Shown one piece after another: positions 1 to 54,297 of a stretch of 54,297 nt of DNA. The notes beneath the pieces were generated by a model, which did no database searches, had not been told where the DNA came from, and was given only the letters and a program-made list of their open reading frames with translations. Source of the stretch: Planctomycetia bacterium (GTDB lineage: Bacteria; Planctomycetota; Planctomycetia; Gemmatales; Gemmataceae); assembly GCA_005808665.1 (NCBI GenBank), contig SYLG01000007.1, positions 1 through 54,297 on the forward strand, read 5' to 3'. The position numbers and the translations under genes were made by a program. The first letter of the stretch is position 1. Every line of letters starts with the position of its first letter.

Positions 1-222
1 GAAATATCAAGTAACTTGGTCGGGACTACATGCCGTTTTGAACTCGACATACTCCAAATTCCCGGGAAAAACATCAATCAGGGTCCCAAAAAAGACCAAA
101 AAATCGTAAAAAATCACTCCAACTGCGTAACTTGGGTTAACCGGGTTAACCCCCATTCGATCACAGGATTTTCGCGGGTTGGAACGGGTTTCTTTGGGGA
201 CCGATCGTTTCCGAAATGGGTT
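1..222. other. Non-coding stretch with a short inverted repeat
   Basis: No convincing gene is seen here; the plus-strand reading frame crossing it is the complement of the YaiI-type gene. Around 138-156 there is an inverted repeat, GGGTTAAC then CGG then GTTAACCC, which could form an 8-bp hairpin just past the 3' end of the minus-strand gene. No T-run follows on the minus strand, so an intrinsic terminator is only a weak possibility. Confidence 0.4.
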
Positions 223-675
223 TTAATACAACCTTTTTTGGGCAATCCATTTATCCAGCTCATTTGCAAAAGACTGTTTGTGTTTGGAGGTGAACCCGGT
301 TGGTCCTCTCATCTTTTCGCCTTGGGATCGCATTTCCTCCACCAAATTGCGGGTGGCAAGACGATCCCCCATATTGACATCCGTGTAAAGCTCACCCCTG
401 GGATTGAGGGCCTTTGCTCCTTTTGCCACAACATCGGCAGCAAGAGGAATGTCAGAGGTAATGACCAAATCTTTGGATTCCACTGTTTCCACGATCTTTC
501 TATCGGCCGCATCCAACCCTCCTGGAACCAGCATCATTTTAATAAATGGAGAGGTTGGTAATGTTAATATTTGATTGGCAACAAAAGTAATCTGTATTTG
601 CCTTTTTTCGGCTGTTTTATATAGTAGGTTTTTGACCTCTACTGGGCAACCATCGGCATCAACCCAAATATGCAT
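223..675 (-). CDS. YaiI/YqxD family protein (UPF0178, DUF188)
   Basis: The 150-residue product begins MHIWVDADGCPVEVKNLL, the hallmark start of the UPF0178/YaiI family: an Asp-rich beginning resembling PIN/NYN-type nuclease folds. Later family landmarks are also present: TSDIPLAADVVAKGA near residue 90 and NPRGELYT near 103. The biochemical role of the family is not established; a nuclease activity is guessed from the fold. The reading frame is open 14 codons further upstream, but ATG 675 gives the usual family length, places the conserved motif at the N-terminus and has an AGGA about 9 bases upstream. It lies just downstream of the helicase gene on the same strand and may be co-transcribed with it. 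Confidence 0.88.
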   Translation of the reverse strand: MHIWVDADGCPVEVKNLLYKTAEKRQIQITFVANQILTLPTSPFIKMMLVPGGLDAADRKIVETVESKDLVITSDIPLAADVVAKGAKALNPRGELYTDVNMGDRLATRNLVEEMRSQGEKMRGPTGFTSKHKQSFANELDKWIAQKRLY

Positions 676-727
676 CCTTATTTTTCCTGCATCCAAGAAA
701 TGGAAAATGGATCCCAAGGTATTTTTT

Positions 728-3049
728 TCAAAATCTGGTTCCTGGGGCTAAAACCTCCAGGGTAACCTTTTCAAGGAGAAACGCCCTTATTCCTGCCGTC
801 TTGAATTGAATTCTTACTTTCATTAGGACGCCTGTCCCGGAAATCTCAATCACCTTTCCTAAGCCATAACTCGAATGATTGATTATGGATCCTTCCCGAA
901 CCTTGGGAGGTGATTTATTGGGGGATCGGGTGGGATCCGCCGCCGTTAGGGAAACGGGTACCGGTTTTGGTTTAATGGGAATAGGAGTTGTTTTGTTTGA
1001 AATTAAATCAGGTAAGTCCCATGGTTCGGGGGCGTGGCCAAAACCCATGTTATTTCTGGTCAAGTCGATTACTTCCATTGCTTCGTTGGCATCGTCCAAA
1101 TCGCGAATGAACCGACTTGGCATGGTTGCCCGGGTAATACCCCTAAAGGACCGTTCGTCACAGTAACCAAGGTAAAGCTCATTCATAGCCCTTGTCATTC
1201 CCACAAAAGCAAGGCGCCTTTCTTCTTCGATTTCCTTGGAGTTGGATGTTTCCACAGGACCACTTGGTAAAGCGAAAGAACTGGGAAGAATTCCTTCCTC
1301 CATGGCAATCATAAACACCACCGGAAACTCCAGGCCTTTTGCTGCATGGAGGGTCATAATTGAAACACAATTGGAATCATTATCATAGCCGTCGAGATTG
1401 CTGGAAAGGGCTACATTTTCAAGAAATCCATGGACGGATCCTGTCGGCTGGTTTTTTATAAAAATATCGGCAGCGGTGATCATTTCCTCAATGTTTTCTA
1501 ATCGTTGTTTGTCCTCTGCATTACCCGATGTTTCAAGTGACCTTTTATAGCCACTTTTTTCCAGTAAGGTCCGAACCGCATCAACCGGTGAACCATCCAC
1601 CAGGGAATTGAGCCCATCCATCATCCGGGCAAAATCCATAAGAGCCTTAACCACCGCCGGCCTCAAACCAGCAATCAAATTGGCCCGCCTGGCTGCCTCC
1701 ATCAGGCAGAGACCCTGTTCTTTGGCAAATAGGCCAAGTTGGTCAAGCGTGGTTTTGCCAATTTTTCTGGTAGGTTCATTAACAATCCGGAGAAACCCAA
1801 TATCATCACGAGGATTAACCATCAACCTTAAATAGGCAAGCACATCCTTGTTTTCCTTGCGCTCAAAATAGGCTAATCCTTTTACGATTTTAAAGGGGAT
1901 TTTTGATCCAGTAAAAGCCCCTTCCAAAGGTCTGGTGAGGGCATTGGTCCGGACGAATACCGCAATATCCCGATAATTCCATTTTTTGCCAACTACCGTT
2001 TCCACAATTTTTCCGGCGACACCCAACGCCTCGGAATCACCTGTTTCGTAAATGGTCAGGGTGACCGGTTTTCCATGGTGGTTGTTGGTAATCAATGGTT
2101 TTGGTTTGCGTTCGGAATTTTTTCGGATGAGGGTGTCGGCAACGGCCAAAATATTTCCGGTACTTCGGTAATTTTCGCCGAGTTTTATTACTTTGGTGTT
2201 TGGATAATCCCGTTCGAAATCCATTATATTCCGAATATCACTACCACGGAACCGGTAGATGGATTGGTCGGGGTCTCCCACCACGCAAAGGTTTGGGTGA
2301 TTGATATTGAGGTCTCTGGCAATTGCGTATTGAGCCTTATTCGTATCCTGATACTCATCTACCAGGGTATAATGCCATCGATTATCAAGTTCTTCCCGCA
2401 AAGTTTTATCTTTTTGCAAAAGGAGGGCGGGGATATAGAGCAAATCATCAAAGTCACAGGCATTGGCATTCTTAAGGCGAACCTGATATTTCGGATAGAT
2501 TTTGGCAACCATTTGACCAAAATAGTCGCGTACACCTTCGCAAAAAATTTCCGGGGTGACAAGTTGGTTTTTGCATTTGCTTATGGCGTTGCCGAAGCTT
2601 CCTACATTACTTGAAGAGGTTGCAATTCCAGCATCCTCCATGGCCAGTTTTAACAGTTTTTCCCGATCATCCATATCGTAGACGCCAAAGTTTCGTTCAA
2701 GGTTGGCCCTTTGGGAAAACTCCCGTAAAAGCCTAACCCCAAAACTATGAAAAGTGCTGATGTGGACTTGGCTGTGGGGGGTCAGGGCCTCCACCCGGTG
2801 GCGCATTTCTTGGGCCGCTTTATTAGTGAAAGTGATTGCCAATATCCGGCTAGGGTGGATTCCCTGTTGGAGTAACCATGCTACCCGGCGGGTAATGACT
2901 CGGGTTTTACCACTTCCTGGACCTGCCAATATCAAAAGCGGACCCTTTCCGTGGGTAACGGCGGCGGTTTGAGAAGCGTTGAGGTTATCCAATAACGATT
3001 GGGGCGGGGATTCCGTCAGGAATGATTCGTTGAAAAGGCTATCATCCAT
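728..3049 (-). CDS. UvrD/PcrA/Rep-type ATP-dependent DNA helicase
   Basis: The 773-residue product carries the full set of superfamily 1A 3'-5' helicase motifs. Walker A (AGPGSGKT) is at about 42-49, motif II (DEYQDT) at 231-236, and motif III (GDPDQSIYRFRG) at about 258. Motif V (TLHAAKGLEFPVVF) is near 570 and motif VI (RRLAFVGMTRA) near 620. The C-terminus has a basic, Pro-rich linker, then a segment (SYGLGKVIEISGTG) resembling the small tudor-like domain that ends PcrA/UvrD and binds RNA polymerase in other bacteria. The family unwinds DNA in nucleotide excision repair, mismatch repair and replication restart. Length is slightly above the usual 720-750. Which of PcrA, UvrD or Rep it matches best cannot be settled by eye. 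ATG 3049 has no strong ribosome-binding site. Confidence 0.95.
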   Translation of the reverse strand: MDDSLFNESFLTESPPQSLLDNLNASQTAAVTHGKGPLLILAGPGSGKTRVITRRVAWLLQQGIHPSRILAITFTNKAAQEMRHRVEALTPHSQVHISTFHSFGVRLLREFSQRANLERNFGVYDMDDREKLLKLAMEDAGIATSSSNVGSFGNAISKCKNQLVTPEIFCEGVRDYFGQMVAKIYPKYQVRLKNANACDFDDLLYIPALLLQKDKTLREELDNRWHYTLVDEYQDTNKAQYAIARDLNINHPNLCVVGDPDQSIYRFRGSDIRNIMDFERDYPNTKVIKLGENYRSTGNILAVADTLIRKNSERKPKPLITNNHHGKPVTLTIYETGDSEALGVAGKIVETVVGKKWNYRDIAVFVRTNALTRPLEGAFTGSKIPFKIVKGLAYFERKENKDVLAYLRLMVNPRDDIGFLRIVNEPTRKIGKTTLDQLGLFAKEQGLCLMEAARRANLIAGLRPAVVKALMDFARMMDGLNSLVDGSPVDAVRTLLEKSGYKRSLETSGNAEDKQRLENIEEMITAADIFIKNQPTGSVHGFLENVALSSNLDGYDNDSNCVSIMTLHAAKGLEFPVVFMIAMEEGILPSSFALPSGPVETSNSKEIEEERRLAFVGMTRAMNELYLGYCDERSFRGITRATMPSRFIRDLDDANEAMEVIDLTRNNMGFGHAPEPWDLPDLISNKTTPIPIKPKPVPVSLTAADPTRSPNKSPPKVREGSIINHSSYGLGKVIEISGTGVLMKVRIQFKTAGIRAFLLEKVTLEVLAPGTRF

Positions 3050-3179
3050 GGCTAAATTGCGTCCTGCGAACGGTTATTCAATTTGGTTATGATAGTCCGA
3101 ACCAATCGATTCATCTGGAGAATAGAAACCTAAAAAAAGCGGAAGGTTGCATGGGCACCAATGGAATTTGAATTAAGGG

Positions 3180-3286
3180 TTGCATTGAACCAAAGGGTAA
3201 CAAGCATGCCACCCTGATCAGGTCCAGCCGTTTTTGCCGGGTCTTTGGCGTTGCATTGAACCAAAGGGTAACAATCAGGCCACCCT
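3180..3286. repeat. Pair of direct repeats with hairpin potential
   Basis: A 24-base sequence beginning TTGCATTGAACC occurs at 3180-3203 and again at 3251-3274, 71 bp apart. In both copies it is followed, after four different bases, by GCCACCCT at the same offset, so the conserved unit is about 36 bp (3180-3215 and 3251-3286). AGGGT inside each copy can pair with the downstream ACCCT, and that pairing is kept while the loop bases differ. This resembles a small REP-like intergenic repeat. The rest of 3050-3384 shows no gene. Confidence 0.7.
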
Positions 3287-3384
3287 CACCTGGTCAAAAA
3301 GGGGGAGGGCTTTGGCAACCCCAAAGGCGGCAAGGGTTTGAGGGAACAATTCCTCCTGGATCCCTCGGTATCCGGTTCCATTGG

Positions 3385-3413
3385 TTGCCAAAGGATGAAT
3401 GGAGTGTTATAAT
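3385..3413 (+). promoter_or_regulatory. Sigma-70-type promoter of the SAM-riboswitch operon
   Basis: TTGCCA (3385-3390) and TATAAT (3408-3413) are separated by exactly 17 bases. The -10 is a perfect consensus and the -35 matches at five of six positions. Transcription would start near 3420, about 10 bases before the aptamer, so the riboswitch would lie at the very 5' end of the leader. Confidence 0.75.
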
Positions 3414-3430
3414 AGCCATCAGATTGGTAT

Positions 3431-3534
3431 ATCTTATCCAGAGTGGCTGAGGGAAAGGCCCTTCGAAGCCACAGCAACCGGCCCCATGGCGTCAGGTGCT
3501 AAGTCCTTCCCGGTATAGCCGGGAGAGATAAGAT
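3431..3534 (+). promoter_or_regulatory. SAM-I (S-box) riboswitch aptamer
   Basis: The segment has the diagnostic blocks of the S-box class in order: ATCTTATC at the 5' side of P1, CAGAGTGGCTGAGGGA, GGCCC, GAAGCC, CAGCAACCGG, AGGTGCTAAGTCC, and GAGAGATAAGAT closing P1. ATCTTAT (3431-3437) pairs with ATAAGAT (3528-3534). This class binds S-adenosylmethionine and normally turns off methionine, cysteine or SAM synthesis genes when SAM is plentiful. It lies between a strong promoter and the threonine-synthase-like gene, with an intrinsic terminator directly after it. The assignment rests on consensus matching by eye, not a covariance model. Confidence 0.93.
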
Positions 3535-3560
3535 TGCGTTCCAGGAACGCAAATTTTTCT
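3534..3560 (+). terminator. Intrinsic terminator of the SAM riboswitch
   Basis: TTGCGTT (3534-3540) pairs with AACGCAA (3546-3552) around a CCAGG loop, followed by ATTTTTCT. The stem begins exactly where P1 ends. This fits the usual S-box arrangement: SAM-stabilised P1 frees the terminator to form, and without SAM the 3' side of P1 can pair elsewhere and allow read-through into the operon. Confidence 0.85.
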
Positions 3561-3619
3561 CTAGCCCATGGTCGGGTTGAGTTCCCAAAAGGATAAGCGA
3601 CTGCCGTAAATGATCCGAA

Positions 3620-4936
3620 ATGGACCATTGGGGGAATGCCGTGGCTGAGTCTTTCGTTAAGGGAATGAAGTGCAGGGTGTGCGGCAAAAGCTATCCTGTG
3701 TCACCCAACAATTTCTGCACGGATGATTTTGGGCCCCTCGAAATGGATTACGACTACGAGTCAATCCGTGAAGCCATAAGTCGTTCCAAAATCGAAATGC
3801 GGACTTGGAATATGTGGCGATACCGCGAATTCCTCCCATTGGACCATGAACCAACGGTTGGGTTGCATTCCGGCGGAACCCCTCTTATTAAAGCCACAAG
3901 GCTTGGAAAGGCCCTCGGATTTGATGACCTATACTTGAAGAATGATGCGGTCAATTTTCCCACCTTGAGTTTCAAGGACCGCGTGGTGGCGGTGGCCCTT
4001 TCCAAGGCAAAGGAATTTGGCCTGAAAACCGTAGGGTGTGCTTCAACCGGAAACCTGGCGAATAGTGTGGCGGCCAATGCAGCAGCGGCTGGTCTGGAAA
4101 GTTACATTTTTGTACCTGCCGATTTGGAAAAGGCAAAAATCCTTGGAACAAGCATTTTTGGTGCCAAAGTATATGGCGTTCACGGCACCTACGACGAAGT
4201 GAACCGGCTTTGCACCCAGGTAGCATTCAAGTTTGGTTGGGGTTTTGTAAATATCAATTTACGGCCTTTTTATGCGGAAGGGTCCAAATCCATGGGATTT
4301 GAAATCGCCGAGCAATTGGGATGGCAAACGCCCGATCAGGTGGTTTCACCCATGGCGGGGGGGGCATTGATTGGAAAAGTACACAAGGCCTTTCAAGAGG
4401 CTTATAAATGCGGACTTTTGAATCAAGTACCCAAAACAAGGTTTTATGGGGCCCAAGCAACCGGATGTAACCCCATTACGGACGCTGTAAAAACCAATCG
4501 GGATCAACACAAACCCGTCAAAAAGCCAAATACGATCTGCAAATCGCTGGCGATTGGAGACCCGGCGGATGGATTTTTTGCGGCCAAACTCATTCGTGAT
4601 TCTGGCGGTTGGGGAGAGGATGTAAGCGATGAGGAAATTCGTGAAGGAATGATTGAATTGGCGGAATATGAGGGTGTTTTTGCCGAAACAGCGGGTGGCA
4701 CAACCGTTGCCGTGGCTCGCAATCTCCTTCAACAGGGCAAACTTTCCCCGCATGGCAAAACGGTCCTCCTTATTACCGGAAATGGGTTGAAAACCCAGGA
4801 GGCCATTATGAACAACATAGAACCGCCAACACACATTGCCGCCACCTTGGATGCCTTTGAGGCGGTCCATGTTCAAAATCAAGAGTTTCCCTCCCTTGTC
4901 AAAAACACCAACAAAGGGAATCTCTTGGGAGTATGA
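3620..4936 (+). CDS. Threonine-synthase-like PLP enzyme (candidate sulfur-carrier-dependent homocysteine synthase)
   Basis: The 438-residue product is a fold-type II PLP enzyme of the threonine synthase family. The PLP lysine lies in NFPTLSFKDR (K119), phosphate-binding STGNLANS follows near 138, and the C-terminal signature is FAETAGGTTVAVA. The N-terminus has a ribbon-like element with C18, C21 and C33, but the fourth Cys expected of a zinc ribbon is replaced. Classical ThrC converts O-phosphohomoserine to threonine. This gene is instead controlled by a SAM riboswitch and followed by a MoaD/ThiS carrier, an E1-like activator and a cysteine desulfurase, so a sulfur-transfer reaction on activated homoserine yielding homocysteine is a serious alternative. 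A plain annotation would be thrC. The start is uncertain: GTG 3641 has a good GGGGG upstream, and ATG 3665 is also possible. Confidence 0.9.
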   Translation: MDHWGNAVAESFVKGMKCRVCGKSYPVSPNNFCTDDFGPLEMDYDYESIREAISRSKIEMRTWNMWRYREFLPLDHEPTVGLHSGGTPLIKATRLGKALGFDDLYLKNDAVNFPTLSFKDRVVAVALSKAKEFGLKTVGCASTGNLANSVAANAAAAGLESYIFVPADLEKAKILGTSIFGAKVYGVHGTYDEVNRLCTQVAFKFGWGFVNINLRPFYAEGSKSMGFEIAEQLGWQTPDQVVSPMAGGALIGKVHKAFQEAYKCGLLNQVPKTRFYGAQATGCNPITDAVKTNRDQHKPVKKPNTICKSLAIGDPADGFFAAKLIRDSGGWGEDVSDEEIREGMIELAEYEGVFAETAGGTTVAVARNLLQQGKLSPHGKTVLLITGNGLKTQEAIMNNIEPPTHIAATLDAFEAVHVQNQEFPSLVKNTNKGNLLGV

Positions 4937-4998
4937 TTTAATAGAATTTATAACTGGTGCTTTCCCGTTTTTCGTTTCACTTATGCTCAGGGGACTTC

Positions 4999-5271
4999 AT
5001 GTCGGTTCGAGTTCATATTCCCACCCCACTTCGCCCCAATGCCGGGGGGCAAGCAATTGTTGAGGTTGACGCCAATACGGTTGGTGAATCCCTTGCCAGG
5101 TTGGTTGAAATTCATCCCGCCATGGGTGGAAAACTGTTTGAAAATGGCAACCTCCGGCGATTTGTAAACATTTATGTCAACGATGAGGATATTAGGTATC
5201 TGGAAAACCTTGAAACCCAAACCAAGAAAGATGATGAAATAGCCATCATTCCGGCCGTTGCCGGAGGATAG
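4999..5271 (+). CDS. MoaD/ThiS-family sulfur carrier protein
   Basis: The 90-residue product has the ubiquitin-like carrier pattern: an early beta strand (VRVHIPTPLRPNAGG), a helix with VGESLARLVEIHP, the conserved VNIYVNDEDIR strand, then DEIAIIPAVAGG. It ends exactly in Gly-Gly, the terminus that E1-like enzymes adenylate and convert to a thiocarboxylate. The sequence resembles stand-alone carriers such as CysO more than molybdopterin-synthase MoaD, but that is a judgement by eye. ATG 4999 has AGGGG upstream and fits the family length. It lies 62 bp after the PLP enzyme and 5 bp before the next gene. No MoaE or other molybdopterin gene is nearby, which argues against a molybdenum cofactor role. 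Confidence 0.9.
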   Translation: MSVRVHIPTPLRPNAGGQAIVEVDANTVGESLARLVEIHPAMGGKLFENGNLRRFVNIYVNDEDIRYLENLETQTKKDDEIAIIPAVAGG

Positions 5272-5276
5272 TTACC

Positions 5277-5708
5277 ATGGTCAAAAAACAAAAACACCAT
5301 GGGAAACCACCCTTGCCCGGTGCAACCCATTCATCCGGACCAAACCATAATACGATTATAAAGCAACCTGAATCCGGCGAGGGGCAGGATACTGTAGGGC
5401 CTGAGGGAATTGCCCTCTTTCCGGAAATTCCCCCTGAATTGGGCGTAGATCCACTACTGGAATGTTTGCTTTCCATGGTGGTATTTATTTCCGCATCGGA
5501 CGAAAACCTTATCGATCCAAAGGCCGCCGATGAAGCCTTTTCCCACCTTCAAAGGGTCCTTTCCAAGTTGAGTGCAAAGCGGCTCGCAAGAATGGTAGAG
5601 GAGCTTGAGGTTGTTGCCGGATGGGTTAAAGACCAAGGTCTTGGTATGGAAGCCGTGGAATTTATAGAAACATTTTTGGACGAAATGGGTGTGGATTTGC
5701 CGTCATGA
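5277..5708 (+). CDS. Unknown 143-residue protein of the sulfur-transfer operon
   Basis: I do not recognise a family. The first 55 or so residues are polar and rich in Gly, Pro and His (KKQKHHGKPPLPGATH), probably disordered. The rest is predicted helical, with DPLLECLLSMVVFISASDEN near 62-80 and KRLARMVEELEVVAGW near 105-120. The hydrophobic run is short and interrupted, so a membrane anchor is not clear. It starts 5 bp after the carrier gene and its stop overlaps the ThiF start by 4 bp (ATGA), so it is translationally coupled inside the operon and probably works with the carrier or the E1-like enzyme. It has no JAMM-protease HxHxD motif, so it is not an obvious replacement for the Mec+/HcyD hydrolase of related pathways. 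Confidence 0.8.
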   Translation: MVKKQKHHGKPPLPGATHSSGPNHNTIIKQPESGEGQDTVGPEGIALFPEIPPELGVDPLLECLLSMVVFISASDENLIDPKAADEAFSHLQRVLSKLSAKRLARMVEELEVVAGWVKDQGLGMEAVEFIETFLDEMGVDLPS

Positions 5709-6763
5709 CCGAATTCAATTTTGAACTGACAGAAACCGAAAAGGATCGTTATTCACGCCAAATGCGCTTTAATGCCATTGGTACTTCGGGCCAAACCCAC
5801 CTCAAAAACGCCAGGATTCTCCTTTGCGGATGTGGGGCCCTTGGAACCGTTCTCGCCAATACCCTGGTTCGGGCCGGAGTAGGATTTATCCGGCTGGTAG
5901 ACAGGGATTTTGTTGAGGTAAGCAACCTGCAAAGGCAAGTGCTTTTTGACGAAGACGATGCGATGCAGGGGGTCCCTAAATCCGTTGCCGGTGCAAAAAA
6001 ACTGGGTCAAATCAACTCCTTGGTTTCCGTTGAACCGGTCGTTGCCCATATTGACAGGGGCAACATTCTTGAATTGGCAAAGGATGTACATTTAATCCTT
6101 GACGGAACAGACAATTTTGAGATCCGGTATCTTATCAATGATGCAGCGATCAAATTGGGAATCCCCTGGGTGTATGGGGGGTGCATTGGTAGTCATGGTC
6201 AATTCATGACGATTCTCCCTGGGGACACCCCCTGCCTTCGATGTGTTTTCGAGGCGGCACCTGGACCGGGTGAGGCGGGAACATGTGATACTGCCGGGGT
6301 ACTTGGGATGACCATTAACATCATCGCCAGTTACCAGGCAACCGAGGCTTTAAAAATCCTCTCCGGCAATAGTGATGCGATTAGTCGGGATCTTGTTTAT
6401 CTGGATTGTTGGGAAAACACTTTCCGGAAAATCAAAATTGCCAAACTCAAGGGAAAAGTTGATTGCCCCTGTTGCACTCACAATCGATTTGAATGGCTCG
6501 AGGGAGAACAAGGTGCCCAAACCACTTCACTTTGTGGCCGAAATGCCGTTCAAATTGCCCACGCCAAACCGATCAGGCTCGATTTTGAATTCCTTTCGAA
6601 AAACCTATTCCACCTGGGCAATGTTAGTTTCACCCGTTTCCTATTGAGGTTTTCGGCTGAGGGTTGTGACTTCACCGTCTTTCCCGATGGCCGGGCCATC
6701 ATTAAAGGGACAGACGAACCGGATCGTGCCATGGCACTTTATGCCCGGTATATTGGCCATTAA
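5705..6763 (+). CDS. ThiF/MoeB/HesA-family sulfur-carrier adenylyltransferase
   Basis: The 352-residue E1-like enzyme would adenylate the C-terminal glycine of the carrier encoded two genes upstream. Visible landmarks are the nucleotide loop GCGALG (42-47), VSNLQRQ (about 72-78) with the conserved Arg, DGTDNFEIRYL (133-143), and paired zinc cysteines CLRC (177-180) and CPCC (254-257). C194, in TCDTAGVLG, sits at the position of a conserved crossover-loop cysteine in MoeB/ThiF. About 95 residues follow the second zinc pair; they show no rhodanese active-site Cys loop, so sulfur must come from elsewhere, and the adjacent cysteine desulfurase is the obvious donor. The start overlaps the upstream stop as ATGA. 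Confidence 0.93.
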   Translation: MTEFNFELTETEKDRYSRQMRFNAIGTSGQTHLKNARILLCGCGALGTVLANTLVRAGVGFIRLVDRDFVEVSNLQRQVLFDEDDAMQGVPKSVAGAKKLGQINSLVSVEPVVAHIDRGNILELAKDVHLILDGTDNFEIRYLINDAAIKLGIPWVYGGCIGSHGQFMTILPGDTPCLRCVFEAAPGPGEAGTCDTAGVLGMTINIIASYQATEALKILSGNSDAISRDLVYLDCWENTFRKIKIAKLKGKVDCPCCTHNRFEWLEGEQGAQTTSLCGRNAVQIAHAKPIRLDFEFLSKNLFHLGNVSFTRFLLRFSAEGCDFTVFPDGRAIIKGTDEPDRAMALYARYIGH

Positions 6764-6802
6764 TACCTAACGATCGTTTACCCATTTGGGCAATATTCGG
6801 CA

Positions 6803-7948
6803 ATGACCATTTACCTTGACAACGCCGCCACCACATGGCCAAAACCTGAGTCAGTCTATTTGGCTATGGACAATTTTGCCCGTAAATCGATGGCTAATCC
6901 GGGCCGTTCAGGCCACCACATGGCCAAGGCCTCGGAAAAAATCCTTGACGATACGCGAATTGCTTTAAACCGTTTTTTTGAAGGTTGCTCGCCTGACCGA
7001 TGGGCTTTTACGCTTAACGGTACGGATGCCCTAAACATGGCAATCAAGGGTGTGGTGGATCCAGGGGATCATATCATCACAAGCGACCTTGAACACAATA
7101 GTGTCAATCGCCCCTTGCGGGCACTGGAACTGTCTGGAAACAATTCCGTTACACGAATTAGCTCTGACGAAAGTGGAACCGTCAATCCAGATGCGTTTCT
7201 GAAAGCATTTACCCCCCAAACAAAACTTGTGGTTTTGACCCATGCAAGCAATGTCCTTGGGACGGTCCAACCCATTGAAGCAATTGCTCATTTGACAAGA
7301 AGCAAAGGAGCTTTGTTTTTGGTAGATGCGGCTCAAACTGCTGGGATTTTGCCCATTTCCCTTTCAAAACTTCCGATTGACCTCCTGGCTTTCCCCGGCC
7401 ACAAAGGCCTTTTGGGTCCAACGGGAACAGGTAATCTTTATGTTGGACCTCGGGTAAAGATGCGTGCTTGGCGGGAGGGTGGAACAGGTGGCGATTCCAG
7501 AACGGAAACACAACCCAGGGATTTCCCGTATTTTCTGGAGGGTGGAACCCCAAATATTATGGGGATTGCAGGCCTTTTGGCAGGATTGAAGTGGATCACC
7601 GAAAAAAGTCAGAATATCATTCATCAACAGGAAAATGATTTGGCGAAGCGGCTTTCAGAAAGCATCGCCTTATTGCCTGGGCTCCGGTTATTGGGTCATC
7701 AAAACTGGGACAAAAAAGTCGCCACCGTGAGTTTTACGGTGGAAGGATTGGAACCGTATGAAATGGGAAACATTCTCGATAGCTCGTTTGACATTGCCAT
7801 TCGACCGGGATTACATTGTGCCCCGCAAATCCACCTGGCACAATCCACTTTCCCGGATGGGGCCATTCGGGCCAGCTTGGGACCTTTTAATTCGGAAGGT
7901 GATATTGAGGCATTGATTATTGCCCTGAGACAGGTGTTGGGGGGATAA
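6803..7948 (+). CDS. Class V aminotransferase fold cysteine desulfurase
   Basis: The 381-residue PLP enzyme begins IYLDNAATTWPKP, typical of the single-protein cysteine desulfurase branch within the SufS/IscS superfamily. The PLP lysine is K201 in FPGHKGLLGPTGTG. D175 and Q178 (VDAAQ) and H98 (EHNSVNRP) are the expected cofactor contacts, and C339 in RPGLHCAP is the candidate persulfide cysteine. It would take sulfur from cysteine and hand it to the ThiF/carrier pair upstream. It lies 39 bp after the ThiF-family gene and ends the operon. No isc or suf scaffold genes are nearby, so a dedicated role in carrier thiocarboxylation is more likely than general Fe-S assembly. Confidence 0.9.
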   Translation: MTIYLDNAATTWPKPESVYLAMDNFARKSMANPGRSGHHMAKASEKILDDTRIALNRFFEGCSPDRWAFTLNGTDALNMAIKGVVDPGDHIITSDLEHNSVNRPLRALELSGNNSVTRISSDESGTVNPDAFLKAFTPQTKLVVLTHASNVLGTVQPIEAIAHLTRSKGALFLVDAAQTAGILPISLSKLPIDLLAFPGHKGLLGPTGTGNLYVGPRVKMRAWREGGTGGDSRTETQPRDFPYFLEGGTPNIMGIAGLLAGLKWITEKSQNIIHQQENDLAKRLSESIALLPGLRLLGHQNWDKKVATVSFTVEGLEPYEMGNILDSSFDIAIRPGLHCAPQIHLAQSTFPDGAIRASLGPFNSEGDIEALIIALRQVLGG

Positions 7949-8006
7949 TGGAACCATCAGTTAAATAGTTTTTAACAATAGCTCCTTTGCCATGAATAAA
8001 AAACTT

Positions 8007-8909
8007 TTATCCGATTTGTAACATATTTCGATATTGTTTGACCCTGTTTTCGATTTCCAATCGGGTTACATGTCGCAGCCGGTCAAGGCCAAAGCCTTCG
8101 ACAGTTAGACTTGCAACCACAGTGCCATAGGCAATGGCCTTTTGCAGCGAAGCAATTGGGTCATGATTATGGCTGGCCAAATACCCAAGTATGCCTCCTG
8201 CAAAAGAATCCCCAGCTCCGGTTGGATCAATTACATTTTCGGTTGGGAATGCGGGAAATACAAAAACTTCAGGTCCGGAAAAAAGCATGGCACCATGTTC
8301 TCCTTTTTTGAGGATGACAAACTTGGGGCCTAAAGCAAGGACCGCTTTTCCCGCTTTTACTAGGTTATTTTCCCCGGTAAGGAGTTGAGCCTCCGAATCA
8401 TTGATCAAGAGACCATCAATTTTGGGAAGGAGCATTAATAATGGACCTTTCTCAATATTGATCCAAAGATCCATGGTATCCGCTAAAACCAATTGCGGGT
8501 TTTTGATCTGAGCCAGAGTTGACAACTGGGTAGTGGGACTGGAGTTGGCAAGAAATATAAATTGGCTGTCAGAATAATGTGCGGGCAATTCGGGTTTGAA
8601 TTCCCCAAACACATTTAAATGTACTTCCAGGGTATCACGGGTATTCATATCGGTGTGATAGCGCCCTTTCCACTTAAAGGTTTGGCCTGTTCTGGTAACC
8701 AGTCCTGCCGTGTCTATGTGGCAACCCGCAAAAAGTGCCCGATGCTCATCCGGAAAATCCTCACCAACTACCCCCACAAGCCTTGGCTTGGTAAAATGGC
8801 TAGCTGCAACAGAAAAATACGAAGCTGAACCCCCCAGGGCATTGTCAACCGATCCTCCCGGTGTTTCAATGCTGTCAAACGCAATGGATCCAACGACCAG
8901 TAGTGCCAT
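8007..8909 (-). CDS. PfkB-family carbohydrate/nucleoside kinase
   Basis: The 300-residue product carries the N-terminal PfkB signature (GGSASYFSVAASHF, with the earlier VGSIAFDSIETP) and the C-terminal signature DPTGAGDSFAGGILGYL near 238-254, whose Asp is the catalytic base. The family phosphorylates sugars or nucleosides such as ribose, fructose derivatives or adenosine; the substrate cannot be fixed by eye. The IDPTGAGDSFAGG form and the N-terminus resemble planctomycete proteins often labelled ribokinase or adenosine kinase. ATG 8909 was chosen over the open frame to 8933 because AAAGGA lies about 9 bases upstream and the conserved strand MALLVVGSIAFD starts there. It is adjacent to and probably co-transcribed with gltX. 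Confidence 0.9.
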   Translation of the reverse strand: MALLVVGSIAFDSIETPGGSVDNALGGSASYFSVAASHFTKPRLVGVVGEDFPDEHRALFAGCHIDTAGLVTRTGQTFKWKGRYHTDMNTRDTLEVHLNVFGEFKPELPAHYSDSQFIFLANSSPTTQLSTLAQIKNPQLVLADTMDLWINIEKGPLLMLLPKIDGLLINDSEAQLLTGENNLVKAGKAVLALGPKFVILKKGEHGAMLFSGPEVFVFPAFPTENVIDPTGAGDSFAGGILGYLASHNHDPIASLQKAIAYGTVVASLTVEGFGLDRLRHVTRLEIENRVKQYRNMLQIG

Positions 8910-8934
8910 GTTCGAAATTCCTTTCAAAGACAAG

Positions 8935-10479
8935 TTAACCTGAAATCAAAACAGCTTGGCCTAGCCTTTCAAGGGATTCATCCCGTCCCAAAATGGCAAA
9001 GGTATCAAATAGGCCAAACCCAACCGAAGTGCCGGTAAGTGCAACCCGGATTGGTTGGACCAGTTTTCCTGGTTTAAGGTCCGTTGCTTTACAAAAATCA
9101 TGGAGGTATTGATCCAAAGTCATTGCATCAAAGGGACTGGCCGTTTCGATTTTTTCGGAAAAAGACTTAATTAGGTTGGCGGTACCTGGAGGTTTTAGGA
9201 ATTTGTCAACCGCCTGTGGGTCCCTTTCGATGATTGGTTTCAAAAAGGGAGTGGCGAGGGGGATGATATCGGAAAAAATTTTGATGCGCTCTCCCGCAGC
9301 AGAAATAATGGATTCAATTAAATCAAGGGTTTGGGAATCTGCCGGATCATGAAGTAGGTTGGCTTTTTCTAGAAACGGAAGGCAACCGGCTATTTTTTTA
9401 TCTTTTGGGAGGATTTTCATGTATTCCCCAGCCAACCAAAACAATTTATCCGGATCAAAGCTTGCGGGTGAATCGTTGACCCGTTCTAGGGAAAAGTGGG
9501 AAATCAATTCCGGGATGGGAATAAACTCCGTTTTATCGTCGAGGGACCAACCCAACCGTGCCAGGTAATTGACCAAGGCTTCGGGAAGGTAGCCAAGCTC
9601 CCGGTAATAGGATACGGTTGCCGGGTTTAAATCATCGCGATTGTTGATTTGATCATCCGTAAATCCCACGGATTTTAATTTAGCCCGGACCTCAGTAGTC
9701 ACGAATTTGGCCATATCCCTTTTGCTGAGTTTTTTCTTTGATTTTGGTTCATTTACAACAGGAATATGGGCGAATTTTGGCATTGAAGCACCAAGCGCTT
9801 CAAATATTACAGTTTGTGCATAGGTGTTGCTTAGGTGTTCTCTGGCACGAATGATATGGGTAATACCAAAGGAAATATCATCCACCACACTGGCAAAATT
9901 ATAAAGGGCCCGACCATCTGCTCGCAGGATCAGGGGGTCACCCACCAAGTTTGAATCCTGTTTACAGGGACCACAAATAAGGTCATCCACTAGGAGGGTT
10001 TTGTTTTCCGGTATGCGAAGACGGATTGGGGCCGACTTTTCCTGATACCTTAAACGGTTTTCTTCCTTGGAATGATCCCTTAATGGTCCACGATGAATAT
10101 AAGCGCGTTTTTGTTGGTCCGCCAATTGGCGATCAGCATCGAGTTCTTCCCTCGTCATGTAATCAGGATAAGCCAACCCCTTTTCGAGAAGAGAAAATGC
10201 GGCATTTTGATAAACCTCTAATCGCCCGCTTTGAAAATACGGGGTATGTGGGCCCCCAACCTGGGGACCTTCATCCCATTGAATGCCCAACCATTGAAAG
10301 CCTTCAAGGATGGGATTCAGCGCATCAGGGCGGTTGCGATCCGCATCTGTATCATCGATGCGGAGGACAAATTGGCCACCCATCCTTTTGGTCAAGAGCC
10401 AATTAAACAATGCGGTTCTGACTCCCCCAATATGCAGGTATCCAGTTGGGCTAGGAGCGAATCGTGTACGAATGGTCAT
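8935..10479 (-). CDS. gltX: Glutamyl-tRNA synthetase
   Basis: The 514-residue class I synthetase attaches glutamate to tRNA-Glu, and to tRNA-Gln where the amidotransferase route is used. The N-terminus RTRFAPSPTGYLHIGGVRTA contains the HIGH-type motif, and KKLSKRD near 260 is the KMSKS-type loop. The C-terminal part has the helical anticodon-binding arrangement, ending with the usual LTGTSVGFGLFDTFAILG block. Length is normal. Its downstream end is within 30 bases of the PfkB kinase gene on the same strand, which suggests a shared transcript. Confidence 0.97.
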   Translation of the reverse strand: MTIRTRFAPSPTGYLHIGGVRTALFNWLLTKRMGGQFVLRIDDTDADRNRPDALNPILEGFQWLGIQWDEGPQVGGPHTPYFQSGRLEVYQNAAFSLLEKGLAYPDYMTREELDADRQLADQQKRAYIHRGPLRDHSKEENRLRYQEKSAPIRLRIPENKTLLVDDLICGPCKQDSNLVGDPLILRADGRALYNFASVVDDISFGITHIIRAREHLSNTYAQTVIFEALGASMPKFAHIPVVNEPKSKKKLSKRDMAKFVTTEVRAKLKSVGFTDDQINNRDDLNPATVSYYRELGYLPEALVNYLARLGWSLDDKTEFIPIPELISHFSLERVNDSPASFDPDKLFWLAGEYMKILPKDKKIAGCLPFLEKANLLHDPADSQTLDLIESIISAAGERIKIFSDIIPLATPFLKPIIERDPQAVDKFLKPPGTANLIKSFSEKIETASPFDAMTLDQYLHDFCKATDLKPGKLVQPIRVALTGTSVGFGLFDTFAILGRDESLERLGQAVLISG

Positions 10480-10530
10480 AAATTAATATATCTCATATGT
10501 AAATGATTGATAATAATCAAACATAAATAA

Positions 10531-11103
10531 TCAAGTTTGTAAAGGGTCGAGTTTATGTTTACTTTTGTTGGCGCGACCTTCCACAAGGACTTGGGTAACC
10601 GCTTCCTGAACAAGTTTTGAATGTTGATTGTAAACCTGTCGTATCCAGGTAATAATTCCCCGCCGTCCCCGGCCGGTAGTTTCCTTGGATTGTACCGTGC
10701 ATTTTACCCGAATGGTATCACCGATAAAAACGGGCTCATGAAAAAGGAGGTTTTTTACTCCCAAAAACGCTTGGATGCGTAAGGGAGGGGAGTTACTGCT
10801 TAAACCACTTGCAATGGAAACGACCAACAATCCATGGGCAATAGGTCGGCGAAAAGGCGTTTTCATTGCGAAAGCGTGATCAATATGGATAGGGTTGTAG
10901 TCACCACTTAGTCCGGCAAAGTTAACAATATCGGTTTCAGTTACCGTGCGTCCCAGACTTATGAATACTTGTCCCTCTGACAAATCATCAAAAAACAACC
11001 GATTATCATGAGGTTCTTCAAAACCATTTTTTTCCAGATTTGATTTAATAATAGAATTAAGATCTTGTTTTTTTTCTTCAATATTGATCATATCAAAAGT
11101 CAT
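10531..11103 (-). CDS. MaoC-like hot-dog fold acyl dehydratase
   Basis: The 190-residue product contains the (R)-specific enoyl-CoA hydratase signature: NFAGLSGDYNPIHID near 62-76 with the catalytic Asp and His, and RRPIAHGLLVVSIASGL near 86-103. Such enzymes hydrate 2-enoyl-CoA or -ACP in fatty acid or polyester metabolism. About 40 residues precede the hot-dog domain (IEEKKQDLNSIIKSNLEKNG); they look helical and polar and are longer than in minimal MaoC proteins, so the true start could be further in. It is separated from gltX by 51 AT-rich bases and preceded by a very AT-rich intergenic region that probably holds its promoter. Confidence 0.88.
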   Translation of the reverse strand: MTFDMINIEEKKQDLNSIIKSNLEKNGFEEPHDNRLFFDDLSEGQVFISLGRTVTETDIVNFAGLSGDYNPIHIDHAFAMKTPFRRPIAHGLLVVSIASGLSSNSPPLRIQAFLGVKNLLFHEPVFIGDTIRVKCTVQSKETTGRGRRGIITWIRQVYNQHSKLVQEAVTQVLVEGRANKSKHKLDPLQT

Positions 11104-11290
11104 TTATTTTAAAAATTCCTATAAAATAATATAAAATTGATTGTAAAAATATCGACATTTTGCTGTATTGTTTAATATTAAATTTATAAAAAACATAAAA
11201 TAATATTTAAAAATGATAGAATTTTAACATGTTATATCAATTCAATTTTGAGTATATTTTAAAGTAGATAATAATGACCATTTAAAGTGC
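11104..11290. other. Very AT-rich intergenic region
   Basis: This 187-bp stretch is overwhelmingly A and T, with no gene on either strand. It separates the MaoC gene start (minus strand) from the 3' end of the Wzc-like gene. It is the natural place for the promoter of the MaoC-gltX-kinase group, but many A/T-rich hexamers fit a -10 box, so no single promoter can be chosen. Confidence 0.5.
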
Positions 11291-13783
11291 CTAGGATTTT
11301 GAAGACGAATCTGTTGTATTTGGAAGCAATTGGTTTGATTTGCGATTGATTTGCGATGGATCTGCATCATCTGTGTACCCTGTATAGTCATTGTATCCAT
11401 AGTTGTAACCATAACGATACCCATATTTATAGGAGTATTTATAGTTATAGGAATATCCATAACCATAAGAATACCCATATTTTCCAGATTTAGCGTGAGC
11501 ATCAAAACAATTGATTACCAACCCAAGAACTCGGGTTTCTATATTGGCAAGCATTTCACATGCCCGTATTGCTGAGGCGCGTGCCCCTTTGTTGAGGAGT
11601 AGATTGACTATTACCCCATCAACCCTTGGCGCTACGATGCAAGGATCTGAAACCGCAAGAATGGGGGGAGTGTCAATGAGGACAAAATCAAATTTATCCC
11701 TTAATTGAGCCACCAAATCCGGAAATCGCGGGGAAGTTAGAAGCTCGGCTGGGTTGCTGGGGCGGGGCCCACAAGGAAGTAGTGTCAGATTGGGTACTTC
11801 CGTAGGGATCATTGAGTTTTCCAGGGTGGAGGTACCCTCAATGTAAGTAGCCAACCCATTTTCAGTATTGGGGATGCCAAAAATTTTGTGAATCCTTGGT
11901 TTCCTCATATCCGCATCGATGACTATTACTTTTTTTCCCGATTGGGCAATGGAAATGGCAATATTGCAGGAAAGGGTTGACTTACCATCCCCGGCATTGG
12001 GTGAGGTAATTTGTAAAACTTGGTGCCCTCGACCTTGGGTGCTAAAATAGAGACCGGTTCGTAATCCCCTGTAGGCCTCTGCCTCAGTTGATTTGGGTTT
12101 ATGAGCGGTTATTAGCTGTTCTTCCAATAACGATCCTGGTTTTCGATCTGCTTCCTCGACCCGAATGGTTGGAATATGGCCAAGAATGTTGAGCCCTAAT
12201 TGTCTCCGAATATCATCAGGCGTTTGGAAACTCCTGTCTGCTAATTCTGCAAGGTAGGCAAGTCCCATTCCGCCCCCAAACCCCATTACGGCTCCCACAA
12301 AAAGGTAAACGATTCGGCCGGCTCCCGTTGGAAACGGGCCACTAACCTTTGAAATTTGTTTTGCATCATACCCCCCGTGATCTTTGGTTAGAACAATTTG
12401 ATTTTTGATTTCTTCATAGGTTTCCAATTTCCTCCTTGTGGCTTCAATTCGTGAAGCCAGATCTTTGCATTGCGCTTCCAAATCTTTTTCCTTTTCCAAA
12501 TCATCTTTTAAGGTTAATTGTTGATTTTGGGCCTGTTGGAGCGCTTCTTCATATTTTGTAATCCTGGCTGCGTTAAGTTCCATTTCCCGGCCCAGGGGAT
12601 CAGTTGATGTAAATTTCGATCCATCCTTACCTGTTGTTGTTCCCCGAACTTTCTTTACTTCTTCTATGTAATTGATTTGAGTTTGTAGTTTAACCATTTT
12701 GGGGTGATCTTTTCCCAAATCAATTAAAAGTAACTTCATTTGCAATTTCAACAGGTCCAAAGTCGCATCATCAGGAGTAATAAACATTGTGGATGTGTCT
12801 GATCCAAGGGAACTGTCACCGGAATTTTTGGGAAGTGCTACCCCCCTGGCCCCATGCCTTGCTAACAGGTCGTCCCTTCTGTCCTTAAGATCGGCCAAAA
12901 GCAATTCATATTTCCGGATACCATCTTCCAAACCGGCATTGACCTTAAGGGCACCAACAGGGTGGATTTTCTTCAAATTATCCTGTTTAAGTCGAAATTC
13001 CGTTTGCAGTTGCAGGAATTGGGTATTGGTGCTGGTAATGATTCCTTCCATCCTTTGGACCGAACGATCGTTCCCGATGTCATAGATTTTTTTCAGATAA
13101 TTTTGGTAGGATTTTACCACGGCCAAAAGGACCTTTGGGGTATCTTCAGGGTATAAACCGGTTTTGTAATTGAGGACCAGTACCTTGCGTTTTTCATCCT
13201 GGACCACTTGAAGGCCACCATGTACCAAGGCAGCCAATTCGCTTTTGGATTGAGCTCCAAGTGGTAACCTTTTAAGGCTCTGCCTATTTTTATTCCCTTC
13301 GGGTTGGCCTGATGGTTGGTCCTCCCCAATGGATTTGGATAATCCACCCGAAACCCCTGGAATGGCTCCTCCCAAAATATTGTCCACCAGAGTTAAATCG
13401 GAATCCCCTTCCAGGATATCTGCGGTTCCCTCCATGACATCAGGACTTTTGACGACGGCAATTTGGGAAGAAACATAATCCTCCATAAAGCCGGCGCGAC
13501 TGTCCAAATTCGTGTTAAGCTCTCCCCGTTTTTTTACAACATGCACATCAATCGAGGTTTGGTAGGCAGGGACCACCCGAAGGTGAAAGAAAAAACCGCC
13601 AACCACCCCGACCACGACTCCAATAGAAACCAATGGAAGCCGTTTTAAAACAAGTTGGATAAGTGTGGTGCTTTTGGAATCTTCCCTGGAAAGGTTTGGT
13701 TCCTGAAAAGTTGGTGATAAGGCGTTAAGTTGCCTTGAATTTTCTTGAGGAGCAATCCCGCGATTATCAATTGCTGAAGCCAT
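11291..13783 (-). CDS. Wzc-type polysaccharide co-polymerase/tyrosine autokinase with Tyr-X tail
   Basis: The 830-residue inner-membrane protein would control chain length and export of an envelope polysaccharide. A first membrane segment (LVSIGVVVGVVGGFFFHL) is near residue 50. A long, largely coiled-coil periplasmic region follows, then a second membrane segment (IVYLFVGAVMGFGGGMGLAYL) near 495-520. The cytoplasmic BY-kinase domain has Walker A NAGDGKSTL near 600, Walker A' VIVIDADMRKPR near 622 and Walker B FVLIDTPP near 700. Residues 769-803 contain 17 tyrosines, mostly strictly alternating with another residue, where BY-kinases carry their autophosphorylated Tyr cluster. ATG 13783 was preferred to the upstream TTG 13798 because GGGGATTGG precedes it. 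It is followed upstream by a WecA-like transferase gene. Confidence 0.93.
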   Translation of the reverse strand: MASAIDNRGIAPQENSRQLNALSPTFQEPNLSREDSKSTTLIQLVLKRLPLVSIGVVVGVVGGFFFHLRVVPAYQTSIDVHVVKKRGELNTNLDSRAGFMEDYVSSQIAVVKSPDVMEGTADILEGDSDLTLVDNILGGAIPGVSGGLSKSIGEDQPSGQPEGNKNRQSLKRLPLGAQSKSELAALVHGGLQVVQDEKRKVLVLNYKTGLYPEDTPKVLLAVVKSYQNYLKKIYDIGNDRSVQRMEGIITSTNTQFLQLQTEFRLKQDNLKKIHPVGALKVNAGLEDGIRKYELLLADLKDRRDDLLARHGARGVALPKNSGDSSLGSDTSTMFITPDDATLDLLKLQMKLLLIDLGKDHPKMVKLQTQINYIEEVKKVRGTTTGKDGSKFTSTDPLGREMELNAARITKYEEALQQAQNQQLTLKDDLEKEKDLEAQCKDLASRIEATRRKLETYEEIKNQIVLTKDHGGYDAKQISKVSGPFPTGAGRIVYLFVGAVMGFGGGMGLAYLAELADRSFQTPDDIRRQLGLNILGHIPTIRVEEADRKPGSLLEEQLITAHKPKSTEAEAYRGLRTGLYFSTQGRGHQVLQITSPNAGDGKSTLSCNIAISIAQSGKKVIVIDADMRKPRIHKIFGIPNTENGLATYIEGTSTLENSMIPTEVPNLTLLPCGPRPSNPAELLTSPRFPDLVAQLRDKFDFVLIDTPPILAVSDPCIVAPRVDGVIVNLLLNKGARASAIRACEMLANIETRVLGLVINCFDAHAKSGKYGYSYGYGYSYNYKYSYKYGYRYGYNYGYNDYTGYTDDADPSQINRKSNQLLPNTTDSSSKS
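11375..11479 (-). repeat. Low-complexity Tyr-X coding repeat
   Basis: This 105-bp stretch encodes the tyrosine-rich tail of the Wzc-like kinase. It is a six-base quasi-repeat of the form TAY-NNN: every second codon is tyrosine for about 30 codons, and the intervening codons are mostly Gly, Ser, Asn and Lys. The repeat is degenerate, so selection as well as slippage may have shaped it. Confidence 0.85.
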
Positions 13784-13813
13784 GAAACCAATCCCCAATC
13801 CCTGCCAGAGTTA

Positions 13814-15343
13814 TTATACACTCGGTTGGGGACACCCACCAATAGTATTGTTTTCGACATTTGGCACAATAGCGATTTCCGGATGGGCTTGTGATTGGAA
13901 TATATGCCTGGTGGTTTCACCCAAAAGGCCCACCAAGGTTGCCAAATGGGAAAAGTCTACCGGACCACCCTGATACTCCTGTCCCATCACGATACCAATG
14001 CGGCCAATACATTTTCCTTCGACAAGGATTGGAATGATAAAAGAGGCCGATGTGTCGGATTCCCCTTTGAATTTAGTCGAATTACCCACCCATTGAGCAT
14101 GGTATGCTTCCTGGAAGGCTGGGGCATTAATATTTAAATCGACCTGATTATAATTATGAATTTGGGAATGATTAATAATTTGGCGCCAAACGGTATGCCA
14201 ATAATCATTTCCGTGCAATAATATGCCATCGCTTACGGAATCATTTTTGATATTTGTAAATATAATGATATTTTTAAGTCGGTTGAAAATAAGTTTCATT
14301 TCAGGTCTGCCAAACCAACCAGATTGTAAAAGGATGAAACAAACCAACAAAATTCCTGCCCAAGCAAAAATATCAGTATTAAAAATGGTTGAAATAAATC
14401 CTGACACAATGGCGATTGCACTGAGTAAAATCACAATAACAAGGCTCCCAAATCTACCAAATCCTTCGCGTTGAAGGCAATGATGCAAATGGCCATGATC
14501 CGTGCTGTAAATACTCCTTCCGGTTAATTTTCGCCTTAAAATTGCCGCAAAAGTATCCACCACGGGAAGGATTAATGCCGCCAAGGGTATAGCAAGCATC
14601 CAGGATTCTCCTTTGGAATGATCTTGGATTTTTAAGGAAATTGCCGCTAAAAGGAGGCCTATAAGCATACTGCCTGCATCACCAAGATAGATGGATGCGG
14701 GGGGCCGATTGAAATAGAGAAAACCTAATAGGGCCCCGGCCAACATCATGGAAAGATAACTGGCCATAACTTGGCCATGAACCAATGCAATGGACCCAAT
14801 TCCAACGGAGGCAACCAGGCCAACACTTGCCAAAAGCCCGTCCATTCCATCCAGCAGGTTGGCTGCATTGATGGCACCCATAAACCAAAAAACAGCAAAA
14901 GGCAAAGCCAAAGGGCCAAGCTCGAAATCCATTTGAAAAAGGTGGATCCGTTGGATTCCGTAATCTCCATAAAAAACCAAACAGCCAACCAGGAGGAATT
15001 GCCCCAAGAACTTATTACGCCCCCGAAGCCCAAAGCGATCATCAATGAATCCCAACAGGGTAATCCCAAAACAGGCGGAACCAAGGAGAAAAAAACTGGT
15101 TGGATTATCAAAAAACTTGGCCTTTGCAGACCCGGACCAAAGCATGAGGCTGGTGGTGGCCAAGGCAATAGCAATAAAAATACCCACCCCACCTGCCCGG
15201 GGAATTACCCCTGCCTTTAGATTCCGATGCCCATCCACCTTGTCAAACAATCCTAGGGTTGGTGCGAAATATCGCAGGATATAATTACCAATTCCACTCA
15301 AAACGAGGCTTAAACAAAAAATTTGCCAACCATATTCCAACAT
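13814..15343 (-). CDS. WecA/TagO/MraY-family polyprenyl-phosphate sugar-1-phosphate transferase with C-terminal extension
   Basis: The 509-residue product is a multi-spanning membrane enzyme that would load a sugar-1-phosphate onto undecaprenyl phosphate, starting assembly of a surface polysaccharide. Family motifs are clear: NAANLLDGMDGLLAS near 158-172, YLGDAGSMLIGLLLA near 220-233, and the HGHLHHCLQR loop near 285-294. WecA-type enzymes are usually about 350 residues. Here roughly 150 hydrophilic residues follow the last helix and look like a GAF-type sensory fold (SFIIPILVEGKCIGRIGIVM). The gene sits just upstream of the Wzc-like kinase on the same strand, so the two probably serve the same polysaccharide. 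Confidence 0.9.
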   Translation of the reverse strand: MLEYGWQIFCLSLVLSGIGNYILRYFAPTLGLFDKVDGHRNLKAGVIPRAGGVGIFIAIALATTSLMLWSGSAKAKFFDNPTSFFLLGSACFGITLLGFIDDRFGLRGRNKFLGQFLLVGCLVFYGDYGIQRIHLFQMDFELGPLALPFAVFWFMGAINAANLLDGMDGLLASVGLVASVGIGSIALVHGQVMASYLSMMLAGALLGFLYFNRPPASIYLGDAGSMLIGLLLAAISLKIQDHSKGESWMLAIPLAALILPVVDTFAAILRRKLTGRSIYSTDHGHLHHCLQREGFGRFGSLVIVILLSAIAIVSGFISTIFNTDIFAWAGILLVCFILLQSGWFGRPEMKLIFNRLKNIIIFTNIKNDSVSDGILLHGNDYWHTVWRQIINHSQIHNYNQVDLNINAPAFQEAYHAQWVGNSTKFKGESDTSASFIIPILVEGKCIGRIGIVMGQEYQGGPVDFSHLATLVGLLGETTRHIFQSQAHPEIAIVPNVENNTIGGCPQPSV

Positions 15344-15385
15344 AGATTATCCCAAAATGGGTTGGAAAAAAGGTTTAATAAATAA

Positions 15386-15469
15386 TGCCGAAAAGAGGAC
15401 TCGAACCTCCACTCCCTAACGGGAACTAGCTCCTGAGGCTAGCGCGTCTGCCAATTCCGCCACTTCGGC
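15386..15469 (-). tRNA. tRNA-Leu (anticodon CAG)
   Basis: The reverse complement folds as a class II tRNA. The acceptor stem GCCGAAG pairs with CTTTCGGC-type bases ending TTTTCGGC, with discriminator A at 15386. The D-arm contains TGGCGGAATTGGCAGACGC. The anticodon stem CTAGC/GCTAG encloses CTCAGGA, giving anticodon CAG. A long variable arm follows and the T-loop is GGTTCGAGTCC. No CCA is encoded. Confidence 0.96.
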
Positions 15470-15665
15470 TTGGAAACCAATCTTTCCCAGATTGAATTGG
15501 GATGGAAAGGGTCCGCCAGTCATTATCTTAACATTACCCATTCGTTAGTCCAGCTTGGTTTCCCAATTCGGGGAAGGTGCTTTGTATTGAAACCCAAATC
15601 TCTTGCTATTTTCCTTCCTAGGTGAATGTAGGACCTTATTTGGCAGCAAGCCTCGAGATTGGTTT

Positions 15666-16403
15666 TTAAGCCTTGGATTGCACATTGTTTCGGGAGGAAA
15701 TGTCCTTGGTAAAAATGGGTTTGTTTAAAACCCCTTTCAAATCGGCCCATTCCCGGGGATCCAATTGCGATGCGTTTACCTCTACCGGGCAAATTTCCTC
15801 CGCCAAACGCATTCCTAAAAAATGGGCTTTAGCCAGCATTTCCAGGTTTCCCCATGCCGTTTTTGACTGCATTGGTATTTTTTGGAACCATGCGGTCCTT
15901 AAGAGTCGAATTGGGTTTAATGGATCCTTATTGTGAACCCCCAGAAGCCAATATCCAATCTGTTCCCATTTCCAATTGGAAAAACCAAGCCAGGCATTGT
16001 TTTTTGCCAAGGGAATTTCCAATAAAAACCGGAAAGGTTGCAGAAAACACCACGAGAGTAGCCTCATGATCCAAGGGGCTTTGCCACCCGTTCTTCGAAA
16101 AGTGACCCCATCCAAGGCTTCCACCAATTCACGGTTTTTTTTGATCCAATCCAGGAGGTCAGGGCTGGTTCCCTTGGGAACCAAGAGGACCCAGGGACAT
16201 GGAATATTTGTTATTGCCTGCTCCAAAGATTGTCCCCAATCCGAACCCACGGGGAGGGAATTAACAAAAATGGTCAGACCTAATGAATTGGCCCTCGATT
16301 CCCAATCCAATTTGTCGAAAGTGGTTGCATATCCATAATCGAGGAGGAGGACCTGTAGGGATCCAATATGTAAGTTGGTGGGTGAATTTTCAGGAAAAGA
16401 CAA
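15666..16403 (-). CDS. DPM1-like glycosyltransferase-fold protein, apparently degenerate
   Basis: The 245-residue product resembles family 2 (dolichyl-phosphate-mannose synthase-like) glycosyltransferases mainly in its C-terminal half: DPLNPIRLLRTAWFQKIPMQ and EMLAKAHFLGMRLAEE match the acceptor-side region of that family. In the N-terminal half the usual nucleotide-binding Asp and DxD motif are not evident; the strand that normally carries them reads PWVLLVPKGTSPD. It may be non-catalytic or highly diverged. The only in-frame start is TTG 16403, with GGTGA a few bases before it. It starts 17 bp after the GT39-type gene and is probably co-transcribed with it. Confidence 0.65.
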   Translation of the reverse strand: MSFPENSPTNLHIGSLQVLLLDYGYATTFDKLDWESRANSLGLTIFVNSLPVGSDWGQSLEQAITNIPCPWVLLVPKGTSPDLLDWIKKNRELVEALDGVTFRRTGGKAPWIMRLLSWCFLQPFRFLLEIPLAKNNAWLGFSNWKWEQIGYWLLGVHNKDPLNPIRLLRTAWFQKIPMQSKTAWGNLEMLAKAHFLGMRLAEEICPVEVNASQLDPREWADLKGVLNKPIFTKDISSRNNVQSKA

Positions 16404-16420
16404 GAAATCACCGAGTGTAC

Positions 16421-17938
16421 CTATTGGGGAAAAGCCTTTAGTAAAACTAACGGTTTATGGTGTTTCTGACCATCCAAACCCTGGATTGCTGAATCTTCCA
16501 TTACCCACTGGGTTCCGGGAGGGCCATTTGGCCAAAGGCTTAAAACTTGGGGGTTGGTTATCACCCAGGAGGGTTTATGGATCGAAAGGCAAGAACATAA
16601 TTCTTCAGGTTTTCCCAAAATACGATGGGGGCGATTCAAATGAAATGCCAATGCATGGGCTTCCTCCCCAAAAAAGAGGACAGGTTCATCAATGGGCATT
16701 AACAGGTTAATTTTTTTGGCCCATGTTTTGACATCTCTGTTCGCCTCATTATTTGGAATATCAAAAAATATCAACCAAGATATAATCAAAAATGTAATAA
16801 TGACACAAAATAAAAATGCTAATGAAAGTGAATTATAAATTATTTTTGACGAATTTATTATTGAAATTGAATTAATAAATGATCCAAAAAACAATGAACA
16901 TGCAGGATATGCCACAATAAGATAGTCAGATCTTTTAAAATTTGAAATAGATAAAACTAAAAACAACAATAATAACCAAATTAAAGAAGTAAATTTGATT
17001 GACTTAAATTCAAATAGTTTATAAATATTCAGATTTAACTTTTTAATATTAATAAGGATTAGCAGCAATCCCAAGGATGGCCAGGGTTGAAAGTCCCAAA
17101 GGAATTGGACGGGATAGAACCAAAAGGGATGAGAGCGTAGTCGCCCTGTGCCTAGGCCCCTATCCCAATTGTGTTCAATAAAAAAATGCTGTGTAAACTC
17201 CCCTTCGGTGGCCAAGTGGGCATAAAGGAACCATGGCAAAGATAAGCCTACCCCCAAGATCCCTGTAAAGGCGAGCCCTGGAAGCGAAAAGAATTGCCTC
17301 GAAAGGGTGATCCAAACTGCCAATCCGGAAGCTCCGCAAAAAACCAATCCTATGGGGCCTTTCAACAAAATGGCAATCATCACAGAAATGGAAGCCCAAA
17401 CCAAATCCCAGGTGGACCAGGTTAGTGTATAACGAATGGCGAATAATCCATAAAGTGTCGTTGCAGCCGCCAAAGGCATGTCGATCCGGCCAATGCGGGC
17501 GGACCAGATAAAATGAATCGCCGTGCCTAGCACAATTGCTGCCAATAAGCCTGTTTTCCGATTCCCTAAGGAGTGACCAATTAGGATAACGGAGGCGAGG
17601 CAAACCAATGCCCCCAAAACCGAGGGAAGGCGAATCGTCCAGTTATTGACCTCGGTTGCGTTACCGGAAATAAGGGCAACGAGCCAATAATACATAGGTG
17701 GTTTTTGAACATCGGGAGTTTCAATGGTCCTACCAGGCAGCCACCAAATTCCTGTTTCCAACATGGTTCTGGCATTCAATCCGGATCGGGCTTCGTGGCT
17801 ACTCCAAAGATCCCGGTCCCCCAAATTTTGAAAAAATAACAACCAAATTCCCAGGGAACCGGCAATACAACAAACCACAATTGTTCCATAACCGCGAAAA
17901 AGTTTGTATATTTTAGGCGGTCTTGCGTCTGTAATCAC
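16421..17938 (-). CDS. GT39/ArnT-like integral membrane glycosyltransferase
   Basis: The 505-residue, multi-spanning protein has the first-loop signature of ArnT/PMT-type enzymes (GDRDLWSSHEARSGLNARTML near 34-53), with the acidic residues needed for transfer from a polyprenyl-phosphate sugar. KPPMYYWLVALIS near 78-90 and ARIGRIDMPLAA near 148-158 are further family landmarks. It would add a sugar to lipid A or another envelope acceptor on the periplasmic side. The start is GTG 17938, overlapping the end of the ABC exporter gene by 26 bp, which implies a shared transcript. The stretch encoding residues 290-400 is strikingly AT-rich and Ile/Asn/Ser-rich compared with the rest. Confidence 0.88.
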   Translation of the reverse strand: MITDARPPKIYKLFRGYGTIVVCCIAGSLGIWLLFFQNLGDRDLWSSHEARSGLNARTMLETGIWWLPGRTIETPDVQKPPMYYWLVALISGNATEVNNWTIRLPSVLGALVCLASVILIGHSLGNRKTGLLAAIVLGTAIHFIWSARIGRIDMPLAAATTLYGLFAIRYTLTWSTWDLVWASISVMIAILLKGPIGLVFCGASGLAVWITLSRQFFSLPGLAFTGILGVGLSLPWFLYAHLATEGEFTQHFFIEHNWDRGLGTGRLRSHPFWFYPVQFLWDFQPWPSLGLLLILINIKKLNLNIYKLFEFKSIKFTSLIWLLLLFLVLSISNFKRSDYLIVAYPACSLFFGSFINSISIINSSKIIYNSLSLAFLFCVIITFLIISWLIFFDIPNNEANRDVKTWAKKINLLMPIDEPVLFFGEEAHALAFHLNRPHRILGKPEELCSCLSIHKPSWVITNPQVLSLWPNGPPGTQWVMEDSAIQGLDGQKHHKPLVLLKAFPQ

Positions 17939-20009
17939 TTTGGTAAAATTTCTGGTATGCTACACAGGATTGTAAGAGGTCAGAATGGCAACCCAGGCCA
18001 ACTATTCTTCCAGATTCCAAGACCAAAATCCTGCTGGCCAGGTGAACCGATGCCGGCCGATGGGTGATCATGAAAACCGTCCGATTGCGAATGAACTCCT
18101 CCATTGCTTTATGAATTAATGTTTCGCTTTCGGGATCGGATTGGCTGGTGAATTCATCCAAAAGGAGAATGGGTGGGTTCCTAAGGATGGTCCTTGCCAG
18201 GCAAATTCTTTGGCGTTGACCACCGGATAGGCGATTGCCGGATTCCCCAACCACGGTTTCATATCCCATGGGCAATTTGAGGATCATTTCATGAGCGTGG
18301 GCTTTTCGGGCAGCCTCTTCAACCTGTTCTTTCGGGACGGTTTTTAACCCATAGCATATATTTGCGTAAATCGAATCGTCAAAAAGAACCGCATTTTGGG
18401 AAACAAGGCCCACCATGCGTCGAAGGCTCCTTAAATGGTATTTTCTCAGGTCGTACCCAAACAATTGTATGGCACCATGGTCCGGGTCATGAAAACGGGG
18501 AAGGAGGCTAAATAAAGTGGATTTACCACATCCATTGTGTCCAACAATTGCAATTGTTTCGCCTTTTTTAACATCAAAACTGACATCCCTTAAAACGGGA
18601 ACCCCTTGGTGATAGGAAAAACCAACCTCCTGAAAGCGGAGAAAAGGGGTTTCGTCGGTTGGTTCAACCCATGGGGCAAGGTCGCCCTGTTGCTCTACAA
18701 TCCGAATACTTTGGGAGGATCCTGAAAGGGTTTCAAGGCGGAAACCGGAGGGATTGGTCAGGATTTTGGGGACATTATCAAGTATTTCAAAAACCCGATC
18801 CGAGGCAGCCCAGGCGGCCTGAAGTTTTGTGAAAACACTTGACAATTTTCTAACCGGGTCAGAAACCGCTGCTAACAGCACATAAAGCTGAATCAATGCT
18901 TCGGGATCCATGGGTTGTTCTGACATTCGAATACCAAAAAGCGATGTTTCTTGGCGAAGTACCAAAAAAGCCCCTGCCAACAAGGCACAGGCTACTGCCG
19001 CAACTCCAAGAACTTCAATTATGGGGCCAGCAATGGCATCCAGGTAGACCACAATATTGGATCGGTGTTTATAATCCCTAATGGCAACAAGAAATCGGCG
19101 CCTTTCCAAAGCTTCCGCAGTGTGAATTTTTACAGTCCTGATGCTTTGGAAGGATTCCTGGAGGATTTGGAAAATCTTTGACATTCTTTCAAGCAGCTTT
19201 CGGGTAGCTCGTTTCATTGTGCGACCAATGCGGGCTAAAACCAGGAGAACGGCCGGCACAATGATAAGAAACATGAGAGTAAGTTGCCAACTGATCAGGC
19301 AGGCCAGTAAAATGCAGGCTAACACTCTTAAGGGTTCGGCGATTACCCTACCAAAAAGGGTTTTCATGCCAGTTGACAACGAATCCATGTCATTGGTGAA
19401 TCTTGCCATCAGGCCTGCGGAACCCTGTTCGTTAAAATGGTCAACATCCTGTCGAATGACATGGCCAAAACAACGATTTCTCAAGTCGTAAATGGTACGA
19501 TTGATGACACCTCCCACTAAACAGTCTTGGGCCACTTCGAAAAGGCACTTTAAGGTAACGGCCAGGATAACAGCCACCACTACACAAAGTAAATTTTGAA
19601 AAGTGTCATCCGGCAATCGATCCACAACATTTTTTTTAATGAGTTGGAGGTAATGCTTTTTGCTCCTTAGCCATTGGATTTTGGTGTCGTTCCGGACTTG
19701 CTGGGAGGTTAGTTCCCGTAACTGTTTTTCGGCAAATTTTTGGTCGGTAATGCCATCGATTTCTTTTTCCCGGGCCTGGAAACGGGATTGGACCTCCTCT
19801 GCCGCATCAATTTCCGTGTTCAGTGTTTGTAACCAAGTCGCTATCCATTGATTTGGGGCTAGGTCGGATTGCAGGGTTTTTAGAAAAGGGTAGATACTTG
19901 TGAAATTTAGGCCCCAAAGGATGGCAGCCATAAAGGCGCATCCAAAGGAAGCTACAATTCTCCCTCGATAGGGCCAAGCAAATTGCAGTACGCGCAGAAA
20001 ATTTTTCAT
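17913..20009 (-). CDS. MsbA-like ABC exporter (fused permease and ATPase)
   Basis: The 698-residue half-transporter has an N-terminal six-helix membrane domain and a C-terminal ATPase. The ATPase has Walker A (GHNGCGKST near 492), signature LSGGQRQR near 590 and Walker B ILLLDEFTSQSD near 613; its D-loop reads FTSQSD where ATSALD is usual. Between the first and second membrane segments there is an insert of about 90 charged residues (EEVQSRFQAREKEID) that looks coiled-coil and is longer than in MsbA. It would move a lipid or lipid-linked sugar across the inner membrane. Its position upstream of an ArnT-like gene, with overlapping ends, fits lipid A or glycolipid handling. Confidence 0.93.
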   Translation of the reverse strand: MKNFLRVLQFAWPYRGRIVASFGCAFMAAILWGLNFTSIYPFLKTLQSDLAPNQWIATWLQTLNTEIDAAEEVQSRFQAREKEIDGITDQKFAEKQLRELTSQQVRNDTKIQWLRSKKHYLQLIKKNVVDRLPDDTFQNLLCVVVAVILAVTLKCLFEVAQDCLVGGVINRTIYDLRNRCFGHVIRQDVDHFNEQGSAGLMARFTNDMDSLSTGMKTLFGRVIAEPLRVLACILLACLISWQLTLMFLIIVPAVLLVLARIGRTMKRATRKLLERMSKIFQILQESFQSIRTVKIHTAEALERRRFLVAIRDYKHRSNIVVYLDAIAGPIIEVLGVAAVACALLAGAFLVLRQETSLFGIRMSEQPMDPEALIQLYVLLAAVSDPVRKLSSVFTKLQAAWAASDRVFEILDNVPKILTNPSGFRLETLSGSSQSIRIVEQQGDLAPWVEPTDETPFLRFQEVGFSYHQGVPVLRDVSFDVKKGETIAIVGHNGCGKSTLFSLLPRFHDPDHGAIQLFGYDLRKYHLRSLRRMVGLVSQNAVLFDDSIYANICYGLKTVPKEQVEEAARKAHAHEMILKLPMGYETVVGESGNRLSGGQRQRICLARTILRNPPILLLDEFTSQSDPESETLIHKAMEEFIRNRTVFMITHRPASVHLASRILVLESGRIVGLGCHSDLLQSCVAYQKFYQSDYRRKTA

Positions 20010-20399
20010 TGAGCCAACCTTGGCAAATATTCATAATGACGATGAATGAAACAGCCCCCGGTGGAAGGATTTCCCTAATTCACCCACAATAGGAGAAACG
20101 AAATGGGACCTTGGCGTCAACGCCATCCGATCAAGTAGGGGAAAAATTATTCAGGACATTGGGACTACATTGGCATGGTTAGGCGGTCAGGTAGGATTTG
20201 AAAACCCAATCAAGGGTCCCAAGTTCCGGATTGTACCAATTTTTCCACGGGCCATGGCCTTTTTGATAAGGAAAAAAACGACTATGGAAATCATGACAAG
20301 AAGCTCTATTCCAAACTTCAGAGGCGTTCCATGTACAGCACTTGGTAAGTGTTGGCTAAATGCGTTTGGCACGGTAGAATTCCAGCGAGGCAACCTAAT
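20010..20399. other. Divergent intergenic region, no convincing gene
   Basis: This 390-bp stretch lies between the start of the MsbA-like gene (minus) and the start of a small membrane-protein gene (plus), so it should hold promoters for both. No clear -35/-10 pair or structured RNA stands out. A minus-strand frame at 20187-20393 encodes one hydrophobic helix, but it has no good start. Confidence 0.45.
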
Positions 20400-20582
20400 A
20401 TGGAGAAATGGTTTTGCTTCGGTTCCATGGGAACTGCGGGGTTGGTTTTTGTCTTGTTTTTGCTTGATTTGGTGGTTGGGAGTCCCTTTGGTGGGACGAG
20501 TATGGTGCTAGATATTCTTGGCTTGATAAGTGCAGGGGTTGTTTTTTTCTTGGGGTTTGATGCTTCAAGAGATTTATCTTAG
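20400..20582 (+). CDS. Small two-helix membrane protein
   Basis: The 60-residue product begins MEKWFCFGSMGTAGLVFV and contains two hydrophobic segments (about 8-27 and 33-52) separated by GSPFGGTS, ending in the charged FDASRDLS. I know no functional family. ATG 20400 was chosen because GCGAGG lies about 10 bases upstream; the open frame extends a further 17 codons. It stands alone, facing away from the MsbA-like gene, with its 3' end 23 bp from the convergent CobA-HemD gene. Confidence 0.65.
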   Translation: MEKWFCFGSMGTAGLVFVLFLLDLVVGSPFGGTSMVLDILGLISAGVVFFLGFDASRDLS

Positions 20583-20605
20583 AAACATCGATTCCGTTTT
20601 TGAAA

Positions 20606-22162
20606 TTATCTTAAATTATGGTTTGCCAAAACTTTTGAAATGCCGTGAAATGTGAATTCATTGGCTATAGCGATGGGTTTTAACCCACTTTGTTCTGCGG
20701 CGGCGGCTGTAGCCGGGCTGATCGTGGCAACCTTAGGCAAAGACCCTTGGGGTAAATTTTTGGTCAGGATTGCCCATTGTTGAGCGATGGATGAGCTTCC
20801 AAGGACAACCCAATCCCATTTTCCATTGGCAAGTTCCTGGATTCGTTTCTGGGGAAGGAAGGATAAATCCTGATGGGAGTATGCCTTAACCTGATGAACG
20901 GTTGCCACTTTGCTCAATTGCTGGGGCAAAATATCGCTTCCACGATCGGCCCGCACAATAAGTACTTTTTTCCCGAAACAATGGGTTCCCAGCTCGTTAA
21001 CCAAGCCTGAACTGGAAAAATCCCCCGGAACAATGTCGGCATTGATTCCATATTCACCAAGGCAGTTTGCAGTGGATGGACCGATACAGGCTATTTGGTT
21101 AGAACCCAAGGCTCTAGCGTCCTTGCCAATGGTTTTCAGGGCGTTAAAAACAGCCCTAACCCCATTAGGGCTGTTAAAAACCACCCAATCGTAAGTGCTC
21201 AATTGCAAAAGGATTTGATGGAATGCCTCCTGATTAGGGGATGGTCCAATTTTCATTAGCCCTTGGTTTTCAACGAATGCCCCGAGCCTGGCAAAAAGGG
21301 CTAATGGGGCGGCAGCCTGAGTTTCAGGGCGGGTGAGGAGGATCCTCATTCCGGCCAAAGGCCTTTTTTCTGACCAGCCAATTTTATTTCGATAACCAAC
21401 CACATGGCCGACCACGATTAGGGTGGGAGATTTTAAGCCCTTTGAGGATTCAACCAGCCGGTCAAGGGTGGTTACCACCACTTTTTGATCTGGGAGGGTA
21501 CCTCGTTCAATAAGTGCAGCTGGCAATTCTGGATTCATCCCATGATTTAAAAGCCTGGTTCTTAGGTGCTGGATTTGAAGGAGTGGCATGAAAAAAACAA
21601 GTGTTCCAGGAAAAGCGGTGATTGCTTTCCAATCCATTCGGGTCTCTTGGGAACCAAGTTCATGGGCGGTAACAAAAGCTACGGAACTTGCCATATCCCT
21701 GTGGGTCACCGGTATTCCCGCCCAGGCCGGCCCTCCCAAACCTGAACTGACTCCTGGCACTACCTCATAAGGGATATTGGCCGCTAATAGGGCTTCGCAC
21801 TCCTCGGCACCCCGACCAAACAAAAAGGGATCGCCCCCTTTTAACCTGACCACTACCCGGTTCGATTGGGATTTTTCAACCAAAATCCGGCAAATTTCGG
21901 GCCACCTTTGGGGGTGGGTACCCTCCAACGATTGAACACAAATTCGTTCTGCTCCAGGTTGGCAAAGTTCCAAAAGGGAATCCGCCACCAGCCGGTCAAA
22001 CAGGACAACATTAGCAACTTTTAAAAGTTCCGCACCCCGTCGAGTTATTAAACCGGGATCACCAGGACCCGCCCCCACTAAAAACGCTTTGGCTGGTCCG
22101 GCAATATCTTCCTGGAGATCCTCAAATTGGACACTTAAAAAATTCACAGATGCGTCAGACAT
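20606..22162 (-). CDS. Fused uroporphyrinogen-III C-methyltransferase and uroporphyrinogen-III synthase
   Basis: The 518-residue protein joins two tetrapyrrole enzymes. Residues 25-265 are a SAM-dependent methyltransferase of the CobA/SumT type: VGAGPGDPGLITRRGAELL, the VVRLKGGDPFLFGRG motif near 102, and PVTHRDMASSVAFVTAH near 153-169. It makes precorrin-2 for siroheme or B12. Residues 272-518 are a HemD-type synthase (LAGMRILLTRPETQAAAPL and VVFNSPNGVRAVF). The methyltransferase normally acts on the product of the synthase, so the fusion is functionally sensible; similar fusions are known in several phyla. The ATG overlaps the tatC stop by one base (TGATG), so the two are coupled. Confidence 0.93.
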   Translation of the reverse strand: MSDASVNFLSVQFEDLQEDIAGPAKAFLVGAGPGDPGLITRRGAELLKVANVVLFDRLVADSLLELCQPGAERICVQSLEGTHPQRWPEICRILVEKSQSNRVVVRLKGGDPFLFGRGAEECEALLAANIPYEVVPGVSSGLGGPAWAGIPVTHRDMASSVAFVTAHELGSQETRMDWKAITAFPGTLVFFMPLLQIQHLRTRLLNHGMNPELPAALIERGTLPDQKVVVTTLDRLVESSKGLKSPTLIVVGHVVGYRNKIGWSEKRPLAGMRILLTRPETQAAAPLALFARLGAFVENQGLMKIGPSPNQEAFHQILLQLSTYDWVVFNSPNGVRAVFNALKTIGKDARALGSNQIACIGPSTANCLGEYGINADIVPGDFSSSGLVNELGTHCFGKKVLIVRADRGSDILPQQLSKVATVHQVKAYSHQDLSFLPQKRIQELANGKWDWVVLGSSSIAQQWAILTKNLPQGSLPKVATISPATAAAAEQSGLKPIAIANEFTFHGISKVLANHNLR

Positions 22163-23274
22163 CAAACCCCCAAAACCTCATCCCGGTCAGGCACTTCAAT
22201 ATTCAAGTCGCTCCCCCTACGCCTTAATTTGCACATAATGATTCCCAATTCGAACAGGAGTCCCAGCGGAATCCAAAGCATCAATAAGCTGAAAGGGTCC
22301 CCCGAAGGGGTAATAACTGCGGCAACAATAACCATAGCAAACCATACTATGCCCCGTTTGGCTTGAATGGATTTTACATCCAGTAAACCAATGCTATCTA
22401 TAAATAAGATAACGAGGGGAGTTTGGAAGGAAATTCCAAATACAAGGGGCATCATAATAGCAAATCCTAGCCATTCACTTAAGCGTAGATCCGGCTTTAA
22501 TCCTATCCATTCATTAAAACTTAAAAGTCCACTAATAGCTACAGGCATTACACCAAATTGACATAAAATAATGCCGCCTAAAAATAAGCCAAGGCTAAAC
22601 GGCAAATAAAGAAAGACATATTTTTTTTCATGAGGATAAAGACCGGCTGCCACAAAGGACCAAAGCTCCCAGAATATGACCGGGCTCCCAAGTACCAATC
22701 CGGTGACCACGCAAACCTTGAAATAGGTCATTAATGGTTCTTGAATGGAAAGGGTAATAAGTTGGTTTTCCCCCCTGATTTCCCTAAGGCTTTCGTCCAA
22801 TCCAAGGCCCAGCCGGATTGGGTCATAAACGGCCAGGGGGAGCACAATACAGTCCTCGATTGCAATTGGTTTTGGATGGGTTTGGTCCTTATTTTCTTCG
22901 GTTTTCCAGACGAATTCAGAAGGAATTTCGTTTTTACCCGCCAAAGCCGCAAGGAAAACTTCTCTTGGAATGGCAAAATGGAAAAAGGGTGAGGGTATGT
23001 TTGCGTTAACCATTTCCGGGGAAAGGCCCCCATTTTCCAATTTTTTACCCAAATCCCTGATTCGGTTTTGGTTAAAGGCTTTCAGCTGTGTTTCAACAGG
23101 TTCTTTGATGATTCCAAGAACCTTAGTCCCAATAAAAAAACTAAAAACGAGGCACACCCCAAAGCCAATAGCGGCACGAATCAAATGTTTGCGTAGTTCC
23201 TCCAAGTGGTCACCGAAACTCATTCGGGAAGAAGTAAAATAATCATCCGGGTCAGCAAATGCGGAACTGCTCAT
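22162..23274 (-). CDS. tatC: Sec-independent protein translocase TatC
   Basis: The 370-residue product begins, after a short acidic leader, with SFGDHLEELRKHLIRAAIGF, the conserved TatC N-terminus that recognises twin-arginine signals. The later conserved region (TYFKVCVVTGLVLGSPVIFWELWSFVAAGLYPHEKK) is also intact. Between the first and second membrane helices there is a periplasmic insert of about 110 residues, making it much longer than the roughly 250 residues of the E. coli protein. Insertions of this kind are familiar in planctomycetes. Twin-arginine-like signals are visible elsewhere in the window (DUF1501 and DUF1080 proteins). ATG 23274 has AGGTAGGA just upstream. No tatA or tatB gene was found beside it. 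Confidence 0.95.
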   Translation of the reverse strand: MSSSAFADPDDYFTSSRMSFGDHLEELRKHLIRAAIGFGVCLVFSFFIGTKVLGIIKEPVETQLKAFNQNRIRDLGKKLENGGLSPEMVNANIPSPFFHFAIPREVFLAALAGKNEIPSEFVWKTEENKDQTHPKPIAIEDCIVLPLAVYDPIRLGLGLDESLREIRGENQLITLSIQEPLMTYFKVCVVTGLVLGSPVIFWELWSFVAAGLYPHEKKYVFLYLPFSLGLFLGGIILCQFGVMPVAISGLLSFNEWIGLKPDLRLSEWLGFAIMMPLVFGISFQTPLVILFIDSIGLLDVKSIQAKRGIVWFAMVIVAAVITPSGDPFSLLMLWIPLGLLFELGIIMCKLRRRGSDLNIEVPDRDEVLGV

Positions 23275-23403
23275 CAATCCTACCTTGGGTGGCTTAACCT
23301 AATTCTATTTCCCATAAGGGTGGAGGCAAAGGCGATGGTGGGTTTCCAAAGGGAAAATATCTGCAATAATAGTAGGAGTGGTTGATTGGGTGGAGATGCG
23401 ATA

Positions 23404-23847
23404 ATGAAACAACCTGGAAAAATGGTACAGTCTCTAGCTTGCCGAATCGTCCCGCTAGGCTTTTTGTTGAGTTTAGGTGGTTGTGCGGCAACTACGGCAG
23501 ATCATTCGAGCCTTTCTCCATTACCCGAAAATGGGATGGCTAGGCCCTATCCAGAACTTTTGATTCGCCTTCGGTCTCAAGCCACGGTTGCAACGGAATG
23601 CTATTACACCAACGATTGGGACGGTTTGCAAGTGGCGGCGAAAGGGATGGTCCAAACCTCCAGTTTCCTAAGGAATGCCATTGAGGTACCTGTTTCAGCG
23701 AAAGAATCTTTGGCAAAAATAGCGTCTGACTTTGGTTTGGAATCAAATCTATTGTTACAAGCCGCCAAAAACCGGGATGAGAAAAGCGTAAATGAATCAC
23801 TTCAAAAAATACACCTACAAATTCGCCAATTACGACTCATCCAATAA
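23404..23847 (+). CDS. Small predicted lipoprotein
   Basis: The 147-residue product starts MKQPGKMVQSLACRIVPL, followed by a hydrophobic stretch and the lipobox LGGC (Cys near residue 26), so it should be an exported lipoprotein. The mature part is mainly helical (AKESLAKIASDFGLESNLLL and KSVNESLQKIHLQIRQLR) with no recognised domain. It lies divergent from tatC, and its stop overlaps the end of the convergent rsmA gene by 18 bp, so each transcript would be antisense to the other's 3' end. Confidence 0.72.
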   Translation: MKQPGKMVQSLACRIVPLGFLLSLGGCAATTADHSSLSPLPENGMARPYPELLIRLRSQATVATECYYTNDWDGLQVAAKGMVQTSSFLRNAIEVPVSAKESLAKIASDFGLESNLLLQAAKNRDEKSVNESLQKIHLQIRQLRLIQ

Positions 23848-24819
23848 CGAATCCTCAATGAATCCTTTTATCGGATCCACCTGACCTTTGATCTGCCACC
23901 ATCCTTTTGCCAAGGATAAAAGGGATTCGAAATCCAGTTGGTCAGCCCGGATGTCTGGTGGCAATTGCTGGGCGATCAACATTTCATCAAGGAGCGGTTT
24001 TTGAATTTTGACACCCATTGGCATTTTGGCCAGTGCCTGGCGTAAAGACTTCCGTCGATGAAGAAAAAGGTCCCTCAGGAACATGCGAAACCGGTTTGGC
24101 CCGTCCTTGGCAGAAACAGTTGTTGATAAAAAATTGCACAAATAGGCCTGTTTTTCACGGTTTGGTAGGATTTCCAGAATGGCAGAGTCCACCTTGGGTT
24201 TGGGATGAAATACGGTAGGCGGAACCCTCCTCAGGATTCGACAATCGGCCAAACTTTGAATAAGGACAGACATTCCGGAATAGGGGTCCGTCCCTGGTTT
24301 GGCAGTTATTTTTTCCGCCGTCTCCCACTGAACCAAGCCCACTATTCTCTCCAAAGGAATAGGACTCATTAAAAGGTTGATGATAGCGGGGGTAGCAATC
24401 GAATAAGGAAGATTTGCCACCAATTTGAATTGACTGCAACCAAATTTGGTCCCACCCGCAATGAATTTGTCCAAGACTTGGGAATCAAGGCGGTTTTTGG
24501 ACGCCAAAAAATCCCCAATGTGGAGTTCAAAAGGAGAATTGTTTGGAATTAAATGTTGTAAAACAGGTTCAAAACGCCTGTCAATTTCCACGCTAAGGAC
24601 AAAACCTGCCAGTTCAACAAGGTGGTGGGTTAGTGTTCCCGTTCCTGGACCTATTTCCAATATGGCATCGTTTTTCGAGAGGTTTCCAGCCGCAATAACC
24701 AGGTCCAATGTATTTAAATCAATAAGAAAATTTTGGCCCAATTTGTTTTTAGGGTCAATGTCATAAATAGCCAATTGGTTTTTTATATAAGAAAGTGTTT
24801 GGCGAATGGGTGGTGTCAA
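23830..24819 (-). CDS. rsmA: 16S rRNA dimethyladenosine transferase RsmA (KsgA)
   Basis: The 329-residue enzyme dimethylates the two adjacent adenines near the 3' end of 16S rRNA. KNKLGQNFLID near 24-34 and the SAM motif EIGPGTGTLTHHL near 56-68 are typical, as is the catalytic NLPYSIATPAI near 138. The C-terminal small domain (RDLFLHRRKSLRQALAKM) is present. About 30 extra residues close the protein. The start is TTG 24819, with AGGA about 8 bases upstream; no ATG occurs early in the frame. The riboflavin synthase gene ends 19 bp upstream on the same strand. Confidence 0.95.
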   Translation of the reverse strand: MTPPIRQTLSYIKNQLAIYDIDPKNKLGQNFLIDLNTLDLVIAAGNLSKNDAILEIGPGTGTLTHHLVELAGFVLSVEIDRRFEPVLQHLIPNNSPFELHIGDFLASKNRLDSQVLDKFIAGGTKFGCSQFKLVANLPYSIATPAIINLLMSPIPLERIVGLVQWETAEKITAKPGTDPYSGMSVLIQSLADCRILRRVPPTVFHPKPKVDSAILEILPNREKQAYLCNFLSTTVSAKDGPNRFRMFLRDLFLHRRKSLRQALAKMPMGVKIQKPLLDEMLIAQQLPPDIRADQLDFESLLSLAKGWWQIKGQVDPIKGFIEDSLLDES

Positions 24820-24837
24820 AGAGGGAATCCTGGTTCT

Positions 24838-25428
24838 TTAAGAGTAAAACATGAGTCTTTCGACATAACGGGCAACCATATCAGACTCCAAATTGACCGG
24901 TGCACCAGGTTTCATAGTGCCAAATGTGGTTTCCCCCAGAGTATGGGGAATCAGAGCTAGGGTGAACCGGTCATTAAGAGATTCAACGACTGTTAGACTG
25001 ACCCCATTTACAGCAATGGAACCTTTCGGGGCAATCAGCCGTTTCATTTCCGGAGGCGTTGAAATGCAAAAAATTTCCCAGGAGTCCTCCTTTGTTCTGG
25101 TAAGCAATTCTCCCAAACCATCCACATGGCCCTGAACCAAATGCCCACCCAGAACATCCCCAAGCCGCAAGGAAGGTTCGGCATTCAAAAGAGTTCCCTC
25201 CATGAGAAAATTGAGGTTGGTTTTATTCAGGGTTTCCGGACTTAACTCAAAATGAACCAGCGGACCATCCAAACCCACCGCCGTTAGACAAGCTCCATTG
25301 AGGGCAATACTATCGCCAATTTTGGCAGCCGGACCAAGGATTGGTAAGTGTACGGTGAGAGCCTTGCCTTTCCCCAACGGAAGAATGCTAACAACCTTGG
25401 CGATTTCCTGAATCAAACCCGTAAACAT
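24838..25428 (-). CDS. ribE: Riboflavin synthase alpha chain
   Basis: The 196-residue product begins MFTGLIQEIAKVVSI, the invariant start of the lumazine-binding riboflavin synthase. It has the expected two tandem lumazine-binding barrels: GDSIALNGACLTAVGL in the first and GSIAVNGVSLTVVESL in the second. It converts two molecules of dimethylribityllumazine into riboflavin and a pyrimidine. It lies in a run of housekeeping genes on the minus strand with short gaps either side; no FMN riboswitch is seen upstream. Confidence 0.96.
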   Translation of the reverse strand: MFTGLIQEIAKVVSILPLGKGKALTVHLPILGPAAKIGDSIALNGACLTAVGLDGPLVHFELSPETLNKTNLNFLMEGTLLNAEPSLRLGDVLGGHLVQGHVDGLGELLTRTKEDSWEIFCISTPPEMKRLIAPKGSIAVNGVSLTVVESLNDRFTLALIPHTLGETTFGTMKPGAPVNLESDMVARYVERLMFYS

Positions 25429-25469
25429 TAAAGTATTTCCAATTGGTCAGGAATGGCAAGGATGTGTCC

Positions 25470-26345
25470 CTATTCCGCCTTGGCGGGTAATTCAATGAAC
25501 AGCGATTTTTTTTGGATTTTCCGCAACAAGGCTTGAAAAGGCCCATTTAAAGCAAACCACCAAAAAACGAGAGCAATCATCATATCCAAACTGCGGATCC
25601 AAACAGGGGTGAAGCCAACGATGGCAACCAATGCAACCGAGGAAGGAAACCAACGGCCCCGGGTCTTTTTGGGTTGAGGACGATTTGGCCCCAAAAGTTT
25701 CCTGGAAGGGTGGGGAAATCCTATCCGGCTAATCATTAAAAAAGCGATGAAAGCAGCGGCCATCGGACACCCAACAAATGCCAATTTCACCGTGATTTCT
25801 GAAAATCCAGGAATCCAGGTCGCAAAAGGAGGATCCAATACCAATCGACCTTGAATCAAAACAATACCACAAATACAACCGGCTGCAGCTGGTGATGGAA
25901 GTCCTACAAATTTTTTACCATCCGCTTTGGATAAGCTCGTTCGTTCCAGATTGAATCTTGCCAACCGAAGCAGAGTACCAGCCAGATACAAGGAAGCCAC
26001 CAGCCCCCAAACGGTGGAGGAGGATGATGACTCGGGCTGCGTAAAGACAACAATCATCAAGTAAGAAGGAACCAGGCCAAAACTAATCCCATCACACAAA
26101 GAATCCAGTTCCGCCCCAAAATCATTTGCACACCGCAAAAGGCGGGCAACCAAACCATCCAGGGCATCGAAAACCATGGCAAGCATTAAAAGGCCAATGG
26201 CTAAATAGATATTGCCCCAGGATTCAAGATCGTGTGGGTTAAAACGATGAATCGAAACGAGGGCTCCAAACCCTGCTATTGCATTCCCCAAGGTTAGCCC
26301 GGTTGGAACAACTCCTCGCAGAAATAACCGGGTAGAATCTGTCAT
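25470..26345 (-). CDS. pssA: CDP-diacylglycerol-serine O-phosphatidyltransferase
   Basis: The 291-residue membrane enzyme makes phosphatidylserine, precursor of phosphatidylethanolamine. The CDP-alcohol phosphotransferase motif DGLVARLLRCANDFGAELDSLCD (about 62-84) fits DGxxAR-x8-Gx3Dx3D. Several hydrophobic helices follow. The N-terminus LRGVVPTGLTLGNAIAG is typical of the bacterial PssA branch. A basic region (PSRKLLGPNRPQPKKTRGRW) near 205-225 and a last membrane segment complete it. ATG 26345 was chosen over the upstream TTG 26357. Confidence 0.92.
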   Translation of the reverse strand: MTDSTRLFLRGVVPTGLTLGNAIAGFGALVSIHRFNPHDLESWGNIYLAIGLLMLAMVFDALDGLVARLLRCANDFGAELDSLCDGISFGLVPSYLMIVVFTQPESSSSSTVWGLVASLYLAGTLLRLARFNLERTSLSKADGKKFVGLPSPAAAGCICGIVLIQGRLVLDPPFATWIPGFSEITVKLAFVGCPMAAAFIAFLMISRIGFPHPSRKLLGPNRPQPKKTRGRWFPSSVALVAIVGFTPVWIRSLDMMIALVFWWFALNGPFQALLRKIQKKSLFIELPAKAE

Positions 26346-26400
26346 TCGTGCCGCCAAAACGGAAATCTACACAAAATCAACATAAAGCAATGTACATCCA

Positions 26401-26435
26401 AAAAGCCACAAAAGGCAAGGTTCCTTGTGGCTTTT
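26401..26435 (-). terminator. Intrinsic terminator after the SAH hydrolase gene
   Basis: AAAAGCCACAA and TTGTGGCTTTT form an 11-bp stem around a 13-base loop. Read on the minus strand the stem ends in TTTT followed by another T and GG. It lies about 40 bases past the stop of the SAH hydrolase gene and before pssA. On the plus strand it is followed by CAGTTTTTTTT, so it could work both ways. Confidence 0.7.
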
Positions 26436-26476
26436 CAGTTTTTTTTATAAATCGGGCGCTAATTCCTAATTGGGGA

Positions 26477-29068
<2,592 letters not shown>

Positions 29069-32000
29069 ATGTCAAAATTCAAGCATCAAAGGTCCGTTAT
29101 TTCCCGAATTTCGGCAATTTTTGGTGGTTCAAAAGATGTCGGATCACCTTACCCTAACCGGAAAGCTCCCAACCTGGAATGGTTGGAATCCCGGCTGGTT
29201 CCCACCTTCAACTATGTCGTAACAAACATTACCGATGTGCCCGGCGAAGTTGGCGGCCCTTTGGATGGATCACTACGAAGAGGACTCCAACTAGCCGGCC
29301 TTTCCAATGAAGATGCCGTTATTACTTTTGATCCAACCGTTTTTAATTCCCAGTCGCCCCAAACCATTACGCTTAATGGTGTGGATGGTGCCTTGTTACT
29401 TTCCAACCCGAAAATTCAGGTCAACGGACCAGGCACAAGTTCCGATTTCACCCCCTTAACCATTCAGGCAATCAACGGAATTGCAACTGCTTCTGTTGCG
29501 ACCCCGGGAATTGGCTATGCCCCCGGTGATATTCTTTACCAACCGGTGGGGTCTGGTCCCGCCTATGCTGGTGGTGCCCAGTTTACCGTTACATCCGTGG
29601 GTCCCAATGGGGCCATAACGGGAGTCTTTGTGCAAAAACCTGGAGGTGGTCAACAGGTTAACGAAATATTGGATAGCACTATCTTTCCCGCATCCTTGAT
29701 CAACCTGACCGGATCCGGAACCGGGGCCAAACTGCAAGTGAGTACTTTGAGGCGGGCGAGTGGTCTTTTTGTAACCCAAACCCAAGCCACTTCCGCAGAA
29801 TTGAGCGGGATGACGCTAGCTAATTCCTATAGTACCGTTACAACAACCGCCCTGGGAGCCATTTACCATATTGGCGGAACCTTAAGTTTAGCCAATATTT
29901 TTATGGATGGAGATCTTGGTGACGGTATAAAAGGACATGGCATTTATACTCAAAGCGGTTCTGGTCCGCTACAAATAACTGATAGCAAGATCGTTAATGT
30001 GAGCTTGCAAGCCATCAGGAATGATAATGCCAATTCAATAACAATCAATAATAGTTTAATAGCAAGGAATGATATTGGTGGCATATATAATTATTCATCG
30101 CTTAATGCAACTATAAAAATTACAAATTCTGAATTTAGCTATAATGGAGATTCATTATCTGCCGGAATTGGTGGATTAGTAGGAGCAATTTTTACATTTA
30201 GCAAATTAGATATTGGCAATTCCTATTTTGTAAATAATGTGTCCGGATTTAATGGCGGTGCAATTGAAATGCACGGCCCTAGTACAATAATTAAAGACAG
30301 TTTTTTTAATAGCAACATTACATTAGCGACGGAAGTCCTTCTTACAGCCGGTTCCCAAACCATGGGTGGGGGTGCTATTTGGAATGAAGCGGGAGATCTG
30401 ACTATTTCCAAAACCGGTTTTACGGATAACCAGGCTAATTTTTATGGTAGAGATAGTGGTGGTGGGGCGGTTTATAATCAAAGTGGTGTATTAAAACTGA
30501 CGCAATCGACTTTTTACGGAAATGTTGCCAATATTTTTACCAACCCGATGCAGGTACCGGTTCCTCCCGATGCTACCATAACGGACCCAAGCCAATATCC
30601 CACCTCAAGGTATTCTGGGGGCGGTGCTTTGTATTCTGGCGGTGATACCACAATCAATCAGGTAACATTTGGCGAAAATCGTGTGGATTGTGGGGTCAAC
30701 ATTTGGAGGATGCCAAGTATGGCGAATTGGGGAGCAACCATTCCCATTCAGCCCATGTATTCAGGTGGTGGGGCCATTTATTTAACCAATAGCCCATTAG
30801 GTGGAACGGCTGCAGTTCAAAGCATTTTAACGGAAGTTACTTTTGCAGATAATGCGGTAAAAGCAACCGCCTTGCCTGGTTCCGAGGATACTGTTGATTT
30901 TCAAATACCCTTGGATATGGCAGCCATTCCCGGAACGATCGATCCGGAAGTGTATGGTAGGGGATTAACGGGTGGTGCGATCATTATCGGTGATGCTCAT
31001 GAAAGGGCAAATTTAAATACCAATAATGATGCCTATGTGGCGGCAAAGACAAATAATGTTCAAATGGTTAATGTAACGATTACAAACAACCGTGTAGATA
31101 ACCAATTGTTGCCTATCAATGCAGCCAATGGAATTGGTTTATTACCAAATCGTACGGATTCCGCCACAATGTCCAGGGGTATTAGCGGTGGTATTTTTAT
31201 GGATACCGCTCCAGGTAATACTAATGGTGTACAGGCGACAAATAATTTAATAGTTTCAAATTATGGAGCGAATTTTTTTAATAATAAGTATATTAATAAT
31301 GTTGTAGCCGATATTGGAACACAAACAGCCGCCTTTAATCAACCTAATGTTTTAAATGAATCTAGTTCTTATTTTTTGAGCAATGGCCATAATTATTACA
31401 GTGGTGTTGGAATTCAGTTATCCAATGTAAGTGACCAAAGTGTCCCTTATCTTGGGCAGGTCATTGGACCTGGACCCGGTGACATTCGTGATATTCCCCA
31501 AAACTTGCTTGACCCCAATGGCTTGGCGTACAATCCAGGACCTAATACCGTCGTTGGTATGACTAGCCCCAATATTTACACTCAAAACATTCAAACCGAT
31601 GTTATTAAAACCGTTGGTTTAACCAGAAACAGTCCCGCCCGCGATACGGGTGATATTTCGGTGTTTAATTCCGGTATTACCACTCCCTATGACAACAGGT
31701 ACATCAACAGGGCAGTTAATCTGGCAATTGATATTGGGGCCTATGAAGCTCAACTTCCATCGCTTTCGACCATCACATCATTGGTTCCCAACCCGGCGGA
31801 ATATGGTCAAGCCGTTACTCTTGGGGTTACCGTTAATTCCGATGGAGTGAATTCCAAAATCGGTATTGAAGGAACGGTTTATCTCGAAAACAGCAAAACC
31901 TTGGCCATTATTGCTTCCCAACCTGTCAAAGGTTTGGTTCCCTTGCCCGGTCAACAAGCAACCGTTTCGACGACTTTCAATATCAATAATGTGGCTGGTC

Positions 32001-34309
32001 AATACTTTGCCGCTTCCAATATTTATGATTTAAGGGCATTTTTTGATAACAGTAGTGACTTTGCTCCTAGCAAAACTGACATAGTTCAATTAACCGTTAA
32101 TCCTGCAGTTACAAATATTGTTCTAAACTCCGGTAATCCAAATCCATCGGTTGTTAATTCCACAGTTTCTCTTTCTGGAACTATTGTTGCACCCAATTCT
32201 ACTGCTTCCATTGATGGATCGGTTACCTTGTATGATGTAACCGATCCAGTCAATCCTGTATCATTGTCTTCTGGATCCGTTTCCTCTGGGGCTTTCAGTA
32301 TTAACTATGATTTTCTGGAAAGTAAAGTTTACTACTTGCAAGCCAAATACGCATCGTCTAGTGGTAACTTTCTGCAAAGCGTTTCCAATATCCAGACCCA
32401 AGATGTAGGGCAATTGTTGACAAATACTTTGGTTGTAAACCCAAGTACAATAGGGAAAGGTTCATCGGTTTCTTTATCATCAACAATTAGTTCTACTTAT
32501 TTAACTCCTATTACTGGTCCTGTTCAATTTACTTATACCAATTCCTCTGGAAGTATTGTGGTTCTTGGATCCGTTGACGCCTCCTCCGCTGTGGTTGATC
32601 CATCGCAACCCAATGGGTTAGTTTATACTTTGACTGTTAATAGTGCAACCGCCAATTTGCCTTTGGGAATGATTCCTATTGTTGCCAGTTACATCAGGGT
32701 TAGCGGTGATCCCTATGTAGGAATTGCTTCGTCTCCGAAAAATCTGGTGGTAACCGGGCAGCAAACCACGACCCAATTTTCAATTCTTCCTTTAGGAACA
32801 ATCAGTTTTGGATCCCTGGTTCAGTTGACCGCCACCGTAAGCCCAACCAGCATAGTGTTGCCGTTTGGCACAAGTAGTGTCACTTTTTATGATGGCACCG
32901 TTTCCCTTGGTTCCGCACCTCTCGATGTTAATACAAGGCAAGCTGTATTTACCACGATTTCCCTAGGCGGGGGATCCCATAACCTTACCGCCGTTTATTC
33001 CGGTGATGGAGTGAATTATCAGGGTTCCACCTCACCCGTGCAAACCTTGAATATAGCTTCACGAAGTACAACCACCACTTTAACTTGTACACCGGCCACG
33101 GGTGCCACCGGGGTTCCTGTAACCATGACCGCTACCATTGTTGGAGTTGGATCCACAAGTCAAATGGCACCCCCTGCCGGGTCGGTTGTGTTCAAGGATG
33201 GGTCGGTTGTTTTAGGTTCGGCAACGGTTAATGCGAATAACCAAGCTGTACTTTCCGTAGCCACCTTAAGCACAGGGACTCATCAACTTTCCGCAATCTT
33301 TACTCCCTCCAATGCCAATTATTCTGGTTCCAATGGAGCCTTGGTTTTCATTGTCAAAAAGGTGGTTGCCCAGCCCTATTATGCCATTGCCCCCGGACAG
33401 GGACCCACTTTGGTTGGGTTTAATACGACCAACAACCAACAAGCATTTGCGGTTATGCCCTTTGGGCCACTTTTTAAAGGTGGCCTGAGGACGGCAACCG
33501 GTGACACCAATGGTGATAGTGTGGCTGACATTATTGTGGCAGCAGGGCCTGGCGGTAATTCTACCATCAAAATATATGATGGAAAAACGCTTGGGGTAAT
33601 TGCCACTTTCCAGGCCTATGGTGGATACAATGGTGCGGTTAATATAGCTGCAGGAGATCTCAACAATGATGGGTATGCAGACATCATTACTTCCCCTGGG
33701 AGCCTCGGACCAACCTCTAATGTAAAGGCCTTTAGTGGCAAGAATGGCCAGATCCTTCGCAGTTTCCTTGCCTACGCCCAAGGGTATACCGGGGGTGTTA
33801 CGGTCGCTGCAGGTGATGTAAACGGGGATGGATTTACCGATATCATTACTGGCCCCCAGGTTGCAAACCCTCCCCATGTAAAGGTGTTTAGTGGCCAATC
33901 GGGAACTACTCTCCAAAGTTTTTATGCTTACAGCGCCGCATTTAACGGAGGAATCTTTGTTGCCTCCGGTGATTTCAACGGTGATGGTTTTGCGGACATT
34001 GTGACCGGAGCCAATGCCGGTGGTGGCCCCCATGTTGTGGTTGTTAGTGGGGCCAATCCCAAATTGAAATTAGGCAGTTTTTATGCTTATACCCAGACCT
34101 TTAGCGGAGGGGTAAGGGTAGGGGCTGTCGATATCAATGGCGATGGCGTTCCTGAAATCATTACCGGAGCAGGTGCAGGCATTGGCCCATTAGTAACACG
34201 GTGGACTCTACCTACTGGTGCCAGTAATTTCAAACAGGTTGATCAGTTCTTTGCCTATGGCAAAGGCGGTCCCAACAATTACACGGCCGGTACATTCCCT
34301 AGCGTTTAG
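29069..34309 (+). CDS. Giant secreted beta-helix / Ig-like / FG-GAP surface protein
   Basis: The 1746-residue product begins with a basic segment and the motif LEWLESRLVPTF near 34-45, a signature at the N-terminus of many very large planctomycete exported proteins. Residues about 60-890 are Gly/Asn-rich repeats (GGAIWNEAGDLTIS, GGAVYNQSG, GGAIYLTNS) typical of right-handed parallel beta-helices. Residues about 895-1430 contain about five Ig-like repeats (TITSLVPNPAEYGQAVTLGV and similar). Residues about 1455-1740 hold five FG-GAP/VCBS-type repeats with calcium-loop cores such as GDTNGDSVADI, GDVNGDGFTDI and GDFNGDGFADI. It is probably an adhesin or cell-surface structural protein. ATG 29069 has AGGGG about 9 bases upstream; the frame is open for 37 more codons. 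Two patches of the beta-helix region are unusually AT-rich. Confidence 0.9.
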   Translation: MSKFKHQRSVISRISAIFGGSKDVGSPYPNRKAPNLEWLESRLVPTFNYVVTNITDVPGEVGGPLDGSLRRGLQLAGLSNEDAVITFDPTVFNSQSPQTITLNGVDGALLLSNPKIQVNGPGTSSDFTPLTIQAINGIATASVATPGIGYAPGDILYQPVGSGPAYAGGAQFTVTSVGPNGAITGVFVQKPGGGQQVNEILDSTIFPASLINLTGSGTGAKLQVSTLRRASGLFVTQTQATSAELSGMTLANSYSTVTTTALGAIYHIGGTLSLANIFMDGDLGDGIKGHGIYTQSGSGPLQITDSKIVNVSLQAIRNDNANSITINNSLIARNDIGGIYNYSSLNATIKITNSEFSYNGDSLSAGIGGLVGAIFTFSKLDIGNSYFVNNVSGFNGGAIEMHGPSTIIKDSFFNSNITLATEVLLTAGSQTMGGGAIWNEAGDLTISKTGFTDNQANFYGRDSGGGAVYNQSGVLKLTQSTFYGNVANIFTNPMQVPVPPDATITDPSQYPTSRYSGGGALYSGGDTTINQVTFGENRVDCGVNIWRMPSMANWGATIPIQPMYSGGGAIYLTNSPLGGTAAVQSILTEVTFADNAVKATALPGSEDTVDFQIPLDMAAIPGTIDPEVYGRGLTGGAIIIGDAHERANLNTNNDAYVAAKTNNVQMVNVTITNNRVDNQLLPINAANGIGLLPNRTDSATMSRGISGGIFMDTAPGNTNGVQATNNLIVSNYGANFFNNKYINNVVADIGTQTAAFNQPNVLNESSSYFLSNGHNYYSGVGIQLSNVSDQSVPYLGQVIGPGPGDIRDIPQNLLDPNGLAYNPGPNTVVGMTSPNIYTQNIQTDVIKTVGLTRNSPARDTGDISVFNSGITTPYDNRYINRAVNLAIDIGAYEAQLPSLSTITSLVPNPAEYGQAVTLGVTVNSDGVNSKIGIEGTVYLENSKTLAIIASQPVKGLVPLPGQQATVSTTFNINNVAGQYFAASNIYDLRAFFDNSSDFAPSKTDIVQLTVNPAVTNIVLNSGNPNPSVVNSTVSLSGTIVAPNSTASIDGSVTLYDVTDPVNPVSLSSGSVSSGAFSINYDFLESKVYYLQAKYASSSGNFLQSVSNIQTQDVGQLLTNTLVVNPSTIGKGSSVSLSSTISSTYLTPITGPVQFTYTNSSGSIVVLGSVDASSAVVDPSQPNGLVYTLTVNSATANLPLGMIPIVASYIRVSGDPYVGIASSPKNLVVTGQQTTTQFSILPLGTISFGSLVQLTATVSPTSIVLPFGTSSVTFYDGTVSLGSAPLDVNTRQAVFTTISLGGGSHNLTAVYSGDGVNYQGSTSPVQTLNIASRSTTTTLTCTPATGATGVPVTMTATIVGVGSTSQMAPPAGSVVFKDGSVVLGSATVNANNQAVLSVATLSTGTHQLSAIFTPSNANYSGSNGALVFIVKKVVAQPYYAIAPGQGPTLVGFNTTNNQQAFAVMPFGPLFKGGLRTATGDTNGDSVADIIVAAGPGGNSTIKIYDGKTLGVIATFQAYGGYNGAVNIAAGDLNNDGYADIITSPGSLGPTSNVKAFSGKNGQILRSFLAYAQGYTGGVTVAAGDVNGDGFTDIITGPQVANPPHVKVFSGQSGTTLQSFYAYSAAFNGGIFVASGDFNGDGFADIVTGANAGGGPHVVVVSGANPKLKLGSFYAYTQTFSGGVRVGAVDINGDGVPEIITGAGAGIGPLVTRWTLPTGASNFKQVDQFFAYGKGGPNNYTAGTFPSV

Positions 34310-34328
34310 TTAACAAAAATTGAGCCAA

Positions 34329-34360
34329 CATGAAGGACGGGATAATACCCGTCCTTCATG
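34329..34360. terminator. Hairpin between convergent genes
   Basis: CATGAAGGACGGG and CCCGTCCTTCATG form a perfect 13-bp stem around ATAATA. It stands between the stop of the giant surface protein (plus) and the stop of the ABC-2 permease (minus) and could terminate both. T-runs are weak on the plus side (TATTTC); on the minus side a TTTTT lies about 10 bases beyond the stem. Confidence 0.7.
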
Positions 34361-34364
34361 TATT

Positions 34365-35903
34365 TCATCCGGTTGATTTACGCATCATGGTCATAATACT
34401 TAAAGTCCCCGAAATCATTCCCACGCCAAAAAGGAGGGCAGATGCGGTAAAGACCTGTCTGAAATTGGGATTGGGTTGTGAGATGGTGGTCAATAATTCC
34501 CGAAACCCATCCAGGGCCCATCCATGGGGCGTTAAAAAACTAATCCACCGGGTATCTTCGGGAAAAAGTTCCCTTGGAATAATGCACCCTCCCAAGAGGG
34601 CTAATCCCAATGACGGTAAAAGCCCCCACATGGAAACCTGGGCCATGGTTTTGGCCTGGGTTGCAACCAATAATCCCAAACCCACTGAAGCAATACTTGA
34701 GGAGATCACCAATATTCCCAACCAGAACAGGTTGGTAACCCAATACGAGTGCGTGCTCCCCCACGACATTCCTAATAACAGGCCCCCCAATAATAAAAGG
34801 GTGGCACCCTGAAAGATTGCCAAAACCAGATAGGGCAATGTTTTCCCAATAAGGACAGCGCCCATGTTTACTGGGGCAAGGCACATGCGGCTCCAGGTGC
34901 GTCGTTCCCTTTCCTGGACAAATGTACCAGACATGGGAAGGCCCATAAAAAACAAAAAAAGGACCAAAAAGGAGGGCACAAGGATTTGATACCGGTGCGC
35001 TCCCCTTTTTAGCCAACCTTTCCCGTCCCCGTCCAAAAATGGTACCTCCCGCCCCATGGGTTCCGTGGTATCGTGGGCTTTGACCAGGGAAGTCCAGGTT
35101 TTCCCGGTAAGGTTATACCGCGAAAATTGACCGGTTAAAGCTTTTTGGATACCTTCTCCGATTTTACCCCGATAGGAGGCGATGGTTGTTTCATTGCCCT
35201 CTGAAACTTTGTAAATGAGGTCCTTTAGGCTAGTGGAATCCTTACCCAATAGGAATTGGAAACGGGGTGGGATAGGAACCCGGACCCCTTGGGTGAGGAT
35301 TTCAATGAATTCCTGGTCTCCCAGTTGTTCAAAGGCTTTGCCGATCATCCAGGGCAGAATGACCCTCATCAAGGAAACTTGAGCCACCTGCTCCATCACC
35401 GCCGCCGATAAACCCTGTTTGGGGTCTTTTAATACCATAACTCCAATTTTGTCCAGGTGAACCCCTTCCCGATGAAAAGGATTGATACCATGAGAAAGGA
35501 ATGAACAAAGGTCGATTTTTCCTCCGATTTCCGGGCCCAAAACGATGACCGCGGCCCTTCTGTGAGAATGGACAAGGAATTCGGCTTCTTGCTGGTTTGA
35601 GATCAATTCCAATTTCAGGTCTGGGCATTCACGCAAATCCGCCCGAATTCGCTCTCCCCAAGTAAGTCCATCAAATCCTTGGCTCCGATCCAGATCGACA
35701 ATGGAAACCCGAAATAAATCATCCGGTTTTTGCCCGAATCCCTCACCCAGCAAGATTCCCAATAGCACAATACAAAGGAATGGTAATAACAAAAGAGTAA
35801 CCAAAGTCCTGCGATCCCGACCAAGGCCAAGGAACTCTCTGCGACATACCGTTATTACCGTTCCTGCAAAGGTGATGGAAGGGGAAAAAGGGATATTAAT
35901 CAT
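34365..35903 (-). CDS. ABC-2 type exporter permease
   Basis: The 512-residue protein has one N-terminal membrane helix (TLVTLLLLPFLCIVLLGILLG), then an extracytoplasmic domain of about 270 residues. Five to six C-terminal helices follow (YQILVPSFLVLFLFFMGLPMSG, GATLLLLGGLLLGMSWG, MWGLLPSLGLALLGGCI). This is the NatB/YhiH-type layout. The conserved SGTFVQERERRTWSRMCLAP segment near 325-344, between helices, is typical of ABC-2 permeases. The substrate is unknown. Its ATG overlaps the end of the ATPase gene by 8 bp (ATGATTAA), so the pair is translationally coupled. Confidence 0.9.
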   Translation of the reverse strand: MINIPFSPSITFAGTVITVCRREFLGLGRDRRTLVTLLLLPFLCIVLLGILLGEGFGQKPDDLFRVSIVDLDRSQGFDGLTWGERIRADLRECPDLKLELISNQQEAEFLVHSHRRAAVIVLGPEIGGKIDLCSFLSHGINPFHREGVHLDKIGVMVLKDPKQGLSAAVMEQVAQVSLMRVILPWMIGKAFEQLGDQEFIEILTQGVRVPIPPRFQFLLGKDSTSLKDLIYKVSEGNETTIASYRGKIGEGIQKALTGQFSRYNLTGKTWTSLVKAHDTTEPMGREVPFLDGDGKGWLKRGAHRYQILVPSFLVLFLFFMGLPMSGTFVQERERRTWSRMCLAPVNMGAVLIGKTLPYLVLAIFQGATLLLLGGLLLGMSWGSTHSYWVTNLFWLGILVISSSIASVGLGLLVATQAKTMAQVSMWGLLPSLGLALLGGCIIPRELFPEDTRWISFLTPHGWALDGFRELLTTISQPNPNFRQVFTASALLFGVGMISGTLSIMTMMRKSTG

Positions 35904-36849
35904 CCCGGAGGTCCTTTCCGGTCAGGCTCAAAAACAAATCCTCAAGTCGGGGCCGGTCAATGGTCACTTCGCCCATGGGAACTCCATGATCGGCAAGTTT
36001 TTTCCAAAACCAAATGAAATTTCCATTGTTCAATACCTCTGTCTCCAGGGTTTTCGTATTTTTCAATGGGCGCCATTTTTCTCCGTGGATGGTTACCCAT
36101 TCCTTGAGGAGTTCCTCCCTTTGAGGAATTTTTTCTGTTAAGGAAATGCGTACCGGAAGGTTGGATAATAGTTCCTCCAATGTTCCTCGTGCCAGGATTT
36201 TTCCACAATCAAGAATCACAAGTTCATCACAAAGGATTTCTGCTTCCCCCAGAAAATGGCTTGTGTAAAGGATGGTCATTCCATCCCGGTTCCAATCCCT
36301 TAAAAGTTCAAGCATTCGATTTCTGGATTGGGGATCCACCCCAACGGTGGGTTCATCCAGGATCAATAATTCGGGTTGATGGACCACAGCAATCGCCAGG
36401 TTGAGCCGTCTTGCCATCCCTCCTGATAACTGCCCGGAGGGCTGGTTTCCCCGGTCAGAAAGGCCAACCTGATCCAACAGGTGTGAAATCCAGGAAGCGG
36501 CCCCCTTTTGGTCCAATCCATAAAGATTTGCAAAAAATGCCAGGTTTTCTGCGGCACTCAATTCCGGATAGATGGCCAATTCCTGGGGAACCAACCCAAC
36601 TTTCCTGCGAAAATCCGTCTCGCCTTGGGGCAACGGATCGCCTTTCCAGAACACCGATCCTTGCCTTGGTTTGTGAAAACCAAGGAGGGTGCGTACCAAT
36701 GTGGTTTTACCGGCACCGTTTGGTCCAAGAAGGCCAACGATTTTCCCTTTTTTAATGCTTAGATTTAACCCCTTGATTACTTCCCGGCTGCCATGAAAAA
36801 CATCCAAATTGCGTGTTTCCATGATACTTTCATGCAATGAACCTATCAT
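35896..36849 (-). CDS. ABC transporter ATP-binding protein (ABC-2 exporter partner)
   Basis: The 317-residue ATPase has Walker A LLGPNGAGKTTLV near 38-50, Q-loop VGLVPQELAIYPELSAAENL near 83-102, signature LSGGMARRLNLA near 140 and Walker B LLILDEPTVGVDP near 160. This is the DrrA/NatA-type subfamily that pairs with ABC-2 permeases. A C-terminal accessory region (about 220-317) follows, as is usual for the subfamily. ATG 36849 was chosen over the open frame to 36864 (a TTG); ATG 36822 is another possibility. The permease gene follows with an 8-bp overlap. Confidence 0.92.
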   Translation of the reverse strand: MIGSLHESIMETRNLDVFHGSREVIKGLNLSIKKGKIVGLLGPNGAGKTTLVRTLLGFHKPRQGSVFWKGDPLPQGETDFRRKVGLVPQELAIYPELSAAENLAFFANLYGLDQKGAASWISHLLDQVGLSDRGNQPSGQLSGGMARRLNLAIAVVHQPELLILDEPTVGVDPQSRNRMLELLRDWNRDGMTILYTSHFLGEAEILCDELVILDCGKILARGTLEELLSNLPVRISLTEKIPQREELLKEWVTIHGEKWRPLKNTKTLETEVLNNGNFIWFWKKLADHGVPMGEVTIDRPRLEDLFLSLTGKDLRDD

Positions 36850-36989
36850 GAATAATTGTTCCAATTGGTCTTGTGCCCTTTCAACCCCTCTGCCATTCTA
36901 GAGACAGGATCTTTTCAAGTCCTTTTGGGTGGGATGGGCATTGGCAAAGGTCCGGTTCCCGATCCTCTCCAAAACTCAGGAGTTTTCCC

Positions 36990-38969
36990 ATGTTTTCTTG
37001 GTCCATACGCCTTGCTTTTGCGGCCTGGTTGGGAATGGGTTGTTGGCTAAACAAGGCGAATGCCGGGCAAATAACCCCTACCCAATTCAAATGGATTTTT
37101 GATTCCTTGGCCGGCCCATCGCAAGGGTGGTCAGGATTATTGGCCCAAGCGGGGCCACTCCAAAAGGAGACCGGGCAAACCCAAAGCAGGCCATCTACCA
37201 ACCCCATTCCTCCACGGACGATATTTCCACCCGTTGCTGATCAAAAAACAGGTAATGGGCCCGGTTCCAACCCGGATACATTGCCTCTAAGGGTGCCCCT
37301 ACCGCCAACTCCTACCCAACCTCCCACCGTTACCAAACCGTATTTCGTCCCCGGTCCCCCAGCAAGGTTCGATCCATCGGTAAAGGCCCACCCACAACCA
37401 ACCCCTCCTCCTTTGGATCAGAACCAGGCGGATAGGCAAAGGCAAAGGGCCGAATTAGCCGAACAGCGCCTGCGAGCGGATCAATTGAGGCGATCTCCTC
37501 AGCCACCTTCTCCAGAAAGGGTACCCAATAAGGGGGAAGACCGGGTAAGGGAGCAATTAAGACGACCTACTCAGGAGGAGCTTAGGAGCAGTTCAAAGGG
37601 GGTAATGGTTCAAGAGGTTGAATATCTTGAGGAGGAAATGAGAAGGCACCAACGGGCCATTTTGGGAATATCGACCAGGGTTAATGAATTACGAAATCGG
37701 ATTTCGGACCTTCAGGGAAATGTTCAAAAGGGTACACACCTTCCCATTACCCAGCCCTACACAGTTTTAGTCAACCCTCCTTTTGCCGGGAATCCCCCAC
37801 AGATAGGCCAGGCCCCTCAGGCCGGACCCCAACCCGTACCTTTGCAAGAACTACGCCGAAGGGAGGAATTACCGGTTGATGCCAAGATTCGCCCGGGTAA
37901 CCCACCCCAAATGCATAGAGAAGTTACCTACGGGATATCAAGAGTACCCAGGGTGCCACCAATGATTGACTTGTTAAGGGAGACGAACGAAAAAATCGAA
38001 CGAATGAATGACCAATTGAGGGATTTGGAAGATCAGGTCAGGGATTTAAGGCGAGCCAATCAGCAAAGGCAACAAGCCCTTAATCCGCATCCCCCCGTTT
38101 ATACCTCCCCTTATGGGAGGCCGAGGGAGCCCGTTCAACCAACAAATCGTCCGGAGTCCCAAGGGTTTTCCAGTGGGAATCCCCAACCTGGCGGTCCAAA
38201 CCATGGCCCTCAATGGAATCAGGAAAGACACCCTGATTTTAACCCCGGCTATCCCCAACCCGGCAGCCCAAACCATGGTCCACCATCCTTTCCAGAAAAT
38301 CGCAACGGGCCTAACTCAGGGTATCCCCAACCCGGCGGTCCCAACCATGGCCCACCCTCCTTTCCAGAAAATCGCAACGGGCCCAATCCCGGCTATCCCC
38401 AACCCGGGGGTCCCAACCATGGCCCACCCTCCTTTCCAGAAAATCGCAACGGGCCTAACTCAGGGTTTTCCCAACCAAACGGGCCAAACCCCGGACCAAC
38501 ATCCTTTCCAGCAAATCCCTACCGTACTACACCAACAAATGAGATACCAAATGGTCCAAACCAAGGACCAAATCGTTCCCAAGTATTTCCCAACCCACCA
38601 AACCTTGGGATTTTTAAGGCTCAACCGATAGCTCCCTTGGGATTTGTGCTTAGCTGGTTTGGAATTCCTCCCTATCCTGAAAACCGCAATGACCCTTCAG
38701 GAGTTATCCCGGTTCAGGGATTGCCATTTGGAAATGGAACCCCCGGATTGGGGTTTTCCCCCAATATTCAAATGCCTTTTCAGGCTCCGCTCAGGTGGGA
38801 TTTCAAAGATGTTCCCTTGCCAATACCCTTGGCGGATCTGAATCCCAGAGGAATAAACCAACAACAATCGCAACCCCCGATCCCTGTTAGGATCGATCCC
38901 AAGCCAAACGGCTTGCCTCGGCAACCACCTCAGGTTGTCGGTGATCCTATTCCAGGAAAAAATCCATAG
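36990..38969 (+). CDS. Secreted proline-rich repeat protein with coiled coils
   Basis: The 659-residue product starts MFSWSIRLAFAAWLGMGCWL and has a signal peptide probably cleaved near KANAG. The rest is extremely rich in Pro, Gln, Asn and Arg. Two charged, heptad-like segments (about residues 200-250, VQEVEYLEEEMRRHQRA, and 325-360, RETNEKIERMNDQLRDLEDQ) look like coiled coils. Five 24-residue repeats of the pattern GYPQPGGPNHGPPSFPENRN occur at about 396-515. There is no catalytic domain. A cell-surface or envelope structural role is likely but unproven. ATG 36990 has CAGGAG about 8 bases upstream and places the signal peptide correctly; the frame is open for 39 codons further. Confidence 0.78.
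   Translation: MFSWSIRLAFAAWLGMGCWLNKANAGQITPTQFKWIFDSLAGPSQGWSGLLAQAGPLQKETGQTQSRPSTNPIPPRTIFPPVADQKTGNGPGSNPDTLPLRVPLPPTPTQPPTVTKPYFVPGPPARFDPSVKAHPQPTPPPLDQNQADRQRQRAELAEQRLRADQLRRSPQPPSPERVPNKGEDRVREQLRRPTQEELRSSSKGVMVQEVEYLEEEMRRHQRAILGISTRVNELRNRISDLQGNVQKGTHLPITQPYTVLVNPPFAGNPPQIGQAPQAGPQPVPLQELRRREELPVDAKIRPGNPPQMHREVTYGISRVPRVPPMIDLLRETNEKIERMNDQLRDLEDQVRDLRRANQQRQQALNPHPPVYTSPYGRPREPVQPTNRPESQGFSSGNPQPGGPNHGPQWNQERHPDFNPGYPQPGSPNHGPPSFPENRNGPNSGYPQPGGPNHGPPSFPENRNGPNPGYPQPGGPNHGPPSFPENRNGPNSGFSQPNGPNPGPTSFPANPYRTTPTNEIPNGPNQGPNRSQVFPNPPNLGIFKAQPIAPLGFVLSWFGIPPYPENRNDPSGVIPVQGLPFGNGTPGLGFSPNIQMPFQAPLRWDFKDVPLPIPLADLNPRGINQQQSQPPIPVRIDPKPNGLPRQPPQVVGDPIPGKNP
38175..38534 (+). repeat. 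Five 72-bp tandem coding repeats
   Basis: Five consecutive 72-bp (24-codon) units start at 38175, 38247, 38319, 38391 and 38463. Units 2-4 are nearly identical in DNA, while the first and last have diverged, especially in their second halves. The pattern suggests recent internal duplication, so copy number may vary between strains. Confidence 0.88.
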
Positions 38970-38998
38970 GACCGTTGGGTTAAAGGGAGTGGGCCTTT

Positions 38999-39877
38999 TT
39001 ATTGTGGTGGGTTCGAGGCATTCACTGTTTCGAAAGCCTGCCCCAATTCCATGATAAGGTCGGTGGCAAGCATGGCGATTTGGCCCTGTTTTTGGGAGGC
39101 CAGGTCTCCAGCCAATCCATGAACAAAAGCCCCCAACCTGGCGGAATCAAAGGCAGGTAAGCCTTGGGTCCAAATGGCTGCCAGGATTCCCGTCAAAACA
39201 TCCCCGGATCCCCCCTTGGCCATTCCTGGGTTGCCTGTAGGGTTGGTATATTCCTGAGCGGAGGTGGCAATTACGGTTTGATGGCCTTTTAGCAACACCA
39301 CACATCCGGTTTCTTGGGCAAATGCTTTTGCCGTATTCATTCGCGAGGTAAAGGGGCCCACCATCGCCCCTGTGATTAGTCTTTGCATTTCTCCCGGATG
39401 CGGGGTAATAATCACTTCCGCTTTTTTTTCGGCCCACCAATTTCCCATAACGGCCAACTGATTCAAGGCATCCGCATCCAGGACCAACTTTCCCGGTTGG
39501 GAAAGCAAATCCTCAAGGAGCATTTTTAATCCTGGTCCTATCCCACAACCAGGGCCGACCGCAACGACATCCATTTTGCCTAGTTTTTGCAATAACCCGA
39601 TTACACAATGGGGTGCAATTCGCCCATCCGTTTCCTCCAATGGGGAGACCATGTAACAGGGATTGCCAAGAGCAACCATTAATTGGGCCGATTGGGGAGT
39701 GAAAACCGTAACAAGACCAGCACCTGACCGAAGTGCGGCCGTACCACAAAGGATCCCAGCACCACTCATTTCGAGCGATCCCGCCACGATTCCTACCCTG
39801 CCGAAATCCCCCTTATGAGAATTAATTGGCCGTTCAGGAAGGTAACAGGGTGCTGAAAACCCTGTTTCATTTCCCAC
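38999..39877 (-). CDS. nnrD: ADP/ATP-dependent NAD(P)H-hydrate dehydratase
   Basis: The 292-residue product is the YjeF C-terminal (ribokinase-like) enzyme that repairs hydrated NADH and NADPH. Landmarks are NSHKGDFGRVGIVAGSLEMSGA near 19-40, the SGAGLVTVFTP strand, VVAVGPGCGIGPG near 138, VLDADALN near 166, and MAKGGSGDVLTGILAAIWTQGL near 237-258. The NnrE epimerase domain that is often fused in front is absent. The open frame runs to 39997 but would overlap the PQQ-propeller gene by 131 bp, so GTG 39877 (or TTG 39880) is preferred; it gives the family's normal N-terminus and an 11-bp overlap. The start remains uncertain. Confidence 0.9.
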   Translation of the reverse strand: MGNETGFSAPCYLPERPINSHKGDFGRVGIVAGSLEMSGAGILCGTAALRSGAGLVTVFTPQSAQLMVALGNPCYMVSPLEETDGRIAPHCVIGLLQKLGKMDVVAVGPGCGIGPGLKMLLEDLLSQPGKLVLDADALNQLAVMGNWWAEKKAEVIITPHPGEMQRLITGAMVGPFTSRMNTAKAFAQETGCVVLLKGHQTVIATSAQEYTNPTGNPGMAKGGSGDVLTGILAAIWTQGLPAFDSARLGAFVHGLAGDLASQKQGQIAMLATDLIMELGQAFETVNASNPPQ

Positions 39878-41078
39878 CAATGCACCAAAGAGTGGAATCG
39901 CTTCGCAAAAAGATTTTGCCGCCGGCAAAAGCTGGCGTGCAAAGGATCGTTTCACCCAGCCGATTATTACCAAGCACTTCGGGTTTCTCGCCGCCAATTT
40001 TCAGAACGGTGGTAAGCCCCTCCTCATTTACCAGAAATAATTTGCCATCCGCAATAAGAGGGGAACCGGCAAAGGGTCCCTTTACCCGATGCGTCCAAAG
40101 GTCTTTCCCGGTGGCGGCATCCAGACAATTGATTCCGACGGAGGAAACCCCATAAACCCTTCCATCATAAACCAAAGGGGAGCAATAGGTGCCTCCCACT
40201 TTTGCGGATTTCCAGGCAACCTCCGGTGTGGAACCGGTTTGGGCACTTTTCAGGGCAACCAAAGGGCTCCCGGGACTAATCACCAAATCGTCAGAAGCGG
40301 TTGCCGAGGAAATGCTCCCTCCAGGAGTCTCGGTATAATTCCAAAGGATTTTTCCAGTGGAAGGATCACAGGCGGTTAAGCCTGTTGGGGACAAAAATAA
40401 GGCAATATCCACACCCTTCTGGTTTACCACGGTTGGACTTGTCCAGTTTACATGTTTGGTGCGGGCATGACGCCATTTTTCCCGCCCGGTGTTTATGTCA
40501 ACCCCGCAAATGAAGGAACTGGCGGCGGTTTCCATCTCCACCAAAACGGTGTTTTTGTGCAAACCCAGGGAGGAAGCCATTCCAACCTGATTGGTAATTC
40601 CCGCATCCTCACCAAATAGGGATCGGCACCAAAGGAGATCGCCATTGGCTTTATAGGCCACCAGGTCTGCCGATGCAAATAAAGCCACAATGGCTTTATT
40701 TGACCCAACCGGAGAAGGGGCCGCCATGTTGGTTTTGGGATGGCAACCTGTTCCCCCGGTAGCAAGGATACTTCTTCGCCATTGTTCCTTTCCCGTTTTG
40801 GCATCAAAGGCCAACACATGAAGCCTTCCCTCACCTCGTTCCGAACATGCGGTTATATACACCGAATTTCCAAGAACAATCGGGCTGGATAACCCTTTCC
40901 CGGGCAGAGGGACCTTCCAGGTAATGTTCTGGTCCGCCCCCCATTTCGAAGGTAGGCCCGATTCCTTGCTTACTCCTGTGCCCTCTGGGCCCCGAAATTG
41001 GGTCCAATCACCCCCATGGACGGAACAGGATGCTCCCAGCAAACCAAAAGAGATCAAACCCGTGCAAAATTTAATCAT
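39867..41078 (-). CDS. Exported PQQ-like beta-propeller protein
   Basis: The 403-residue protein has a signal peptide (MIKFCTGLISFGLLGASCSV) and then GDWTQFRGPEGTGVSKE, the standard opening of planctomycete PQQ-like WD40-type propellers. Repeated blade motifs occur: LAFDAKTGKEQWRR, VDINTGREKWRH, CDPSTGKILWNY and LDAATGKDLWTH. This family is usually a scaffold or sensor rather than a genuine PQQ enzyme, and no dehydrogenase active-site motif is seen. The start overlaps the upstream gene's stop by one base (TAATG), so it is coupled to the HEAT/beta protein. Confidence 0.9.
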   Translation of the reverse strand: MIKFCTGLISFGLLGASCSVHGGDWTQFRGPEGTGVSKESGLPSKWGADQNITWKVPLPGKGLSSPIVLGNSVYITACSERGEGRLHVLAFDAKTGKEQWRRSILATGGTGCHPKTNMAAPSPVGSNKAIVALFASADLVAYKANGDLLWCRSLFGEDAGITNQVGMASSLGLHKNTVLVEMETAASSFICGVDINTGREKWRHARTKHVNWTSPTVVNQKGVDIALFLSPTGLTACDPSTGKILWNYTETPGGSISSATASDDLVISPGSPLVALKSAQTGSTPEVAWKSAKVGGTYCSPLVYDGRVYGVSSVGINCLDAATGKDLWTHRVKGPFAGSPLIADGKLFLVNEEGLTTVLKIGGEKPEVLGNNRLGETILCTPAFAGGKIFLRSDSTLWCIGGK

Positions 41079-42256
41079 TACTTCAGCTCCTTGGGTTCAT
41101 TGGCTTTCCCGGCACCGGGAATACTGGGTAAGGCGGCCTGTTTTACCTCTGCCCGATACCCTGCAAAATCAGTGAACCGGGCCTGCAATTGCCAATTTTG
41201 GGCATAGGCCTCTGTTTGGTTGTTCTGACAAACTTTTACCAAAAGGTCGTTTGTTCCTTTTTTCAGCTTGCACCTTGCAATATGCTGATTGGGATTTTGC
41301 CCATGATGGTATTCATCGCGTTGGAAAACCCAATCCCCATTGAGCCACACTTTGAGGGAGGTGATGCAACCCAACCGAATCTCCACTTCCTGATCAATGG
41401 GAGACTCAACCTTGGTCCAAGCGTAGGCGATCGCCGATTTTTCCTTGCCGATCAATTTGTTGAAATCCACAACACCCTCGGGGGAAGTGGTTTTTGTGGG
41501 AAACCATTTGGCCGGTTTACTCCCTTTGCCCTGATAGGTTTGGTTGGGGTCCACTTTGGGTTCTACCGGATAGGCCTTTTCAAAACCCAATTCCCTGGTG
41601 TTATCAAAAATTCCAAGCACCGCCCAATCTGTTAGAAAACCATAATGCTTGAGAAGGTCAACCTCCACGCTTTCCGCTTTGAGAATCTTTGCCAATTCCG
41701 AAACCTGATCAAGGTCGCAGGCAACTTTCAATATATCCTGGCATTTAGTGGTAACCTGGTTTCCTTTGGGGAGATTTTTCAACATTTGGATTTCCAAAGC
41801 AACGCCATCCCTTCGAAGGTCTGGGTTTATATCCTTTAGAAACCCTGGGATCAACCGTTTTGCTTTGGGCTCATCCAGTTTTTGTAACCATTCAAAGGCT
41901 TGCCTGCGGGCGATCCCGCCATTGGCATTATTTTTCACAAACGATTCCAGTACGGCAATGGTATTGGCGGTTGGTTTTTCTTTTTCAAGGACCGCATCGA
42001 GGGCTGGCCTTAACCAATTGAGTCCCAGTGGTTTTCCTGCATCCATGGCATTAAGGATTACAGGAACCGCGGCTTGACCTTCGGCAACCAGAGACTGCCA
42101 TTTTTGGGCCATTAGTTCCGAGTTACCACCTCGGGGTTGGGCATCATTCAAGCCTTTTGCCAATTCAGCAATTTTTTCGGGATCCATGGCGTTCAGAAAT
42201 CCCAAAGGAAAAAGGCATAGGCATGCCAAAGTCACAAGCAACCGGGATCGAATCAT
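41078..42256 (-). CDS. Exported protein with helical repeats and a C-terminal beta domain
   Basis: The 392-residue product has a clear signal peptide (MIRSRLLVTLACLCLFPLGF, cleavage likely near LNA). Residues about 30-220 are helical with HEAT-like spacing (ARRQAFEWLQKLDEPKAKRL). The last 110 residues form a beta domain (VEIRLGCITSLKVWLNGDWV and KKGTNDLLVKVCQNN) that resembles the galactose-binding-like modules used in exported planctomycete hydrolases. No catalytic residues are recognised. ATG 42256 puts the signal peptide at the N-terminus; ATG 42268 is also in frame. It heads a coupled trio with the PQQ-propeller and nnrD genes. Confidence 0.75.
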   Translation of the reverse strand: MIRSRLLVTLACLCLFPLGFLNAMDPEKIAELAKGLNDAQPRGGNSELMAQKWQSLVAEGQAAVPVILNAMDAGKPLGLNWLRPALDAVLEKEKPTANTIAVLESFVKNNANGGIARRQAFEWLQKLDEPKAKRLIPGFLKDINPDLRRDGVALEIQMLKNLPKGNQVTTKCQDILKVACDLDQVSELAKILKAESVEVDLLKHYGFLTDWAVLGIFDNTRELGFEKAYPVEPKVDPNQTYQGKGSKPAKWFPTKTTSPEGVVDFNKLIGKEKSAIAYAWTKVESPIDQEVEIRLGCITSLKVWLNGDWVFQRDEYHHGQNPNQHIARCKLKKGTNDLLVKVCQNNQTEAYAQNWQLQARFTDFAGYRAEVKQAALPSIPGAGKANEPKELK

Positions 42257-42319
42257 AAACCACCCCATAAAGGAGAAATAATGTGGGTCCTGATACTTTT
42301 GCCAAATGAAGATTCAAGA

Positions 42320-42351
42320 AATTTCACCCATCGGCGGTAACGGGTGAAATT
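42320..42351. terminator. Possible terminator hairpin after the ThuA gene
   Basis: AATTTCACCC (42320-42329) and GGGTGAAATT (42342-42351) form a 10-bp stem with a 12-base loop, 20 bases past the stop of the ThuA-domain gene on the minus strand. Only short T-stretches follow, so termination would be weak or the hairpin could serve another role. Confidence 0.45.
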
Positions 42352-42371
42352 ATTTGTTACCCAAGGAAAAC

Positions 42372-43148
42372 CTACTTGCCCGTGGATGCCCAAACGATAC
42401 CCGCTACCATCATTTTCTGGAATCGGGGATCGGTCCAAACATCTTCTCGATGGCCAAGGGCGGTGTAAAACATCCTTCCCTTGCCATATTCTTTGGTCCA
42501 GGTGAGAGCATAATCCCCGTCTTTGCGATTTCCCCGTTTGTCCCCCTCTTTGAGTTTCATGTGCATCAATACCTTGATTTTCGACCGATCATAGGGTGCT
42601 TTGAATTGATAGATCTCATCGGTAATTTCGAATTCTTTCCCCAAATGCTTCATCGCAGGGTGATCCTGCATTTCAACCACCACCTTGATTTTTTCATGCC
42701 AAGGATGTCCGTCAAAGTATCCTCCCACAAGGTTTCCGTATTCGGGCCATTTGTAAAAAGTATCACTTGCACAATGACTGCCGGTGAATCCTTTCCCCGA
42801 CCGGACGAAATCGAGCAAATCTGCTTTTTGGGTATCACTCAAAGGCAATTCCCCAGTTGTGTAAAAGAATACCGCATCGTATTTGGCAAGGTTTTCAGCA
42901 GTTATCTCCTTGCGGGAATCCTGGGAGCAGGTTACTTCAAATTTCCCGGTTTCCTTTCCCAATTGAGTTAAGACTTTTTCAACCAGGCAATGTTCGTTGG
43001 CACTGGGTCGTTTTACAACCGAGTGAACAAATCCTTTGGATTCCGTAATGACCAAAAGTTTTTTGACAGGTCCAGATTCCTGGCTCCAACTCGTGGTGCA
43101 GATTCCCACTAACGCCAAAAGGCTGTAAACAAAGGCTCTTCGGTGCAT
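42372..43148 (-). CDS. ThuA-domain exported protein (trehalose utilisation family)
   Basis: The 258-residue product has a signal peptide (RRAFVYSLLALVGICTTSWS) and a ThuA-like class I glutamine-amidotransferase fold. Landmarks are KLLVITESKGFVHSVVK near 30, YDAVFFYTTGELPLS near 88-102, GKGFTGSHCASDTFYKWPEY near 113-132 and MHMKLKEGDKRGNRKDGDYALTWTKEYGKGRMFYTALGH near the end. In planctomycetes ThuA proteins are commonly secreted and encoded beside DUF1080 proteins, as here. They are thought to act in carbohydrate breakdown, but the reaction is not settled. It lies 76 bp downstream of the DUF1080 gene on the same strand. Confidence 0.92.
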   Translation of the reverse strand: MHRRAFVYSLLALVGICTTSWSQESGPVKKLLVITESKGFVHSVVKRPSANEHCLVEKVLTQLGKETGKFEVTCSQDSRKEITAENLAKYDAVFFYTTGELPLSDTQKADLLDFVRSGKGFTGSHCASDTFYKWPEYGNLVGGYFDGHPWHEKIKVVVEMQDHPAMKHLGKEFEITDEIYQFKAPYDRSKIKVLMHMKLKEGDKRGNRKDGDYALTWTKEYGKGRMFYTALGHREDVWTDPRFQKMMVAGIVWASTGK

Positions 43149-43224
43149 GATTCATTCCTTTAGGAGGCCTGGGAAATCGGGAGTCAAAATGAGTAGGCCA
43201 CCCTCATTAAATGACTTGCAAGAG

Positions 43225-44202
43225 TCAATGGGCCTCTAAAATCCAAATGTTTCGGAATACCACCGGGCTTCCATGGTTTTGCAGTTGGATAGGACCAGGT
43301 TCGGGGCCTTCTTTTCTTCCATATCCCGTTTGTTTGGGAAGCTCAATTTTGTCATGAACCAAAATGTCATTCTGTTTGACACTGATCAAAGCATTTTTTA
43401 CCTTGTTCCCAGCTTCAAACAAGGCAGCTCGAAATTCAATATCAAACACTTGCCATTGATTGGGGGGTAAACAGGCATTCATTTCCGGGGGACGATATTC
43501 ATAAATGGAACCACATTCGTTTTTGGAGCCCTCAAGGGCAAAACTATCCAGGATCTGGATTTCGTAACGGTTCTGAAGGTAGACACCGCTGTTGGCGCGA
43601 TCCTGCCCCCTTTTGTCGGGCACCATGGGCAATCGGAATTCGATATGAAGCAGAAAATCCTGAAAAGTTCCAACTGTCTCGCAACCAACGGCAAGGAACC
43701 CCTCGGGATTTTTTTTCGCTTTTTTCCATTGGCCAAGGCCTGTCCCATCATAAAGGACCTTTGCCCCCATGGGAGGCTTCATTCCAAGGGATTCAGGGTT
43801 ACGGGGCAATGCGGTTACCCCTTTAAAGGCTTCCCCTTTGTGGTTTGTGCCACGAATGGATGCGGGATTTCCAAGAATGTTCCACCCACCCCCATCCGCT
43901 GAAAATGTAAAGTTCCCCTCCTCCCACTTGCCTTTGAGGTTCTGTTCCCACATCCGGTCAAAACCCAACCCGGGCAACCCTCCGGAATAGGCATGAACCG
44001 CCACCCGAAAGGGGCCAGTCGGAGTGATTTGAAGGCCAAATGGATTGCCCCTGGCAAATGTGCAAGAATATTCGCTTGGAGGGAAAACCCCCTTTGGTAG
44101 AGGGGGCTGCAAGGAATCAAATCCCTGAACCTTCCTGGATAACAGGGTGTTGCCCAAGGAAAGTAGACCCAGTTTTGCCAGCAAGGATCGACGGCACAGC
44201 AT
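43225..44202 (-). CDS. DUF1080 (3-keto-disaccharide hydrolase-like) exported protein
   Basis: The 325-residue product has a twin-arginine-like signal (MLCRRSLLAKLGLLSLG). The DUF1080 concanavalin-like fold is recognised from AKVLYDGTGLGQWKK near 143, FLLHIEFRLP near 182, NSGVYLQNRYEIQILDS near 202-218 and PIQLQNHGSPVVFRNIWILE at the C-terminus. Proteins with this domain are abundant in Planctomycetes; some members hydrolyse 3-keto-disaccharides. Residues 30-120 are an extra N-terminal beta-rich part. ATG 44202 is preceded by GGGGAG at a good distance; the open frame extends 22 codons upstream to 44268. Confidence 0.88.
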   Translation of the reverse strand: MLCRRSLLAKLGLLSLGNTLLSRKVQGFDSLQPPLPKGVFPPSEYSCTFARGNPFGLQITPTGPFRVAVHAYSGGLPGLGFDRMWEQNLKGKWEEGNFTFSADGGGWNILGNPASIRGTNHKGEAFKGVTALPRNPESLGMKPPMGAKVLYDGTGLGQWKKAKKNPEGFLAVGCETVGTFQDFLLHIEFRLPMVPDKRGQDRANSGVYLQNRYEIQILDSFALEGSKNECGSIYEYRPPEMNACLPPNQWQVFDIEFRAALFEAGNKVKNALISVKQNDILVHDKIELPKQTGYGRKEGPEPGPIQLQNHGSPVVFRNIWILEAH

Positions 44203-44390
44203 CCAACGGGACTCCCCATTTCCAATAGACCCATTTTGGGTAATTATCGATCCAATGACAACCACCAAATCTGTTCGGTTTCCAATCCCAGGGCGGTTAT
44301 CCGTTGCCTACCCTTGAGACCAAACCATGCTCCCTGGGTAAATACACACTGGTTGAACTTGAGTTCCAACTGCCTTAAGATGACATGAAT

Positions 44391-44462
44391 GGGCCCTTCG
44401 CCAAGTGGTAAGGCAACGGTTTGCAAAACCGTTATTCCCCGGTTCGAATCCGGGAGGGCCCT
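44391..44462 (+). tRNA. tRNA-Cys (anticodon GCA)
   Basis: Acceptor stem GGGCCCT pairs perfectly with AGGGCCC, with discriminator T. The D-loop contains CCAAGTGGTAAGGC, the anticodon stem ACGGT/ACCGT encloses TTGCAAA (anticodon GCA), and the T-arm is CCCGGTTCGAATCCGGG. No CCA is encoded. A T-rich stretch (TTTTTCTTTTTT) follows directly and may end transcription. Confidence 0.97.
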
Positions 44463-44771
44463 TTTTCTTTTTTCGGCTAAAAACACTTATCCTACCGATG
44501 TTTTCATCCTTTATTCCACTTTGGCACAAACCTCATTTGTTATCCAATCCGTCCTTTGATTATCACTTTTTTGGCACCGCAACGGCCCAGCAAAAGCCGG
44601 CCTGATTATTTTCGGTTCCACTTGAGTTTTTTTTGCTGATTCAGGTCTGGCAGCCAATTACAAATCTATCGGGGTCCTGGTCCGAATGCTTGGAATAATC
44701 TCTTAAGGTGATGATGGGATTTGAGTGCCGATCCGGTCTTAAAGTTGCAGACACAATCCGTCTTACGGGGA
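44463..44771. other. Intergenic region after tRNA-Cys
   Basis: A 309-bp gap holds the T-rich run after the tRNA and otherwise shows no gene, hairpin with T-run or repeat that I can support. It marks the change from the moderate-GC left side to the GC-richer DUF1592/DUF1552 block. Confidence 0.45.
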
Positions 44772-46013
44772 TTATTTCGGGAAGATTGACGGGCTGGGGA
44801 AACGGTCCTCAATGTTGGAAGAGCCATCGTCAAGGTATTCCTCGCGTGGTATACACAAAATGGGCCAGTTGCTTGGCCGGACCCGGACGACTCTTCCGGG
44901 GCGAATGCCCTCGATAATAAGGTCCGTTTCAAAACGGATTTGGATCCCGCTGCTGCCAAGAAGTATGTTCCCATTCGTCTTTGTAACTTCAAGGACTGAG
45001 CCGGCTGAGGCCATGTGGGCGGGGCTATATGCTCCGTGGGTGTGCTTTAATGTATTCTCCACGGAATTCATCTGGGAAGAGATCCCTTTTTTGAAATCGG
45101 CATAGAGGGTCTGGTCCATTCCTCCAAACAAGGTTGCGGTTACTTTCGCCTGACCGAACTTTCCATACTCGACTGTATCAACCCAAGCGGGCATCCAGCG
45201 ACTTCGGATAAGAGCCTTGTGCGTCTCGGTCTGATTTTGAGCGGCACGCTTTATGGCGGTTTCATCAAGCCAGATGTCCGAAATGTGGAACCGCAGGAAT
45301 ACGCCATCCGGGGTGGGTTGCCATGTGAGTCCAAGGTGGACGGTTTGGCCTGCCAGGGATTTCTTACCGCGGACCGGCCAGGTGCCCTCGGCGATCAAGT
45401 CCTCGACACCAAGGCGTTCACGACCGCGCCAGATCCGGGTTGCGCCATCAAAGGTCAACTTTTCCTCGCTGGCCTTGCCGGGTCCTCCTTCTTTGGATTC
45501 AAGTGAGGCGATGATCATCCCCTGATTATGCTCAAGGTCTACTTCTTTGAGCTTCCAGACCTTGCCTTCCCGAAGGCAGAAGCTGGGCTCGTCCTCGATA
45601 AGCAGGACATGGTTTTCGGCAGGCCTTTCAGGGGAGCCATTCTGGGCCACCGGCACGGCGGAGGTTTTCGGGTCCGGTGGGAGAAAAGCCCTCACATGCA
45701 TGAGGGTGCCGAGCGGTATATCCCTTAAATCCGCCGGGGCACCGTGGTAGCGGATAATTCCGTAGGGGAGCATGGCGAAGGGATGCGGCGGATTTCGAAA
45801 AAACTCGCCCGGACTTATTACCCGAAGGCTGCCACGGCGGTTGGCATGGTCCAAAAAGACAAGTACACCCCGATAGGAGAAGGATTTTTCCAAAGGAGGG
45901 AACTTGCCCGTTTCGGGCCGAAAGGGTTTGTCCTGGGCGAATCCTGCGCTTGTGACCATGGAAAGGGCAAGGAACAGAGCTATGAGACATCTTGTAAACC
46001 GTAGCCGGTTCAT
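44772..46013 (-). CDS. Exported protein of unknown function in the DUF1592/DUF1552 operon
   Basis: The 413-residue product has a signal peptide ([22 protein letters not shown]) and no domain I recognise. Residues 45-150 contain beta-rich elements ([34 protein letters not shown]) that might form small barrels, repeated in weaker form near 160-230 and 300-400. Its ATG overlaps the DUF1552 stop by 4 bp (ATGA), so all three genes are probably one transcript. The function may concern the same surface substrate as the DUF1592/DUF1552 pair, but that is only inferred from coupling. Confidence 0.8.
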
Positions 46014-47368
46014 AGTTCGATCACCTTGTTGCTCTCGGCGAATTTGTTTACCTCCAAACCCATTCGTTGGGCCATCAGTAGTAGCAGATTGCTCATGTAG
46101 GCATTCGGGTTTGCTGGTCTGCTGCAGAGAGAGTAGTGTTCGCCAGGCTTGTCGAGCTGGTAGCCTTTGAAGTGTCCATGGTTGAAATCGAGGTGGGTGC
46201 CGTGCTTCAGGCCGAGGTCCGACCCTCCCGCTAAAACCAGCGGGAGGTTGGCGTTGCCGTGGCTGTGACCGTAGGACATGCCGCTGCCGAAGAGGGCCAT
46301 TGTCGAGCCTAGGAGTGGCTTGCCGTTGAGGTCTTTGGTCTCCGCGAGTCGGGTGAGGAAGTAGCTGAACTGCTCAATGGCGAAGGTGTCATATTTCGTG
46401 AGTTTCTCCATGTAGCCCGTATCGCCGCCATGGTGGCTGAGTTGATGGCGTGACTCGGTGATGCCGATCTCGGGAATGGCAAAGGCATCCCCTTCGCCCC
46501 CGAGGCTGAAAGTGGCCACCCGTGTCAAATCCGTTTGGAAGGCGAGAACGATAAGATCATAAACGGTGCGGAAATAGTCTCCTGCCATCGTGGCCGGGAT
46601 GTCACGATTGGTGCGTTTGCGATCGGAGTCGGATACGGGGGGGAGAGGTGTATCGAGCCAGGCATCGGCTCGCCGTGTGCGGATTTCTGCCTCTCGAACG
46701 GAAGAAAGGTATTGTTCGAGACGGCCCTTATCGGCCGATCCCATGGCCTGCTCAAGTCGGCGGACTTCCGCAAGATTGGCGTCCAATACACTCCCTTTGC
46801 GCCGCAATTCCCTCCTTTGGCTAACCTTGCCCCCTTTTGGTTCTTCAAACAGCGAGGCGAAAATCTCACTGCAACGACGCATGGAAGGCAAATGGATCCC
46901 ATCGGCGGTCCAACTCAGGGAATCCCCTGTGAGAGCAATCTCCATGGAAGGATATCGGGTGTGTTTCGCCGTGATTTCGGCCATCTTTTGATCTAAGGAA
47001 ATGGTGTTTCGATCGGAAGGGCCGAGTTTGCCCCCGGTCAACCAGACCGAGATGCAATTGTGGTGATGGCTGAGCGCTCCCGAGTGATGCAGGCCACTGA
47101 TGGGGGTGATCACTTGACGATGCTTTTCCAGGGGTTTTAGCGAACGGGAGAACTGGTAGTCTTTTCCCGGTGAGGTGACCTGGTAGTTGAGCGAATGGAC
47201 ACCGTTTGCCAGGTAGATGAAAGCACTTCGGCGCGGGGTGGCTGTTTGTTTCTCATTCGCCCGAAGCGGAACCATGCATTCCAGAAACGGAAGGGAAATG
47301 CAGCTTCCCATGGCCCGCAGGACATGGCGGCGGTCGATTAACCAGGATTGTGTCAAAATATTGCTCAT
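46010..47368 (-). CDS. DUF1552 exported protein
   Basis: The 452-residue product begins with an N-terminus typical of the family ([23 protein letters not shown]), a twin-arginine-like signal. Family landmarks include [19 protein letters not shown] near 48-66, [18 protein letters not shown] near 100-117, [20 protein letters not shown] near 126-145 and [19 protein letters not shown] near 366-384. DUF1552 proteins nearly always sit beside a DUF1592-type cytochrome protein in Planctomycetes and Verrucomicrobia; their reaction is unknown. ATG 47368, with GAGGGAG upstream, starts just after the DUF1592 stop. The open frame continues inside that gene, but a start there would overlap it. Confidence 0.93.
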
Positions 47369-47381
47369 TGGATTCTCCCTC

Positions 47382-49943
47382 TTATCGTTTGCGTAATAGT
47401 TCTGAAAGGGCCACGCCGCGGATGATATCCTTGATCCGGTATTGGTTTTTCTGTGCCTCGATTTCGATGGCCTTGAGGTCATCCTGGTCGTCGACCGTTA
47501 GCACCCGGCGAAGAGCGTAGGTGCAAAGATGCTCGATAAAGGCACGGGCAAACTTGGCGCGGTCTTCAAGCAGCAGGCTTTTGAAATGAATGAAATCCTT
47601 GAATAAACGGCCGTCGGGCATCAAACCCGACGGATCGATCAATGGGTCCTCGCCACGGCCTTGGGAAACCTTTTCCCGGGTGCGCCATTGCCCGATTGCA
47701 TCGTAATTATCCCAGGCGAGACCCAACGGGTCGATCTTCGCATGGCAAGCGGCGCAATTCGGGTTATTACGGTGAGCTTCAATCTTCTGGCGGAGAGTGG
47801 CCTTGGGGCTTTCCGGGGGGCTGGGTTCGATCGCACTTACATTTGCCGGTGGGGGCGGAGGCGTTTTGCCAAAGATCGCTTCACTAACCCACACACCTCG
47901 ATGCACCGGGCGGTGGCGGGTACCGTCCGAGGTCAGTCCGAGTATCGCACCCATGGCAAGCAGGCCCCCTCGGTGATCTTCCGGTTTGAGCGGGACCCGC
48001 TGGAAGCCACCGTTTTTGGGCTCTGGAAGTCCGTAAAAATCACAAAGCCGGGCGTTGGCCATGGTCCAATCAGAATCGATGAAACCATCGATGGCCAGAT
48101 TCTTGGAAAACAGCTCCCGGAAATACTCGACCGGTTCGGCGCGCAGGCTCGTTTCGAGCCACGCATCGTAGTTTGGGTAGAGTTTCCTATCCGGCGGAAA
48201 CATCCCGAGGCGGTGCAATTGGAGCCATTGCCGGACAAAGTCATCAACCAAGCGGTTGGCCTTGGTGTCGGCAAGAAGCCGGTCCACCTCTTTAACCAGG
48301 CCATCAACTTTCAAGGAACCGTTTTTGGCAGCGGTTAATAGGCCATCGTCGGGCATGGAACTCCACAAGAAATAGGAGAGCCGGGAAGCAAGTTCACTTT
48401 GGTTAAGGCCTTCGCGGGCCACCGGGTCTCCTTCGACGAGGTAGATGAAATGCCTGGAAGTCAATATTCCCTGCATCGCGATGCGATAGGCGTCGGCAGT
48501 TTTTTCGCCTGCATTGCGCTCTGAGAGGTAGGCTTGCAGGTAGTTTCCCAATTCTTCCTTTTTGACCGGACGCCGCCAGGCTCGTTCCGCGAAGCGTTGC
48601 AAATGCCCTGTAACCACATCAAAGGAGGCGTTATCTGGAGGTACCAAACCGCTCCGGTGAGATTTCTCCGCCGATGTTACCAGGGGGCCTTCCCATTCGA
48701 TCCAATCCAGGAGGACGGTTGAGAAAATACCATTCCCCTTTTCATCAAACATTTGGGGTGCATTTGGGTTCAGGAGCAAAGTCTCGCTGCTGTGCGTGAA
48801 AATATAACCCCCACCGCTTAGCGCATTGCGGAATGCCGCACCTTTTCGCCTGTCCACCACATCGGTTGCCACAACACAGAAGTCCAAGTTTGTTGGCATC
48901 TCAAGGAACACCTCGAATTCATAAACTTGCGGGCTGTCCTCAGGGGCGGTGAGGTCAAATTCGATAATGCCATCCACGGTCTCCTCCCCGGTCCGTTTGC
49001 CAATGCTCAGGTGGGCTGGCTGGCCACCGGGTGGGCGGATTCCGCTGGCCTTTATGCGCATTTTGTAAAGACCGCTTTGTTCCGGGCCTCCCTTTGCTAA
49101 CCAATCGGGGGAGAGGGCGTTTTGCACATTTCCGGGATAAAGAAGGTAACGCAGCGGTCGCTTTATGCCGAAGCGGTCCAGGGTTTCCTGCTGGACCTTT
49201 CCGCCGTTGTAGCGTAAGTCAACAGCGGTTTTGCGGACTTTCCTGGCCTCCCCTGCTGTGATGGGAAAGGCACGGTCCAGAACGAGCCCTGCGGCGCGGT
49301 AATAGCGATCGACATGGGACGGGGAGAGCGAGAGTTCCGATCCGAGCCGCTCAAACCCGTGCCAAAGGGTATCCTCGTTCAGCTCCCCTGGCTTGGCGGG
49401 ATTATACCGGACACCGAGCAAGTCATAGACCGTATTCTGATACTCCTTTCGGCTCAGACGATAATGGGACACAGCCGGGCGGGCCGCCATCCGGATTGCT
49501 CTTCCATCCTTGAGCCTCGAATCGAGATTCGCCACGAACGCCCCGATCTCCGCCTGGGTTGGTTGCTTCTCCTTTTTGGGAGGCATCTCACCCGTGTTGA
49601 CTTTTTCGATGACGACCGCCCAATTTTGGGCGTCCGCACCCATTTTGAAATTGCGGGAGAATCGATCGAGACGGATGTTTCCTTCTTCCTTTTTTGGTCC
49701 ATGACATCGGACGCAATGCTTTTCAAGAAAACCTTCAAAGGGTTCCGTTCCACAAATCGCACCTGGCAGGCCAAAGCTGCCGGTGATTAGCAGGAGTGCC
49801 ACCTGCAAGGAGCCAAAAACCGATGGAAAGAAACCATTTAACCAGGAAAAACGGCGATCCAGACCAGCCCTTTTCGTGAAAATCGCCTGCAAAGCCCATT
49901 TCAAACAAAGGCTGGCAAGGGTGAGCGAGGGTAGAATGGTCAT
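47382..49943 (-). CDS. DUF1592/DUF1587/DUF1588/DUF1585 cytochrome-c-like exported protein
   Basis: The 853-residue product has an N-terminal hydrophobic signal-anchor region, then a cytochrome-like domain with the haem motif CVRCH near 77 and a matching region up to [13 protein letters not shown]. The DUF1587 segment ([17 protein letters not shown]) is near 160. Further on are DUF1595/1592 ([21 protein letters not shown] and [16 protein letters not shown]), DUF1588 ([25 protein letters not shown]), a second CAACH motif near 731, and a DUF1585-like end. Such multi-domain haem proteins are thought to oxidise or bind polysaccharides at the cell surface; activity is unproven. The frame is open to 50138, but ATG 49943 is the more credible start. 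It heads the operon. Confidence 0.9.
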
Positions 49944-50079
49944 GGAATTTTGCACTTTTTTGCGATAGTAATCCAGGCAGGCACCTAGCTTTAGCATACG
50001 GGAAAGGCCGCCTGCGCAATCAAGATCAAAGGTTAAAAAGCTTATTCCAAAAATGGCCAGGAGGGAATAATCCCTTCTT

Positions 50080-50262
50080 TTGGCCAACAGGGGTTGGTTC
50101 GTGGCGGTGGAGGAAGCTACTGCCGACAAGGGTGCCAAGCTGATCCTGATGTCTATCTCCTCCCGAAGGCTATTGGTGGACTTGCCCGATGAGGTGGCAA
50201 CAAGGGTGGTGATCAGCCATTACCTTGATGCCAAGGACGCACTGATCAAGGCGTTGGGGTAG
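50080..50262 (+). pseudogene. C-terminal remnant of a STAS-domain (anti-anti-sigma) gene
   Basis: The frame encodes up to 60 residues whose last 45 ([19 protein letters not shown], then [16 protein letters not shown]) resemble the final strand and helix of STAS-domain anti-sigma-factor antagonists. The N-terminal two thirds, including the phosphorylatable serine region, are missing: a stop lies at 50068 and the only start is a TTG. It abuts the upstream end of the DUF1592 operon, so it may have been cut when that block arrived. The resemblance is short and judged by eye. Confidence 0.35.
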
Positions 50263-50379
50263 AGGAGGACGGATTTCAGACAAAATAATCGTAAATGTTT
50301 GAAATGGGTCAAGGATTCCCGGGTAAATGGTGTGGTTGGGGAGCGGTTCTTATCGGGTTAATTATCGGAGGTCATTGCC

Positions 50380-51117
50380 ATGTGCATTGGTTCGAAAGAT
50401 GCCCAGCAAGGGATTCCTGAAGACAAGGTCGGGGCACTTGTCCCGGTTCCTGACCTGCCCGAGGCGCAGGCAAATAATCCCAAAAAACCAGAGGAGGAAA
50501 CCCCCACCCCTGTGAAAGAAACCGCGGTCGGGGAGGAGACCGGGGAAGCCGCAGGGGATAGCGAAGAAGATGGGGAGGCCGATGGAGAGGATGAAGACGA
50601 AGACGAGGATGATGAAGATGGCGACGATGGAGAGGATGGCGACGATGAGGATGATCGGGACAGTGAATACTGTCCCTTTTGCGAGGAGTTGAACTATTGG
50701 GGGGAAATGGAGGTTTGCAAGCACCATATCGGGATGGAGTTTGATGGGATGATGGAATGCGAAGAGTTGGACAAACTTCAAGCATTATGGATGTCCCTGG
50801 CCGGCAAGCTCGAACAGTTGGGGGAATTTACCCAGAAAAAACTGGCGGAAACCAGTGGGGCTTCCCCAAAGACCATTCGCCTGTTTTTAAGAAATGTCGA
50901 GGAAGGCCATGAGGGTGATCTCTATCCGAAGGATTTGTTTCCGGATATTTTTGGCCTCGAATGGGGTGGGATGACTTGCCAAACCTCAGGTATGCTAGGC
51001 TCCAATGCCACCTCCATTTACTGCAAAAATTACAAGTCACTGACTAAGCACATTGCTAACCTGGAACTGCTGGACAAGGCCTTTCCGAAAAAAAATACGG
51101 ACGAAGGGGATTCCTAA
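50380..51117 (+). CDS. Acidic protein with a CxxC...CxHH candidate metal site
   Basis: The 245-residue product is not recognised. Residues 1-46 are Pro- and Lys-rich. Residues 47-96 are almost entirely Glu, Asp and Gly, a strongly acidic, probably disordered run. EYCPFCEELNYWGEMEVCKHH (97-116) gives C98, C101, C113 and H115/H116, which could bind one zinc ion. The remaining 130 residues are helical (KLQALWMSLAGKLEQLGEF, TQKKLAETSGASPKTIRLFL), the second part looking like a possible helix-turn-helix. GGAGG lies 9 bases before the ATG. It begins a run of plus-strand genes ahead of an ASCH protein and may bind nucleic acid or a basic partner. Confidence 0.72.
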   Translation: MCIGSKDAQQGIPEDKVGALVPVPDLPEAQANNPKKPEEETPTPVKETAVGEETGEAAGDSEEDGEADGEDEDEDEDDEDGDDGEDGDDEDDRDSEYCPFCEELNYWGEMEVCKHHIGMEFDGMMECEELDKLQALWMSLAGKLEQLGEFTQKKLAETSGASPKTIRLFLRNVEEGHEGDLYPKDLFPDIFGLEWGGMTCQTSGMLGSNATSIYCKNYKSLTKHIANLELLDKAFPKKNTDEGDS

Positions 51118-51244
51118 AGCCAAGGGCCAACCAGGATGGGATGCGGGCCCCTGGGTGAAAAGGTTTCGAATTTTTTCCTGTTTTTGGGATTTGTCGTGAA
51201 ATTTTCTCCGCGGTGGGGGGAAATCCTGTTGAGGAGAATGTGCC

Positions 51245-51784
51245 ATGGCCAAATGCATGACGATCAAACAGCCACTTGCCTGGGGTGTGATTGCTGGTTG
51301 GAAGAAAATCGAAAACCGGGGTAGTCCTACAAATTATCGTGGCCCCGTTTGGATTCATGCGGGCAAGAGCCGTGATTATTTGACGGATACTAACCCTGCC
51401 TATTGGCAAAAAGACAGCAAGGATGGGTCCCGCCTGCCCGAGTGCCCTGAGTTCCATGACCTCGTTTTTGGGGCCATTTTGGGGGTTGTCGATTTGGTGG
51501 ACTGTGTTCATGAAGACGATACAAATGTCCCCGGGTTGGATACGGCCCACACCAACGGGCCATGGTGTTATGTTCTGGAAAACCCCCGTCCGTTAAAAGT
51601 TCCCATCCTGAATGTCACCGGGCAGCTTGGAATCTGGAATTACGACATCCCCCAATCCAAAGGGATTTTGCTTCCCATCGTTCCTTATCGGGGCTGGTCC
51701 GCCCGGGATGAGGTCTATTATGCGGGCGGTAAGAAAAACAAGGGCCCCACCGACAGGAAGGTGGCAGACCATGGCCAGAAGTAG
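51245..51784 (+). CDS. ASCH-domain protein
   Basis: The 179-residue product matches the ASCH fold, a PUA-like beta-barrel that binds RNA or modified nucleosides. MTIKQPLAWGVIAGWKKIEN near 5-24 and YRGPVWIHAGKS near 30-41 are the defining strand-helix and GxxxHA loop. AILGVVDLVDCVHED near 76-90 and NGPWCYVLENPRPL near 103-116 are also characteristic. After the domain (residue about 130) a positively charged tail follows. Some ASCH proteins hydrolyse N4-acetylcytidine or act beside restriction systems; the exact activity here is unknown. GAGGAG lies about 10 bases before the ATG. Confidence 0.85.
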   Translation: MAKCMTIKQPLAWGVIAGWKKIENRGSPTNYRGPVWIHAGKSRDYLTDTNPAYWQKDSKDGSRLPECPEFHDLVFGAILGVVDLVDCVHEDDTNVPGLDTAHTNGPWCYVLENPRPLKVPILNVTGQLGIWNYDIPQSKGILLPIVPYRGWSARDEVYYAGGKKNKGPTDRKVADHGQK

Positions 51785-51914
51785 GGCTAACCTGGCAGGA
51801 GGCACCAAAAAGGTTGGTGCGGGCTTTCGCCTGTTGGTTGATTGCCTGACGATTCAATTGCGTTGTGTTTCCAAGGGGTTTGAGAGCAAGTGTTTTACTT
51901 GCCAAGAAAGGTAG
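51771..51914 (+). CDS. Possible 47-residue basic Cys-containing protein
   Basis: This frame starts inside the last 14 bases of the ASCH gene, with GGAAGGTGG at a good distance from its ATG. The product begins MARSRANLAGGTKKVGAGF and ends CVSKGFESKCFTCQER, with four Cys in the second half. No family is recognised. It is supported only by the ribosome-binding site and its tight coupling to the ASCH gene. Confidence 0.3.
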   Translation: MARSRANLAGGTKKVGAGFRLLVDCLTIQLRCVSKGFESKCFTCQER

Positions 51915-51923
51915 GGACGAGTG

Positions 51924-52097
51924 ATGAGTGAAGGATTTTCCAATGTGGAAGGATTTTGGTCGGCTGCCCCTTCCGGGCCGGTTGATCCTTATTTGCGAGA
52001 AAGGCAGATCATTCCCAAACTGGCTAGCCAGGATCAGGACTGGCGTGAACTTAGGGCAATGGGATGGGGGTATGACAACAACAAGGAGAAAAAATGA
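51924..52097 (+). CDS. Possible 57-residue protein
   Basis: The product begins MSEGFSNVEGFWSAAPSGPV and continues with a charged helix (YLRERQIIPKLASQDQDWRE) and a WGYDNNKEKK tail. GTAGGGACGAG precedes the ATG. There is no recognised domain. It lies 9 bp after the preceding small frame in the same direction, which supports a compact run of tiny genes. Confidence 0.45.
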   Translation: MSEGFSNVEGFWSAAPSGPVDPYLRERQIIPKLASQDQDWRELRAMGWGYDNNKEKK

Positions 52098-52165
52098 AGT
52101 TTTAATAGGAAAGGACATAAACGAAATTGTTTTTTATGACACGCCAGTCGCAGGAAAGGAAAATT

Positions 52166-52351
52166 ATGCAGGGTTTATACGAAGCCCGGAAGGAGGATCT
52201 CCCCGAATTGGAGGCAAAATGGGGTTCCAAGGATCCCTACAATTTGGGCTTGAAGGAGCAGCTAGCCGATATGGAAATGATCCGGAGGAACCTGGGGAGG
52301 AGGAGGAGTATCACGCAACGATGGTCCCGAATCCAAGAAAAAAGGCTCTAA
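52166..52351 (+). CDS. Possible 61-residue basic helical protein
   Basis: The product starts MQGLYEARKEDLPELEAKWG and ends in an Arg-rich helix (MIRRNLGRRRSITQRWSRIQ). AGGAAAGGA precedes the ATG at a good distance; an ATG at 52136 is also in frame. The charge pattern suggests nucleic-acid binding or simply a small accessory protein; no family is known to me. Confidence 0.45.
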   Translation: MQGLYEARKEDLPELEAKWGSKDPYNLGLKEQLADMEMIRRNLGRRRSITQRWSRIQEKRL

Positions 52352-52400
52352 TATCAAAAAAGAAGAATGCCGGTCCCCTCCCTGGAGGGGGATTCGATCC

Positions 52401-52794
52401 ATGAATCGAGCGAAAACCTCCTGCGGCGAATCAATCAGTTTGCCTTTTCTTTGAAGAAGATGGACTCTCGAACCCAGAAGCAGGTTTTGGGTTCGTGTTT
52501 TCTCATTTTCGAGGAAAAGGTACCAACCAAGGAAAAGGGGAAGATGGTTTGGCCTGGAATGGATTTTTTTATTTGAGGGATCAGCCCGGATTTACGCTCC
52601 TTGGGGATGATGTCGAGGGAATCGACCCGTTCCGGAAGATTTATAAATAGGGAGAAGAGGTATTTGCCTCGGAAGACATGGCATTCATCAACTTTCAGGT
52701 CTGGAAATTCCCGGTGGATTGGCGATTTTTCGTGTTTGCAAATCCAATTGGACACAAATTTTTCAACTGGGAACAGGGTACCCCCATTGACTGA
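52401..52794 (+). pseudogene. Interrupted gene: frameshift and in-frame TAG
   Basis: ATG 52401 follows GGAGGGGGATTC, the best ribosome-binding site in this stretch, but its frame ends after 17 codons at CTT TGA (52450-52455). Moving +1 there opens a frame (52405 phase) that reads GEDGLAWNGFFYLRDQPGF and GDDVEGIDPFRKIYK up to TAG at 52648-52650. It then continues in the same phase as EEVFASEDMAFINFQVWKFP and WRFFVFANPIGHKFFNWEQG to TGA 52792. The composition looks like one soluble, aromatic-rich protein of about 130 residues broken twice. The family is not recognised. A minus-strand frame covers the same bases but lacks a start signal. Confidence 0.4.
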
Positions 52795-52871
52795 ACGAAT
52801 CGATTTATTTCTGACCGAAAGGAGGGGTCAGAATAGGCAAAGAAACAGGATGATCCCTGGCAACCCAGTTT

Positions 52872-54275
52872 TCAGACCAATTCAATCAGGGGCCGGTTCT
52901 GATCCTCGACTAAAAATTGGGGACGACCACGAAGGTCCGGCAAAGTTATGGATTGGGTATCCACCCCAAGGTTTTGGTATAAAGTGGCATAAATTTCGCC
53001 GAAAGTAACAGGCCTTTGGTTGGCTTCCCCGCCGATTTTATCGGTTGAACCAATGACTTGACCGGTTTTCATTCCACCCCCTGCCAAAAGGGCAAAGTTA
53101 ACGGCGGGCCAATGGTCCCGCCCCACCTGACTGTTGATTTTTGGCGTCCGCCCAAACTCGCCCATTACTACTACGGAACAATCTTTTGCCAAACCCCGGA
53201 GATGAAGGTCCTCCACCAACGCACTGAGGCATTGGTCCAAAATGGGGAAATCTTCGGCTTCCCTTTTGAAAATGGAATTATTATCGCCTCCGTGCCAATC
53301 CCATTTGCTGTAGTTCAAAGTTACCACCCGAACCCCGGCCTCAATGAGGCGCCTGGCCATCAGCATGCTTTGGGGAACCCTGGGAGCACCATTATCGTCG
53401 ATAAAAACCTTTGGATTTCCCATCCCATAGCAGGCAATGGTTTTGGAAGATTCTTTGGAAATATCAAGGGCTTGGCACAAGTTCGAGGAGGTCAAAAGTC
53501 CAAACGCCTGTTTGGTGAACGCATCCATTCCCTCGGCCGCCCCCGAAGCATCAACCTCCCTGCGGAATTGGTCAAAACTTTGCAAAAGGGACTTGCGGTC
53601 GGTTAGTCCACCAGTTCGATCGGTCCGCAAAACCATGTCTTGGCGGGTAGGTCCCATGGGGCGAAAGGGGGAGAGGGATTGGCCCAGGTATCCTGGACCA
53701 GGCTCATTATAAGGGCCGTGGGTACAAGGGTAACAGAGACTGATGAAAGGAAGCATCCCCTCCACAGCCTGGCCCTGGATTTTGCCAATGGTAGAGCCAA
53801 ATTGGGGCCACCCCCCCTCTGGTTTCAATTTTTGGGGATTGTGTCCATGAAAAACCTGGGAAGCATCATGGTCCGCCTGATTGCCAACCAGGGAACGGAT
53901 GATTGCGAATTTGTCCATCATTTGGGCAAGGCGGGGAAAGGCTTCACAAATCTGGATTCCTGGAATATTGGTCGATCGTGGTTTCCAGGGACCGGCGATT
54001 TCTTTGGGTGCATTGGGTTTGAGATCAAACATATCCTGATGAGGCGGACCACCAACCAGGTAGATGAGGATTACCGATTTGGGGGAGTTTTGGATTCCGG
54101 AGGATGCCTCAGCTTGCAATAACCGGGGAAGGGTAAAACCCCCAAGGCCAAGAGTACCCATTTGCAAAAACCCCCGCCTGGTTAGGTTTTTGAGCGGGGA
54201 ATCCAGTTTTATTGAGCAAGGGAAATCACCCTGGGTAGGTGATTCCGGGGAACTTACTAAAGTTTGAAATGGCAT
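52872..54275 (-). CDS. DUF1501 exported protein
   Basis: The 467-residue product has a twin-arginine signal (NLTRRGFLQMGTLGLGGFTL near 30-49) and the family's sulfatase-like fold: SVILIYLVGGPPHQDMFDLKPN near 68-89, FAIIRSLVGNQADHDASQVFHG near 128-149, VRVVTLNYSKWDWHGGDNN near 317-335, and VVVMGEFGRTPKINSQVGRDHWP near 366-388. The last strand carries the conserved EFGRTP and GRDHW motifs. DUF1501 proteins are highly amplified in Planctomycetes and are usually paired with DUF1553/DUF1549 cytochrome proteins; any such partner must lie beyond the window edge. ATG 54275 is 22 bases from the edge, with GAAGGG upstream. Confidence 0.94.
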   Translation of the reverse strand: MPFQTLVSSPESPTQGDFPCSIKLDSPLKNLTRRGFLQMGTLGLGGFTLPRLLQAEASSGIQNSPKSVILIYLVGGPPHQDMFDLKPNAPKEIAGPWKPRSTNIPGIQICEAFPRLAQMMDKFAIIRSLVGNQADHDASQVFHGHNPQKLKPEGGWPQFGSTIGKIQGQAVEGMLPFISLCYPCTHGPYNEPGPGYLGQSLSPFRPMGPTRQDMVLRTDRTGGLTDRKSLLQSFDQFRREVDASGAAEGMDAFTKQAFGLLTSSNLCQALDISKESSKTIACYGMGNPKVFIDDNGAPRVPQSMLMARRLIEAGVRVVTLNYSKWDWHGGDNNSIFKREAEDFPILDQCLSALVEDLHLRGLAKDCSVVVMGEFGRTPKINSQVGRDHWPAVNFALLAGGGMKTGQVIGSTDKIGGEANQRPVTFGEIYATLYQNLGVDTQSITLPDLRGRPQFLVEDQNRPLIELV

Positions 54276-54297
54276 TGGGATCTAAGCCCTTCGTGGA

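Follow-up and report, generated by a model that had tools for sequence, protein, structure and literature searches.

A long, conserved alternating-tyrosine tail on a planctomycete Wzc-type kinase and its probable reading as a lengthened phosphorylation ratchet

Why does a Wzc-like tyrosine kinase end in a tail that places a tyrosine at every second residue over 15 registers? We address this question for the kinase encoded in the window, the 54,297-nucleotide stretch of contig SYLG01000007.1 (assembly GCA_005808665.1, Planctomycetia bacterium) that was analysed here.

A Wzc-type kinase and its tyrosine tail

The BY-kinase gene (11291-13798, minus strand) encodes 835 residues with a TTG start as listed. 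The protein matches TIGR01007 (polysaccharide biosynthesis tyrosine autokinase) with 176.3 bits against the curated cut-off of 108.05 (E 5.6e-52). Among solved structures, CapAB, BceF, Wzc, VpsO and Etk are closest to it in sequence, and the same set is recovered by fold from an AlphaFold model of the kinase region, which is modest (pTM 0.65, five sequences). The catalytic motifs are intact: the EX2RX2R oligomerisation motif EAYRGLR (residues 574-580; 12059-12079), Walker A GDGKST with the K540 equivalent (603-608; 11975-11992), Walker A' VIDADMRKP with the D564 equivalent (626-634; 11897-11923) and Walker B FVLIDTPPI (705-713; 11660-11686), all on the minus strand, followed by the C-terminal tyrosine cluster. 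By hydropathy, two putative transmembrane segments lie at about residues 50-75 (13574-13651, minus) and 496-517 (12248-12313, minus), with a domain between them and the kinase from residue 574, which is the PCP-2a layout. No Pfam Wzz domain is detected at the N-terminus, so that the co-polymerase part is assigned by this layout and by sub-threshold profile matches, and its homology to PCP-2a domains is only weakly shown. Judged by motifs and profile, this is a usual Wzc-type (PCP-2a) kinase in which no catalytic motif is missing; that it is Wzc-like agrees with the sequence-only reading.

The tail is less ordinary. The tract at 11375-11479 (minus strand) corresponds to residues 774-808, and its reverse complement translates as YGYSYGYGYSYNYKYSYKYGYRYGYNYGYNDYTGY. 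It contains 17 tyrosines in 35 residues, while the remainder of the kinase contains 17 in 773. In translation, fifteen of them, Y774-Y802 (11393-11479, minus), form a ladder with strict i+2 spacing and 14 consecutive YxY steps, within which each tyrosine is preceded by a tyrosine at -2 and never at -1. The description of the tract as 17 tyrosines in 35 residues, with 15 at every second position, is thus exact. Y805 and Y808 come after the ladder with i+3 spacing and belong to the terminal anchor DYTGYTDD (residues 804-811; 11366-11389, minus), delimited by clade comparison, beyond which lies a variable polar C-terminus (11294-11365, minus). In 100,000 composition-preserving shuffles of the 35 residues the i+2 tyrosine pairs averaged 7.5 and never exceeded 13, against the 14 observed, and adjacent YY pairs averaged 7.8, against none. 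Nowhere else in the 4.48-Mb genome do six or more Tyr codons alternate in a run. Part of the ladder seems to follow a four-residue sub-pattern, (K/R)Y(G/S)Y, with a basic residue at alternate X positions: KYSYKYGYRY in the window and KYGYKYGYKY in another genus, g313 (L262-L264). The tail is predicted to be disordered, with pLDDT of about 25-33 from a shallow alignment of five sequences that makes this weak evidence; the prediction fits a free tail, as expected.

Gene neighbourhood and genome partners

The kinase gene stands in a minus-strand run. Fifteen bp upstream of it is a WecA-like phosphoglycosyltransferase gene (Glycos_transf_4, Pfam PF00953; 13814-15343), whose product continues at the C-terminus for well over 100 residues past the Pfam domain, in an extension partly common to relatives. 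Then follow a conserved open reading frame with no Pfam match (15666-16403; kept in G002, G482, G483 and G023), a PMT_2-type membrane glycosyltransferase (16421-17938) and an MsbA-like ABC transporter (17913-20009), the last two kept in G002, G482 and G023, where the longer gene order is preserved. The WecA-like gene adjoins the kinase in 10 of 10 orthologues tested; it is not seen at the G003 paralogue or in G428. The congener G001, 90% complete, is without both the kinase and the WecA-like gene; either the entire system was lost or the assembly has a gap there.

Candidate Wza and Wzy partners, Poly_export and Wzy_C proteins, are encoded near 80 kb on the same contig. A search of the genome for the LMW-PTP and CpsB families found no Wzb-type or CpsB-type phosphatase. 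The sole LMW-PTP-family protein (L310:2846-3262, contig C15) resembles arsenate reductase and has an ArsR-like regulator and an aquaporin-like gene as neighbours; we dropped it as the cognate Wzb, since this neighbourhood and the NCBIfam matches point to an ArsC-like protein.

Elsewhere in the window, a plus-strand gene run at 3620-7948 holds, by eye, threonine synthase, a MoaD/ThiS-like protein, a ThiF/MoeB-like E1 and a NifS-like enzyme, and looks like a sulfur-transfer cluster.

Conservation and spread of the ladder

In the congener G002 the ladder is identical at 33 of 33 residues, although 15 of 17.8 synonymous sites have changed, and the X residues are conserved together with the tyrosines. 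The two kinases are 89% identical, and identity falls to 47% over the 30 residues that follow the ladder; if the ladder were conserved only as well as the kinase, 33/33 would arise with a probability of about 2% (0.89 to the 33rd power). The three species of g313 have clearly homologous ladders with 14 or 15 tyrosines, and the gaps in their alignment to the window ladder are solely whole Tyr-X dipeptides, the alternation never being broken. Judged from these comparisons, the ladder is kept by purifying selection.

The window kinase, G002, g313 and g22 form one clade of the kinase tree (support 97/94), to which the anchor DYxx[YD]T[DE][DE] is limited; in G002 an Asp replaces Y808. Within this same clade g22 has short irregular tails, with alternating runs of 3-4. 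More broadly, the order's BY-kinases (g313, G003, G428, G027 and others) belong to the same kinase group, mostly share the WecA linkage and have alternating Tyr-X tails, and differ in their longest strict run, from 2 to 15 tyrosines, and in that some are irregular. The maximum of 15 is reached by the window, G002 and two g313 species among 136 kinase tails. That long ladders arose more than once is not something we claim: at least three changes are required on the tree, but its starred branches force only one. The Tyr-X pattern is common to the close homologues and is not a recent slippage, so it withstands the refuting condition set in the sequence-only reading.

Our survey covers mainly Planctomycetota, with thin coverage beyond the phylum. 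Among 392 Planctomycetota genomes, 42 contain seven or more alternating Tyr codons in a row and nine contain 11 or more. Of the first 30 loci about half are BY-kinase C-termini, as are five of the nine long loci; the remaining loci are mostly microsatellites or unrelated reading frames. The tails of BY-kinases have a median of 7-8 tyrosines in the samples surveyed, and the figure of 5-10 given for a usual tail in the sequence-only reading is about right. Over all kinase tails, and also over the order's orthologues, tyrosines are enriched at lags 2, 4 and 6 and depleted at lags 1, 3 and 5. Pattern-selected loci and relatedness inflate the all-tail statistic in part; the even-lag enrichment persists when those loci are left out. 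In divergent representatives outside the order the alternation is weak (lag-2 z 1.5), which weakens the idea that YxY alternation is general to the phylum's BY-kinases. On these sequence data strict alternation is therefore a trait of the order's orthologues and of scattered cases, and not a law of the family.

The number of tail tyrosines also varies with the catalytic site. Relatives in which the D564 position is Asn show a median of 2 tail tyrosines, against 7 otherwise (nine in the Asn group, its members not being independent), which suggests that the tail is tied to catalysis.

A proposed lengthened ratchet and its rivals

The closest mechanistic model is E. coli Wzc, in which the tail enters the active site of the neighbour, with Tyr i in the site and Tyr i-2 in a pocket lined by Glu675 (PMC8285477, PMC11986026). 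Phosphorylation there goes from the C- to the N-terminus, and the octamer dissociates after about four phosphates (PMC8285477, PMC11986026). YxY is a described conserved motif of BY-kinases with a structural explanation, and Wzc function is set by the extent of phosphorylation rather than by any single tyrosine (PMC11986026); Wzc has been called a molecular timer (PMC10597399). E. coli Wzc (K-12 and K30; PDB 3LA6, 7NHR, 9EXO) shares with the window kinase two transmembrane segments, the kinase motifs, a YxY tyrosine tail and a polysaccharide-assembly context. They differ in the number of registers, 4-5 usable tyrosines in Wzc against 15 strict ones here, and in gene context, the window kinase having a WecA-like neighbour and no adjacent Wza or Wzb genes. 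The tail had been called unlike that of E. coli Wzc; as K-12 Wzc itself ends in AYQDYGYYEYEYKSDAK and YxY is an already known motif, we regard the difference as one of degree and not of kind. What is new is the extreme, conserved length; the kind of tail was known, and the mechanism proposed below is carried over from this relative.

Hence, we suggest that the tract is probably a lengthened Wzc-type YxY ratchet, an autophosphorylation tail with about 15 registers in place of 4-5. By analogy with E. coli Wzc, each protomer in a ring would insert its tail into the active site of an adjacent protomer, and Tyr i would be phosphorylated while Tyr i-2 sits waiting in the neighbouring pocket. With a spacing of exactly two residues the tail would advance through the site in register. 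Stepping would begin at the conserved DYxxYTDD end. Phosphorylation would loosen the ring and dephosphorylation reset it, thus timing polymer growth and export. The ring, the docking in trans, the stepping and its direction are all transferred to the window kinase from its relative and are to be read conditionally.

With three to four times the steps of E. coli Wzc, the ladder might serve as a longer timer or a finer rheostat; that the time would grow with ladder length is our inference alone. The extra steps might delay the opening of the ring, and, given the slack that the ladder provides, the membrane part is perhaps coupled only once the final steps near Y774 are reached.

The points in favour of the ratchet are the Wzc/CapAB-type sequence, fold and motifs of the kinase, the YxY stepping published for Wzc with structures, the 33/33 ladder, its change in length by dipeptides, the even-lag tyrosines, the relatives with Asn for D564, the WecA linkage and the Poly_export and Wzy_C proteins. 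Those against it are Ser742, the phosphatase that was not found and the short irregular tails of g22 in the same clade. Ser742 (11573-11575, minus) occupies the position of Glu675, the tyrosine-pocket residue of Wzc, in a gap-free MAFFT alignment with Wzc K-12, Wzc K30 and CapB, which replaced an unstable HMM-based reading. The pocket of the window kinase thus has a serine in place of the acidic residue. In most of the 136 kinases this column holds Leu, Ala, Val or Ser, it is rarely acidic in the phylum, and position 673 is usually Arg instead. In the window kinase direction is either enforced differently or not enforced. With the Glu missing and the spacing nevertheless kept, what was proposed to give the Wzc tail its direction seems not to apply generally. 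With Ser742 for Glu675 and no phosphatase found, we say that the tail works like the Wzc ratchet, not that it is one.

The best match to the kinase domain in both fold and sequence is Staphylococcus aureus CapAB (PDB 2VED, 3BFV), whose tail docks into the neighbour according to the literature. Unlike the window kinase, CapAB consists of two polypeptides and has a short tail, a Glu kept at the 675 position and a CpsB-type phosphatase. A literature search on YGYGYG with tyrosine kinase found nothing relevant, and none of the papers searched gave biochemistry of planctomycete members.

We also put forward, tentatively and with considerable doubt, a stronger form of the ratchet: a processive phosphotyrosine counter, in which the number of steps itself would be selected and would set the persistence of the ring and so the length of the polymer, with a discriminator other than the pocket Glu and a phosphatase that belongs to neither the Wzb nor the CpsB family. 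The Wzc model comes from one protein with 4-5 usable tyrosines, in which the number of phosphates and the number of steps are not easily separable. The orthologues described here form a natural series in which the clean YxY steps number from 2 to 15 and some congeneric species lie one Tyr-X dipeptide apart, and they make the question of phosphate number versus step number directly testable.

The rival that survives best is a rheostat without a ratchet, which we regard as unlikely yet serious. The tail would be a high-capacity phosphate acceptor with no fixed order, its charge would dissolve the ring, and the alternation would provide flexibility and access to the tyrosines. This agrees with the control of Wzc function by phosphorylation extent (PMC11986026), with the absence of Glu675, the residue proposed to give direction, from the window kinase and with X residues that are mostly Gly, Ser, Lys and Asn. 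However, it leaves unexplained the avoidance of YY and YxxY within the ladder and the exact two-residue changes in length.

A structural or binding ladder is a good deal less probable. Here the tyrosine face would act as an aromatic adhesive, by strand stacking, in a condensate or in partner docking, with phosphorylation secondary. The geometry permits it, and the X residues, recurrently basic in the window (GSGGSNKSKGRGNG) and in g313 (GGGGKSGKGKGKGN) and conserved between the window and G002, would suit it; but the tail is predicted to be disordered, it sits exactly where known autophosphorylation tails do, and relatives whose catalytic Asp is altered have fewer tyrosines. The earlier picture of a dense, one-sided tyrosine surface divides: a dense autophosphorylation substrate would be expected for the family, and the proposed pi-stacking finds no support.

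Functionless low-complexity drift, through recent hexanucleotide expansion or artefact, is very improbable: the perfect (TACGGC)10 tails of other BY-kinases of the phylum (L203) make slippage plausible as an ancient origin, but the 14 repeat hexamers of the ladder are 10 different sequences with only the TA of the Tyr codon invariant, Tandem Repeats Finder detects no hexamer array over the tract, and the protein is identical in G002 at near-saturated synonymous sites, which together rule out recent slippage or sequencing error.

The repeat-built tails themselves belong to another family of the phylum (L203 and L202, in G177 and G219), where near-perfect (TACGGC)10 repeats encode the C-termini of BY-kinases; these tails could gain or lose Tyr-Gly units in frame by slippage.
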